From: Polychytrium aggregatum
Lineage: Eukaryota > Chytridiomycota > Chytridiomycetes > Polychytriales
Direction: 5' to 3'
Assembly (NCBI RefSeq): GCF_025602895.1
Contig: NW_026516251.1
Location: 275,021 to 339,020 of the forward strand
DNA: 64,000 bases
The stretch's first letter is position 1. The number at the start of each line of letters is the position of its first letter. Shown here piece after piece: positions 1-64,000 of this stretch. A model generated the notes under the pieces. That model searched no databases. It was not told the origin of the DNA and saw nothing but the letters and a program-made list of their open reading frames with translations. Position numbers and translations under genes: made by a program.

Positions 1-1124
1 ACGCTGAGACATGATTTCTGATTCTGTTCCCAACAGCTCTCGATATCAGCGACACTTCTGGATACGGCATCGATCGCTTGGGCGACGGAATCAGGAGAGA
101 AAAGATGGTCGGTAAGCCGGCCAAGGGACAGCGCATACGGCTGCGTGGTTGGGCTGGGCTGCTCTGATGTCGACACTCCGAGCAGCGCCGGGCTCGATGA
201 AAGTGTACGGAACAGTGATCCGACTTGCTCTCGGGGCACGGAACGCCACTGTCGTTCGCTGTCTCTCCGCTTCTGGCCACAGGCACCCCCATCATGCATC
301 GCCGGGCCGGGTCCCCAGATACGGCGGCTCTGGTTTGACACCCATGGCAACAGTCCGATCATCGCCAAGTATCTCGAGGTATATGGATTCGGCAGCGTCG
401 AAAAGAAGCGGATCCATGTCCATCGATCCGAGGTCGTGCGCAACTCGGTTTCATATCCTTTTGCCGACGCATGGCCTGACGCCGCTCTGTTGGGTACCGC
501 TTGGGTGTATGATGCGCTCCCGGCGTCGGCCGATATGCAATATCGTCTGCAGGCCTGCTGGGTATTCTCGCGGTGCCGCTTTCGGCGGGGCATCCTGACA
601 AACGATCCTTAACTCGCACGCGCGATTTGGGTTGGCTGTTTCTTGTGGTGCTGCTACAGAGGACGCACCGACCTACCGACAGATCATCATGGAGTCGGCT
701 CGCAACTCGAAGCGTATCTACCGCCAGTACTTGCATAGCCAGGAGGAGGCCCAGAAGGAACGGAACCGCATGCTGCAGGAGCTGAACCAGCAGCTGAGCA
801 AGGACCAGCGAACCGCGTGGAGGCTTCTGAATCGGCCCCAGCTGGTGAGTACCGCGGAGCGAATCTGGGAGACTGCATGGTCGGCGATGCGCCGCGCCGA
901 CTGTTGCAAATCCAGTGAGTTGCTGGGTTTGATATCCAGATCTACCGAACAATACTGGGCGAGGCAAGCCGGTCAATCTAATGTGTGCTCACTCGCTCAC
1001 TCCCGCTTGCGGGACGCAGGTCAAGGAAACCGCGGACGAGCTCGTCGAGAAGATGCACCAGTCGATTGCATCGCAGGCGAAGCAAAAGAAGGGCGTATCG
1101 GCTGTGTCCGTGGGCGGAGAATAG
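1..1124 (+). CDS. Unidentified gene, partial, helical charged C-terminus
   Basis: I do not recognise this gene. The clearest part is an exon ending at 844 before a GTGAGT donor; it encodes a highly charged helical stretch (RNSKRIYRQYLHSQEEAQ and following). It joins in frame to a last exon from 1020 (after a GCAG acceptor) that reads VKETADELVEKMHQ and ends with a Lys-rich tail and TAG at 1122-1124. Upstream, about 320-440, another open stretch (LWFDTHGNSPIIAKYLEVYG) could be an earlier exon, and a possible exon with a GTAAGC donor lies near 60-110. The 5' end may lie outside the window. The splicing of the first 600 bases is not resolved, so the product before about residue 60 from the C-terminus is uncertain. 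Confidence 0.4.
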
Positions 1125-1607
1125 ACGGCAGGGCGTCCGCGGCCTTGATTGTTCATGGCTATCTCATGGCGCTTCATTTCGCGAATGCAAATGAATGAGG
1201 CTGCAGCAAATGAATGAGCTGGCTGCGCATTGTGGCGATCCACACTCGATCCGCCCTCGCCCGCCCTCGATCCGCCCTCGAGCCAGCCCAGATCGCGAAA
1301 CAGCGAGGGCGAGAGCGAGGGCGAGAGCGAGACGCTGACCGAGACAGCGAAGGCACCGCGAGACGCCGACGAGAGCACACCGAGAGCACACCGGGAGCGC
1401 ACCGAGAGCACGCCGAGGAGCGGCCAGGCGCAGACACGCCGTTTTTCGTTTGTCTTTTTTTCTCGGAGTCGGCAGCCTTCCCCCCGAGACGCACATCGAG
1501 GTCGTTTCGGTCTTTGTCTCTTTCTCCGTCCGTTTGGCTTTCTTCGTCGCAAGTCAGCAGAGATCCTCCCTCCCGTCGCCAACGCACACGACCTTTGCCT
1601 GACCGCC
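1125..1607. other. Intergenic spacer, presumed OSCP promoter region
   Basis: No convincing gene. The stretch 1290-1420 is a purine-rich, imperfect repeat of GAGCGAGGGCGA-type and GAGCACACCG-type units that leaves several long frames open on both strands. Pyrimidine-rich DNA follows at 1440-1560, just before the proposed OSCP start, as is common upstream of strongly expressed fungal genes. Confidence 0.4.
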
Positions 1608-3523
1608 ATGCTCGCCCGCCAAGCCATCCGTGTTGTACGTATTCCCTCTCGATCGGAGGCGAGCGATGGCCTGCGCGACTTGTGGTGTCCTCTGGTCCTC
1701 TTTCCAGGCCGGGCCATCATCTGCAGCGACCTCGGTCCGCTCGGATGCCACCAGCATGCGCGTTGTCCGGAGCTGTGTCTTCCCTGAGCAAGCACGTCGG
1801 CCGGCGGCCAAGCACTGTGGTGTGCAGCGTCGTCGTATCTATGCACCGTCGTCCATTGCGTGTGGCTTGTGCATCGGCTGTGATTCCTGGAGCAAGCCGG
1901 TTCCTCTGCTGGCATGGATGGGACCCTGCTTTGCACCACAGACGGATCTGCTGAGGAAGAGCGCCCTGGGTTCTCGGCAAGACAGCCAACTGTCTCTGCG
2001 AATCGTTCATGGTCGCTGACGGCTGTACCAGAACACCCTTCCGATCTCATTCTTGACCGGTGCTCGACTCTTTGGGCGGAACATGGGCACTTGTGCTGAC
2101 GCCTCCCTCTCTTTCGATGTCTTCCGTCCATCCATGCGTCCAGGCCTCTCGCTCGTACGCGACCGCCTCTGCTTCCGTTCAGGTACAAACCGCACTTGCT
2201 TCCTGCTGCGGTCTGCCATGTCGTGTTTGCTTGCGGCCCACGCCATCCGATCCCCGCTTTCAACAATCACTCGACACGACGACAACAACATCTGCTCGTC
2301 GGTCAGACAATGTTCATGCCGATCGATTGCGACGTGCATGTATCAGCGGCAGACGGGACCATGGAATTGGCTGCAACCGTGGCGCTTTGTTCAACACGGA
2401 TCGGATCATCGAGATACACAGTTTTTGATCCGAAAAGCTTGGTGGCAGCCCAACCGACCACGCCTTCGGTCAACGGATGCGATATGGAGGCTGTGGTCCA
2501 TCCCTGTGCATGTCCATGCAGACTCTATCGGCAGCAATCGACTGGGAAGTGGGCTCTGTCTTGGAGCGTTGCCGACCGCTGTTTGCTGCCAACCCCGGAA
2601 AACAATACCACATTTCCACTTCGCCACGGTACTCCCGCCTGGCATCATACACACTTTTGGGAGCCTTCAAATCACAACGCCGACTTGCGGCCAGCAAAGC
2701 TGAAACGATGCCGACACGATGGTGCCTCCCAGGATGATTACATGTTCGCCAAGCCTCGTTTGCTAAGAAGCCCTCTGTGTCATTCTTGTTCCCTCCCCCG
2801 TTTCGATCGTGTCGCAGGTCCCCGTTGCTCTCTACGGCATTGAGGGTCGCTACGCCACTGCTCTCTACACCGCCGCCGCCAAGAAGAAGAACCTGGACAC
2901 TGTTGAGGCCGATCTCAACCGTCTCCGCGCTATCTTGGACAAGGATGCCAAGCTGAAGAGCTTCCTCGAGACCCCCATTGCCAACAACACCACCAAGCGC
3001 GAGGGTATCAAGCAGCTCGTTTCCCAGTCCAAGTTCTCCGAGACCGTTGCCAACCTCCTGGACCTGCTTGCCGAGAACGGCCGCCTCGACCACACCTCCA
3101 AGATCATTGATGGCTACGAGCAGCTCATGACTGCCCACCGCGGCCAGGTCACCATCACCATCACCTCTGCCAAGGTAAGTTCCGGTGGCGGTAAAGCGCA
3201 GGACGAACAGGCTGGTGCTGGGCCAAGTAGATCGCACTGTGCTTGCAGTGGCTAATGCATTTGATGCATCATTTTATGTACATGTGCATATGATTGCCCC
3301 GCTCGCTGATTTGCAGGAGCTGGATGCCAGGGTCACCAACACCATCAAGGGCCACCTCCAGAAGAGCTCGATCTTGAAGGCCGGCCAGAACGCCAACATC
3401 GTCAACAAGGTCAACCCCCAGATCCTCGGCGGTCTCATCATCGAGTTTGGCGACAACACCATCGATCTGTCCATCTCCTCCAAGATCACCAAGCTCAACC
3501 GCCTCTTGACCGAGACCATCTAA
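1608..3523 (+). CDS. ATP5: Mitochondrial ATP synthase OSCP / subunit 5 (delta family)
   Basis: Stator-stalk subunit of the F1Fo ATP synthase, linking the peripheral stalk to the top of F1 in the mitochondrial matrix. Two exons are certain: 2818-3174 (acceptor GTCGCAG, donor GTAAGT) and 3317-3523, together giving the whole OSCP fold. They open with VPVALYGIEGRYATALY, like VRLFGVEGTYATALY of yeast Atp5, and close with the family signature GGLIIEFGDNTIDLSIS followed by SKITKLNRLL. The likely first exon is 1608-1634 (MLARQAIRV, then a GTACGT donor), a basic mitochondrial targeting start. Joining it directly to 2818 keeps frame but gives a very short presequence, so a small middle exon may hide in 1635-2817. 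A candidate polyadenylation signal lies at 3641. The downstream exons are certain; the first exon is tentative. Confidence 0.9.
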
Positions 3524-3640
3524 GCTTTGCCGGCTCTCCCTTCCGTCTTATCCCATCCATCTAATGCGTGCGTGCATGGGAAGCTCTGCAGCGGTTTGCT
3601 ACTACTCCCTTGAGCGATCTCTCACCTCCTACATGTGAGC

Positions 3641-3646
3641 AATAAA
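3641..3646 (+). terminator. AATAAA polyadenylation signal of OSCP
   Basis: A perfect AATAAA lies 118 bases after the OSCP stop codon, in the expected position for 3'-end formation. No competing gene on this strand uses it. Confidence 0.6.
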
Positions 3647-4690
3647 CACATTACCCGAATTCGAATCAACGCGAAGCGCACGGGCTTACGGAATCCGCTT
3701 CAGTCGTGCCATAGCGGCGGTGCATGGTGTTACGCGGTGCTGCTGTCCTAGCAGCGCTGCTTCGTCGCTGCGGCTATTTTCTCCCTCCTCTCTCCCCCCC
3801 CCTGCGTTTCGCAAAACTCTCGCAGCTGAGACAAAGGCAGCATTCTGGAGAGAACCTTGATGCTTTTATCCTTAGGTTTTATTCTGGCAGCAAAAATGAT
3901 GCGTTTCGTGGATGCTCTCTTCCCTTGAAGAAAAGAGGAGGGAATGGAGGAAAGGAGAAAATCAGAAAAGTAATAAAGCGAAAGCACAAAGGGCGTCTGC
4001 CTCCAAGAGGTGTGAGAGGCAGGACGCAGGAGGTGAAGGCACAGGTAAACTCGGCGTGGCCCAAGATCCTGTTGGTTCAGGAGAATGGTGTTGGTGTCCG
4101 CAGGTCGATAGACGTGATGTGTTCAGGCGGCGGGAGTCGCGCTACTGCCAAATCCTCAGAGGAGGCGTTGGGTCGTGGAGAAGATCGCAACTAATAGTGG
4201 TCACGCGAGAAGTTTGGGTCTGAGGAAGCGGGGTGGTGGGTCAGTTAGCATTCGGGCGGCTCGAGGCGGACAATGGTGAGGAGCCCACTGCAACCGAGAC
4301 TGCGATTCCCCTTGGTCTACTATTGACCGGTCCGCTATCCGTTATGCTGGCGCTGGGTGTCCATGAAGAAGCGGGCCGCAACGCAAGCTCATTTTGCCCA
4401 CCACCGAGGACACAGACCTTGAATAAAAGGCACAAGAACCTGTTGATCCAAGCATTTGGTGTTGGAGAGGGGGGAGGGAGGAGACGGAATGCAGGCACAG
4501 TGCCAGACGTTCATGCGAGAGCATCGCCGTCAGCACAGCAGCGACTTGCTCCGGGAGACAGCATGGCCCAGCCAGGGCCGGAGCACTGGTCTGGATAGCG
4601 CAAGTACCAGCGCTCCGCTTGTGGGCAGAGGTTGGGCGTGACATTACGTGCGGTGGCTGCGGCACCACTGTTCAGCCAGGAATGTGTGCG
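3647..4690. other. Spacer between OSCP and Snx3-like gene; may hold the last Snx3 exon
   Basis: No confident gene. Open frames here are short and show no family features. On the minus strand the last few codons of the Snx3-like gene should lie somewhere below 4704, but I could not pick out the exon. GA-rich DNA (3900-3990) and G-rich tracts (4460-4490) are present. Confidence 0.35.
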
Positions 4691-4703
4691 AGCAATACAT
4701 TAC

Positions 4704-6076
4704 CTTGGATCCAGTCTGAAGCAGAGGATGGCCTGAAAACAGCGGCAACCAAGACTGGTCAACACCGATTGCCGGCCGTTGCAATGGTGCAACTACTGCG
4801 TACGAATGCTCGTCCGCGACAGGAGTTGTCTATCAGTCAAGCTCAAATCCAAGCAGGCTATGGTGCTATCTTACCAGCAACACTAAGTAGAGGCGAAATT
4901 GGAATGATGGTGCCAAAAAATGAACGGGCAGGTCGGTTGTCAGCGCGAACGATCACCGGCATCACGAGCACACGATGGCTGCGCCAAGAATCCGGGTCGG
5001 GGAGACTCGCCTGATTCCAAAGGCACACTACTCACATTTGCAGGAATCGTTCGAGACTGGACCGACGGAGCTCGATGAGTTCGTCGCTGAATCGGTTTGA
5101 GAACACCTTGCCCGGCAGGCTTGGGATGTTGACCCTGTGTGCAGGCCGACATGCGGAAGCGAGTCAGAGGTGACGAATGGTGCTGCTCCCGATGCAATTG
5201 GTACCGCGGCATCGACCGCAATCCATCGGGGTGCGGTGGCGCTGGTGCAGCTGGATGGGTGACGAGGCGAGGTGGGTCCTCCTCTTGGGCTGCCGCTTCT
5301 TGGCGGTCTCCCCCCCTCCAGCCCTCAACTCGAATCCGCCCTCGAGCTGCACCCTCCACAGTCTGTGTGCATCGTTGCTGAAACCGACCTGGTGCTTTCG
5401 CGTTCCAGAGCATCTCGGAACCACTCAAAGTCGCTGTATCTGCGACGCACGACCGAGCTCTTCAGCTTGAAAGCCGGGATGTTGGTCTGTGTCGAAAATC
5501 GAGGCCAGATCGATCAGTTGCCTGGCGGACTTTTCTGGGCTCCACAGCCGAGAACATGCACCAGGCTCGTAGAAACCGAGGCGACACATGTGGGCTGCTG
5601 GTGCAGAAAGGCGCCGAAACAATCGTCTCGCCAAGTCGGCTCCTGGCACCTACGCTGCAAACGATCTCGTAATCGACGTATTTGTTGCGACCCGAGCCCT
5701 GGAACTGCGGGTTTCGAACTTCAATCTCAAGGTAGTTTTCCGGGATGCCGTAGCGCTCCTCGGCAGTCTATATCCACGATATTCAGTACGAGTGCATGAG
5801 GCGAATGCAGTCAGTGGCAGACAGGGAGCGAGCGAGCGAGGGAGAGCAGAGCGGTGTGCCTGGCCGCCATGGATAGCGGTTGAAGAGTGTATGGATGGCG
5901 GAAAGGGTAAAGGCACAACAGCGACGAGCCAAGAGAGCTCCTCTGCGCTGCCGCTGTTGAACATCGGCGCCGACATCGCTCGTTCTGACCTGCTCCCGGA
6001 AATCGTTGTTGGAGAAGGAGGCTGGACGGTAGGGACAGAGGCGAGCGATGGTCAGCGGTGGCAACAACATAATCAT
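4704..6076 (-). CDS. SNX3: Sorting nexin Snx3/Grd19-like, PX domain
   Basis: PX-domain protein that binds PtdIns3P on endosomes and works with retromer in retrieval of membrane cargo. Exons on the minus strand: 6076-5990 (start MIMLLPPL, tentative), 5767-5654 ([19 protein letters not shown]), 5486-5389 ([20 protein letters not shown]), 5134-5036 ([20 protein letters not shown] then [12 protein letters not shown]) and 4732-4704 ([10 protein letters not shown]). The first four join cleanly in frame. RRRYSDF supplies the phosphoinositide-contacting Arg/Tyr pair, and PSLPGK is the PX proline loop. Length and order match Snx3, which is little more than a PX domain. The join into the last recognised exon is out of frame with the obvious AG (one base off), and the terminal exon was not found, so the 3' end is approximate. 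Identity is firm; boundaries at both ends are not. Confidence 0.8.
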
Positions 6077-6660
6077 GGCGCCGAGAAGGAATCATGTCAG
6101 CGCTTTCGCAGGACCCGAGTTGATCGGTTGATGTGGGATATGCTGGCGAGGCTCCAGGGGTGCACAAATAAGGGACCCTCGATACAGCTTGCGCCGCTGC
6201 GTCTGCGACTGACGGGCGCAACCGGCACAAGAATCGGCCACTCCAAGCAGCGCAAGGAGAGAGTATGTCTGCGACGGTCTGGGCTGCCGGTGGATATTCG
6301 GGTCTGCGGTGAAGCGCCGAGACAGCAGTGCATCCTGCTCCAGAGACAAGGGCCTTTCCTACCGTAGGGTCTGATCGGGCCCATATCTGTGACTCGGGAG
6401 TGCAGAGAGAGGGGAAGGGAGGCAGCGCTGCAGATCGGAAGATGACAACGACGATGGAGCGGGACGATGAAGCAAAAACAGCCACAAAGCGGGGGCTGGC
6501 GAGGCCAAGCGCAGCGGCTGCCGCGCCACTGGCGTGCCCATCCGCCCTGGCTCTGTGGGCACAGCGGCTGACGGAACACTCAGGCCCAGAGCAACCAGGG
6601 ATGCCGCTTCACTTCATCGGGTGTATTGTTTGAGTACAGTGCGGGCACTCCTCGGCCGGG
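6077..6660. other. Spacer between Snx3-like and kinase-Sel1 genes
   Basis: I see no gene that can be supported. It separates two minus-strand genes, so it should contain the 3' end of the kinase-Sel1 transcript and the promoter of the Snx3-like gene. No clear TATA box was found. Confidence 0.3.
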
Positions 6661-8523
6661 TCACTGGGTTGGGCAAATGGACCTTGGCTTGGACTGGAGC
6701 TCTTTGACGCTGTGGATAGCCCACAGCAGATCCTGGTCGGCCGCCTTGCGGTACCAGTCGAGAGCGATTCCGATGTCCTTGGAGACACCCTCGCCGGTCT
6801 CGTAGCAGCGGCCGAGGTACCACTGTGCGTACCGATTGCCCTGTTCGGCGGACTTGCGGAAGGTCTCGGCTGCCTTGACGAAATCCTTGGCAATCGTGCG
6901 TCCCCAGTAGTAGCATCGACCAAGTTCCCACTGGCCATACGGATCGCCCTGGTTTGCAGCCAGGGTGTACCACTGTATCGCCGCAGCATGGTCGATGGAT
7001 ACTCCCAACCCCCAGTAGTAGCAGCGTCCCAGCCAGACTTGATTGATGCAGTTTCCGTTGCTGGCGAGCCGCTCAAAGATGCCCACGGCCTTCTTCTGGT
7101 CCCGCGAGGTTCCGAACCCAAAGAACACACACACGGCCATCAGATGCTTGCACAACCAATCTCGCTCTGATCCCAGCTGGCACAGCTCAAAGAACCGACA
7201 AGCCACAGAGGAATCGGAGAAGGTGTTATCGCTGAAGGCCAGACATTCGCTTTCTCCAAGCGGGAACAAGTCCGACCTGCTGTCGCGGATCGTCTTGACG
7301 CCCTTCAGTTGGTCCCGCACAGTGCCGCGGCCGAGATAGTGCATCCATCCGAGCATGTGGGTGGCGATGGGTTTGATGATCGGATCGTCGGATTGGGTGC
7401 TGACTTCCTGCCAATGGTTGAAGGCAACTTGATCGCTCTGCTCGACGCCATGGCCGATCAGCGCAAACCAGGCCATTCGGTGGCGCGTCTCCAGGTTGCT
7501 GGTATCGGTGCCGATATCAAGGAGCTGAGCGACTGGCTCCCGGCCAGGGTTGTCAGCAGGAGAGCGACCAGAGATGGCCTTGACAGCATCTGCCCGCTCA
7601 CCGACCGGTCCATCCGATTCAGACTCGGGGAGAGGTGTTGCTGCATCGAGAATTGCAAGGATCTGAGGGAACGCAAGCTGATCCGATGGAATGCAGACGC
7701 AACAGCGCTTGACGAGAGCCCAGATGCCGTCAGGGACACCGTCGACTCGGCTGAGGCTTTGGCCATCACGGATAGCAGGCTCGGTAGCTTGAACATGCCG
7801 GGCTTGCGCGTCGCCAGTGGCCCAGACCGGCTTGCCGTCGTTCAGGACTTCGTACATCAAGATGCCAAATGCATGGATATCTGCGGCTCTCGATGACTCA
7901 GCTGGTCGCTCGTCGGCGAGGGTCTTTGGCGTTCGGTTGTCGAGACTGCCGTCGGTCTGACTCTTGGCTGCATGCGAGTCTATCGAGACGGATGTATGCT
8001 TGATACGAGACAGCCCAAAGTCACTGATGACAGCATTGACGCCACCGTCGAGGAGGACATTCGCAGCCTTGAGGTCGCCATGAGCGACATTGTGTTCATG
8101 GAGATACACCATCCCCGCAGCCACTTGGCGGAGCAAACGGAGCTTCTCCCCGAGGGAGACAGGGGTGGCTGGGTCCGACACATGGTCGCGGAGGGTGCCG
8201 TTTGGCATGAAGGGCGAGACCATGAAGGGAGGAATCGGATTGCCGTCGTCATCCCGGTCGCAGGCACCGAGCAGGGACAGGACGTTGGGATGGCTGAGCT
8301 TCTGCCAAAGATCGATATCGTGATGATATTCATTGAGCTGATGGGTGCTGCATGTGTCGAGGAGCTGCTTGATGGCGACCTTGGAGCCAAGGTATGTGCC
8401 GGTGAAGACCGAGTCAAGGCCACCACGACCGATGGGGTTGGCCGAGCGGTCGGTGATGTCGCTGGGCGCGATGTACCAGGACAGCCGCTCGGGAGAGGGG
8501 CGAACGAAGGGCTCGCTGGCCAT
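6661..8523 (-). CDS. Protein kinase-like domain fused to Sel1 repeats
   Basis: Intronless, 620 residues from the ATG at 8523 (an upstream in-frame ATG at 8676 would add 51 low-complexity residues encoded by tandem repeats, so I prefer 8523). N-terminal kinase fold of the tyrosine-kinase-like type: degenerate glycine loop IGRGGLDSVF (31-40), VAIK lysine at 52, catalytic loop HGDLKAANVLL (148-158) with HGD instead of HRD, and SDFG (167-170). A canonical APE is missing before ADIHAFGILMYEVL. The C-terminal half carries Sel1/TPR-like repeats (LGRCYYWGLGV, AEQGNRYAQWYLGRCYETGEG). Such proteins act as cytosolic signalling adaptors; substrates cannot be guessed. It is divergently paired with a Sel1 paralogue at 8819 and shares a mirror-identical tract with it. 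The kinase may be active or a pseudokinase. Confidence 0.85.
   Translation of the reverse strand: MASEPFVRPSPERLSWYIAPSDITDRSANPIGRGGLDSVFTGTYLGSKVAIKQLLDTCSTHQLNEYHHDIDLWQKLSHPNVLSLLGACDRDDDGNPIPPFMVSPFMPNGTLRDHVSDPATPVSLGEKLRLLRQVAAGMVYLHEHNVAHGDLKAANVLLDGGVNAVISDFGLSRIKHTSVSIDSHAAKSQTDGSLDNRTPKTLADERPAESSRAADIHAFGILMYEVLNDGKPVWATGDAQARHVQATEPAIRDGQSLSRVDGVPDGIWALVKRCCVCIPSDQLAFPQILAILDAATPLPESESDGPVGERADAVKAISGRSPADNPGREPVAQLLDIGTDTSNLETRHRMAWFALIGHGVEQSDQVAFNHWQEVSTQSDDPIIKPIATHMLGWMHYLGRGTVRDQLKGVKTIRDSRSDLFPLGESECLAFSDNTFSDSSVACRFFELCQLGSERDWLCKHLMAVCVFFGFGTSRDQKKAVGIFERLASNGNCINQVWLGRCYYWGLGVSIDHAAAIQWYTLAANQGDPYGQWELGRCYYWGRTIAKDFVKAAETFRKSAEQGNRYAQWYLGRCYETGEGVSKDIGIALDWYRKAADQDLLWAIHSVKELQSKPRSICPTQ
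7294..7417 (-). repeat. Inverted 124-bp identical tract, copy 1 (Sel1 pair)
   Basis: The reverse complement of this stretch is identical to 9595-9718 with no indel (paired coordinates sum to 17012). It lies inside the kinase-Sel1 gene and encodes WQEVSTQSDDPIIKPIATHM and following residues. Flanking coding sequence is paralogous but clearly diverged. Confidence 0.85.
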
Positions 8524-8559
8524 GTTGCGAGGGATGGATGCTGGAAGAGATGAGTTGGA

Positions 8560-8640
8560 GGATGCAATAATGGAACAATGGCGCGATGGGATGACGGAAC
8601 AATCGAGCGGTGGGATGACGGAACAATGGAGCGACGATTT
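8560..8640. repeat. Minisatellite upstream of kinase-Sel1 start
   Basis: Imperfect repeats of GATGACGGAACAATGGAGCG-like units, seen on the plus strand. They lie between the divergent starts and are read as a Ser/Pro/His-rich stretch if the kinase started at 8676. Confidence 0.6.
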
Positions 8641-8818
8641 GATGGAGTGATGGATGAGTGGGAATGTGGATGGCAAGCACTCGATCCATGGATCCAGCCA
8701 TGTTCATGGTTTGGTGGCTGTGCCACTCCCGTTCCATTTTGCCCATCTCGTCCTCCATCTGATCGCTTGGATATCATCATTGCCGCTCCCATCACATCAG
8801 TCTCCTGCATCGCACATC

Positions 8819-10324
8819 ATGGCCAGTGCCCATCCCACAACCGACATGGCTCGCCTTGCCATCGACGAACACAACCCTGACATCTTCACCATCATCTGCT
8901 GCAACGACAGCTTCCAGCTTGCCCTCGACCACAACACCATCAAAGCCCTCCTCCAAGTGTGCAAACGAGCCCAGCCTCTCCTCAGTTCCAAGCTGACTCG
9001 CTTCCACACCTGGTGCCAGAATGCAGGACTGTGTCGTTCCGATGGACAGCTGCGAATCGGCATCACACCGAGCGACCGGATCGCCCTCTCGATGCACTAC
9101 AAGGATCAAGCTGCAACCGATCGATCCTGGCTCGTTGCCCTGGCCTACCGGGGCAACACTGTTGCCTCGTTTATCCTGGCTCGCATCCTCCAAGTCGATC
9201 TCGACAGATGTGAAATGAGACGATCCGTGCGCAAGACAACTCAGCAACAGGTCTTTTATCATCTGGAGAAGGCCGCCAACGCAAGCCATCTGCTGGCGCA
9301 GTGCTATCTGGCCGAGTGCTATCATCAAGGTGTTGGGGTCGACCGAGATGACGCCAAGGCTGTCGCTCTGTATCGCAGCCTTGCGGACCGTGGACTCGCC
9401 CAGGCTCAGATCGGTCTCGGTCGATGCTTCGAGAGCGGTGAAGGTGTCGATCAAGACTATGGCATTGCCATCGAATGGTACTCCAAGGCTGCAGACCAGG
9501 GCAGCGACGACGGCCGTCTCCACATCGAGTTTCTCCGAGGATGGTTCTCGCTCACTGGACACGGTGTCGAACAGAGCGATCAAATTGCCTTTAGCCATTG
9601 GCAGGAAGTCAGCACCCAATCCGACGATCCGATCATCAAACCCATCGCCACCCACATGCTCGGATGGATGCACTATCTCGGCCGCGGCACTGTGCGGGAC
9701 CAACTGAAGGGCGTCAAGGCGATTCAAGACAGTCGATCGATTGGATTTCCGTTCGGCGAAAACGAGTGCCTGGCTGCACGGCTGTGGACCGCTTGTGGTC
9801 CTCCAGCATCCCGCAAGTTCTTTGGATTGTGCCAGTCTGGATCGGACCGAGACTGGTTGTGCAGGCATCTGACGGCCGTGTGTCTGATCGAGGGCTTTGG
9901 CACCCGGCGAGACAAATCAAGAGGAGTCGAGATTGCCGAGCAGCTCGCACACGACGGCCATAGCGATAGCCAGTACTGGATCGGAAGATGCTACTACTTT
10001 GGCTGGGGAGTGGTGGAAGATCACAAGAAGGCACTCGAGTGGTTCAGCAAATCGGCCGACCAGGGCAACTCGTACGGACAGTTGGGAGTCGGCGAATACT
10101 GCTACTTTGGCGACGGGGCTGCCGAGGACCACGCCAAAGCATTCGAATGCTTCCGCCTGTCGGCCGAGCAAGGCAATCGGCACGGGCAGCTCGGGCTCGG
10201 AGCATGTTTCAAGAATGGCTATGGAGTCACCCGGGACATTGACACTGCCCTCTTCTGGTACCGCAAGTCTGCCGAGTCGGGTCTCCGAGAGGCCCTCGAT
10301 TCCCTCGAGGAGCTTGGCCAGTAG
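8819..10324 (+). CDS. Sel1-repeat protein
   Basis: Intronless, 501 residues from the ATG at 8819. The N-terminal about 130 residues are helical without a recognised domain. From about residue 160 to the end there are Sel1-like repeats with the usual G-x-G-V...D...A pattern: CYLAECYHQGVGVDRDDAKA, LGRCFESGEGVDQDYGIA, IGRCYYFGWGVVEDHKKA and LGACFKNGYGVTRDIDTA. Sel1 arrays are scaffolds for protein complexes. It is the plus-strand partner of the kinase-Sel1 gene, and its C-terminal two thirds are paralogous to that gene's C-terminal half, but it has no kinase domain. The divergent starts are about 295 bp apart, so a shared promoter is likely. An in-frame ATG at 8654 would lengthen it into repeat-rich DNA; I favour 8819. 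Confidence 0.85.
   Translation: MASAHPTTDMARLAIDEHNPDIFTIICCNDSFQLALDHNTIKALLQVCKRAQPLLSSKLTRFHTWCQNAGLCRSDGQLRIGITPSDRIALSMHYKDQAATDRSWLVALAYRGNTVASFILARILQVDLDRCEMRRSVRKTTQQQVFYHLEKAANASHLLAQCYLAECYHQGVGVDRDDAKAVALYRSLADRGLAQAQIGLGRCFESGEGVDQDYGIAIEWYSKAADQGSDDGRLHIEFLRGWFSLTGHGVEQSDQIAFSHWQEVSTQSDDPIIKPIATHMLGWMHYLGRGTVRDQLKGVKAIQDSRSIGFPFGENECLAARLWTACGPPASRKFFGLCQSGSDRDWLCRHLTAVCLIEGFGTRRDKSRGVEIAEQLAHDGHSDSQYWIGRCYYFGWGVVEDHKKALEWFSKSADQGNSYGQLGVGEYCYFGDGAAEDHAKAFECFRLSAEQGNRHGQLGLGACFKNGYGVTRDIDTALFWYRKSAESGLREALDSLEELGQ
9595..9718 (+). repeat. Inverted 124-bp identical tract, copy 2 (Sel1 pair)
   Basis: Exact inverted copy of 7294-7417, inside the plus-strand Sel1 gene. Immediately outside it third-position and amino-acid differences resume (for example GVKAIQDSRS here against GVKTIRDSRS in the partner). 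Confidence 0.85.
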
Positions 10325-11319
10325 TCCTGTCCGACGATCAACTCTCGATGGGCTTGCAGTATGACCAAGCGGACATGGCGAAACAGCCCATCAGGGTCCG
10401 ACAACCTCGGGGTCGGTGGGTCTGCGGCGACGGCGGCCGTCCTTGCAACACCGGGGTCGCCTGTCCTCGGGCCTGCTGGTCCCTGGCACAAAATGATTGC
10501 AAGGCCGTCTGGTCCTTGCCTGTGCCCTCCCCATGGACAGTGCCTGCCCAACCGCCGTGGGCCTGTGCCTCGAGTGGTTGGCTGCCCCCACCCATCCACC
10601 ACAACGACATCCACAGCACATCCACAGCACATCCACAGCACATCCACAGCACAACCACCACCGCAACCCTCTTGGTCTGGCCATAGAGTTTCACGCACAA
10701 ACGCAGCTGGCTTGCAGATTCCAATGCATTCGCACACCTAGCCTGTTTCTCCAGGTGCATCCACAATATATCCCGTCCCGGCCTCGCGCCTTGATCCACG
10801 GCGGGTCTTGTCATGTCGCCCTCTTGTCCATTCGCCATCGCGAGATCGCCCTCCACCAGCCGGGCACAGAGCGCTGTTCTGGCAGTATTCCCTTGATGCC
10901 CCCTCCCACAGCCTTGCTGGCTCTCCTTGGCGCATCCCCACAGCAGGTTGTCCAGCGCCTTATCGCGGCCGCCCAGCAAGTATTTAGACCAACTCCCCGT
11001 CCACCCTCCCGCTCTGTTGGCCGTCGCATCTGCCCTGACTCTGGGCCCTGGCTGAGTACATCTCGCTGCTTCCCTCTCTCCATCAAGCGTCGTTGCTCTG
11101 CCTGGCTTTCTGTTCCCAAGACCGCTCCTCTGGCTTCTCGCCAGCCCGTCAGCCCGCCAACCCCATCGCCCTTGCTTCCGTTTCCATCTCACACACAACC
11201 TGTCGTCCCTCGACTGCTACCGCAGCGTCGCATAGATCTGTCTCCTATCCCGCTCCAGCAGCTCTTCCGCACCATTCACAGTCGCCAAGACCCCGCGGCC
11301 ATCCCCGCCTCCAGCCAGC
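10325..11319. other. Spacer with 11-bp minisatellite
   Basis: No supported gene. It contains about four copies of an 11-bp unit, CATCCACAGCA, at 10607-10653, and C/T-rich DNA at 10750-11300 leading to the next start codon. A TATTTAG motif at about 10980 is a weak promoter candidate. Confidence 0.4.
10607..10653. repeat. 11-bp tandem repeat (CATCCACAGCA)n
   Basis: About four near-perfect direct copies with no spacers. Read directly from the sequence. Confidence 0.85.
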
Positions 11320-14300
11320 ATGTCCTTCTTTAGCTGCTTATGCTTTCCGTCGTCCTCCAGGTCACATGGAGGCGACTCGCCTCCCCTGTTTCCCCTGCCG
11401 TCTCCCAAACCCCATTCCGAGACATCTGGCCATCGCGCAGGCAGCAATCTCATATCGACATCACTGCCTGCTATGACCCGATCGGCCTCAGCCCTGGCCT
11501 CGTCGCCACGGACATCATCCGACTCCAAATCGACTCTCCAGCCGCCCACCCCGACGAGCACCACCGGCGTCCCTCCACTGCCGAAAATGCCGCCCTTCTG
11601 GGAATCCATGCCGTGGATTCACCCCATGCTGGCCCTGGTATCGGTGGCCGTCCGAGAGCCGGATCGTCTGGCCATCTGGTCCTTCGGCTCGGGCGGTTTG
11701 ATGGCTCGGCCTGTGCGCATCACCTACTTGGAGCTGTGGCGTGCTGCCTTCACTCTGGCCGAGAATCTCAAGGCCGTCCTTCCGGCCACCGAGCCCTCCA
11801 ACGACCCGGACCAGCGCCTCGACTCTGCTGTCGCCGCCGGCACAATCAACTCCTCCAAGAACTCGAGCCATTCGGATTCGTCCGGACGCAGGTTCTTTCA
11901 GCAGACCGAGACCGTCGGGATCTTTGTCGACACAGGCCCGGACTGGATCATAGCCATCTACGCGATATGGATCCTGGGCAAGTGCGTATTGTGCGCTGGA
12001 CTGGGCCTGCTTTCGGCACCTGATCTGGCACTGTGGATGCACTTGTGATATCGCAGTTGCATGCCAACGGGGGCAACTTGTACACTCGTCATGAAATGTC
12101 GTCTGGCTCGTGACCACCCCATTCACATCGCTCCTGTACCGCATTTCTCTCCTGCTCAGGATTGCCTGTCCGCTCTACATCAACAGCCCGGTCGAAGTTC
12201 TCAATACTGCAGTGGCTCGGTGGGTGTCTTGTCCCTCTGCTCGATTTGCATGATCAAACCCTGGCCAGGTCTGATCCACTCGACAAATGATTCGATGGCA
12301 CCCGTTTGTGGATGCCGTGCTTGAACCTCGCCTGGCTGACTCGGGTCTCTCCCACCAGCCTCCAGATCAACTATATTCTGTATAACGAGAAGATGCCGGA
12401 TATCGGGATGACAGTTCGCCTCAATATCAACGACTTCCGCAAACCCATCGAGGTCCCTCCGCCCGATATCACCTTCTGCTCTCCAGTCAGCTATTTTTTG
12501 ATCTACTACCAGTCCGTCGACAGTACCGGTATGTTCTTGCCGGCTGCATGCATCGAGTGGTTGTTGGGATGCAAGCCGCAGAGTCACACACATACACAGA
12601 GAGACCCTCATGCTCAATTGCCTTCCCCGAACACCATCTTGGCGTTGTCCATCTCAAAGGCTCCACTCAGTTGTAAGTTCGGTCTCGGCTCTTGACTTTC
12701 CAGCAGTACTACCTCCGTCGCCCACGCTTAACCCGCTTGGCAATAGCTCTATTCTTCCCGGCAGCTCCGCTCGTGGCTTTCGCACAAGCAACTGGTTCGC
12801 CCCCCATGTCAAAACCTGTATTTCTATGGTTCGTCCAGTCTCGCCTCCAAAGGGCTAATCGATTGCTCGTAGCGGCGGCTGATTGTTTAGTAGACCGGCA
12901 AGACCGCTGACCTGACTACCGTACCCCCTTCGTCTGGACAGGGACCGACGTTTGCCCTCTCGGTGTTTCCCCTCCTTGCCCAAAGCAACGCCCGTTGCTC
13001 GCTGTGGGTCGCTCGCTTGGCAGAGAACATGTTTGAGAAGGCATTTACACTCTTCATGATGCTCGACAGCGGAGTCGAGCAAATCACGTTGGTACGTTTC
13101 GCAGTGTATTCCTGGCCTGGAAGTGTCGCCAAAGTGCGGCACCTAGGCCACGATGAGGGCGGGTCCCGTGTGGATGGCTGTCCAGTATCGCTCATCTTTG
13201 GACATCCGATGCTTGCAACTTTGTATGACTGCCAGACCCCCATCACAATGCGGTTCCTGCTCAGCATCAAGGGCCGGGCCGCAAGCTGGTCGCGCCTCAA
13301 GTATCTCATTATCGGCAGCGAGGTTGTCGATCTCCCGCTCTTGCGCGCTATCCGCGAGCTCATGCCTCAAGTGATAATCGTTTGCGCGTACAGCTCATCC
13401 GTGGTAAGTCTTGCCCGATAAACTGCTGCGATCGACTGGACAGCGGCCTCGTGTTTGCCAAGAGGACATTGCCATGGTTTGACCTCGGTTGGCGGCGCCA
13501 TCATAACTCACTGGCGTGTCCTTATCTGACGACCACAGGCAGGTGTCGTCGGTGCCTCGGCCAGATGCCTACTTACTCCGAAGGATCCTATCCCGAACCG
13601 CCTGATCTACACCAACCTCAACCCGACTTGCCAGCCCAAGGTCATGGACATGTTCAGCATGGAGCTCATGGAGGGAAGCCGTCATAAGCGCGGCGCCCTG
13701 TGCTTCTTGATCCCCAAGGATCTGCCGATCGTGAATACTCCGTACTTTTTGTCGCCGCACAAGTACTCGCCGTTTGGTTTCCTGCCCGACGGACGGCCGC
13801 GTGCGCGTTGCCTTGACGAAGCCGAGATGGTCGATGGACTTTCGTTCGTCATCCACGGAAAGTAAGTGTGTGTGCAAGGATCGCCTTTGTGGAGGCAGGC
13901 GGGTGGAGCGAGCGGATGGATGGACGGATGGACGGATGGATGGACGGATGGATGGAGCGAGCAGATGATTCCAGGGAATCTTCCTGCCTAACTCGGCCGA
14001 TGTTGACCTTCTTTCGTTTGTGCTTTGTTTGGCAGGCTGGATCGTCATATCCAGTGCGGCGACGCCTTTTTCGACCCGCATCCTGTCGAAACGAGTCTGC
14101 GCTCCGATCTGGCGGCGTACATCTCCGACTGCCGGTTCATTGTCTCGTCCAACCACCAGATCTTTATCTTTTACACGTCGCAGATCTCCAACCGCGACGC
14201 AACCGACACCTTCATCAACGGAGTCATGCACGACGCACTCGTGGAGATATTTGAGAGGGAGGGCATCCCATTGGAGCACATTCCGACTCCGATCCGGGTC

Positions 14301-14786
14301 TCGCACATGCCCTTCAGTCCGTCGCTCAAGTTGGATCGGCACCATATCCGGAAGATCCTCGATGAGCTGCTGAGACAAACGACCGTCCCCATGTCCGAGT
14401 ACCTCGAGCAGGTGGCCCAGATCCCGCTGATTCTCTTTTCCGAGGCAGCCCCGGGTACCTCGCGATATCCGATTGGGCTGGACTTTTTGGTGTCGTGCCA
14501 AGCCTCGTTCATCGGTGCCCAGCTGTACCGCCTGCCGCTGTTCGAGGGACGCGACTTCAAGCTCGGCAGCCTGGTTGCCTTCCACCAGCAGGTCCACGGA
14601 GCCGCTGCTGCACAGGAGCTGGACAGGCTCGCTCGGGAACACCAGCGGCTTGTGCAAGAATACGCACAGCAAGTGGTCGGTCTCCAGATCGACGAGAGCA
14701 CGGTGCAATCGCTTGGTGCACTGTTTGCGAATGTCGAGGCCTCGGTCTCTGACATTGGAGCGCTGCTCTGCACTCGCCGAGTTTAG
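11320..14786 (+). CDS. Divergent adenylate-forming (AMP-binding-like) protein
   Basis: Multi-exon gene starting MSFFSCLCFP, with a Ser/Pro-rich lead of about 90 residues. An N-terminal ANL-type segment follows: RITYLELWRAAFTLAENL and VGIFVDTGPDWIIAIYAIW, the usual 'access/exceeds personal capacity' region of acyl-CoA synthetase relatives. Exons then continue with IACPLYINSPVEVLNTAVA, LQINYILYNEKMPDIG, a piece where SGTTG would be expected but YYQSVDSTG is seen, LKYLIIGSEVVDLPLLRAI, and the large last exon from about 14037 (LDRHIQCGDAFFDPHP and onward). That exon keeps the late-domain look (VSHMPFSPSLKLDRHHIRKI). The P-loop-like and TGD motifs are not recognisable, so catalysis is doubtful. 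A GGAT/GGAC repeat at 13913-13962 lies in an intron. Exon borders in 12.7-13.0 kb are unsure. Confidence 0.65.
13913..13962. repeat. Intronic GGAT/GGAC microsatellite
   Basis: Tetranucleotide tract of GGATGGACGGAT type inside an intron of the AMP-binding-like gene, between the GTAAGT at about 13863 and the next acceptor near 14035. Confidence 0.8.
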
Positions 14787-15713
14787 CAGGGAGCGCGTAG
14801 AGGCTATCGCAGAAAAATACACCCTGTTGCTTGTTTGTTGGAACTCGTGGGGCAGGGAGACGGCTCTGCTTTCTCCTCCGCCGCCGCCGTCGCCGCTGTG
14901 CATGGACATGACGGGGGGGGGCGTTGTCCGAACATGCCGTTGGGCCGGGATCTCCGGATTGCGCGCCGACGGCTGGGTGGGATAGATGGGTGCAACCGGA
15001 TGGTGTGATGATAGTGCGTGCAATTGGACGATGCGCTGATGAGGATGACGGTGTTGGAGCAACATCGCGCCACCACGACCGACAGATCGTACAGCCAAGC
15101 CACAACCCCCGCGCCAAGGACCCGGCTGTGGTTGGCGCGTGGGCACGGTGGTGGCAGCGCAGCGGGTGTGCCGCCACAGTCTCTGTGTTCCGGGTGCGGC
15201 TTGAGTCGACTTGGCTTGGCTTGACTTGGCTTGGCTTGGCTGTCGGTGTGCGTTGTGTCGATTGAGTTTCTGCAAAACGCGAGTGGGCCAAGCACCGCCA
15301 CCCGAGGATTTGCTGGGCTGCCTGATTTGGGCAGCGGTCACACGGCAGTCTCTGTGCTCAGTCGCTGTGCTCAGTCGCTGTGTGCAGTCGCTGTGTGCAT
15401 CAACAAGCACCGCTGTCCCAGAGCGGTGCCCGGTCGCACACGTCGCACACGTCGCACATGCGCCCCACACAGACAACCGCGCGCAGCACGGCGCCGCGCC
15501 GGCCTTTTGTGCCGCCCCGCCGTTCCTCCTCCGTTTCCAGGCCGCCTCCTTTGCTTGCCCCCAAATCCTCCATCGCCGGCTGCGTCACTCATCTCCTCGA
15601 TCCAGGTCGCCGATCCCATTTGCCTGCGTGCTGTCCTCTCGGCCCATCCGTCGCCCTGCTTTCCCTCGCCCTGTCGAACCGACCGCCCCGCCATCGTCTC
15701 CACTCCTGCGTCC
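14787..15713. other. Spacer with short direct repeats
   Basis: No supported gene. It contains direct repeats of TTGGC/TTGAC at 15206-15242 and of CAGTCGCTGTG at about 15346-15400, then a C/T-rich promoter-like run into the ATG at 15714. Frames open across this region are extensions of low-complexity DNA. Confidence 0.4.
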
Positions 15714-18518
15714 ATGCTTCAGCCCCAGGCCCCTGACCCGGCCCGCGCAAGCCCAGTTGCCGAGCTCAAGACCCCTATTCATGCACCCGAAGCGGCCGAG
15801 CCTGCTACCACTCTGGCCCAGCAGGATGCCCGGCAAGACGCCCAGCAGGACGCCCAGCAGGCTACCCAGCTCCCTACTGCTCCTCCAACCCCAAAGACCC
15901 CGCAGCTCCAGTCGCCGTCGACTCCCGATGTTGGCTCGACCCCGTCCACAAGAACGGCTCCTACGCATCTGTCGACTCCCTCGACCCAGCAAACTCCCTC
16001 CAGCCATCTCACCCCGTCGACCCAGCAAACTCACTCCAGTCGACCAGTTCTGACGAGCCCGTCCACGCTTTCCAGCCAGCAGACGCCTCCCGGCCAGCAT
16101 GTGCCGTCCAATCTCATGACTAGAGATCTGCCCTCGAATTTGTCGCTGCAGTCCTCCGAAGCCAGCTTCTACACCGAGCCTCCCCGGCCCAATACCTCCA
16201 GGCGGGCAGCGACGCCGATCCCAAACCTGGCCCACGCATCCTCGTCGTTGTCGTTGACGACTGAGACGGCATCCGTGACGTCCTCTCAGATCCCCGTCAC
16301 CTCGTCGCCGCTCTGGTATGCTCGGCCCATCGACACCGACAGCGCTTTCCGCGAGGCCATCTTCCGCCCATTTGTCCGCGAAGGATCGGTCTCGTCCCTT
16401 GGCCACCGAGCCTCGACCCTGAGCATGGCCGATAACCTGAGCCCGCAGTCCACTTCGGCGCATCCGCCGCTCGCTCGACAAATGACCGCAACCACGTATT
16501 CGACCGAAGACGGCCGGGAAGTCACAGCGTCCTCGGCAATCCGGGATGAACTATCCCCCATCCTCAAGTTTCTGACCATTGTGCCGCCGTGTCTCACCCA
16601 ACGGTGCACCTGTGGCTCTGGTACGAACGCCAATTCATCGGCAGCGATCCCCGGGTCTATACAACCAACATTTCCCGCCCTTTTTTGCATCCAGAGCACG
16701 GTGCATATGGATCCACTGACACTGCGTTCCCCTCCGTGGACTCCACAGATTTGCTCGTCGGTGTCTTCACCCTGTCGTTTGTGGTCATTGGCCTGAATAT
16801 TCTCGGTAATGTCATGTTCGATCCGCGGCTTTCTTTGGCGAACCATGGACTGCCGCCAGGATCCATCGACTCACGCGCATAGCTCTCTCTGCTGGTCTTG
16901 CACGTCGCTCCCTCTGCAGAAATCATCAACTTTAGCAAGTCTACGGATGTGCTGCTCCCGAGCAAGCCCGCATTGCTGGTCTTTGACAGCATCAACGTCT
17001 TTGCGCTCTTCATTTTCGTGTCTTGTGTCTCAAGAATCGAGGTGGGTACTGGGTGAGGCCGTTCTTTTGTCGCTCAGGATCCGTAACACTGGGGCACTTG
17101 GGAGATGCCATTGCCAGCACGGCAAAGCTGCCCGCTCCCAAATACTCTGGGTGTGCGGTTGGTGCTTTCGCCAATATCCTCAGCTGTGTTGATGTGGCCA
17201 TCAGGCCGACACGAATGCTTGCTTGATAGGGCTTTGACATATCCTTGATGCATTTCTGGCCGCGTAGCTGTTTGCCCTTATCGGTTTTCAGGTGCTGTGG
17301 TGCACCATCTACACGGGTAAGACCTGCAGTGGCGTGGCATTGCTCCCCATCGTTAATGATGGAGGGCTTTGATGTTTCTTCGCCGGCAGCACAGTCGCTG
17401 GCCAGCATCTGACAACAGCCTGCCTCCAGCATTCGCCATCGTCCAGATCGCTCTCGAGATTCAAAACGGGCTCTTTGCGCAATTGTTTGTCGAGCTCGGC
17501 AACTCAAACATCAACTCGTTCGAAAAGCTGGTCATTTTCCTCGTCAAGGTCGGTAGTGGTCTGGTCATTTTGTGACTCCTCGCTGTTGGGATGTGGGAAG
17601 GGCCGTGTTGATGATACTAACGACTCTGCTGGTCCACAGCTTTACTTTGGCTTGTTCATGTACTCTCTATGGTTTGTAAGTACCTCTTCGGCGAGGCATC
17701 GCCCCCCGCGGTGCTGGATCGCTGTCAGGAGCAGCTCTACTGCGTGCTGCTGGATCGATTCTGTTGCACGGGTCGACCTGGCCGAGTCAGCTTAGCCGGG
17801 TGGTTACATCGCTCAGCCGTGTCCTCTGGCTGAATCCCGACCGTTTTCCATCCAGAGCATCGTCCGTGAGCCCGAAGCCTACTATCCCAACGACGATGAC
17901 GTCTCGACGGTTGCATCCTCGATCGAGCCCCTGCCCGAATACGTACCACCCTACCGCCGCACTCCAAGTCTCCGTGCCTCGAGTATCCGCAACCTTGCCC
18001 TCAACATGGATCTGCGCTCCGCATCCCCGCCACCGCCGTACCAAAGCGACATCGAGAGCCAACCGTACCCCAGCCCCCGGTCTTCTGTCCATAGCCTGCA
18101 AGGCCACGGCTCACACCGGTCGCTGAGATCGCTGGCTCTGATTCCCACAGCGCAATCGCCAAATCAGGGCACGTCCGCTAACATGTTTGGCCAGCGTGCC
18201 CGACGAACGCATTCGGCCTCGTCCCTGAGCCGAGAAGCCCAGATCACCATGGGCGATATACCACTTTCACGCTTTGCGTCCGACATCCACCCAAGCATTG
18301 TCACGTCACTGTCCTCTCCCCTGTCGTCTCAAGCCTCTGCAGGCAACCTTCCGAGGGCCGACCCTCGTGCCGCTGCTGCAATCAGCCCAGGGACGCCCGT
18401 CACACCCGAACTCCGAGCAACCTCGGCACTGCCCACACCCACGATCAACACTCCACGCATCCCCTCACCATCACACTCGGCCGACCTTGGCGAACCTGAC
18501 CACGGTGCAGCGTCATGA
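15714..18518 (+). CDS. Multi-pass membrane protein with C-terminal PPxY motifs
   Basis: Family not recognised. The N-terminal about 280 residues are Ser/Thr/Pro/Gln-rich and disordered. Five hydrophobic segments follow: LLVGVFTLSFVVIGLNIL, LLVFDSINVFALFIFVSCV, LFALIGFQVLWCTIYT, VQIALEIQNGLFAQLFV and LVIFLVKLYFGLFMYSLWF, split by small introns with good donors. The cytosolic-looking tail has LPEYVPPYRR and PPPPYQS; PPxY is the classical WW-domain ligand of Rsp5/Nedd4 ubiquitin ligases, so ubiquitin-dependent traffic is plausible. The reading frame changes near 16570-16645. A 77-bp intron 16568-16644 (weak GTTTCT donor, GGCAG acceptor) restores it; otherwise there is a frameshift. The stop is only 207 bp before the mobile element. 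Confidence 0.6.
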
Positions 18519-18722
18519 GAGCCACGAACCTGCGTCCGACACGTTTCGGTTGTCCGGCCTGGCCCGCTCCTGCATTAGAATCAGGCCGCGGATGTTCTCC
18601 AACCTACCGAGCGGCAGCCTGCTTGAAGTCGAGTCCCCTGCGCCAAGAGCAGCGGCTCTGTTGATCCATTTTCGATCCCATGCCGTTTCGTCGCCTCATC
18701 AGTTCTCTTTTACAGGCAATCC

Positions 18723-18728
18723 AATAAA
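18723..18728 (+). terminator. AATAAA at the left end of the mobile element
   Basis: A perfect AATAAA straddles the outer edge of the left inverted repeat, 205 bases after the stop of the PPxY membrane gene, on the same strand. It may act as that gene's polyadenylation signal; this is inference from position. Confidence 0.4.
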
Positions 18729-18738
18729 AAACGGGACA
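18726..18738 (+). repeat. Left terminal inverted repeat
   Basis: AAAAAACGGGACA, matching all 13 bases of the inverse of 22451-22463, and lying 58 bp before the transposase start. Extending outward to 18711 gives a weak further match (both sides read TAC at the same offset), so the repeat could be longer and decayed. Confidence 0.8.
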
Positions 18739-18796
18739 CCCGGGTTTTTGACCATTCATCGAATATTTTGTTACCCAATGCTATCGCGCGCTGGCC

Positions 18797-19729
18797 ATGA
18801 CCATTCGCCACACATCCGACTTTCGCACCGCCGCATTGCGATGCTACGATCTCATCCATAGCCTGCGTAAGGTTGCCTCCATATTCAGTGTATCCAAGAG
18901 CACCATCCATCGATGGCACCGAGGATGCAAGCTGGATGACCCATCCCGGGTCCCAGCTCGCAGATCCACTTTCTTCGAGCAGGCATGTCCAGTCATTCGC
19001 ACCCTGATTGAACAGGACCCGTTCCAGACTGGTCCTGTGTTGCGGTGCAAGCTCGAGTCCATCCTCCAGAGGAAAGTTTCACTCTCACTCTGCCACACTG
19101 CCATCCACCGAGCAGGTCTCTCACACAAGAGGGCAACACACCTCTACAAGTCCAAGCGACTGGATGAGCGAGTGGCACAGTTCAGGGACCAGGTCCGCTC
19201 CATCGACCCACGACGATTCGTTTTTGTCGATGAGACAGGGATCAGGAGATCCATTTTCTCTCTCTACGGATACTCACCGAAGGGTGCTCCGCTTCGCCAG
19301 CGCAATCACATGAAACACAAGTCTGTCTCGGCTGCATTTGCCATCAACCACTCTGGTGTGCTGCATCGCATGTACATCCCCACATCATTCAAGACACACT
19401 CGATGGTCGAGTTCTTTGAGCAAGCGACCTTCCCAGACGACTCTGTGGTTGTGATGGACAATGTCAGCATGCACAAGACAAGGGCTGTCCTGGACTGCAT
19501 CGAGCGCCGAGGATGGTCAGTGATCTTCACCCCACCTGCCTCGCCCGACTTCAATCCCATCGAGAACTTCTTTGGGATTGTGAAGCATCAGTACAGGAAG
19601 GTGGCAGCGCTGAATGCGTCCGAGGGGTTCAGAGTCGGGATGGTGACCCTGTTTGAGTCTGCCGTTCGGAGGGTGCTTCCAGATGTCTTCCCACGGCTGA
19701 TTGAGCGAGCGATGCGCTTCTGGGGTTGA
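18797..19729 (+). CDS. DD34E transposase, IS630/Tc1/mariner superfamily
   Basis: Cut-and-paste transposase, 310 residues, a typical size for the family, intact and intronless. N-terminal helix-turn-helix around residues 23-40 (LRKVASIFSVSKSTIHRWHR) and a second helical DNA-binding stretch around 70-113. The catalytic core shows the three acidic residues in standard context: D145 in FVFVDETGI, D221 in VVMDNVSMHK and E256 in PDFNPIENFFGIVK. There are 34 residues between the second Asp and the Glu, giving the DD34E spacing. The ATG at 18797 lies 58 bp inside the left inverted repeat. It presumably mobilises the whole unit including Fanzor. Closest style is the IS630-like/Tc1-like branch rather than DD34D mariner proper. 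Confidence 0.93.
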   Translation: MTIRHTSDFRTAALRCYDLIHSLRKVASIFSVSKSTIHRWHRGCKLDDPSRVPARRSTFFEQACPVIRTLIEQDPFQTGPVLRCKLESILQRKVSLSLCHTAIHRAGLSHKRATHLYKSKRLDERVAQFRDQVRSIDPRRFVFVDETGIRRSIFSLYGYSPKGAPLRQRNHMKHKSVSAAFAINHSGVLHRMYIPTSFKTHSMVEFFEQATFPDDSVVVMDNVSMHKTRAVLDCIERRGWSVIFTPPASPDFNPIENFFGIVKHQYRKVAALNASEGFRVGMVTLFESAVRRVLPDVFPRLIERAMRFWG

Positions 19730-19981
19730 GTTCCCTCCAATCAAGCCGCCATTTTCGCGTTCACATCCCTGGCTTGAACCTCTCGGCGATTTTTGAACAG
19801 GGTCACTTCCCCAACCAGCCCGCGCAGTCGGGTTCCTGCTCTCGGGTATAAATGCCACACCTTCGTCCTGCTGCTTTCTTCCCTCATCTCGCCTTGATCT
19901 GATCATCGCGCTATTGTACGATAAAGAGAAGTCTCTGCTCTGACCAGTACCACTGGCAGGCATCCAGCATCCTCTGCCCCC
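19730..19981 (+). promoter_or_regulatory. Fanzor promoter region with TATA box
   Basis: The 252-bp gap between the transposase stop and Fanzor start contains TATAAAT at 19847-19853, 129 bp before the Fanzor ATG, followed by a C/T-rich leader. This suggests Fanzor has its own promoter rather than depending on read-through from the transposase. Confidence 0.55.
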
Positions 19982-22378
19982 ATGCCTCCGAAGCGCAAGG
20001 GTGCCGGTGATGGCCAGCCTCGGCCACCCAGGCCCAAGAAAGCCAAGTCACAGTCGGAGCCTGTCTCTGGTTCGTATTCTGATCCCACGCATGCTTGGTC
20101 GTCTGTTGCTCCGTCGCTCACCACCACTGCTTCTGCAGATCCAATGGATGTCGATCCCACCGAGCCTGGTCCATCTACTTCCTCGAGTACTGGCAAGCGA
20201 TGTCGCCAGTGCGATGGCACCGATCACGAGCGAAGCAACACCAGCAAATGTCCCAAATACCGGCCCCTCAAGAGCTCTGTCGTCCCACTCGTGGATGGAA
20301 GGTCATCCGCCCCTCAGTTCAGCTGCTTCAAGCAGACGATGGATGGCATCTTCTGGAAGAATGCAAAGAAACAGTGGCTCAATCCCGACCTCTGGGGCAA
20401 GATCCAGGCCACCGTCGCAGCCATGACCCAGATCCAGTTCGAGGCATCCAGGCTGCTCAACCTGCACATCCTCCGGTGCATCGAGCAGGATATTCCCATC
20501 CCCGTCATCTCCAAGTCCACCCCTGCTTTCATCCGCCAATGCTTCACGATTGTCGAGGCCGGTGCCCTCTCGCCGACCGGGGACAATGAGAAATACAACG
20601 AGCATCTGATCGCTTCCTTTCGCGACTACCAGACCACTCGGCACGCAGACCTGCCTCCGGCCCCTTGTCTGCCTGATGGCGCTCACAGTCAGCTTCTCAC
20701 TCTCGCTGTCAATGCCTATGCCACCAACTGCACCACCCACCTCGACCTGGCCTACTGGCGACTCCTTCGCCGCTTCTGCGCTGCCGTCTTCCCTGCCAAC
20801 AAGCATAAGCACGACGCCATCGAGGTCTGTCTCGAGCTCTTCGAGAAACCAGGGCAGACTCCACCCAAGGCCGATATCGAGTTCCTCTACCCGGACTTTG
20901 GTCACGTCCTGGACGAGTTTCGGTACAGCAACGACCAGAACCGCTTCCGGGCCCTCCACCGCCTCTCACACCATGTGAGAATCCTCGCCCGAGACAAGAT
21001 GGTCGACAATGTCCACAAGTGGATCGACTGTGACATGCCCGCCCTCCGAGTCACCGAGCTGCAGCGCCAGGCCAAGCTGGATGAGCTCACTACCCAAGGC
21101 ATTCCCTCCGACGACAAGAGGTTCACCACGGCCAAGCCTGAGCTCGGCACCACCAAGTCCAAGATCAACAAGCTGGCATCCAGGCTCAACTGGGCCCTCA
21201 AGCAGCTCGCTCTCGACACTCCTCCGTCCGTGTGCACGATGGTCCCTCTGTGCACAGCCAAGGCCAAGTATGTCAAGATCGACACCGTCACTCTTTGGCA
21301 ACTCCTTGACACCGAACATCGTCTTGGACTCACCAGGGACATGCTCAAGGATGAAGGCGAGGACGGTGTCAACAACCAGGATCGTCTCTGGCGCAGTTGC
21401 TTCAAGCTGCGTAGTTCCCTCTTCCAAGAGCAAGTCAGGGACAGGAAGCTGTTCAACTACGAGATCAGCACCGATGGCATTGGATGCACCATCGGTCTCG
21501 TCAAGTTTCTGCCTCGAACCGATCGCACCGAGACCATCGAGCCTCCTCCGACTGCCGAGCAGCGTATCCAGGCCCACATCGGCGACCCAAACCCCGATCG
21601 CACCACTTGGATTGGCATCGATCCTGGAGTCGGCTCCGTCTTCACTGCGGTCATCCAAGCACCGGGCCACCAAGACGAGATGGTCTCATTCTCCAATGGC
21701 CACTACCAGCAAATGTGTGGCCATACGTCCAACACCAAGTGGCACAACACCATGAAGTATCGACTCAGCATCGGGACCTGGATGTCGACCACCCCCTCGC
21801 CCAAGGTGTCGTCCTCGGAGGCTTTCAAGGTCCATCTCACCCATGTCCTGCGACCGGAGCTGCGAGTGCAGCTCGACTTCCACCTTGGCAAGAAGGCCCG
21901 TCACCATCGATTCACAGGCCGCAGGAGACGCCAAGTGGCCGTCGACAGGATGTGCAAGGCCGCCCTGAAGCACGCCCCGATACGGACTGATGTGGTGATC
22001 GCCTTTGGCAATGCGTCATGGCGTCAAGGCAAGGGCTATGCATCCAGCCCTCGGAGGCAGCGGTTCGCTCGGTACTTTGAGCAGTTCGAGCACCACCGAC
22101 GCCGTCCCACTCACCCTCACGGAAGCGTCAAGGTAGTCTCGACGAACGAGTTCAACACCTCGCAAGTGTGCTCCAAGTGCCTGGAGCCAGTTCGGTTGGA
22201 AGGACTCGATGCGCCCAGTGTTGCGAATTCCCACTTTGTCAGGAGCTGCAAGAATCCCAGCTGCCGGACAGTGTGGAATCGCGACGTCAATGCGGCGCGC
22301 AACATGATCACAGTATGCAGGTCGATTGTGGAGACCGGAGAGCGACTGGCGGTCTTCACTCGGAGGCTGCCAAAGTGA
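19982..22378 (+). CDS. Fanzor (Fanzor1-type), TnpB-related RNA-guided endonuclease
   Basis: 798 residues, one uninterrupted exon. Basic N-terminus (PPKRK at 2-6, RPKKAK at about 17-22) fits a nuclear localisation signal. A zinc-knuckle-like CX2CX4HX7C lies at C74, C77, H82 and C90. The nuclease is at the C-terminus. RuvC-I is WIGIDPGVGSVF with D547. At the usual RuvC-II site (VVIAFGNASW) the glutamate is replaced (G676/N677), but STNEFNTSQVCSKC offers E723 about 47 residues later, the rearrangement reported for Fanzors. The zinc ribbon is C730-C733 and C756-C761, and RuvC-III is RDVNAARN with D768. All catalytic positions are present, so activity is plausible. Known Fanzors use an RNA encoded at the element's 3' end to cut DNA next to a short adjacent motif. 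The large N-terminal half (REC/WED equivalent) has no obvious motif. Confidence 0.95.
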   Translation: MPPKRKGAGDGQPRPPRPKKAKSQSEPVSGSYSDPTHAWSSVAPSLTTTASADPMDVDPTEPGPSTSSSTGKRCRQCDGTDHERSNTSKCPKYRPLKSSVVPLVDGRSSAPQFSCFKQTMDGIFWKNAKKQWLNPDLWGKIQATVAAMTQIQFEASRLLNLHILRCIEQDIPIPVISKSTPAFIRQCFTIVEAGALSPTGDNEKYNEHLIASFRDYQTTRHADLPPAPCLPDGAHSQLLTLAVNAYATNCTTHLDLAYWRLLRRFCAAVFPANKHKHDAIEVCLELFEKPGQTPPKADIEFLYPDFGHVLDEFRYSNDQNRFRALHRLSHHVRILARDKMVDNVHKWIDCDMPALRVTELQRQAKLDELTTQGIPSDDKRFTTAKPELGTTKSKINKLASRLNWALKQLALDTPPSVCTMVPLCTAKAKYVKIDTVTLWQLLDTEHRLGLTRDMLKDEGEDGVNNQDRLWRSCFKLRSSLFQEQVRDRKLFNYEISTDGIGCTIGLVKFLPRTDRTETIEPPPTAEQRIQAHIGDPNPDRTTWIGIDPGVGSVFTAVIQAPGHQDEMVSFSNGHYQQMCGHTSNTKWHNTMKYRLSIGTWMSTTPSPKVSSSEAFKVHLTHVLRPELRVQLDFHLGKKARHHRFTGRRRRQVAVDRMCKAALKHAPIRTDVVIAFGNASWRQGKGYASSPRRQRFARYFEQFEHHRRRPTHPHGSVKVVSTNEFNTSQVCSKCLEPVRLEGLDAPSVANSHFVRSCKNPSCRTVWNRDVNAARNMITVCRSIVETGERLAVFTRRLPK

Positions 22379-22463
22379 TCTGTTTTATTTCTTGTGGCTT
22401 TGCTTGACGCAAGCACAGCACATACTACATGTTCATGGAAACGGCTATATTGTCCCGTTTTTT
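22300..22463 (+). ncRNA. Candidate Fanzor guide-RNA scaffold (fRNA/omegaRNA)
   Basis: In TnpB/Fanzor systems the RNA scaffold overlaps or follows the 3' end of the nuclease gene and runs to the element's right end, with the guide taken from flanking DNA. Here 85 bp lie between the Fanzor stop and the right terminus. They contain a perfect hairpin, TGCTTG-ACG-CAAGCA, at 22401-22415, right after the stop. If the model holds, the guide would be read from 22464 onward. The 5' boundary given is a guess; no RNA evidence is available. Confidence 0.45.
22451..22463 (-). repeat. Right terminal inverted repeat
   Basis: TGTCCCGTTTTTT on the plus strand, the exact inverse of 18726-18738. A seventh T follows at 22464, and CTGAATA leads out to the nearest TA at 22470. 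Confidence 0.8.
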
Positions 22464-22471
22464 TCTGAATA

Positions 22472-23448
22472 TAGCGTAGATCCTTGCCCTCTCCTCCACT
22501 TCCTTTCCTTTCTTTCTTTCTTCTCTTCCTTTTTTGACGAGCCCATCGCACTTTGCACGGTTTTGCTTCACTCATCTGCCCACTTCTTCCACCGGGACAG
22601 CACCACGATCCCATCTGTGGCTTTCCAGCGACTTTTTCTCTCTGTTTGTTCATGCTGTGTCTCGCCCCGGGCGTCCAGGATGACTTGAATGATGCAAACC
22701 CTGCATGAATACACACATTGCCATTCCACATCTTCCCAGGCGAACCGGCCCACCAAGACAACGGGGAGCAGATCGGAGATCCTTGGCAGGCGAGCTACGT
22801 TCCCTTGGCAATCGTGTGAGATCCACGATGGGGGGCATCTCGGACATCGTCGGGTATCTTGTGTATCTTGGGCTGTGGATCTGATACCGCCCATTCGCTC
22901 TGCCCCCTTAAGTATCGCTCTGCCATCGCCGCATCTCAAGCAATACGCGCTCTCCTCTCGTCTGCAAGGTTGATATCGCCGTCGGTTGTGTTCTGATTGA
23001 CCCTGGTTGCTTGATTCTGCCCTCGGGCCGTCCTTTGTCTCTGCACCTCATTCTTGCCCACAATCTTGCCCACAATCTTGCCCACAATCTTGCCCACATT
23101 CTTGCCCACATTCGCTCGCCCGTCCATTCTTGTGCGTCGCTTGCAGGTTCCTGGCCGCTTGTCTTCGCTCCCGCTTTTGCTTCCTGTGCCCCTCTCTCTG
23201 TCCGCTTGCCGCCCCCACCCCTTGGAGGCCGTTGCTCTCTTGGTCCGCTGCCTTTGGCTCGCCTGTGCGTCTGTCCCGCCATTCACGCACTGAGCCCTGT
23301 CTTGCTCCCCATCTCGCCTGCTAACGTCCGGTCGTTGTTCCTCTGTCGTTGCCCATCCAGCCCCTCAACGTCCAGCCCCTCAACGTCCAGCTCATCAACT
23401 TCCTGGCTCTTCCACACCCAACTTCGCGACGCCCAGCTCCCTTTAGAC
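22472..23448. other. Spacer upstream of auxilin gene, with 12-bp repeat
   Basis: No supported gene. It holds C/T-rich tracts, and four to five copies of a 12-bp unit (CTTGCCCACAAT/CTTGCCCACATT) at 23053-23112. It presumably contains the auxilin promoter. Confidence 0.4.
23053..23112. repeat. 12-bp tandem repeat (CTTGCCCACAAT)n
   Basis: Five direct copies, the last one or two with ACATT instead of ACAAT. Read directly from the sequence. Confidence 0.85.
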
Positions 23449-25642
23449 ATGGACGACCTGACCGACTTGGTTTGGAAGCAGGCCGGCGGAAAACCCACCC
23501 AGCCTGCTGCCACCCTCAGCGCTCTCTCATCCCATGCCAGCACCACCGCCGGCAACCCCAACCGAGCAACCGGTCTTTCGGGCTCGCCGATGGCCGGCTC
23601 GACCCCGCGAACGCTCTCGCCCAACCCGTCGCATCCACACTCTCCTGCAACGGCCCCGCGCATCTCGCCCTCCTTGAACGCTTCGGTCGTGGCTCCGTCG
23701 CCAGGGATGCAGCGCAACCCTTCCCAGCAGTACGGCAGCCATGCCTCTGCGGCGCCGCATCAGCGCAACCTGAGCTCGTCGCCAAACTTTGTGAGCTTCA
23801 ACCCAACAGCTCCCAGCATGGCCGGCGTCCACTCGATCCAGCGCACTGGGACGCCGACCCACGGAGATGATCCCTTTGGCAACCTGGTGTCCTTTGGCTC
23901 GGCGCCCAAGCCGGCCTCGACCTCGGCCTCGGCATCGGGGTCGTCGCTTCCAATGGCAGAAGTACAGCGCCAACAACAGCAACTTCAGCAGCAGCAACTC
24001 CAACAACAGCAGCAACAGCTCCAGCAACTCCAGCAACTTCAACAACAACAGCAGCAACTCCAGCAACTCCAACAGCAACGACAACAACAGCAGTTCCTGC
24101 AAGGCCAGTTTTCTCCCCTGTCCAAGAGCCAGACACCCCAGCCTCTGTCGCAGTCGCTGTCGAATGCGCCGCTCCTGCCCAATCTGCAAAATGGTTTTAG
24201 CTCGCCGATGGCGGTGCGGTCGGGCTCGCAGCTGAATGGTGAGCGTCCATACTGCATACTACATACTGCATACTACATACTACTACATACTGCATACTAC
24301 TACATACCGCATACTGCACAATGCATCTGCTGACATGCTCGGTTCTGCTGACCCACCGGTTCCTCCTGTTTATGTCGGCAGGCGGACTGGTCAACCCCGC
24401 CGATCCCTTTGGACGCTCTCCAGGCAGTGCATCGGGCGCCAGCATCCAGCAGCCCCAGCCCTTCGTCAACGACGCATGGAACCTCGATCTACTTGAACAG
24501 CCCAAGCCCTTGGCATCGCAGGCTCCCGGTGCACCTGCCCAAAGCAGCGTTGTGGGCGACGACATCTTCGATATCAAGTTCCTCGGGTCGCAGAATCCCG
24601 TGGCGTCATCTCCATCCAACGCCGAGAAGCAGCCGGCCTCCAACTCTGCCGACGACCAGCATCCGCTTGGTCTTTTGGCTCAGCCTGTGAGTGCCTTCTC
24701 GGCAGCGACCCCGGTTGCATCAGGCTCCGCACCGGGCTCGGCAACGACCTCCCCGGCAACCCGCTCGGCAGCCTCGCCTGGCATGCAGCCGTCTCCGTCA
24801 AGCTCGCAGCCTCGCTCCATTGATGCCGCCCCTCCACCACGCCCGCCTCGTCCAGCCAAGCCCGATAGCGGCGACATCGACTTCAAGATTGCGCAGCTCA
24901 TGGACTTTGGCTTTGACGACCTGAGGGCCAAGAATGCGCTGGAGGCTGCCGGCTATGATATCCAGAAAGCGCTGGACCTGCTGGTGGGCTCCGAGTCCCC
25001 CGCTCCAAACAGCGACCCCCATCCCAAGCCGCCAGCAAAGCCCCGGCCCGATCCTTCTCAGAAGGTTGCACGCTACGCCGACGACTACGAAGCGGACGAT
25101 GGTGGTGATGCCATGCCCGGCCGGTATGCGGCGGGCCCGTCCGGCTCCGCCGGCCTGAGCCAGACCTCGAACCAACTGCTCAACAGCGCCAGCGCCTTAG
25201 GCATATCGGCCTTGAACAACGCAAAGAACCTGCTGTCCTTTTCCAAAAACAAGATCTCGGAGGCTCTTGAGAAAGCCTCTGCGCGCATCGACGACGGCTC
25301 GGCTGGACGCGGTGGATCGAGCGGCATGTCAACGTTTGCGTCCACCATCAAGAGCGGTCTCAGCACGGCCTCGTCACAGCTCAAAGGGCGGCGGCCCTCG
25401 GACGATAGCCCAGACGAGTACTCTGACGGTCCGGACAACCGATACCGAGGCTATCAGAACTATACCGATTTCCGGGATGATGACAGGGGTGCGACTGGCT
25501 ATGCATTCGCCCCCTTTGCCGACAATGACGGCGACGGCGATGACGATGACGAGGGCGAGGATGACCGAGCGGCCCAAGAGGCGCTGAGAAAGTCGCGCGA
25601 GGCGTACAACCAGAAGGTGCTCGCCGCCTCGGCCCAGCAGAG

Positions 25643-25685
<43 letters not shown>

Positions 25686-27446
25686 CAGAGTCCGGCTCGC
25701 GGCAGCCCCGGTCGGCCATCGCCCTCAGGCGTTTCGTATCCGTCGGTCGCAAGCCCAGTCGTCTCGGAGCAGCCCAAGCCAAGTGTCAAGGCTGTGGACC
25801 TGTTTGACTTTACCTCGGACTCGCCCTCCGCGGGCCCGGCACGGGTATCGCCGTCTCAGCCAGCGCCGGTCCGGCCAGCGGCCTCGACACCCAAGCTATC
25901 TCCTAAGAACACTGCTCCCGAGATTGTCGCCACACCCGCCCAGCTCGAAGAGTCGCTCAAGTACAAGGACGAGGGCACGGACTATTTCAAAAAGGGCCAG
26001 TACGGCGATGCGGAAGAGTCCTACACCAAGTCGATCGTGGCCCTGCCCGCGGGCCATGCCAACCTCGTCGCCCTCTTCAACAACCGCGCTGCTTCTCGGC
26101 TGAAGACTGGCCACTACGGCGGCGCCATCGAGGACTGCAACTATGTGCAAAACGTCGAGCCCGGCGAGGTCAAGTCGCTGCTACGACGTGCAACGGCGTA
26201 CGAGGCCCAAGAAAAGTACCGCGAGGCCCGAGACGACTACAGCCGGGTTGTGGCGACCGACCCGTCGGTCAAGGCTGCCTCCCAGGGTCTTTTGCGCTGC
26301 GCCAAGGCAGTCTCCATGAGCGAGAGCGGCGGACACGCACTGGAGCAGCCCGCCCCGAGCGGTTTGGGCGGCTCTGCTGGCGTCTCAGTCGCAGCCAGCG
26401 CACAAAACGATCTTGCGTTCTTTGAGTCGCCGACGGCGGTACCTGGCGCTGCCGGTGCTTCTGTCGAGATTGCCCGCGAACACGTCCCGTAAGTATCGCA
26501 CTGCGCCGCTGATCGATCAGGCTATGTGTGTGTGGAGGAGGGGAGACACGGCGGGATGCATTTGTCATGATGTTCGATGGAGCACTGCTGTGGTTTCACA
26601 CGGACACTGAGATTTCTGGCTCTCTGTATACGTCGTTGCTCTAGATCCTCGAACCCCCAGGTCCGGGAAGCAGTCGACAAGGCGGTGGAGAAACTGCGAG
26701 CGCAGAACATCCAGAGTGAGCAGGAGGATGCTCTCAAGCTGCAGCTCAAGGATCAAGTTGACATGAAGGTACCGTGGTGGCTCAACCATTCCTGTGCACA
26801 GGAGGAACCAGAGCATGGCCCTGTGTTCTGGCTGGAGATGATGTCTGGCGGCTGGGTTGCTTGAGGCAAATTGGCTGGACGAGCGAGAGGGGTGCTGGAG
26901 CGTCAATGATGATGAATCGCCTCTTATAAGCGCATTCCGGACGATTGCCCCTTCCAGATTGAACAGTGGCGCTCGGGCAAGGAGAAGAATCTGCGCGCCC
27001 TGTTGTCATCGCTCGAGTCGGTGCTGTGGCCTGAGTTGGAGTGGAAGCCCATCAGCCTTGCCGAGCTGATTCAGCCTCAGCAAGTCAAGATCAAGTACAT
27101 GCGGGCCGTCGCAAAAGTCCACCCAGACAAGGTGAGGCGTTATGGGAAAGCCCAACACGGACGGCGGCATCGGGACCGGCGGGGGCTTGTTTGCGGATCG
27201 GCCTCCCATGTTCCACCGATCCCTTGGCGTGGCTCCTGCCAGGTCACCATGTCGTCAAGCCGTCAGGGGATCTGTATCGAGTGGGAGAACTGACACCCGT
27301 CTTGGCCCCCGTGGGATGCTGACTCTTGCTCCGCCCACTCCCAGCTGAGCAAGGACTGCACACTCGAGCATCAGCTGATTGCCAACTCGGTGTTCAGCAC
27401 CCTCAACAAGGCATGGGATGAGTTCAAGGTCCAGAACGGGCTATAG
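23449..27446 (+). CDS. SWA2: Auxilin / Swa2-like clathrin-uncoating J-protein
   Basis: Recruits Hsp70 to clathrin coats to strip them from vesicles. Exons 23449-24238, 24382-26488, 26645-26768, 26958-27131 (may begin about 21 bases earlier) and 27345-27446 join in frame. The N-terminal region is low-complexity with a poly-Gln/Leu run (about 23968-24090) and possible clathrin-box motifs. A UBA domain follows (KIAQLMDFGFDDLRAKNALE, AAGYDIQKALDLLVG), then an SQ-repeat stretch (25640-25690). TPRs come next (DEGTDYFKKGQYGDAEESYT, LFNNRAASRLKTGHYGGAIE). The C-terminal J domain is of the auxilin type (WRSGKEKNLRALLSSLESVL, WPELEWKPISLAELIQPQQV, AVAKVHPDK) and keeps HPD. The order UBA-TPR-J is that of yeast Swa2. 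Identity is firm. Confidence 0.92.
23968..24090 (+). repeat. CAA/CAG repeat coding poly-Gln in Swa2
   Basis: Imperfect CAACAGCAG-type run in exon 1, read as Gln with interspersed Leu. The interruptions (CTC, CTT) keep it from being a pure triplet repeat. Confidence 0.85.
24247..24320 (+). repeat. CATACTA/CATACTG repeat in Swa2 intron 1
   Basis: About nine copies of a 7-10 bp unit (CATACTACATACTGCATAC). It lies wholly in the first intron, just after its GTGAGC donor. Confidence 0.85.
25640..25692 (+). repeat. 6-bp coding repeat (AGAGCC)n encoding Ser-Gln
   Basis: About nine tandem copies encoding alternating Gln and Ser in the linker between UBA and TPR of Swa2. Perfect repetition suggests copy-number variability. 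Confidence 0.85.
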
Positions 27447-28229
27447 CGGCCGTATATCCGAAGCCGAGGATGATTGATGTCTGTGTGTTTGTGTCCGAAA
27501 ATGAAAGCCATAGACGCAAGTTGTCCTACTCCGTTTCGTGAGCGACGAAATGCACTGTCTTCCGACGCAACGGCGGGGGAAGTGGCTGTTGGGCGGGTAG
27601 GAGGCAGACCGTTTTTATCCATTGGATCGTTGATATCTGGAAGAGCAGCTCGCCATCCACTTCCGGATGGCTTGATCTCGTCTGCGCGCGTGGGTGAGCG
27701 ATGCGTCGCTCCAAACTCATGAAGCCGCTCTGGTTGCCGTCCCATGTGCGGCAAAGACCGCGCCATCCAAACAACAGCCAGGGATAGCTTTCAGCGTGGC
27801 TCCAGGCATCTCTATCCCTTTCACCCCACACATCCAATCCAGGGTGTGGTTGATACATGCACCCGTTTTGGCGGGCAGGCGGGGAGGCGGGGGCGAGTGA
27901 TCTTCAGTGGAGTAGATCGGGCCGGGTATATCAGGCCAGGGGAAGCAGCCGGCCGACGGGATCGACATTCCCATCGCAAAATCAAGTGAATTCTCCGACG
28001 CTTCCGGACCGCCTTGCACAAGCCATCGCCACTCAAGCACAACACTCGACACAGATCGATTTCAGGTTGGCGATGCTGCGTTGGCGATGCTGCGTTGGCG
28101 ATCAAGCCGCTGGGCATGGCTGCCGGTGCCTCTGTTGTTCAGCACCGCGGCTGATGGACTCTTGCCTCTGCTGCTCAACGCCTCGGATTCCCTTCTCGGG
28201 GGCCATGTCCGGCTCTAGCAACACCCAGA
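27447..28229. other. Spacer
   Basis: No supported gene. A short direct repeat of GCGATGCTGCGTTG occurs at about 28068-28102. Otherwise I see nothing in it. Confidence 0.35.
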
Positions 28230-28469
28230 ATGCAGTCGCTCGACCGTTTGCTCCTTCAAGCCCTCGTGCTGCTGGCGATGATGTTCGGCGTCTTTGCCTG
28301 CACCGACTGTGACGACGACGGCTGCACACTCGGCGACTGGCGCTGCTGCGACGACTACTCGCTCGTACAGCGGTGCGCATACGACCAAGACGGCCAGCTG
28401 GACTGGCTCGTTGTTGCCGACTGCGGCAGCCAGGGTCTGGTCTGCGTCCTGGACGACTGGGAATGGTGA
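28230..28469 (+). CDS. Small secreted cysteine-rich protein
   Basis: 79 residues as drawn. A hydrophobic signal sequence (LLLQALVLLAMMFGVFA) is followed by a mature part of about 56 residues with eight cysteines, in the pattern C-C-C...RCC...QRC...W...DCGSQGLVC. This spacing (a Trp, then DCGxxGLxC) resembles short extracellular Cys-rich repeats that are frequent in chytrid secretomes; function is not known. The stop follows a GTGAGC that would also make a good splice donor (GAATG|GTGAGC), so the protein may continue into another exon downstream. No partner gene is evident. Confidence 0.6.
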   Translation: MQSLDRLLLQALVLLAMMFGVFACTDCDDDGCTLGDWRCCDDYSLVQRCAYDQDGQLDWLVVADCGSQGLVCVLDDWEW

Positions 28470-30005
28470 GCGCCGCACCCCGAGAGAGAGAGAGGGTCCT
28501 GTCGAGCAAGGGGAAGTAGCCAGGATCTTGGTCCCGGCAGCATGGCTGTCGTGGTTGCGCACATCGCCCTGGACAGCTTATCACAAGCAGCTCACCCTCT
28601 GCCTATTGCATTTCTCCTGCCTGCCGCGTGCGGGACACACCAGCGTCTCGCCTGACCTCGTCACGGACGACCACCACCTTGCCTCGTCGTCCTGAGCGGG
28701 AGACGGGTTTGTGGAGGTCAAGTGACGGACCAGGCATGGGCGATCGGAAACAGTTGCCAATGCCAATACAGTGACATCCACTACCTGCTATCCAATACCA
28801 TGCTATCCAATACCATGCTATCCAATACCATGCTATCCAATACCATGCCACCCCATGCCGTTTCCTGTCCTGCGACGCGCCGCGTTTGGCCCACCGACGA
28901 TGGTGCCATGGGCAAGCGTGCGTGCTTGTGGCCACGCTGGGAATCGGCGCGCCTGTGCTGGTCAGCAACTGTCTGTGTGGCGGCGACAACACGCGACGGC
29001 GATCCTGTCCCACAGAGGGTTGCACGGCGCGGCGCCACAAGGGCAGCACAGTTCCGCCACAGTGCTGTTGCATCCCAAAGCACGCCCCGTCGCGATTGGA
29101 CTTTGTCTTTGGACGGTCTTTGAACGGTCTTTGAGCGGCCTTTGAATGCTCTCGGAGTGGTCTTTGGGCTTGGTCGCGAGTCTTCCGAGTCGGTGTTGGT
29201 CGTCTTTCGTCGTCGCTGGTCTCGTTGGTCTTCTGCATCGCCGTCCCCTGAATTCCCGAGTGGCTTCCCATATCTCCCTGTCCCTCCTGTCCATCCTGTC
29301 CCTCCCGTCCCTCTGGTTCTCGCCGCCATCGGCCTTGCCTGTGAGTATTCCTCGCCCAACAGACCGCCAGTCCCCTTGCCCAACCCCGTTGCACCTCCGA
29401 TGCTCCTTCTGCAGACCCATGCCAGAGCCCTCGGGCGTTCCGCGCAGAGCATCGCTGTCGGTGGGCCAATCATCTGCAGTCTTCGCAGAAGCCTCTGTCG
29501 AATACATTGCGAATCAGCCGCCCTGACGACAGCGCTTCGTTGCCGCTGGGCCTTGGCCGGATCGTCCTCAGACCCTGTGCCGAACATTCACCCCACTCGC
29601 TCGCTTGCTCGAGTACTCTTTCGAAGCATCCATCGCGAGCACCGAGGGGGGACCTTCCATCTCTACTGCATCGGCTGCATCGGCTACATCGGCTTCATTC
29701 CACCGCCTCGATTGGCCTCCACGATCCTTCGATTCGACATCCACCCGTCCCTTCGTGGCTTCTGTTCCGGAAATAGCCCCCCCCCAGACGACCCTGCCCA
29801 GCACACCACATCTCCTCTGCGGGCATCTCGGCACCGCCAACGGCACGGCCGCATCGGTCGAGCTCCTGCTCCCGCCTCGCACTAACCCCACTCCACTCGC
29901 ACATCCCCTTCCGCCGCCCAGCCCCAAATCTAGGTTCCCCAATCCGCCCTCCGATACGGAGCGAAACCCTCGCCGCCGAAAGTCGCCCCTCCGTTTCCTT
30001 CATCC
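28470..30005. other. Spacer with 15-bp minisatellite
   Basis: No supported gene. A 15-bp minisatellite lies at 28786-28852. CGTC/CTTT-rich pyrimidine DNA (29100-29330) follows, then a long C-rich run into the DUF726 start at 30006. Long frames here overlap but do not share frame with that gene. Additional exons of the Cys-rich gene could lie at the left edge. Confidence 0.35.
28786..28852. repeat. 15-bp tandem repeat (CTATCCAATACCATG)n
   Basis: Four direct copies with at most one difference. Read directly from the sequence. Confidence 0.9.
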
Positions 30006-33000
30006 ATGGAACGACCATCGCTGCAGCTCTCGCCTTCGATTACTCCCCCGTCCCCGGCCCGGGCAATTCACTCGTATCTTCCCAGCCGCCCCAGCGTCTC
30101 GGCATTCTCACCTCCGCTGCCGCCGGCGCCTATCAGCACCCTTGGATCCTCGGCCAGCAAATCCCCGGCAAGCATGTCGCTTTCCTCCATCGACACCACA
30201 TCCTCCGGCCCCAGATCCGCCGGGCTTGCCGGCCATGCCAACGGCCCTCTATCTGCAGGTGTCGCCGGCACCGATTTCAAGTCCAAGTCCAACGCCCTGT
30301 TGGACCCCAAAACCGATGTCGCCGTCTCCTCCACACACCATGCTGCCAGCACGACTGCTTCGTCGTCATCGTCCTCGGCGGCCTCGGCCCCATCGTCGTC
30401 GGCCGGCGACTTCAACAACACCGCCTCGGGCAGCGGCCGTGTCGTCTACACCCAGTCCGAGAAGATTGGCCACCTGCAGCAGATCTTTAGCGAGTCTCAG
30501 AAAATCGCCTACGCCGGTCTCTGCTACCTCCTGATCCTGAGGTTTGCCGAGCGCAGTGTCAAGCCGTACCTGGCCAACTCCACCAATGCGTACTATCGTT
30601 GGTTCGAGAGCGTCATGGAGAAGCTCTACATCTATCTCGACATTCCGCCGGCAGGTAGGCTCTCGTGCAGGCTCCTGAGAGAGCTCGAGTAGAGCGCGAG
30701 CACGGCCGAATTGTCCAGCAGCTGTCGAAACAAACGCAGCAGCAGCATCACGGACCATGCGCAAGCCTGCCGTGATGAGCAAGCCAGTTTCAGTGTTCGC
30801 ACCCAGGCCTGTGTCGGGGGCATCGGCTCTGCTTGCAGGGGGGTCGCAGTTCCGCTGGGCTCGTTCGGTGTGGTGCGAATCGGCTGGCTCCGTTCATGTC
30901 GATTGCGATTGCGCTTTGCTGTAGGTGAGGCTGGTGGGGCCTTTTTCTGATGCGCTGTGCTCTTCTCTCCCATGTCTCGGCTCTATCGTGCTGCTCGTCG
31001 CTGTCGCTCAAACTTCTCAGACCGGAAAATGATCCGCCGTCTGGCCGAGCACGGCGTCATCCCATCCGACCTTTCCAGCACCCTCATCAGCGATGCCAAG
31101 AAGGCAGCGGAGCGCCAAAAGGAGCTCGAGGAGGCCAAACAAAAGTCCGAGCAGGAGCTCCTCGACCAGCATCTTCCACCCGCCTTGGACGAAGCCGGCC
31201 GCAGCTCTTTGGACCTGGACGACGACGACCTGCCCTCGGACATCCGCTACACCATCCTGTCGCACTGCTTCATCCTGTCGATCAACGATAACACATATGA
31301 CTCGCGGTGTCGCACGCTTCTCCGCGCGCTGTCGCAGGAGCTGCAAGTGCCCTGGCTTGATGTCATCAAACTCGAAACAACGATCGCGGACCAGCTCCGG
31401 ATCTACGACTTGGTCTCCGAGATCCGCGAGGATGGCTCCGTCGTCGGCCAGCGCAACAAGCTGGAGAACTCGAAAGCCTGGCTGTTCATGGGGCTGGCTA
31501 CGCTAGGTACGGTATCGCTTGGGCGTACGGGCGCTGCTGGAGTGCCTTGGCGACATGCATCGGGTGCTATACTTGCGCTCCTTTCTTTTCGACCTCCACG
31601 GCTTGTCCCTGCCCAATTACTCCAAGGAAGCGAGCTGTTCCTCTACCACTAGCGCTGACATCCATTTCTTTGCAGCTGGCGGTGCTGTTGTCGGCCTAAC
31701 TGCGGGCCTGGCCGCCCCAATGATTGCAACAGGCGTCGGAGCGGCTCTGGCTCACCTTGGTGTTGCAGGGGCGGCTGCTACCATCACCACGTCAACCGTA
31801 GCGTCCACTGCCATCATCGCCACGGGTGGTGCCGTGACCGGAGGAGGTAAGGGCCCACTGCGTGACCGACGTTGCAAGGAAGGGTGTTCACATGTGGCAA
31901 CCACTCTCTGGCTTCCGTCCATCGGCTGTCCATCCTCGGTTCCTTGGATTCTGCTGGTGGCTCATCGCAAGGCGATCCTCGTCTGTGTCGATGTAGCCCC
32001 ATGCAATCGCTTGCGTCCACGGCGGCTCCTCACACTCTGCTGGTCTCTGCCCCGGCTCAGGCATGTCTGGATTCAAGATGCTCAAGCGCATGCGCGGCAT
32101 CAAGGACTTTGAGTTCGTCGCGATTGATGACGCCATATTTGCGATCGAAGAGAATCGAGAGAAGCGCGATGCCGAGCGACGACGGCGCGACCGAAAGGCT
32201 GCCCGGCTTGCTTACCTCAAGAAGCAAGAGGAGCAGCTGGCGCTGCAGCAGAAGCTCAAGTCCCAGAGCGAGCAGGAGTCCTCCGAGCCCAGCAGCCTCA
32301 GCCACTCAAAGTCGGTCGAGAAGCGGCTGCAGCTGAACGAGGGCCTCGCCAACTACAGCTCGGTCGGCTCGTCATCACTCGATAGCCTCACGACAGACGT
32401 AACCCAGGACTCGGCTGCCGTGATCACTTGGTCGCAATTCAAGGACTCGGCCAATGCCAACCCCAGCGCAAATGCCAGCATCGGTGCCAACTCACATCGC
32501 ATCGCCTCAGCATCTTCGTACCCCGCTGTCAACGGAAGCCCCTCTGCCCCGTTCGACGTGTCGGCGCTCTCCGAGCCCCTCAGTGAATCCCGCGCCATCG
32601 AAGACGCCATCGCACCAGTGGACGATCTGCCGATCCTCGCCGACGACCTGTCCGTCCTTGCCCTTGGTGCCACACCCGCAACTCTGGACACTTTTATCCA
32701 GCGGCGTTACGACTCGGACGAGCAGATTGACCGCGAGCTGAATGCAGACAGGGAACCACGCACCATCGACCTCTTTGTTGCCCCTGACTCGCAGAGCGAC
32801 ATTGCCTTCCCACCCAAGGCCAACTCGGAACTCGAATCGGCAGCTCAACCCATGGACGTATCTGTCAGCGCGCAGCTGTCCGAACAGCGGCCTGTCACCG
32901 GAGCCAATCCATCGTCACTCAGCACATCTTCGAGTCTCGGCAAGAGCGTGGGATTCGAAGTGTCTGCCGACGTCTCTCCACCATCGCTTCGGGTGGTAAC

Positions 33001-34926
33001 GCAGGAGCCATCACGAGCGCCCTCGGAGATGGCCTATACTGAGTCCGAAACACTCCCGTCGGCCCACCCAGACGGCACCGCCAAGAAGAAGCCCCAGCGG
33101 GCCGAGACCGTGATCCCGCAAGATACCCACAAGCTCCTGCCTCCATCGATCCGACGCCAGATGCGGCAGCCGGCGGACGGCGGCAAAACTGCCCCGCAGA
33201 TCAAGCAAACGAATGTGTTGATCACAATTGCTGGCTGGGTCACCTACGGCGTCGACGACCACACGCTGCCGTTCTCGACACTCGAGCCCAACATCTACGG
33301 CGACCAGTACACACTCGTGTGGGAGACCAAGACCCTTGAAGAGCTCGGCTCGGCGCTGAAGCTCTTGGGCATGGAAGTGGCTTCGTTTTTGTTCCAGAAA
33401 GGCTTGGAGGTGACGGTGCTGCCTATTCTGATGATGGGCCTGACCGGACCGCTGTGGATGCTCAAGCTGACGTATCTGCTCGATAACCCGTGGGGCAACG
33501 CCCTGGGCAAAGCCAAATGGGCTGGCAGGGTATGTTTTGAGTGCAACGGCGGAGGCTCTGGACTCTGTGGGGACATGAGCGGAAGCAGGATGCACCCGCG
33601 ATCCCGAGGAGAGACGTATCGACCGTCGAGGGTGCAGACTGTCAGGTGAAAACGTGTGCTTGCTTGCTTGCCTGACTGCTCGCCTCTGCTCACCGTGCGA
33701 CTCGGTTTCAATTCCTCACGCTGCAGGTCTTGGCCGACACGCTACTGCAAGGTGCCCAGGAGAATCGGCCCGTCACTCTCGTTGGGTTCTCGCTTGGCGC
33801 CCGCGTGATTTACTACTGCCTGCTGGAGCTCGCCGAGAAAGGCGCCTTTGGAATCGTGGAAGAGGCGTACATGTTCGGCTGCCCTGTGATGGCCACCAAG
33901 CTCGAGTGGGAGCAGATCGCCTCGGTAGTGTCCGGCCGTATCGTCAACGGATACCTCTCCAACGATTGGGTCCTCGGTGTGCTCTATCGGGCATCCTCGG
34001 CCTACTGGACCGACGTTGCGGGACTGCGCCCCGTCCAAGGCGTGGCCGGCATCGAGAACTACCAGCTCAACGACATCATCAGCGGGCACCTCGAATATAG
34101 GGTCGGCATGCCCAAGATCCTCGCCCGGGTCGGCTTCCAGGTGACCAGTGATCACTTTGTCGACATTGAGGCTGAAGAAGAAGCCCAGAAGAATATGTTT
34201 GCAGAAGATCGGAAGCGCCAGGCCGAGGCCAAGCGGCTCGAGCGCGAAGCACTGCTCCAGAAGAAGCTGGAGGAGTACGAGCGCAAGAAGCGCGAGAAGG
34301 AGCTCGAGCGCCAGGAACGCAAAAAGCTGGAGATTGCGACGCAGGCCGCCATCGAGGCCCAGCGGATCATGAGCGGCAAGAACAAGCCCGAAAAGTCGTC
34401 ATGGTTCTGGGGCGGCCGAAAGAGCGCCACGGCTGCGGGCCCGCCATCGGCATCATCGCCATCGTCGCAAGCAGCGTCGCCTGGCTCGTCGCAGTCGTCG
34501 ATAGCGGCAACGCCGTCGATGGTTGACAACTCAAGCGAGGACCAAATCGACGAGGAGTTCTGGCGGCCGCGCGAGATCACATCGACGGCCGAGCCCATCG
34601 TCATCGACAACCAGCGCATGTCGGAGCTCGAGGCCATTTTCGGCTCGCTATCGGCGGGCAAGAAGCGCAGAGCCGCGGACGGCAATGAGGACGACGACGA
34701 CGACGACGCCGACGACGCCGAAGATGACGACAATGCAATCGTGCTTTCGGATGCCGTGATCGAAGCTGCGTTCGAGGCAACCGACCGGGGCCTGGGCCAG
34801 CTCGGCGCCGGCGACCGCGACCGCGACCGTTCTGATCGCGGCTGCAATGACGAGCACGACGATGACCATGACCACGACCATGACGATGACCGTGACCACG
34901 AAAACGAAAGCAGCCACGGCCAGTAA
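30006..34926 (+). CDS. DUF726 / TMCO4-like alpha-beta hydrolase (Mil1 family)
   Basis: Exons 30006-30654, 31021-31506, 31676-31846, 32061-33529 and 33727-34926 all join in frame. A Ser-rich N-terminus is followed by a helical region (YAGLCYLLILRFAERSVKPY) and a Gly/Ala-rich hydrophobic stretch (GGAVVGLTAGLAAPMIATGV then alternating Ala/Gly). A long disordered insert of about 380 residues comes before the hydrolase core. The core has NVLITIAGWVTYGVDDH, then PVTLVGFSLGARVIYYCLLE with the GFSLG nucleophile elbow, VSGRIVNGYLSNDWVLGVLY and IISGHLEYRVGMPKIL. This is the DUF726 signature shared by human TMCO4 and yeast Mil1. A charged coiled coil follows (about 34170-34370) and a tail alternating Asp and His/Arg. 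Probably membrane-associated; the enzyme activity of the family is not well defined. Confidence 0.9.
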
Positions 34927-35870
34927 CGACCGGGTCGTAACACTGCCTCTGAAACCTCGATGGGTTCACTTCTCACCACGGATGACATTGGGCCATCGTG
35001 CCCCGCACACCGTCTGCATGCTATGTCTCACTCGTCCGACGCGGCCGATCTGCCACCACCTGATTGCTAACACTTTGCCCTCCTCTGAGGGACGAGCGAC
35101 TGCTTTCTGTCCTGAATACAGTCCCGTTGCACCGACACTTCCGACATGTCGCACGCCATGTGCGCACTTGTTCCATGGCATGTCCCCGACAGGGGCACAT
35201 GGCCCAGCCTCCCAGGGACCAAAGTCCGCGCGGAAACGAGAGGGAGGGGGACTCAAATTTGCGATTGCTGAGCCCATGGGCAGCCAGCCGATCGCGTGTG
35301 CTCATGCGAGCCTGTGCGGAGGTCCGTTTGTGCGCCCGCAAGAGGAAAGGTGCCTTGACAGCGGCCACGGCAGGGCGCGGCACAGGGTGGATGGACTTGC
35401 GTCTTTCGGCAGGGACTGGGTCGAAGTCGAAGCCAGAGCCGCAGTGGAAGTCAGAGCCAAAGTCAAAGCTGAAGGTCCTGCGCGCAGCCGGTCAGGTCTG
35501 CAGCGGACCATTCCCGACCATCGCCGACCACCATCGCACGGGAACAGCCCGAGACCGTTCCCCCAATGTCCTCCAAGAACGACCGATTCCCCCTATTTCC
35601 AGCCGCCTCCCGCACACAGATTCGCGAGGCCTTGTGCTGTTGGTTCCTTCCTGCCCTTGTCGCTCCAAGGACACGCGCGGCCGTGCGTACTTGGTCCTTT
35701 GTGCTGCTGTCCCCCTTCAGCCAAGCACATCGATGTGTCGCCCTCGATCGCTCCTATAAAGCCTGGCCTGGGCGCTCGTTTCGGATCGGCCCGTTGTTCG
35801 CCGTCAGCGTCTCCTGCACGAGAGCCTCATCGCTGCTCATCGACTCTCTCGCTTACTCGTTCATCTCGCC
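34927..35870. other. Spacer, promoter of RlpA-like gene
   Basis: No supported gene. A TATAAAG motif at 35755-35761 sits 110 bp before the RlpA-like start and is a reasonable TATA box; pyrimidine-rich leader DNA follows. Confidence 0.45.
35755..35761 (+). promoter_or_regulatory. TATA box of RlpA-like gene
   Basis: TATAAAG at a sensible distance upstream of the ATG at 35871, in otherwise GC-rich DNA. Confidence 0.5.
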
Positions 35871-37153
35871 ATGCTCTCCTCGACTGTCGCTTCGGCTGCC
35901 GCGTTTGTGCTGGCGCTGGCTCCTGCCTTGGCCACCGCCCAGTCCGGCAACTGGACTCCCGGCCAGGGCACGCACTATGGTAGGCATTGTTCGAGACATG
36001 TCGGAGGACGGCCAGCCTCGCCTCGAGATGAGTCCAGATACCGCTGCTGTCTCCCGGGACACTCTTGGCAGCTGGATGTTCAGCCATTGGCACTAGGCGC
36101 CTCTCTGTTGCACTGGGCGCTTGTTTGCTGCATTGGGATGCTGGTCTGTTGCGCTGGATGTCCATCAATCCCCCTGGATGCTCACTGCTCGCATTCGACA
36201 CTTGCCGCCGGGATTCAGGCCCCTTCCCTGCCTACCCCGCAGCTTCTGAGCTCGGATACTACCCCAACGATGTCGGCGTCGGCTGCTCGAACGGCCAGCC
36301 CGGCGGTGATCCCAACTGGAATCTGGTTCTTGCTGGTGGTGTCTACCCTCCTCCTGCTGGCACCCAGACCGTCTGGCCCAAGCGCGCCACTGTTGCTGTC
36401 TCGGCCAAGTACTGGGCTGCCCAGTATGCCCTTGCCGGCATCGCCTACAAGGCTCCCATTTGCTACCAGGTATGCTGCATATGGCCACAGACAGATGCAT
36501 GGGCGTTAATGTGATTCGCGTGGATCGCCAGTGCTATTTCGCTCCGACTCGGCTCCGACTCGGCTCCTGCGCATGCTGTGGTGTTGACCGTTTGCCCTCA
36601 TGGCTCTGCTCTTGATTGCTTTGAACTTTGTGCTTGCGCCTGCCCATGCCTGATCTCGGGCATCAAGACCATCTGGATCCGCAACGCCAACAACCACACC
36701 CAGATGGTCGAGGCCACCATCGTCGACTTTTGCCCATACAGCGGCTGCACCTGGGCCGAAGAAGATCTCGGCTACAACGTCGATATCTACGGCAGCGCCA
36801 CCTGGGATTTGCTCGGCGGCCCGTTCCCCACCGTCGGTCCCAAGGTTGACATTGAGATCCTGTGGCCCGACTACCTGAGACCCAACGCTTCCAACACCGT
36901 GCCCCCTCCCAAGCCCTCGTCGACCAGCGCCGCCACCACTAAGGCTCCTTCTTCGACCACCAAGAGCACCAAGACCACTACCACTACCACCACCACCACT
37001 ACCACTACCACTACCACCAAGCCCGTCAAGACCACTAAAACCACTAAGACCAAGACCACCAAGTCCAAGAAGACCACCAAGCCCCCCAAGTCCAAGAAGA
37101 CCACCAAGCCTCCCAAGTCTAAGAAGACCACCAAGCCTCCCAAGACCAAGTAA
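35871..37153 (+). CDS. Secreted RlpA-like double-psi beta-barrel protein with Thr/Lys tail
   Basis: Exons 35871-35979, 36219-36469 and 36668-37153 join in frame. Signal peptide MLSSTVASAAAFVLALAPAL, cleaved near ATAQS. The mature part reads GPFPAYPAASELGYYPNDVG, SNGQPGGDPNWNL, AGIAYKAPICYQ and VEATIVDFCPYSGC, then DIYGSATWDLLGG. This is the barwin/expansin-like double-psi barrel order with paired cysteines and the late Asp. The C-terminal about 80 residues are Thr/Lys/Pro-rich, including a run of about 14 Thr and three copies of SKKTTKPPK. Such tails are usually O-glycosylated wall spacers. The role is probably cell wall or extracellular polysaccharide binding. It converges on the left receptor gene 266 bp away. 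Confidence 0.85.
36975..37150 (+). repeat. Coding ACC/ACT and 27-bp repeats (Thr/Lys tail)
   Basis: An ACYACYACY tract (36975-37017) encodes a Thr run. It is followed by three tandem copies of a 27-bp unit encoding SKKTTKPPK. Confidence 0.85.
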
Positions 37154-37419
37154 ACGGACGCCCTTTTGCCGATGCAGTCCGCTTCAATCCCTCGGCTCAA
37201 CCACGGCGCATCTGGCCATGCGCTCGCCATAAATCTCACTTTTGTCTATGCAATTGGCTGAGAATCTCAAATACAGCTTTCCCGTACCAAAATGGGCCCT
37301 TTTCTTGAATCTCCAGACCTAATACACTTTTAATTCCCTCCTATCTCCGAGCCCGTAATAGCATCCACATTGTCGGCGAGACGTGATCGATGAGTGTTTC
37401 TGTGTTGCCGAAGGGGTCA

Positions 37420-40400
37420 TCAAAGCGCCACTGTGCTGCTGCTGCTGCCACTGCTATTGAGCAGCTCCACAAACGCCTTTGAGATCTTGCTGCTTTCTGT
37501 GTGGAAATAATAGGGCGTGCCGTTGAGGGTGGCCCAGAACTTGTCCTTCTCGGAGGTATCGAGTTTGACGTTCTTGATCTGGCTCAGATAGAAGTGGGTG
37601 CCGGCCTTTGGGAGAATGCGGGCGTGTGAACCCAAAATCGACATATCACTAAGAAGAGCATAAAACCAAGAATGAACCACAAAAGCCATCCTCGACACAC
37701 GTACCGATTCATCCTCATCCGTCATCCTGAAGAATGGATCGGTGTGCTTGCAAAGCTGCACAGATACGTGGCTCCATTGTCCAAATATGCTTGCACGACG
37801 CCATTGCATTTCAGAGTTGATGAAGTTCTACAGACACAAGATGGCCACGGATTAAAACGGGGTCACGTCGGGATCGGTTGCATACTCTTCATTTTTGACT
37901 GGACATCCGGTGCGGAGCAAGACCAGCATCACGAACGGACATTTTCATCCTCTGCGTCGCTCGTGGTTGGTTTTCGAGCCAGGGTCTTCTTGTGCAGAGG
38001 GGTGGAGAGCATCATCGAGGAAGTGGACATGTCCTCGTCCGTTTGCGGGAAATAGACAAAGCGGAATATGTCGAGGGTGACGAGGAGGTTCTGGGTGGCA
38101 AAGAGGCCAATCCACTGGATGATCAGCCGGAGGAGCGATCTCATCCGCACAGGCATGTTGGTGTTGGTGACCTGCCATAGCTCGAGACCCATGCACAGCC
38201 CCATGTTGAGCAGCGCCATCACCACATATGTGGCCTCCCTGTCCTCCCTGTTGTAGATTCAGCAAGTAGAAGCGTGGTCACAGTCAGAATCGCAGCCAGA
38301 ATTGCAGCCAGAATCGCAGCCAGAATTGCAGCCAGAGCCACAGAAAAGCCGAGACGCGGCCACGACCAGAGTCACAGGCAAGCAGAGCACAGACAGGGCC
38401 AGAGGCCGCATCGGTACCGCCAGCAACAAGGATTGATGCCGCCAGCAGCAAGGATTGATATCGTCAGCATGGATCGTGGCGGAGGACTTACTCGGGAGGA
38501 ACCTGTTTGCGGCAGAATCCGACAACCAGGCTACCCAAAACCAAGAGCCCGATGTAAATGTACAGCACAATAGTGATGCCCGTGGGATTGCCGAGAGTGT
38601 TGACACACTGGTAGCTGTAGGTGGTGTCGGTGTAGGTGGTTGTCATGGCTGAAGACTGGGTGGCGGCCCAGACGATGAGGAGGATCTACCAAACAACAAA
38701 TGCGATGGCAATTTGAAACGGAGCGATATGGCGCGAAGTGATGTGGGTTGGAAAATTGACATGGGTTGGTGTGGGGGATGTGGGTCAAAGACGGAAAGAC
38801 AGCGTATGCACACCGAGTCCAAAGAAGTGAGGTTAGCCGCAATCGGCAGAAGGAATACAATCGGGAGGGAGTGTAGCGGATGTGCCAGGTTGTGCACAGG
38901 CGGAGATGATGTGGTAGAGACACCAGAGCGCCAGGGTGACAGTCCCGAATAGTATGGATGAATGAGGCGAATGGTATGGATGAATGAGGCGAATGGTATG
39001 GATGAATGAGGCGAATGGTATGGATGAATGAGGCGAATGGTATGGATGAATGAGGCGAATGGTATGGATGAATGAGGCGAGTATTATAGGTAGTCGAGCA
39101 GTCGAGCAGTCGAGAAACCAAGCCAAGTAGTTCGAGCAGAGTAAAGCAAAGCAAAGGGAGGTGTGTGAGTACAATGCACCGAATTGCGCTGCAATCTCGG
39201 GTCCTCCGCTGCAATCTCGGGCTGCACCATCACAACACCCCAACCATAGTGCGATCACCAAAGTACACTGCCTATACTCGCACCTAACCTCACTCGCCAC
39301 CCATGCCACGATCACTGCCTGGTTGAATACCCTCAACAATTCCAGCGCTCTGCTGATCCCGCCAATACCACTGGCCCGGTGCACTCCGTCGCATTGCATC
39401 GCTTCGTACAATTTGGATCGTCCATGTGACGGCAAACGAGATCAGGAAGTGCGCGTTCTTGTACTGTCGCTCCATCAACTTCTTGTTTCCTGTGTTCGGC
39501 CACGACTTGGATCAGAATCTATCGCTGCTTTGCATCATGTCCGCCGTATCATTGTCTGTACCGTATCCGCTGCACCATAACGGCTGCACCATAACATCTG
39601 CACTATAGCGTCTGTGCCGTGTCCGCTGCACCAGATTCGTTGCGCCACACCCTCGCTCTATTCAACGGTGTGGGGGCCACTCAGCATCATGGAAAGCACT
39701 GCCAGAGTATATCCGAGGATACAGGTGAAGCTGTGGCGCAGATCAGCGGACACTTACGTCCCATCCGGAACACTCGGCCGATCTTGACCATGACCATGCT
39801 CTGATCGTGGACGAGCGATGGGAGAGCAGTTGAGGTCGAGAAGACACGATTTGGCATGCGGTTTGGCATGCGGTTTGATGAGTGGTTTGGTGTGTGATTC
39901 CAGTGTTCGAGTGTCTCGTCAGCGAGGCTGTGATGAGGCCACTCCCAATTCCGCCGCTTGTCGACCGGCCGACCTATCGACCAACTCACTTGCACATCTG
40001 TACATCTTCACATCTGCACATCTGCACATCTGCACATCTGCACATCCGCTTACCAAGACAGCCGTGATTCCAAGGCCAAGAAGCCAGGCGTCGAGCTCGC
40101 ACACCACAGAGGATCCCGACAGGTCAAACAGACCCTCGATGGCAACGAGCAGTGTTCCAAACTGTAGGTTGACCCCAATAGCCACAGAGCGTATTGAATG
40201 AGCATATTCTTGGTCAATGTGAGCTGATTTGACGCTTTGTATCGCAGGCTCGTTGACCACGACCACTGACCACCAACCACTCTCATCGGGTATGCATTCG
40301 CTCCGCCTGTATCTCATGCACCAATATACTCGGCGAACTCAATTGCATTTGCACACAGCCACTCTCTTGGCGTGCTGCCGTGCTGCCGTGTTGTCGTGCT

Positions 40401-43400
40401 GTCTCGGTCTCGACCGCACGCTTTCCCTCCAAATCAACTCGACAAGTTCTTACCGTCACCACCATGTAGTAGACCAGTCCGGTCCGGGAAATCTCAGACT
40501 TGTTTCGATTGACGATCACCATGAAGAACGAAGCAAAGGCCGCGAGGACGTGGATGCCATAGAGGACGCCAAAGATGATGGCAACGCTGTCGGTTCCGCT
40601 ATCCGCGTTCCAGAACATGAACAGATCCGGGGCATACTGTGGGTGGTCCAAGGGTGGGAGTCCATTGCTTGTCGTCCAGTCTGGGGTCATGAGCCAGGTG
40701 ATGCCACTGCTGTTGAAGGTCCCAATTTTTGTCCAGTTATAATACGGAGCCTGTTGATTTGAACCGTAGATCTGCAATATAATCCCGGGGCTGTGCGGCA
40801 TGGGATGGTATTTCAATATGAGTAATCCACTCGAACAGCTGTGGCGCACTACATCGTTGTCTTGGATTTTTGCATCCCCTCAAGTGCAGTCAACTCTCTC
40901 TCCACTGCTGTCTCGGTGTTCTCCAGCAAATCGACTCACAAGTTTTGACTTCCGGTGCTGTCGAACCTGTGAACCCGAGATGATGTTAGTATTGCGGACG
41001 CTCTTGTTCGACAGCTCAGCTCATTTGTCGATGTGACGTACGTTATAGGGGCCGTAGCAGTTCCCACGAAGTTGGTTTTGGTGACCTCGGCCGGAGTGAA
41101 AACACCTTGGTGTGTCAGGTTGACCAGATAGCTTGCGTCAAGCCCTCGCTCGTTCAATACCTGCACAAAAGAAATACATTGTATCGGTATTCGCGCATCA
41201 TCTTGACAGAATCTGGAAATCAAAACGTCTCCCTTACTCGGTCCCAGGTCGTCACGATCGCCATTATGACATCGAAGGTTCGCCTGTGAAGCGAAAAGTG
41301 TTACGAATTGCTCTCGGTGGTATCAGGACACCATTTCATTCGTCTTACCTCGCTGGCTCGTATGGCAGCAAGCTCACGCCGTACCACCCTGGATCTTGGG
41401 CTTCAGCTGCTCCAAATCTGCAACAAGGGAAGAGATAGCCTGCATGAGTTTACTCTCTTATTTCAGCGCATTGATACTTTGCCGCCCACACAAGCCCATC
41501 ACACCATGTGTCATTGGACTCGACTCGAGCTTGTACCTCGCGATGATCTCGGCCTGATAGCTAGCGTTGAGCCACTGAGTCATCGGTGAGGTGAGGTTGA
41601 CTCCCTGCCAGATGAACCACGCACGAGTGGATCGGTCTCGTCAGAATCAATCAGAATTGGTCGTGCGCTTGCATGAAGTTCTATATCTCACCATATCAAA
41701 GCTAGGGATAAGGAAGCTTCTCGAGTAGCTGTGTGCCCCGGCACCAAACGAATTGTCAATTTGTGTGTTGTTTGCGCCGTAGTATCCGAGGGTTTGGTAC
41801 GAGCACCACGCCTGCATACGCAATCTGTTAGTTCGGAGCTTATTGGCAAGTCTCCAATCCCTCTGAGAACGCTACCGCCATGCAGAATGATTGTGCATTA
41901 CGTATTCTGGTCCGCGAAATCCGTATTCTCTACATGGATTGGGATTATTCTGTTAGAAACAGCTTGCGGATCCAGCCCAGTACTTTCCGTGCTGCACAGT
42001 CGCACTTACATAGCGCCGTAGTAAAACCAGTCGACCAAGTCCGGCTCCACTCTGGAAACACGGGAGGCTCATGATCAGTATTGGCGCTACGTTGTATAAA
42101 ACACTGGTCTACTGGGCGTCTGGTTTCAGACACCAGCATTTCCAGATACCCTTATGCACACGGCGGTCACAGAAAGCCTACATCATGTAGAATATTCGGG
42201 CATTAGAGTTGTCGAGAGCTTGGTACAGAGGATAGAGAATCTCCATCATATAAGTGCCGTTGTTGTAAGCAGCAGCCGGAACCTGAAATCCTGGTGGTTG
42301 CAATCCAGCGTGTTTGCGGTTGCAAGATAGACACTCGTCAGATCAGACGAAAACACTGAGCGAGTATTCCGGGCTGCGGAGCCGCTGGAGCCATGAGGGT
42401 ATGGACAGTGGTAGCGAGAATATCGTGGCGCTTTCCTACACACATCTTTCAGCCAAGGTAGTTTCTGATGCTGGAAAGCACACTACCTTGAATTGAGAGC
42501 AACTTGAGACCAGCGGCAGTTGCTGCATCAACGAACTGGCCAGCGAGGGTTCTCTCCAACGTTGCAAGTGAGTAGACCAGAGCCACTTGAGTCCAGCCAA
42601 AGGAGTTTGCGAGATTGATGAATCCGGTGATGCCGCCCCTATGTCATATTTGAAAGGGTCAGGGTTGAGGAGATAGCCTTGGCTGAGCCAGGTATTGCAT
42701 ACCCATTTGCGATTTGCTCTTGCCACGCCGCCACAGTTGGGTCAAACAGCATGCGAACGAGTTTTTCTGTTCAATCTCATTTCACTCGCCGACCAGACTC
42801 GCCCACGTACATGTAGTATGCACGGAAGAAATATGGATAAAGCTTCGAGTTGGCGAGTGTCGGGCTTCCGCAATCCGAGCAGATTTGTGGAATCTGATGG
42901 ATCATATTCGGTAGCCGTGTCAGCCAAAGTGGCAGTGAAATCTCCTGGGCCGCGATGATGCCACTCACCATTTGGTATCCGCTGACGATCCCGGACTGGA
43001 TGTTCTCGCCGCTGCTTGGTCCAGCGACGATCAAGGTGCAGTTGGCTTGAGCCATTTGGTATGCCGCCACCGCCTAGTCGAATCAATGAGATCATGTAAC
43101 ATTGCATAAGCCGGTGGCTCTTTTCCTTGGACGCATAATGAACACGAGATTGACACAGGAGAGTCGAAACTCGTGATACGGCAGCGGCATTCAGCGCCAC
43201 GAGCGACTATAGAAAGGAAAGGTGACTCAACTGCCAACCCGTAGTTGTTCTGCACATCAATGGGAACAGGGTAAAGTGTTGCATCGGGCATGATATTGGT
43301 ACTGTTATTGATCATGGCGATGGCTGTGTAAACGATCATCTCCACCGTCGCGCCGACTTGAAGGAGCGTATTTGGGTACTGAGAGTCCGTGGAGATTCCA

Positions 43401-43668
43401 ATGCATATCTAGGAGCAGAGCGATAAGCTGAGTGTGAGCTTGGGCGAGATATGGCCCTCATAACGCACTCCGGCAGTTTCCAGCGGAGGACACATCATGA
43501 GCCCCGATCGATGCGATTCGGCCTTTCGGGACTCGGAGATACGACCCGATCCTTTCGGAGATCTGAAATACCGACTCTGTTGCGCGTCTTGTTTTGCACC
43601 CTCGTCGAGGTCGTAGGTCGGAGAAGAGCAGCATAGAGCAACACCCGCAAGAGCACAATCGAGCGCAT
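37420..43668 (-). CDS. Class C-like GPCR, left copy (PBP ectodomain, 7TM, PH-like tail)
   Basis: Multi-exon gene, minus strand. The first exon from 43668 encodes MRSIVLLRVLLYAALL and then RVQNKTRNR, aligned with the right copy's start. The ectodomain follows the ANF-receptor/periplasmic-binding-protein fold: AQANCTLIVAGPSSGENIQS, VPQICSDCGSPTLANSKLYP, YPYFFRAYYMYV, GLDASYLVNLTHQGVFTPAE. The seven-helix region has class C hallmarks: VVCELDAWLLGLGITAVL (TM3 Cys), MVMVKIGRVFRMG, and the TM5-TM7 exons. From MTPDWTTSNGLPPL through LLVTLD it is identical in DNA to the right copy. The unique tail holds FPQTDEDMSTSSMML and then a PH-like module (ASIFGQWSHVSVQLCKH, THFYLSQIKNVKLDTS). Ligand unknown; GABA-B-like only by fold. 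Exon borders inside the ectodomain are approximate. Confidence 0.8.
38280..38345. repeat. Tandem repeat CAGAATYGCAGC (left receptor intron)
   Basis: About four to five copies of a 12-bp unit (CAGCCAGAATTG/CAGCCAGAATCG); mirrored at 49560-49625. Confidence 0.8.
38949..39082. repeat. 22-bp minisatellite in receptor intron (left copy)
   Basis: Six direct copies of a 22-bp unit, GAATGGTATGGATGAATGAG plus GC, without spacers. It lies in the long intron between TM4 half-exons and is mirrored with the same copy number at 48823-48956. Confidence 0.9.
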
Positions 43669-44471
43669 CGTGGAAACTGTTGCGCATGCGCTTCCGACGA
43701 TGGTGTAGAGCTCGGAGCTGACGCTCAGATGACGGACGCGGAGATATTTCAGGCCATGCCGTGCTTTTCAGGGGGCAGACTCGATAGTCAACTGAGGGGT
43801 TCTGGCCCAATCATGCGAAGCCTCCTCTGCCTGCCTCTCGAACGATGAGATCCATCTTGGGGTTCACTTTGGGGTCTTTTTTTGTGATCCGACAGACTCT
43901 GGGGCGGCGAGCCAACTGACCAGCATCTGGCTGTTCGACTGGTTACTTGCTCAGTAGGCAGTCCAAGTGACTGGCCCTGATGCTCAAATGATATCCACCC
44001 ACAGCACACAACTCAAACCTGTCCCAATGCATGTCTAGCACATTCAAACCGCAAATGCTCCGGCTTGGATGAGTTGCGTCAAAAGGTTCGAACGAATCTT
44101 CATCAAGCAGGTCCTTCTGTGGCAAGTTGGGGCCCATATTGCGTCAGTTCACTTCCTCCAGGGAGTTGTCGCCCAAGGGGTGTCTCCAAGGGTTGTCGCC
44201 CAGACACCTCATTCTTCAATCAGTCGTCCAGTCACCTGTCCAATCTTCGTAGACGCAACTACGAGTCACTCAGGAGAGTCTGAATCGCCATGGCATCTGC
44301 TGGTAAGCCTTATCGCTGATTTGTCTGACCGTGATGGTCTCTGACTTCTGCCACATCGCCCCTTCGCATTTCTCGGAAAATTAGCGGCTCATAAGCCCTC
44401 CACCCCCCTCGAGCCCTCAATTCTGCGGTTTGATTCCTGGTACTTTTTGATCCCTTCCGGCTCTCAAGGCA
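43669..44471. promoter_or_regulatory. Shared divergent promoter region of the receptor pair
   Basis: 803 bp between the two divergent start codons, with no supported gene. It is the only DNA available for both promoters. I found no clear TATA box and no inverted symmetry across it. Confidence 0.5.
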
Positions 44472-47400
44472 ATGGCCCCCCGTAGATCCATTGTGGTCCT
44501 CTTGGTCGCGCTTATCGGGATCTCACTCGTTAGCGCTGTTCGCGTCCACAACAAGACTCGCAATACGGTAAGTTCATATCCTATCGAGAGTACAATGACG
44601 GGAGGAGCCGGCGTAAATTGCCGACTCGACGTGCGCAATAATCCCGAGAGCCATATCGACGCGACGCGCACCCTCATCGAATAGTGTCCCGCACAATTCG
44701 ATCGCGCTGGCGCAAGAGACCACCGGCTGACACATCCCGTATCGCCTGTCTGTTTAGATATGCATCGGAATCACGACCATGCCGAGATACCCGAGCGGCT
44801 TTGCAGCCCAGCTTGGCCTCACGGCCAATATGGCTGCATATACCGCCATCGATGTTGTCAACAATGACTCGACTATTCTGCCGGATGCTACATTGGTCCC
44901 ATTTGAAGTGGTCTCGTACGGCGTCCCTGGTCTCGGTGTAAGTGTTTGATTCCGGATTGCAAATTGCAGATTGCACGGCAACTTTGGCACAGATTCCTGA
45001 CTGCACATCCAACTTTCCTTCTGGCACTTCAGACACTGGCTAGCTACACCATGGCTGCTCACAATTGCACAATCATCATCGGCGACCCGTCCAGTGGATC
45101 AAACATTCAATCGGCGGTCATGAGTGGCTACGAGAAGGTACGATTCGTTTGCACGCACTCTGGGTCAGATGCACGCTTCAATATCGAATGCAATTCCTGT
45201 CCAACCACTATGAGCCAACTCGTGCTTTGATCACAGGTTCCCCAAATCTGCGGCAACTGCGGTAGTCCAGTCTTGTCCAACCCACCCATCTATCCATACT
45301 TCTTCCGAACCTTTTACATGTATGTTGTTGTTCGCACTGCATGGCCTTGTGTTTGTGTATGCCTGGGAGTCCCGTCAACACCCTGAGCTCGGCTGCTCGC
45401 TTTGAGGCTGTGCTCAGTCGTGGTCCAACGCAAGTCCAGCGGGCGATTCGCGAGCGGCGGCAGTTGTTGCTGACGCGATTCGACTGCATTTAATCTACCG
45501 ATGACACGCAGGGGTTTTGTGGGAGGCGTCGTGTCTGTCGTCCGTGGGTTCGGCTGGGGCAAGATTGCGATTGCATACTCGCTTGATGTGCTCTCCAGTA
45601 GCGTGGCCCAGTGGATTGTCAACGACGCCGCAGCCTACAATATTGAGATTCTCACGATCCAAGGTTCGTGTGAATCTCGGACAGCCAATGGGCCGAATGA
45701 TTGAGGAGATGCTCTTTTGATTAATACGTGTTGGCCTGTGGCAGCCTTTCAAATCAGCGGCAGCGCATATGGCAACACTACTGCCATGCAACAAGAAATG
45801 ATTCCTATCTATCAATCCATCAAGGCTTCGAATGCCAGGATCATTGTCCTTATGTAAAGCGAGCACATATCAGCGGGCGGTGCTTGCTATCGCAGTCTAG
45901 AAACACTTTGAGCATCGCTCATGGAGCATCAAAGTTCGAATTAACACATTTATCGCCACCCATATAGAACAAGCGCCGATATCATAGACTGGGTATTCTA
46001 CGGTGCAGTGTAAGTAACGTATACCCGCAGTGTTTTTGGAATAACGTACTCAAACACTCTGCCCGAACGACCAGATCGTATGGGTTCAAGGGATCCCAAT
46101 ATGTGAGTTTCTGGTTGCAAGCTCGATCTGATACGGCCGCCTTCAGCAAGCTGATACAATTCAATGTTTCAGGCATGGTGCAGCACACAGCCGATGGGTA
46201 GCTCTGGAATGAACAGCACCCAAATCGACAGTGCCTATGGAAACGGAACCCATGTGTTCTCAAGAAGTGTCCTTGTTCCAAACTTCTACATGGTATGTCG
46301 GTCGCGAGCCAAGGAAGAACATATGGCGCATGGCTAACGCGAATACTGCCTCTACCTTCATCTTGAAAGTACTACAACTACAACACCTCAATCTTCCGAA
46401 CTTTCAACACAACATACCGCTCCGAGGTTGCTTACAGGTGGGTGCCGGCAAGGTATTTTGCGTGATTCCAACTTCATTCGTATCTGACTCGATTCACCAA
46501 ACAGATATCCTGGCTCGGCCGCTTCGATCACTTCGTGGCTCTCGGCTGACGGTTCGGTTCCCTTCGATACAGCTGTGTAAGTCTACAGTGTGATTTCGTA
46601 CTCCATTTACCAGAGCCGAGTGTTTGGTAGTAGCGACCTTCTCATGATGACGACACACGGCTAAAATACGAGCTTCGATTTCAGGCGCGTTTACGATGCC
46701 ACCTTGGCAATTATCCACACATGGGACAGGGTATGTGGCAAAGCAGAGCTCGCGCTATTCATAAATTTTGATTTGGGGAGTATTGACAATATTATGTTTC
46801 AGATCTTGAACCAGCTGGGCCTCGATGCGAGCTACATTCCGCAACTGACAAAGCAGGGCGTCTTTACACCCGCTGAAGTCACGAACACCCAGTATCTGGG
46901 AATTGGAACACTCCCCGTCTCGTAAGAAACTGAGCTGCTTTTGGAAGTGTGGGGCAATCATTTGGCTTGCGATGAACTGAGGGCAGCATATTTACTGATT
47001 TCATAAACATAGGTTTGATAACACCGGAAGTGAAATATTGTGAGTATCGCCTTGGATACAACTCGCCCCTACTTTGATGAAATCCGATCACTAATACAAC
47101 AATGATGATGACAGTACGGGCGTTATCCTCCAGAATTACGGCCCAACAATCTATGCGCCCGCATATAACATGGTGGCAATTGGAACCTACACCGCGACTG
47201 GAATCAATCTCACCATGACCCCAGACTGGACGACAAGCAATGGACTCCCACCCTTGGACCACCCACAGTATGCCCCGGATCTGTTCATGTTCTGGAACGC
47301 GGATAGCGGAACCGACAGCGTTGCCATCATCTTTGGCGTCCTCTATGGCATCCACGTCCTCGCGGCCTTTGCTTCGTTCTTCATGGTGATCGTCAATCGA

Positions 47401-50400
47401 AACAAGTCTGAGATTTCCCGGACCGGACTGGTCTACTACATGGTGGTGACGGTAAGAACTTGTCGAGTTGATTTGGAGGGAAAGCGTGCGGTCGAGACCG
47501 AGACAGCACGACAACACGGCAGCACGGCAGCACGCCAAGAGAGTGGCTGTGTGCAAATGCAATTGAGTTCGCCGAGTATATTGGTGCATGAGATACAGGC
47601 GGAGCGAATGCATACCCGATGAGAGTGGTTGGTGGTCAGTGGTCGTGGTCAACGAGCCTGCGATACAAAGCGTCAAATCAGCTCACATTGACCAAGAATA
47701 TGCTCATTCAATACGCTCTGTGGCTATTGGGGTCAACCTACAGTTTGGAACACTGCTCGTTGCCATCGAGGGTCTGTTTGACCTGTCGGGATCCTCTGTG
47801 GTGTGCGAGCTCGACGCCTGGCTTCTTGGCCTTGGAATCACGGCTGTCTTGGTAAGCGGATGTGCAGATGTGCAGATGTGCAGATGTGCAGATGTGAAGA
47901 TGTACAGATGTGCAAGTGAGTTGGTCGATAGGTCGGCCGGTCGACAAGCGGCGGAATTGGGAGTGGCCTCATCACAGCCTCGCTGACGAGACACTCGAAC
48001 ACTGGAATCACACACCAAACCACTCATCAAACCGCATGCCAAACCGCATGCCAAATCGTGTCTTCTCGACCTCAACTGCTCTCCCATCGCTCGTCCACGA
48101 TCAGAGCATGGTCATGGTCAAGATCGGCCGAGTGTTCCGGATGGGACGTAAGTGTCCGCTGATCTGCGCCACAGCTTCACCTGTATCCTCGGATATACTC
48201 TGGCAGTGCTTTCCATGATGCTGAGTGGCCCCCACACCGTTGAATAGAGCGAGGGTGTGGCGCAACGAATCTGGTGCAGCGGACACGGCACAGACGCTAT
48301 AGTGCAGATGTTATGGTGCAGCCGTTATGGTGCAGCGGATACGGTACAGACAATGATACGGCGGACATGATGCAAAGCAGCGATAGATTCTGATCCAAGT
48401 CGTGGCCGAACACAGGAAACAAGAAGTTGATGGAGCGACAGTACAAGAACGCGCACTTCCTGATCTCGTTTGCCGTCACATGGACGATCCAAATTGTACG
48501 AAGCGATGCAATGCGACGGAGTGCACCGGGCCAGTGGTATTGGCGGGATCAGCAGAGCGCTGGAATTGTTGAGGGTATTCAACCAGGCAGTGATCGTGGC
48601 ATGGGTGGCGAGTGAGGTTAGGTGCGAGTATAGGCAGTGTACTTTGGTGATCGCACTATGGTTGGGGTGTTGTGATGGTGCAGCCCGAGATTGCAGCGGA
48701 GGACCCGAGATTGCAGCGCAATTCGGTGCATTGTACTCACACACCTCCCTTTGCTTTGCTTTACTCTGCTCGAACTACTTGGCTTGGTTTCTCGACTGCT
48801 CGACTGCTCGACTACCTATAATACTCGCCTCATTCATCCATACCATTCGCCTCATTCATCCATACCATTCGCCTCATTCATCCATACCATTCGCCTCATT
48901 CATCCATACCATTCGCCTCATTCATCCATACCATTCGCCTCATTCATCCATACTATTCGGGACTGTCACCCTGGCGCTCTGGTGTCTCTACCACATCATC
49001 TCCGCCTGTGCACAACCTGGCACATCCGCTACACTCCCTCCCGATTGTATTCCTTCTGCCGATTGCGGCTAACCTCACTTCTTTGGACTCGGTGTGCATA
49101 CGCTGTCTTTCCGTCTTTGACCCACATCCCCCACACCAACCCATGTCAATTTTCCAACCCACATCACTTCGCGCCATATCGCTCCGTTTCAAATTGCCAT
49201 CGCATTTGTTGTTTGGTAGATCCTCCTCATCGTCTGGGCCGCCACCCAGTCTTCAGCCATGACAACCACCTACACCGACACCACCTACAGCTACCAGTGT
49301 GTCAACACTCTCGGCAATCCCACGGGCATCACTATTGTGCTGTACATTTACATCGGGCTCTTGGTTTTGGGTAGCCTGGTTGTCGGATTCTGCCGCAAAC
49401 AGGTTCCTCCCGAGTAAGTCCTCCGCCACGATCCATGCTGACGATATCAATCCTTGCTGCTGGCGGCATCAATCCTTGTTGCTGGCGGTACCGATGCGGC
49501 CTCTGGCCCTGTCTGTGCTCTGCTTGCCTGTGACTCTGGTCGTGGCCGCGTCTCGGCTTTTCTGTGGCTCTGGCTGCAATTCTGGCTGCGATTCTGGCTG
49601 CAATTCTGGCTGCGATTCTGACTGTGACCACGCTTCTACTTGCTGAATCTACAACAGGGAGGACAGGGAGGCCACATATGTGGTGATGGCGCTGCTCAAC
49701 ATGGGGCTGTGCATGGGTCTCGAGCTATGGCAGGTCACCAACACCAACATGCCTGTGCGGATGAGATCGCTCCTCCGGCTGATCATCCAGTGGATTGGCC
49801 TCTTTGCCACCCAGAACCTCCTCGTCACCCTCGACCTTCTCCATGCTGTTCGCAGCGAGAAAGGATCAGACACCCATAGTATCAGCACGACCCGCGGGGG
49901 AACGACAACCAAGAAGCCTCTGTTGCGCCCGCAGAACACACAAAGTGTTAGCAATGTTGATGTAAGTCGCTCATTGATCAACTGATCTATTTGTTGATGA
50001 TTCATTCTGACTTGTTATCATCATCAGCTCTTCACCAGCGCAGACGTCATTTGGTGCAAGAAAGGTATTTTTGGCCAATGGAGCCAGGCCAGCATCCAAT
50101 TTTGCAAATACTACAAGCCCTTCCTTAAGGTTACGGACGAGGGCGACAAGGTGAGGGTCCGCTCAGTCCTTGTGTGCCCGCTCTGGTCATGCACAGACTC
50201 CCTTGACCACTCGGTGCTGGATTCATGTATTAATCCACCCATATTGCAGGGATGTGGATTCCATGTCCCTCTCAGCAAGATCTCCGGAGTGGACATGCAC
50301 ATGGTCGAGACCGACTCCTTTGTGGCTACTCTCGACGGGTCCAAGTACACATTCCAGACCGAGAACGGGGACATTGCATCCAAGTTCACGTCGCTCCTTG

Positions 50401-50438
50401 GAACCCAAAAGCCAACTCCTGGAAGCGGCACCGTGTGA
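44472..50438 (+). CDS. Class C-like GPCR, right copy (PBP ectodomain, 7TM, PH-like tail)
   Basis: Starts at 44472: signal sequence RRSIVVLLVALIGISLVSA, donor GTAAGT after 44567. Ectodomain exons read ICIGITTMPRYPSGFAAQLG, CTIIIGDPSSGSNIQSAVMS, VPQICGNCGSPVLSNPPIYP, YPYFFRTFYM, GFVGGVVSVVRGFGWGKIAI, IYQSIKASNARIIVLI and GLDASYIPQLTKQGVFTPAE. These are the order and motifs of the ANF-receptor ligand-binding fold. The 7TM part (from MTPDWTTSNG at about 47215) is DNA-identical to the left copy up to 49835. The tail then differs (DLLHAVRSEKGSDTHSIST) and ends in a PH-like module (GIFGQWSQASIQFCKYYKPF, FHVPLSKISGVDMHMVET) with the stop at 50436-50438. Plasma-membrane receptor, probably signalling through G proteins and phosphoinositides; this is inference from domains. 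Confidence 0.82.
47214..49835 (+). repeat. Right arm of 2,622-bp perfect inverted repeat
   Basis: Exact inverse of 38070-40691, covering the exons and introns of the seven-helix region of the right receptor gene. Spacer between arms: 40692-47213 (6,522 bp), which holds both ectodomains and the shared promoter. Confidence 0.93.
48823..48956. repeat. 22-bp minisatellite in receptor intron (right copy)
   Basis: Mirror image of 38949-39082 with the same six copies. Identical copy number in an unstable repeat argues that the two arms were homogenised very recently. Confidence 0.9.
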
Positions 50439-51219
50439 TAAATTACATGTCTCTCGTCTGCGCTGCATCAAACGCACTTTGAATTACTCGGCGTTTGATC
50501 GCAGTTTCTCCCTTATCACTCTTCGAGTTCTTCTCCGTTTATCATCTCTTCTCGACTGTGCTCGGCATGATATGTATGCTGGTGCGACTCAATGATGGAT
50601 TGCCCGTTTCTTTTTGGAGCTCGAAAGCGATGTTATCGAGCTTGGCAACTTGCATTTCGGCACTTTATGATTGGTGGCCAGGATCGCCACTTTGCACAAT
50701 ACGCAGACCAGCAAAAGTCCGCTTCAAATACAGTCCATCCAGCAAGAAACGGGACAGTCACTTTCTTGCTTCAGCGACCTGAAACGTACTGAACTTCCAT
50801 AGGCTCCAGTGGGCAGGCCGTGAGATTGTTTCCTGTCCTGGTTGGCAATCTCTTTGTGTGGTGCATTCACTCGACCCTCTGGACTGCTCCATGGTGTATC
50901 GATATCAAGATACTCGACCTTCTCAAGTCGCCTGGCTTCCCAGCACTGTGAGCACCCCTGGGAGGTCTCTTTCGCTTGCGGTGAGCCATCTGAGCGAGAA
51001 AGCGTCCTTGATTCAGATCCAGAATTCCATCACCGAATGTTCATGGCCAGCGCGCGAGTTGAGTGATAACATTCACCAATTCTCAAACCCCGGTGTGTCC
51101 AGTTATTATTGGATTGGTTGATAAACTCATACGCTTGTGGCCTACACGGTAGTGAGTGTGTGCTTGTGCAATCCGAGCTCCACTTGTGACTGAGCCGTGG
51201 GGTCGACTACATTTCCGAT
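50439..51219. other. Spacer between convergent genes
   Basis: No supported gene; it holds the 3' ends of the right receptor and of FMT1. No clear AATAAA was found. Confidence 0.35.
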
Positions 51220-53123
51220 TTATTGAGGCATCACATATGCTTGAAACGCTTCTTGGCAATCCTTGTACTGGTATCCGTTTTTGAAATCCAGTCCCCCAAG
51301 CGGTCTGTTTTTCCCATCGACCATGATGGTGCGGATGCCCAACCATTCATCCGCGCATTTGACCCAGGTCAGATCATTGTCACGATCGAAACAGAACGTC
51401 CCCGGGGAAGCTCCAGGGCACGGTGGGGAAAACGGCGATTTCAGGGGGGCATTTGGCGGATGCAGATCCATGAACTTGATCATCTTGTTTCGATATGTGG
51501 CCATGAGGGCAAACTTGCACAGAGGAACCAATGTCAGCCAGCTATCCACCCATCGTCGATAGCTCTCAGCCTCGCCACCATTGCGTTCGAGGCAGGGGCT
51601 TTGATCCGAAACAAGTCGAACACCCACCCTGTGACCGATTGCGCGGTGGGTCCGATAGATCTTCTCGGCAGTGTCGCCACTCCAGTCGATCGCCGCCTGG
51701 GATTTGACAATCTTCGGGGCCTTGGTCACCATGGATGAGTCCTGCACCTGGGCTTGGGCCTGATTAATCCAAACTCAATTAGTTCCAGCGTCATATTATC
51801 GGAACTGTCGTCGCTGCCGTGTGGACGATTTTTGCCGACCTTGTGAGCCTCTAGGGATCTGAGCACCTCAGCTAACTGAGATGCACCGAGCTCCGCCAGT
51901 CTGTCATGTAGCTCGTGGTAGTAGCAGTTATCGGGGATATCCTGATTTCGTGACGCTTCTGTTAGCGATTGATGCATTCGCGCAATAATTGAGCTGGGGT
52001 TTATCCTGACGAGCATCGACCAAACCCTTCGTCGATTCAGAGGATACGACAGTATCGGATTGTACAAGCAGCTTGTTCAACTGTGAGCTAGATGTTCACT
52101 CCCAACTTACAATCGATGCCTGTCTCAAGATCTTGCCAGCGTCAAAGCGAGAGGGATGGAGCTCGATGATCGAGACGCCCGTGGACTGATCGTTGTTCAA
52201 GAGAGCATAATCGATCGGGGAGGCGCCTCGGTATCTGATATCGGTGAATGACCACCATTAGCGTTTGATGTGCAGAGTCACATCGTTGGCCGATCAACGG
52301 CTCTCGCTGTGGCTGATGCGACACCAACGAGAACGAAGCCAACCTTGGAAGTAGCGATGGATGAACATTGAGGGTACCGGCCGAGAAACATTGGATCAGC
52401 CGCGCTGGGATGAAGTATCCAAACGAAACGACGATGCCCAGATCGAACCGGGATCCCGACGACTCTGGCATCTGATCCACACCAAAAGCGCGGTGAGCAA
52501 CTTGGAAAGCGATCTGGTCGGCTCCATCGGGTTACGGCTTTCAGAAATACCTCCCATCCTTTGAGTGAGATCGGCGGGGCAACATGGACCTTGATTCCGT
52601 TTTCCAGCGCAAATCGTTTGAGAGGGACTGCGATGAAGCCGGTGCAGGGTGAGTCCGACCCGACCGACCGACAACCATGCCAACGCACTTTGGGACTCAC
52701 GATGCCTATCGGGATCCCAGGACAAGAAGGTCGACTCACCGTCTTTGTCGTGTGGGTTGCTGGCTTTGTAGTCGGCTCCTCGAGGGACGACAACTTCGAC
52801 ATGCGAAAGGCACTCTGTCAAAGGCATACAAACCCCATCAGCATCAGAATGCAACCAGTTTTGCAAAGCGTGCAGCTACTGCCTTGAATTCGGGTGTGAG
52901 GATCTCTCGAATTGCTGCATTTCACACAGTCAAGAAGGGCGCTCTGGCCGGGGGCCAGGAAATGCATACCTTTGTCATGCAGGATGCGACGCAGGGAGGC
53001 AACCGAGAAGCGGTCTGATCCAAAGAACAAGACGCTGTGCTTCAGACAGCCTGCAGACGATGCGAACAGCCGCCGCCCGGGACGGCCAAGCAGATGCAAG
53101 TTCGCCACAGCCGAGCGGATCAT
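51220..53123 (-). CDS. FMT1: Mitochondrial methionyl-tRNA formyltransferase
   Basis: Formylates initiator Met-tRNA with 10-formyl-THF in mitochondria. The start at 53123 gives MIRSAVANLHLLGRPGRRLF, a basic amphipathic presequence, then HSVLFFGSDRFSVASLRRIL, the opening strand of the formyltransferase fold. Later exons read ILTPEFKAVAARF, HVEVVVPRGADYK, FIAVPLKRFALENGIKVHVA, DLGIVVSFGYFIPARLI and GTLNVHPSLLPR spliced to YRGASPIDYALLN, which carries the catalytic Asn and His. STGVSIIELHPSRFDAGKIL carries the catalytic Asp. The C-terminal domain has KAPKIVKSQAAIDWSGDTAE, FDRDNDLTWVKCADEWLGIR and FKNGYQYKDCQEAF. One donor (GTTGGC after LLPR) is unusual. All core motifs are present, so the gene looks functional. 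Confidence 0.9.
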
Positions 53124-53606
53124 CAATACCGATGGCTGTCGGAGGGAGGGAGAATCCGGCGCCAGATGCGGGACGACGATCAAAGGCACCGCCGCGATCA
53201 AGCTTCGAGTTGGCGGAATGGCTTTGTGCTGCGCGTGTTGCGACCCAGGCACGAAATCAACCCAGACCATGGACAGCAACGATGAGGTCTTGATATTGCC
53301 GACGTATGCCAGTAATCAAGCCTCTCGGAGAGCCACTTTCGGCGTCCGACAAACGCATTCATCCACTGGCCGCAGCCTTTATTTTCTGATCTTCGACACA
53401 GTCCCGTATCTCTTGGACATATGCTGGACAGGGATTGGCTTGTGCGTCAGAGGCTGTGACTATGCGCCAACTTGCGGTCAGCCCACGACTCTTGGCCACC
53501 CATGTCATATATCATAGTTGCTTTATAATATTGCTGCACCATAGCCACTGTTTCGTTTGGCGATGCATGCGCCCACTTTCAGCAAGCTGCTATGCGGCCC
53601 AAGAGC
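53124..53606. other. Spacer between FMT1 and phospholipase gene
   Basis: Both neighbours are on the minus strand, so it should carry the FMT1 promoter and the 3' end of the phospholipase. I see no further gene. Confidence 0.35.
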
Positions 53607-56422
53607 TTAGCCGCCAACCCGAGCCAGACGAGCCTGCTTCTTTCGTTCGTAGCACTCGCGGATGCTTTGCTTGATTGCCGAAGCGTTGGAGCTGAGCCGT
53701 CGCGAGACGTTCTGGGCGAGCGCATCGTACTAATCCAAGGCAAACGTGTGAGCTCATCGCGGCACAATCAGTCTCCACAGCGGTCAAGTGGTCGCACAGC
53801 CTCGATGTCCTTACCTTTTGCTTGGACATGGAGTACTCGCCATCGCCGACGGTCATCGGGTCGAACGGGTTATCATCAAACTTGGCGACTGGAATGTAGA
53901 CAATACTGACTGGCGATTGTGCTGCAGCTGTATCAGCCGAGGCAGGCACGAGCTGAGTGATTTCAAAATCGGGGCGACCCTGCCTCTGCTTGGTGGGTGG
54001 GGGAAGATATCCGTGCTGCTGTGCAAAGCTATGGAGGGAGCCAGGGAAGCTGGGAGGCGAAAACAAATGCCCAAAGGGACAAGGGCGATCAATAGTCAGA
54101 ATACAGCGCATTAAGGAGGCAACCAGGCAACGGCAGTGATGCTGGCGGTAATGAATGTACCAGCAATAAACGTAAGCGCTCACCCGTTGCTGATGACGTA
54201 GGAGCTTGTGTCGAGCGCCAGGAATATGTCGACATTACGACCGGCCCGAGTCAGGACATCCAAGGGGAGGTTTCGGTCGGTGCCTGTGCTCGAATCGGAG
54301 CAAGTCAATCAAGCTGACAGGAACGGCTCCGCAGACGATACGATTTGGACGCTCGGCACGACAGCAACAGCGCATGGATGTCGTGAAGTACTTGCCTGCA
54401 TCGAGTAGCTCAATCGTGGCATCAAATTGCACTCCTGGCTGCGGCTTGGGAGTGTTTGCCTGCGACTGGTATGCCATATTCCCTGGAGCAGCCCGTATCG
54501 ACGGTCGTGTAAGCTCGACTGAGCGCTGGAAAATATGGCCATCCCTGGCGGCAACGACGATACCTACATATTTTCCCCGGAGGCAGCGTCGCATCATAGA
54601 GCACCTCTCCGGCCTTGGTGCTCTCGGCACGCTCGATGGACTGAGCTCGCAATCATATGGCGTCAGGGCTCCAAAACAAAGCAAGGCACATATCGTGAGA
54701 GTCAACCATGCACCCGGCGATGGTAAATACACACCGCACGGAGTTCGCTTCGATAGCTTTCTGGCAGAAAGCTTAGCTTTCCGAGAAGCTGCTTCAGAGT
54801 TTTGCCCCAGGTAGTGCTCAAGGCGCTCCCAACGATGCTGGAAGAAGGGATAACACATCAGTGCCCGAAGTATGTTCCAAAGGTGCTGCGAGATGCGTGG
54901 GGCTGAACCGGTACGCACCCAAGAATCAACGACAGATTCTGCTCCATGACGTTAGCAGATCCCAGGGCCGGAACAGAGCGTCCATCAATGAATCGGCGCC
55001 CAAAGGACCAAGTTGGGATCCAGGCTGGAACGTCCATAGCAATACATCGGGTTTGGCGAAAGAAAGACGTCGTGAGCATGGTGGACTGACCCAGCACTCT
55101 GCTTTCTACCAATGCACCCAAGGGAATCATCGGATATACTCTCATTCAGATCCTCTCGGACGCAACGCACAAAAGCGCCTCGGACGAGCGAAGCCCCGTG
55201 TACCTGAGAAATCCACAGCCCCGATCTCAAAAGGCGAGAACTCCATCCAGTTGTATCGCGCGGCTTGGCCGCTCTCTTCGACGATGGTAATGTAGGCCGC
55301 GCGGTCGGCTTTGGTCCAGTCGTCGGAGAACCCGGGCTCCCAAGGCCGATCGATGTGGATGGCATAGAACAACGGAAGCGGCATCTGTCCGCTCCGACAG
55401 AGCTCGGCATAGTAGCTGAACTTGAGCCGCCGACGGTCCCATTCCGGGGTCTTGACGGTGCCAAACAGGATGCAGTCCAGCAGGACCGAGTAAAAGTCGA
55501 CGGCGTCCAGCTTCTGTCCCGAGAGCCTCTTGATCTCGAGCGCACCGTAGAAATCATAGACAAACGGCGGTATGGCTTCGCCGGACGCCCCAAAGCAGAC
55601 CAGCGGTGTAAGCCAGCGCGTCAGCACCTTTTGGACTGCTTCGTTGATATTGCTCGGCGAACAGTCGGCCACGTAGAGGAAGCTGAGACCCCAGCATCCG
55701 CCGCTGACTCCTGCACGGATACAGAGCCACAGAGTGTAAGCGAGGCTCGGCCATAGCAGGGCACCAGAGGGTGGGCAGTTCAGGTCTTGCCTGCCAGATA
55801 CATCAAGGAGTCGTACAGTCCCTCTGCATTGAGGGTTTCGATGAAGGCTGGATGGCACAGGGTGAGAAGTCAAACGCGGAAGTCATCAGTACAGCCGGCA
55901 AACCGAGCGATGGACGGAAATATGCGCATGCCTGGTCGTATCCCCTGTTCCGTTCGAAGCACCAGGACAATGCATCGCACCTGCTGTGGCCACGACAGAC
56001 CGGAATCCTCCACCGCTGACCGAGGCGGCAATGACCGGTATGTCTTCGAGCTCCACCTCGCTCACAGGAATATCCAGATAGCGGCAGAAGCTGTCCTTGA
56101 TGGCCCTGAGTCGGCTCTGCTGAAAGACAAGCTCGTCCTCCCCGATGGCGTTGTCGGTCCTGTTATGATGGACAAGGGGGTCAAAGCTTCTTGAGTGCGG
56201 GCCCATTGGCATCGAAATGCAGCTGCAGGGAAGTCGACCCGTTGAGACCAACCTGACGACAGCTTCGGTCGTGGTGTGCGGGCTCTGGCTGGCGTCCTGG
56301 GACTCGCTTGCAATGGTTTCGTGCAGATCTGAGATGCTCGCTCGCCAGCGCTTCAAGTCCAGCGGGGTGCTCTTGGCCCACAGCGGTACCTTGGCGCCAA
56401 TCGTCTTGAAGAGAGATATCAT
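53607..56422 (-). CDS. Cytosolic phospholipase A2-type (patatin/PLB-like) lipase
   Basis: Group IV cPLA2-type catalytic fold, expected to release fatty acids from glycerophospholipids. The minus-strand exons give DIPVIAASVSGGGFRSVVAT (oxyanion-hole SGGGxR), GVSGGCWGLSFLYVADC (GxSGG nucleophile Ser), YNWMEFSPFEIGAVDF, AWIPTWSFGRRFIDGRSVP and NLPLDVLTRAGRNVDIFLAL with DTSS following. This is the motif order of cPLA2 enzymes. The tail reads PTKQRQGRPDFEITQLVP, FDDNPFDPMTVGDGEYSMSK and a basic Lys/Arg-rich end, with TAA at 53607-53609. The catalytic Asp normally in DGG/DGx before NLPL is less clear (DSSTGTDRNLPL). The start at 56422 (MISLFKTIGAKVPLWAKST) is tentative and no C2 domain was found. 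Some exon borders are approximate. Confidence 0.8.
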
Positions 56423-56437
56423 TCTCTAGCAGCAATC

Positions 56438-56512
56438 GGGCGATGGGCGATGGGCGATGGGCGATGGGCGATGGGCGATGGGCGATGGGCGATGGGCGAT
56501 GGGCGACGAGGC
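56438..56512. repeat. 7-bp minisatellite (GGGCGAT)n
   Basis: About ten direct copies between the phospholipase start and the divergent ZZ/RING gene. It keeps several frames open, which explains apparent HRPSPIA repeat proteins here. Confidence 0.9.
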
Positions 56513-56931
56513 TGTGGTCCAAAAGACCAGACAGGGGCTGGTCGAGGGAGCTGCCGGATGGCCCTGGCGACGACGCCCTGGCCCAAGCCGGCGTTGTGCG
56601 AGGCTGGAGGTGGGTGAATTCGGGCTCCACCTGGTCCCGACCACGCCGTCTCTCCCGATCCGGCTCTGCAACAGCGCCGGTTGTCCGACTCGCAACCGGC
56701 CTGCCTTCCATCGGGGCTGCGGCCATGGCAAAGCCTGGCATAGCCAGGCCTGGCTCTGGCCGATTCATCAATCGATCGATCGACTGGCTGGCTGCCGGCA
56801 AAACACCACCGCGCCACGAAATCTCGATGACACAGCCACCCGGCTCGAACCGTGTGGTACAACCCGGGCCAATGAAACCCGGGCTGATACCCGAATCTGC
56901 CTCTCGATCGGCTTCGCTGCAAACAAAAAAT

Positions 56932-58675
<1,744 letters not shown>

Positions 58676-59534
58676 ACGGGGAGGCAGCCGCGATCTCATC
58701 AGATTTGTGTATGGAGCAGAGAAAGACAACCCAGAGAGCCGTCGTTACCGCATGGTTTCTACCAAATGATTCCCTGTTGGTTCATCGCCACCACCCGACC
58801 ACCTTCACCACCACCACTACCACTACCACGATCACTACCACCGTCACCACCGTCACCACCGTCACCACCGTCACTACCGTATTCATCGCTCGTGAATATA
58901 TGAGACCGATCTCCACGGGCGATAAACACCTTGCACCAATGTGCGCCACCGTTTGGCGTGCTGGATGAGGGCACATGCATCCGGCTGCAACACACAGCGA
59001 CTGGAGGCTCCATCAGGACGGCACATTTTGTTTTGCCCCTGGTGTGGAGGGCCCTAGGTCGCATCCTGCGCGCCCGCGGTCTCTCGTAACGCAGTCGTCC
59101 GGGCGGACATTGACACCTCCCCTCAAATTTGGGCCGCTTCGTGGTCTTGGTTCCATGCAGATCACTGATATTTGAATCAACTCTGCCATCGAACGAACCA
59201 ACCACAGGCCGCGACTCTCGGTGGTCACCTGGAAAACGGGCGCTTGCGCAAAAGATGCCGCAGCAAAGGGCGGCAAGCTCACAGATATCGGTTTTTGATG
59301 GTGCGAAGCGGATCAGCAATGCCGTGGTCAAGCCACGGCCTACCGAGCGACATGTCACGCGATATGACAGGGGTGACTCAGTGCTGCTTGATGAGCGACT
59401 GATGATGGTGGTGGATAGGCTCAAAGGGCACAGCGGTGGTGGCCATGTTGGTGCGGTTGAAGGGAGGGAGTACCATGCTGCAGAAATGCGCATTTGTTAC
59501 ATTCAAGGTTCGGTGGTGTCTGACCCAAAGCTAT
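58676..59534. other. Spacer between convergent genes, with ACC/GTC repeat
   Basis: Holds a CAC/ACC/GTC triplet tract at 58799-58880. No supported gene. It contains the 3' ends of the ZZ/RING and PHO8-like transcripts. Confidence 0.35.
58799..58880. repeat. Imperfect ACC/ACT/GTC triplet repeat
   Basis: ACCACCACTACC then CACCGTCACCGTC units; no coding role is evident. Confidence 0.8.
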
Positions 59535-62500
59535 TTAGCACGATCGTAGCCAAGCAACCACCAACCTCGAAAGGGTCTTGGTCACACTCGCCAGATCCAG
59601 TGAAAGGAAGTTGGTGATAAAGTGGCCGATTTCAATATTCTCGTGGTTGCCGCGGAGGGCATCCGAGTTGGCACCGTGGGCGTACTAGTGGCAGAGGAGA
59701 AGCATCGTGGTTAGTCCTCATCACCGAGCAGCGACCCGGAAGCACCTTGACGTGCTTGCGACAGTATGTCGGCGCGCGACGCTGCATATCTGCTGAGCAC
59801 GGGCTTGAAGCTCACCAAGTTGACATCAACGGCCGAGTGCTGCGATGCGGCAGTGATCAAAGACCAGGCACACACCGCGCGAAACAGCGAATACAAGAAA
59901 GGCAGTCAGTCCGATGCATCACGGCGATATCAATGGCGCAATCATGTCGTGCCCTCTGGGATTCCAGCCTGGCAGAAGAGCTCGCCGCACATGGCAAGGC
60001 AAGCTCTGCTATATGTCAGCACGGCGCCATATCGGGAGATCTGCTCGGGATCTGCTGCACGGAACTGATGTGTGTCGTCGCAGTTCAACGTACGCCGTGA
60101 GTGGCCCAGCCCAACTGAGCGCGGTCGCTGATGATGGGGCTGAGGATGTTTTCGATTTGCGAGGGCAGGAGCCCGGGCTGGGCGAGCTTCTGGACCTCCT
60201 GCTCCGTGTAATCATGGACACCCAGCCATTGCTCAAGCACGACCGTCTTGACAAACTCGGTGCGGTTTTGGCCGTTGTAGGCAGCCAGGTCGGCGCTGAT
60301 CTTCTCGCTGGAGCGGGTGACGTTGACAAGAGCCTCGGGCTTCCACAGATACTCGGGGTAGCTGGCACTGTCGACCTGCTTCGCGACGGAGAAGCCACCG
60401 GTCTCGTGGTCCGAAACCTGACGGGGCACAGTGTTGGCCAGAAAAACAAGGGCTCAGAGTCAGCAAGCAAGATCCCGGCAGTCCTTCATCCACCATGGTT
60501 ATTGCTCCGGTATCTGGTGCGCGACGCAGTGTCGAGCAAGAGTCAGCAAGAGCGCCCCCAGAGGCCAAGCAACGGAGCCAGCGGCAGCATACCGATATCA
60601 TCACGGTGCCGGGGTGAGCGTTGACGTAGCCAATGACCTCCTGGACCATTTCGTTGTAAGCCAAAATTTCGTGGACATGGGTGGCAGCGTCGTTGCTGTG
60701 TAGAACACAGGGTATGTTAGCTCCTCATACAGTCGACAGAACCGGCCGCTTCTCGCCGTCGGTGTGCTCCCGTCAAATACCCTGCAGCCTAGTTGCCGAG
60801 TGGCCAGTTTGCTCACCTGTGAGCAGCCATGTCGATCCTGCTTCCCTCGATCAACAGGAAGAATCCCTTGTCCGAGTTCTCAGTGGATGAGGTCAGGATG
60901 CTGAGGGCTTTGAGAACGGACTCTTTGATCGAGGGTTCCTTGGCGGGATCGCGATCAATTTCGTAGGACATGTGGTCGCGGGTGAACAGCAGCATCAGGG
61001 GCAACCTGGGCACGGCCAGGACCCGCAGCGGGGGGGGGCGAGAAAGAGCCGCATTCGATATGCGAGGGGTCGTACACTGATCAGCACTGCATCCGCAGAG
61101 CGCGAATGCAACTCGGTTGAGGAGTGACTTACTTGGCATTTGAGGCGTTGAGGTTGTCAAAGTCCTGGCGGGTCGTTCCAACGTGCCAGCCAAAGTCCTT
61201 TGCTCGTTCAAAAACGTCGATGCTGTCCTGGCGGCAGCTGTTGGCGTCGGTGTTGGGCAAGAAATGGCACTGCCCTCCGCCAAACATCAGGTCGGTCATG
61301 CGACCGAGGGTGTAGTTGCCAATCTCCTGCAGGGCGATTTCGTTCTGTAGAGAGCGGGGGGGGTGAGCCGAAATTATCGCCAAGTCGGAGAGTGTTCATT
61401 GATGGCTCTGGAGAATGATGCATTCAGTTCAAGCTTCCGGAATCGGAAAGAACAATTACCTCCTGATCGCGGTGGATGGCGTGAGAGGCAAACGAGGCCG
61501 GGGTGGCTGAGCAGTGGATGAGAGGGAGAAACAGGGAGGCCGCCAGTCAGTCGAGCGAATGCGGGGCGGCACATCCCCAAGATATTCAGACCAGGCCGTT
61601 TCGTACCGTGGGTGATGCGGGAGGTCACGACCAAGCCGGTGGTGTATCCGGCGAGCTTTGCAGCCTCGAGAACAGTTCCGCAGGGCTTTCCGGAAGGATC
61701 CTGTGGATGTTGCCAGGGGCCCGCCGAGTTAGCAGGCGTCCGCTCGGCGCGCACATAGCTGGCGATGGGGGGTTTGCTCAGGAACGTCTGGTTCTTCATG
61801 GGCCACGGACGACACATACCACACCGATGGCTCCGTTGTAGCTCTTCAGGCCGCAAGAAAAGGCCGTGGCACCGGCGGCCGAGTCGGTCACCAAGCTGCT
61901 GGAGCTGCGGGTGCGCGAGCTGCCGACTGAACGAAGCATTGGACAACAGGCTGGGTCAGCGGCGTGCAATTGAGATTGCGGACGAGGCCGTCGAGCTCCG
62001 ATCCCATAGAACAGGCGAGGGCGGAGCCGAGGCGCTGGGCTGCTAGTCATTTCGGGCTTGCTTACCGAGAATGGTATCGAGGGGAAGCTGGGAGTCGTAT
62101 GGCAGGTCGTTGATGTAGGTGTGGTAGTTGCGGGCAAAGGTTTCGGAAGCTGGTCCGAAGCCTGGGGCAGTAACGCAGATCTTGGTTGGTGAATGCCTGC
62201 CGAACAGCCCGGGAGCACTGCAGCACCGAGCCGTATGCATGGTACCAAGGTGGACCAAGGTCTGTAGTGGGCCGATATCGGCTGCCAGAAAGGACAATAC
62301 CCACCATCGGACACCATCATGATGACATTGCGCCGGAGAGGCTTCTCTGCAGAAGTGGGAGAAATGGAATCGGCTTAGCCATGGACAAGATATTGGCCTG
62401 AGCGGGTCCGGAGCAGCGGAGGAGTAAGAATGGCAAAGAGCCGCAGGCGATGCCCAGCGATGCCCAGCGATGCCCAGCGATGCCCAGCGATGCCCAGCGA

Positions 62501-62985
62501 TGCCCAGCGATGCCCAGCGATGCCCAGCGATGCCCAGCAAGCCAACCCGGGCCTCGCGAGCACGGAGGAAGAAGCCACAGCCGATTGTCGGACAGCTGCA
62601 GCAGAGAGCAGGCTTCGACGGGCAGCGCACCTGTCATGGGATAGAGCACACGAGCAATCGAGAAAGCAAAGATGATGAGCACCAGGACGCCCGCAAAGTA
62701 GGCACACAGCGTGCGCTGGTCCCGCTTTCGGTAGGTCAGGACGCTGGAGCAGCAGACGACCGATTCTTCGTCTTCGAGGTCATCGGCCGACTCGGTGGAG
62801 GTTCTGGCCGGGTTGAACAGCCGCTGGCTCTCGGGGTCGGGCATGCTTGGAGAGGACGCTTGCGGGCTCGGGCAGCGGGGGACTTGGACGGACTGTGGGG
62901 CGGGTTGTTGGGCAGATGGCTGCTGAAGACCGAGCCAGCTGAGCTTGCGGCTGAGGCTGGATTTTGGGCGCCTCGTCAAAGGCAT
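59535..62985 (-). CDS. PHO8: Alkaline phosphatase, vacuolar Pho8 type
   Basis: Type II membrane metallo-phosphatase. The start at 62985 (MPLTRRPKSSLSRKLSW) gives a basic cytosolic tail, then the anchor AYFAGVLVLIIFAFSIARVL. Luminal motifs in order: RRNVIMMVSDG (metal Asp), TDSAAGATAFSCGLKSYNG (DSA nucleophile Ser), KPCGTVLEAAKLAGYTTGLV, MTDLMFGGGQCHFLP, FFLLIEGSRIDMAAH, SDHETGGFSVAKQ, then YAHGANSDALRGNHENIEIG with FITNFLSLDLASV at the end. All metal-binding motifs are intact. The gene has many short introns; the first (about 62330-62634) holds a 10-bp minisatellite. The stop at 59535 assumes read-through from the last exon; a further splice is possible. Expected role: vacuolar phosphate release, usually induced by phosphate starvation in yeast. 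Confidence 0.9.
62447..62538. repeat. 10-bp minisatellite (CGATGCCCAG)n in PHO8 intron 1
   Basis: About nine perfect direct copies inside the first intron. It keeps frames open on both strands (for example repeats of GHRWASLGIA), which are not genes. Confidence 0.92.
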
Positions 62986-63681
62986 TTGCGGAACGGGCAC
63001 GAGAGGGGACGGCGCGGGGGGGGGCTTGGGAAAGCAGGACGGGCCTGGGCCCGATGTGATCGGCTGGGCGACCGAGACAGGGTTCCTTGGGAAGAACGAC
63101 AGAGCGCCGCTCGGGAAAGCCCTCGGTGCCGATGGATCAAAGGGCAGTGCTTCTGATCGGGATGTACCCTGGGTAGAACCGAGGGATGGCCATCGACGGG
63201 GGAGGTTGCCCCATCCGAATGAGACAATCGCACGGCCAAGAGATACACCAAGAGATAGCCAAGAGATGCTGTGGATCGACGAAGCAGTCCGCGACGATAT
63301 CCGACATGGCAGTATTGGGCATGGATTTCGTATTCATAGAAATTTCATGTGGCTCGCCCACATTCATCGGCCATCATTCCAAGGCGGCACTAGAGCTCTA
63401 CCCGCCATGGACGGTGGCAGCGACAGTGGCGAGCGAGATCTGTATGTGCGCTGCTTCATGACCAACATACACCAAGCCAGCGTGCAGTGCAGATCTGCAT
63501 CTGGCGATATTAGAGCCCCAGACCGATGAATGGTGTGCTCGCCGCAGAACTAACCCCGAGGCGGCGATCAGCGAGTGTGCCCCGGCCCCTCAGCTAGTCC
63601 CAATTCCTCTATTTCGCTTCGAATCTCGTGTCTACAACTCTTTCTTGCTGGCGACGATCGACAGTATCCAGAAGACTGCAT
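62986..63681. other. Spacer, presumed PHO8 promoter
   Basis: No supported gene. It lies between two minus-strand genes and should hold the PHO8 promoter. I see no clear TATA box or tandem repeat. Confidence 0.35.
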
Positions 63682-64000
63682 CTAGAGGCCCGAGACGCTC
63701 CTGGCGGAGTCTTCCCCCTTGGACACCGGGGAGGCCTCCTCTCCGGAGCGGTGAATGTACTTTAGTCGAGTGCCGGTGATTTTCTGCTGCAGCTTGTAAT
63801 AGGGCTGGATGCCGAGCTCCTGGAGGATGTCGTACATGATGAAGAGAACATCTGCCGAGCGGGTCTCGGGCAGCTCCGTGGCAATCTTGCACATCTTGGC
63901 CTTGACAAGGGCGTACTGGGCGTCGTCCAGGATCGGAGGCTGGCCACCGAGATAGTACACGGCTTCGAACCAGTCGGGCCCGTAGTTGGAGGCAAAGAGC
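63682..64000 (-). CDS. Unidentified gene, C-terminal fragment
   Basis: Frame open from the window edge to TAG at 63682-63684, about 105 residues. It reads LFASNYGPDWFEAVYYLGGQ, LVKAKMCKIATELPETRSAD, VLFIMYDILQELGIQPYYKL and QQKITGTRLKYIHRSGEEAS. The composition is that of a real globular, helical protein rather than a shadow frame. I do not recognise the family. The N-terminal part lies beyond the window. Confidence 0.55.
   Translation of the reverse strand, partial: LFASNYGPDWFEAVYYLGGQPPILDDAQYALVKAKMCKIATELPETRSADVLFIMYDILQELGIQPYYKLQQKITGTRLKYIHRSGEEASPVSKGEDSARSVSGL

Follow-up and report, generated by a model that had tools for sequence, protein, structure and literature searches.

A Fanzor-bearing IS630-type Tc1/mariner element in the chytrid Polychytrium aggregatum and the placement of its copies

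What a Fanzor does for the transposon that carries it is the question raised by an element in a 64,000-nucleotide stretch of Polychytrium aggregatum DNA (contig NW_026516251.1, positions 275,021 to 339,020; the window), in which a transposase, a Fanzor and a presumed guide RNA stand together in one element that belongs to a family of hundreds of copies. A natural control is provided by a sister family, in which almost the same transposase goes with a different Fanzor, and the placement of the copies in the genome offers a way to test the role of the Fanzor for its carrier. The best explanation overall, to which we give slightly better than even confidence, is a Fanzor-bearing IS630-type Tc1/mariner element that would be retained by RNA-guided cutting and copying.

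The original prediction placed a complete element between matching 13-bp inverted ends at 18726..22463. A complete element with two ORFs is present, but comparison of 20 copies, representing 16 distinct insertions, put its true ends 13 bp outward on both sides, at 18713 and 22476, giving a length of 3,764 bp with TA on both flanks (18711-18712 and 22477-22478; Table 1). The 13 bp first described match perfectly and form the inner part of a longer, imperfect inverted repeat of 26 bp, with 18/26 matching positions in the window copy and 19/26 with the commonest right end, and the outer 13 bp differ between left and right. TA was found on both sides of 20/20 full-length copies read, as in IS630/Tc1-mariner elements. 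The terminal inverted repeats of such elements begin with CA; the commonest ends of the family, CAGG... and CACT..., also start in CA, and the right tip of the window copy reads CG.

Table 1. Positions of element features in the window
Feature	Position	Strand	Basis
TTA left of element	18710..18712	+	TA duplication preceded by T, TAM-like motif
Left terminal inverted repeat, 26 bp, imperfect	18713..18738	+	Family boundary, 20 copies; 447 genome-wide matches
DD34E transposase, 310 aa, IS630/Tc1-mariner type	18797..19729	+	Pfam DDE_3, NCBIfam transpos_IS630, D-x34-E
Fanzor nuclease, 798 aa	19982..22378	+	DPG, displaced Glu, zinc ribbon, final Asp; Pfam PF07282
Putative guide-RNA (omega-RNA) scaffold	22379..22478	+	Fanzor stop through right end and TA
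Terminal hairpin	22429..22472	+	3' arm is the right inverted repeat
Right terminal inverted repeat	22451..22476	-	Family boundary, 20 copies; 428 genome-wide matches
Right TA of target-site duplication	22477..22478	.	TA on both sides in 20/20 full-length copies read
Predicted guide, host DNA after right TA	22479..22493	+	Length by analogy to SpuFz1

Both ORFs are uninterrupted and on the plus strand, as originally described, and the residues named for each were recovered. The acidic residues of the DD34E transposase are D145 (counted by eye on the translation), D221 and, at a spacing of 34, E256; the protein matched Pfam DDE_3 (PF13358) at 4.2e-24 and passed NCBIfam transpos_IS630 (NF033545) with 127.1 bits against a cut-off of 100. 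The Fanzor has D547, E723 and D768 as RuvC acidic residues and a zinc ribbon formed by C730/C733/C756/C761, all invariant across four aligned Fanzors. The Fanzor hallmark described by Yoon 2023 (PMC10711439), a DPG in RuvC-I and, six residues ahead of the zinc ribbon, a displaced Glu, is seen here as D547-P-G and E723-x6-C730, the Glu lying six residues ahead of the CxxC; the second pair of cysteines is spaced C-x4-C instead of C-x2-C. The zinc ribbon passed Pfam PF07282 (38.1 bits against a cut-off of 26.3, 1.7e-9), and the prokaryotic TnpB model NF040570 gave 27.1 bits, below its cut-off of 100. A DDE transposase partner, not IS607, and the length of the protein point to Fanzor1 rather than Fanzor2. 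Neither protein matched anything in the PDB by phmmer at 0.1, the C-terminus of the family B Fanzor gave weak PDB matches only (best 0.018, a Cas12m), and viral contigs, scanned twice using the Fanzor and its C-terminal third, yielded no relatives. What the sequence supports is a eukaryotic Tc1/mariner transposon of the IS630 type whose second gene encodes a Fanzor. As to the proposed autonomy, both ORFs are intact in the window copy, one of 7/20 full-length copies read in which this is so, and both the transposase and the nuclease are presumably active.

The link between Fanzor and Mariner elements was correctly given as known. The Mariner elements PGv-1 and PUl-1 are described as carrying a transposase and a Fanzor1 within inverted repeats and TA duplications, with a 5' transposase half common to elements with different 3' parts (Bao & Jurka 2013, PMC3627910), and the present element joins that group. 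PGv-1 and three relatives are reported there to occur once each, with about 78% identity over the part they have in common, whereas here hundreds of copies occur and the transposase half is common to two Fanzor families of one genome at 94-97% identity. New here are the TTA left flanks, the second family with another Fanzor and a laxer TTA, and the finding of unlike alleles and no empty sites.

In the 64.7 Mb assembly, which is partly diploid, the right-end and left-end patterns gave 428 and 447 matches with at most three mismatches while a reversed control pattern gave none genome-wide under the same limit, so the end matches are not chance. Other copies with the same ends and TA duplications, both proposed as checks of the original prediction, were found, so on copies and shared ends the condition set for refuting it fails. 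The copies comprise full-length ones, shortened ones with the Fanzor kept and ghosts keeping at least 166 bp of the right end, as typed at 98 right and 85 left places among 100 listed per end. The Fanzor ORF, 2.6 times longer, is better preserved than the transposase ORF, being full-length in 16/20 against 10/20 copies (p=0.096). Fifteen shortened copies were seen in the best 40 of 1,311 candidates, 13 of them with gaps inside the transposase alone; among the shortened copies C412 has a rearranged left side, and C365 also lacks the element from 3388 on, within the Fanzor (query coordinates, starting at 18726). A second genome scan gave 52/56 without inner stops among the best 56 of 1,263 candidates, and this best-first order inflates intactness in both scans.

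The left flanks of family A read TTA in 60/62 distinct flank 5-mers, in 15/16 distinct full-length insertions and in 11/12 distinct derivatives without intact ORFs, against a background of 11.7% for T before TA. There is no mirror bias on the right, where A follows the TA in 15/60. Left flanks were taken from 96 of the 100 listed of 187 matches (two CAGCC, one CAGTC and one inner mismatch were dropped), right flanks from all 100 listed of 219 matches, and identical short flanks were merged as likely alleles. By analogy, the bias is like a Fanzor TAM; this is given as CATA for SpuFz1, with CA conserved left of the ends (Saito 2023, PMC10432273), as TTAA for GtFz1 and as ATN for PpFz1, TA thus lying within 2/3 of the Fanzor1 TAMs compared (SpuFz1 and GtFz1, not PpFz1).

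Family B shares its left end and transposase with family A, with an identity of 94-97% to four A copies across some 1,012 bp and of 96.1 and 95.6% to the window copy, and the transposase of the B copy L043 differs from that of the window in 12/310 residues. The Fanzor of family B is only 38-40% identical to A Fanzors. T precedes TA in 4/8 confirmed B insertions, which for these few insertions is less strict than in A (p=0.001) and above background (p=0.009). The eight are L043 and L045, which were read, C58, C24, C68, C72 and one on C63, which have a B right end at the proper distance, and C157, counted by its PF07282 match; C326:8395 was left out as a likely allele of L043. The count becomes 5/9 (p=0.0017) with L059, in which the TA is mutated, and 9/14 (p=0.0018) when six unconfirmed left ends are added to the eight. 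Of twelve stretches examined, eight had no left end by motif search, three repeated left ends already listed and one, L059, was new. The flank motif seems to follow the Fanzor, since family B combines a left end and a transposase close to those of A with another Fanzor and keeps TTA less strictly; part of the T preference may be the transposase's own, since B also exceeds background. For the B2 right ends that have AGTAT after them, a reading as site-specific homing was rejected, because their common sequence continues for about 270 bp past the end and so is part of a larger repeat.

In the proposed mechanism the transposase would excise the element and insert it at TA, and a short RNA running from the right end into flanking DNA would guide the Fanzor to the same site once emptied. 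The Fanzor would cut the emptied site when TTA precedes, and repair would copy the element back from the homologous chromosome or the sister. A cut-and-paste element would in this way act as though replicative, insertions at TTA would be enriched and both homologues filled, and switching of the copying strand to another of the hundreds of copies would yield alleles with like edges and unlike middles. The role proposed is the one described for IS200/IS605 TnpA-TnpB, in which the guide records the insertion site, the TAM is the target motif and the nuclease restores the lost copy (PMC11870625); unlike there, the transposase here is a DDE enzyme with a TA target, not a peel-and-paste TnpA, and the host is a eukaryote. 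The fuller version is advanced only tentatively and is rather unlikely as a whole: the Fanzor would be an RNA-guided homing module, TTA a TAM left by selection, both homologues fixed, interiors shuffled by template switching, and a near-identical transposase half paired with two Fanzor/guide-RNA halves, each with its own TAM.

No empty site, another check proposed with the original prediction, was found for the 24 insertions queried (40 of 90 and 40 of 108 candidates scored). Sites present on two contigs were filled in 18/18 cases, and 6/18 held different element types. Left of paired sites the flanks are 0.1-0.5% apart (99.5-99.9% identical), and filled homologues also follow from this low heterozygosity; right flanks are 97-100% identical except at L010/L020, where the left flanks are 99.9% identical and the first 602 bp of the right flank, holding a B fragment, 95.5%. 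In seven pairs, alleles were 0.48% apart at the left edge (positions 1-150) against 2.26% for non-alleles, and 4.03% against 5.80% in the middle (positions 2300-3100). At the window site the two alleles differ nearly as far as the right tip, and at the left edge they are 2% apart, which edge-in copying would not lead one to expect. Were the element copied back from the allele alone, the two alleles should come to resemble each other rather than differ, which counts against the mechanism. Recurrent CpG mutation was rejected as the source of the mosaic variants, being CpG-type at only 109/493 biallelic sites with nearly identical allele left flanks.

Could the transposase alone account for these sites, its asymmetric ends choosing TTA on the left, the Fanzor being a passenger or having another role and the filled homologues reflecting an inbred or clonal host? 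The unlike outer 13 bp allow for such a choice, derivatives without intact ORFs have the same TTA, the T excess persists in B and the near identity of paired left flanks suits such a host, but B with nearly the same transposase and left end has non-T in 4/8, Fanzor ORFs remain full-length more often than transposase ORFs and alleles with different element types are left unexplained; we regard this account as unlikely.

That the mosaic alleles are an assembly artefact, reads from hundreds of similar copies having been mixed by correction or polishing, has a serious but less than even chance. Linkage between variants reaches background within about 25 bp, a decay of about 10-25 bp being on the scale of read correction, and alleles agree best near the left edge, beside unique flanks; as this decay is shorter than ordinary conversion tracts, some of the mosaicism may be assembly scrambling. 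Against it, the differences between alleles of one site come in blocks, from about 30 bp up to 2.4 kb long, that correspond to types known in the family (about 1,110 versus 3,476 bp for L025/L064, about 279 versus 308 bp for L034/L065), and near 2597 a divergent block of 17 bp comes back each time as one of two complete haplotypes. Ectopic gene conversion among dispersed copies, independent of the Fanzor, is a possibility that we hold to be somewhat doubtful: L008/L011 are identical at element positions 1-1187 and then show 75 substitutions from 1188, 74 of them by 3276, and most differing variants occur elsewhere in the 20 copies (39/51, 19/27, 58/75 and 92/120), yet tracts of hundreds of bases would not by themselves give a linkage decay over so short a range.

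RNA-guided retention by the Fanzor would place the guide RNA at the right end, and the region from the Fanzor stop through the right TA is a candidate scaffold. Its first 52 nt have 3/52 variable sites against 44/252 between the genes (p=0.035), and the fold z of the region is -2.39; covariation within family A was nil, and Rfam over 18500-22900 gave nothing up to E 1. When 51 nt are folded, A, B and B2 all form the terminal hairpin at one position, its 5' arm being changed; in a 117-nt fold of B it is not the best structure. The predicted guide beyond the TA was drawn by analogy with the 14-15 nt guide reported for SpuFz1 of Spizellomyces punctatus (Saito 2023, PMC10432273). As described there, Spu-1 likewise has a Fanzor1 in inverted repeats, conserved bases left of the end forming the TAM and a 3' end placed like that of the omega-RNA; its ends enclose no transposase found in that study, whereas here the transposase lies in the same element, the motif is TTA rather than CATA and the protein is longer. 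Ghosts of Spu-1 are reported to keep the guide-RNA end, and each of the 14 derivatives read here keeps at least 166 bp of the right end.

Twenty full-length copies of family A, each with 1.5-kb flanks, were read to set the family boundaries. The original prediction of an inverted-end element at 18726..22463 held for the element but not for its limits: similarity among the copies extends further out on both sides, beginning with TA followed by CAGGCAATCC and ending with AATAAAGTG followed by TA, and the window element was therefore redrawn to these TA-bordered stops.

Position of the window element and its bordering dinucleotides
Feature	Position	Length	Remark
Window element	18713-22476	3,764 bp	boundary from comparing copies
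Left TA	18711-18712		flanks window element
Right TA	22477-22478		flanks window element

By the first-drawn limits, the genome search placed this copy at C363:293746-297483. TA duplications, proposed as a check, were present on both sides in 20/20 full-length copies. These represent 16 distinct insertions, and four were found on two contigs (locus pairs L002/L003, L004/L006, L008/L011 and L010/L020), with left flanks 99.5-99.9% identical and, in three of the four, right flanks 97-100% identical, so that the assembly is partly diploid. The right flank of L010/L020 shows 95.5% identity over its first 602 bp and 99.3% beyond.

The anatomy of the element is read directly from its sequence. Two unbroken ORFs on the + strand were confirmed, the upstream one an IS630 transposase with all three expected acidic residues (D145, D221, E256) and the downstream one a Fanzor with the predicted RuvC acidic residues and zinc ribbon (DPG at 547-549, E723, C730/C733/C756/C761, D768). 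E723 sits six residues ahead of the first CxxC, and these residues are unchanged across all four Fanzors aligned. The DPG/displaced-Glu signature is as in Yoon 2023 (PMC10711439). The element belongs to the previously described Tc1/mariner-Fanzor kind; no publication on this family was found in the literature covered, mostly outside subscription journals.

Further copies with shared ends, as anticipated, were found: the assembly (64.68 Mb in 418 contigs) gave 428 and 447 matches to the two end patterns (≤3 mismatches). From 98 and 85 typed places among 100 listed per end, 61 end pairs were joined, 22 full-length, 24 of 3.3-3.7 kb, one of 3.17 kb, five of about 1.11 kb and nine below 400 bp. 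Among the best 40 of 1,311 candidate copies, 25 align over the whole query, give or take 2 bases; the other 15 are shortened, 13 of these with gaps confined to the transposase (93-338, 644-769, 829-902 or 856-995 in query coordinates); the shortened copy on contig C412 is rearranged, and that on C365 additionally lacks sequence past 3388. Fourteen short derivatives (L021-L034, 12 distinct) retain about 97-663 bp of the left end and 166-447 bp of the right. Full-length Fanzor is kept in 16/20 full-length copies, full-length transposase in 10/20 and both in 7/20. Variation is highest at the third codon position in the transposase (0.042 vs 0.014-0.016 at the others) and in Fanzor (0.069 vs 0.026-0.030), which means that both proteins were under selection in the copies' past. 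Fanzor A also has short blocks in two very different forms (element positions ~1655-1685 and 2595-2611), mixed in differing combinations among L001-L020, L063, L064, L066 and L067.

T precedes the left TA in 15/16 distinct full-length insertions, 11/12 distinct derivatives and 60/62 distinct flank 5-mers, against a background of 11.7% (325/2,770, window), and the mirror base on the right is A in only 15/60 distinct flanks. Such a one-sided bias is what a target-adjacent motif (TAM) gives. Saito 2023 (PMC10432273) reports the TAM CATA for SpuFz1, with CA conserved left of element ends; a 2024 structural paper (PMC11423790) gives TTAA for GtFz1 and ATN for PpFz1, after initially swapping the SpuFz1 and GtFz1 motifs relative to its later text and to Saito. 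No publication on a TAM footprint in Fanzor insertion sites was found among titles, abstract starts and passages, mostly without subscription journals.

In sister family B (L043, L045), left end and transposase match those of four A copies at 94-97% identity along ~1,012 bp, with 12/310 residues differing between the L043 and window transposases. The likeness breaks at the transposase stop, beyond which B has another right end and another Fanzor, of 850-854 aa and 38-40% identical to that of A. Mean distance in the transposase half is 2.47% within A and 3.85-4.19% between A and B, with 12 fixed differences (16 A vs 2 B copies). Similar chimaeras in Bao & Jurka 2013 (PMC3627910) are less alike, at about 78% identity. 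In B, T stands ahead of TA in 4/8 confirmed insertions, less often than in A (p=0.001) and more often than in the background (p=0.009). At B ends of the TTTGACTG type, the base that follows the right TA appeared by eye pyrimidine-rich, unlike A. Right ends of type B2 occur at many loci with AGTAT directly behind them; at the four loci read (L044, L048, L049, L050) shared sequence continues ~270 bp further, so these ends belong to a larger repeat unit, and only a scrap of transposase remains in L044. At L010 5309-5679 (contig C99; partner L020 on C402) an A copy stands <100 bp upstream of a fragment of a B-like Fanzor that carries a right end resembling B2, in a flank 4.5% different between contigs.

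Sites seen on two contigs numbered 18 and were filled on both in 18/18. The proposed search for empty sites, run with the joined flanks on either side of 24 insertions (12 full-length, 12 derivative), gave no match among 40/90 and 40/108 candidates scored. Different element types occupy six sites (L001, L007, L014, L019, L025, L034); the others are the four pairs and L012, L017, L024, L027, L028, L030, L031 and L033. The partner of the window copy on C68 is 3,611 bp long, with 169 substitutions and without blocks of 105, 21 and 24 bp, in 2-kb flanks differing by 9 and 11 substitutions; L025 measures ~1.1 kb and its C373 counterpart 3.48 kb. On average, alleles resemble each other at the left edge and differ more towards the middle; in the window pair the left edge differs too (2.0%). 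The same literature, mostly outside subscription journals, showed no publication on the shuffling of alleles in Fanzor elements.

That the transposase alone produced the insertion pattern seems rather unlikely: with a near-identical transposase the T is less strict in B, and strict TTA thus appears to go with Fanzor A, while a weaker part of the preference, persisting in B, may be due to the transposase. Scrambling during assembly is a serious contender for the mosaic alleles, though somewhat doubtful. Linkage among 16 copies is lost within 25 bp, faster than long conversion tracts would give, and read correction is therefore suspected for part of the base-level pattern; block differences between alleles are harder to explain in this way. 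With modest confidence we favour a cut-and-paste transposase acting together with RNA-guided Fanzor cutting of empty TTA sites. Every step of this action we infer: the transposase would move the element, the RNA-guided Fanzor would cut emptied sites bearing TTA, and the break would be repaired from homologue or sister with template switching.

The 98 nt left after the Fanzor stop are near the 75-80 nt of SpuFz1 in Saito 2023, and their first 52 nt hold 3 variable sites vs 44/252 between genes (p=0.035). The element end is predicted to fold as a hairpin in which the right inverted repeat forms the 3′ arm. The 51-nt folds of B and B2 place a hairpin likewise, the altered 5′ arm keeping its pairing; when 117 nt of B are folded, however, the right repeat pairs elsewhere upstream (z -1.30), and double changes in pairs were absent within family A. 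These features are suggestive, not proof, of a guide RNA at the right end.

Relatives of Fanzor/TnpB abound in the genome, 150/150 scored PF07282 places (of 663 candidates) passing the cut-off. Relatives beyond A and B include TnpB-like L046 and L047, the former a 476-aa ORF that has TnpB domains and, as in IS607, a MerR-like start, here weak and below cut-off. At window 6661-10324 a protein kinase with Sel1 repeats has as its neighbour, on the opposite strand, another protein with Sel1 repeats.
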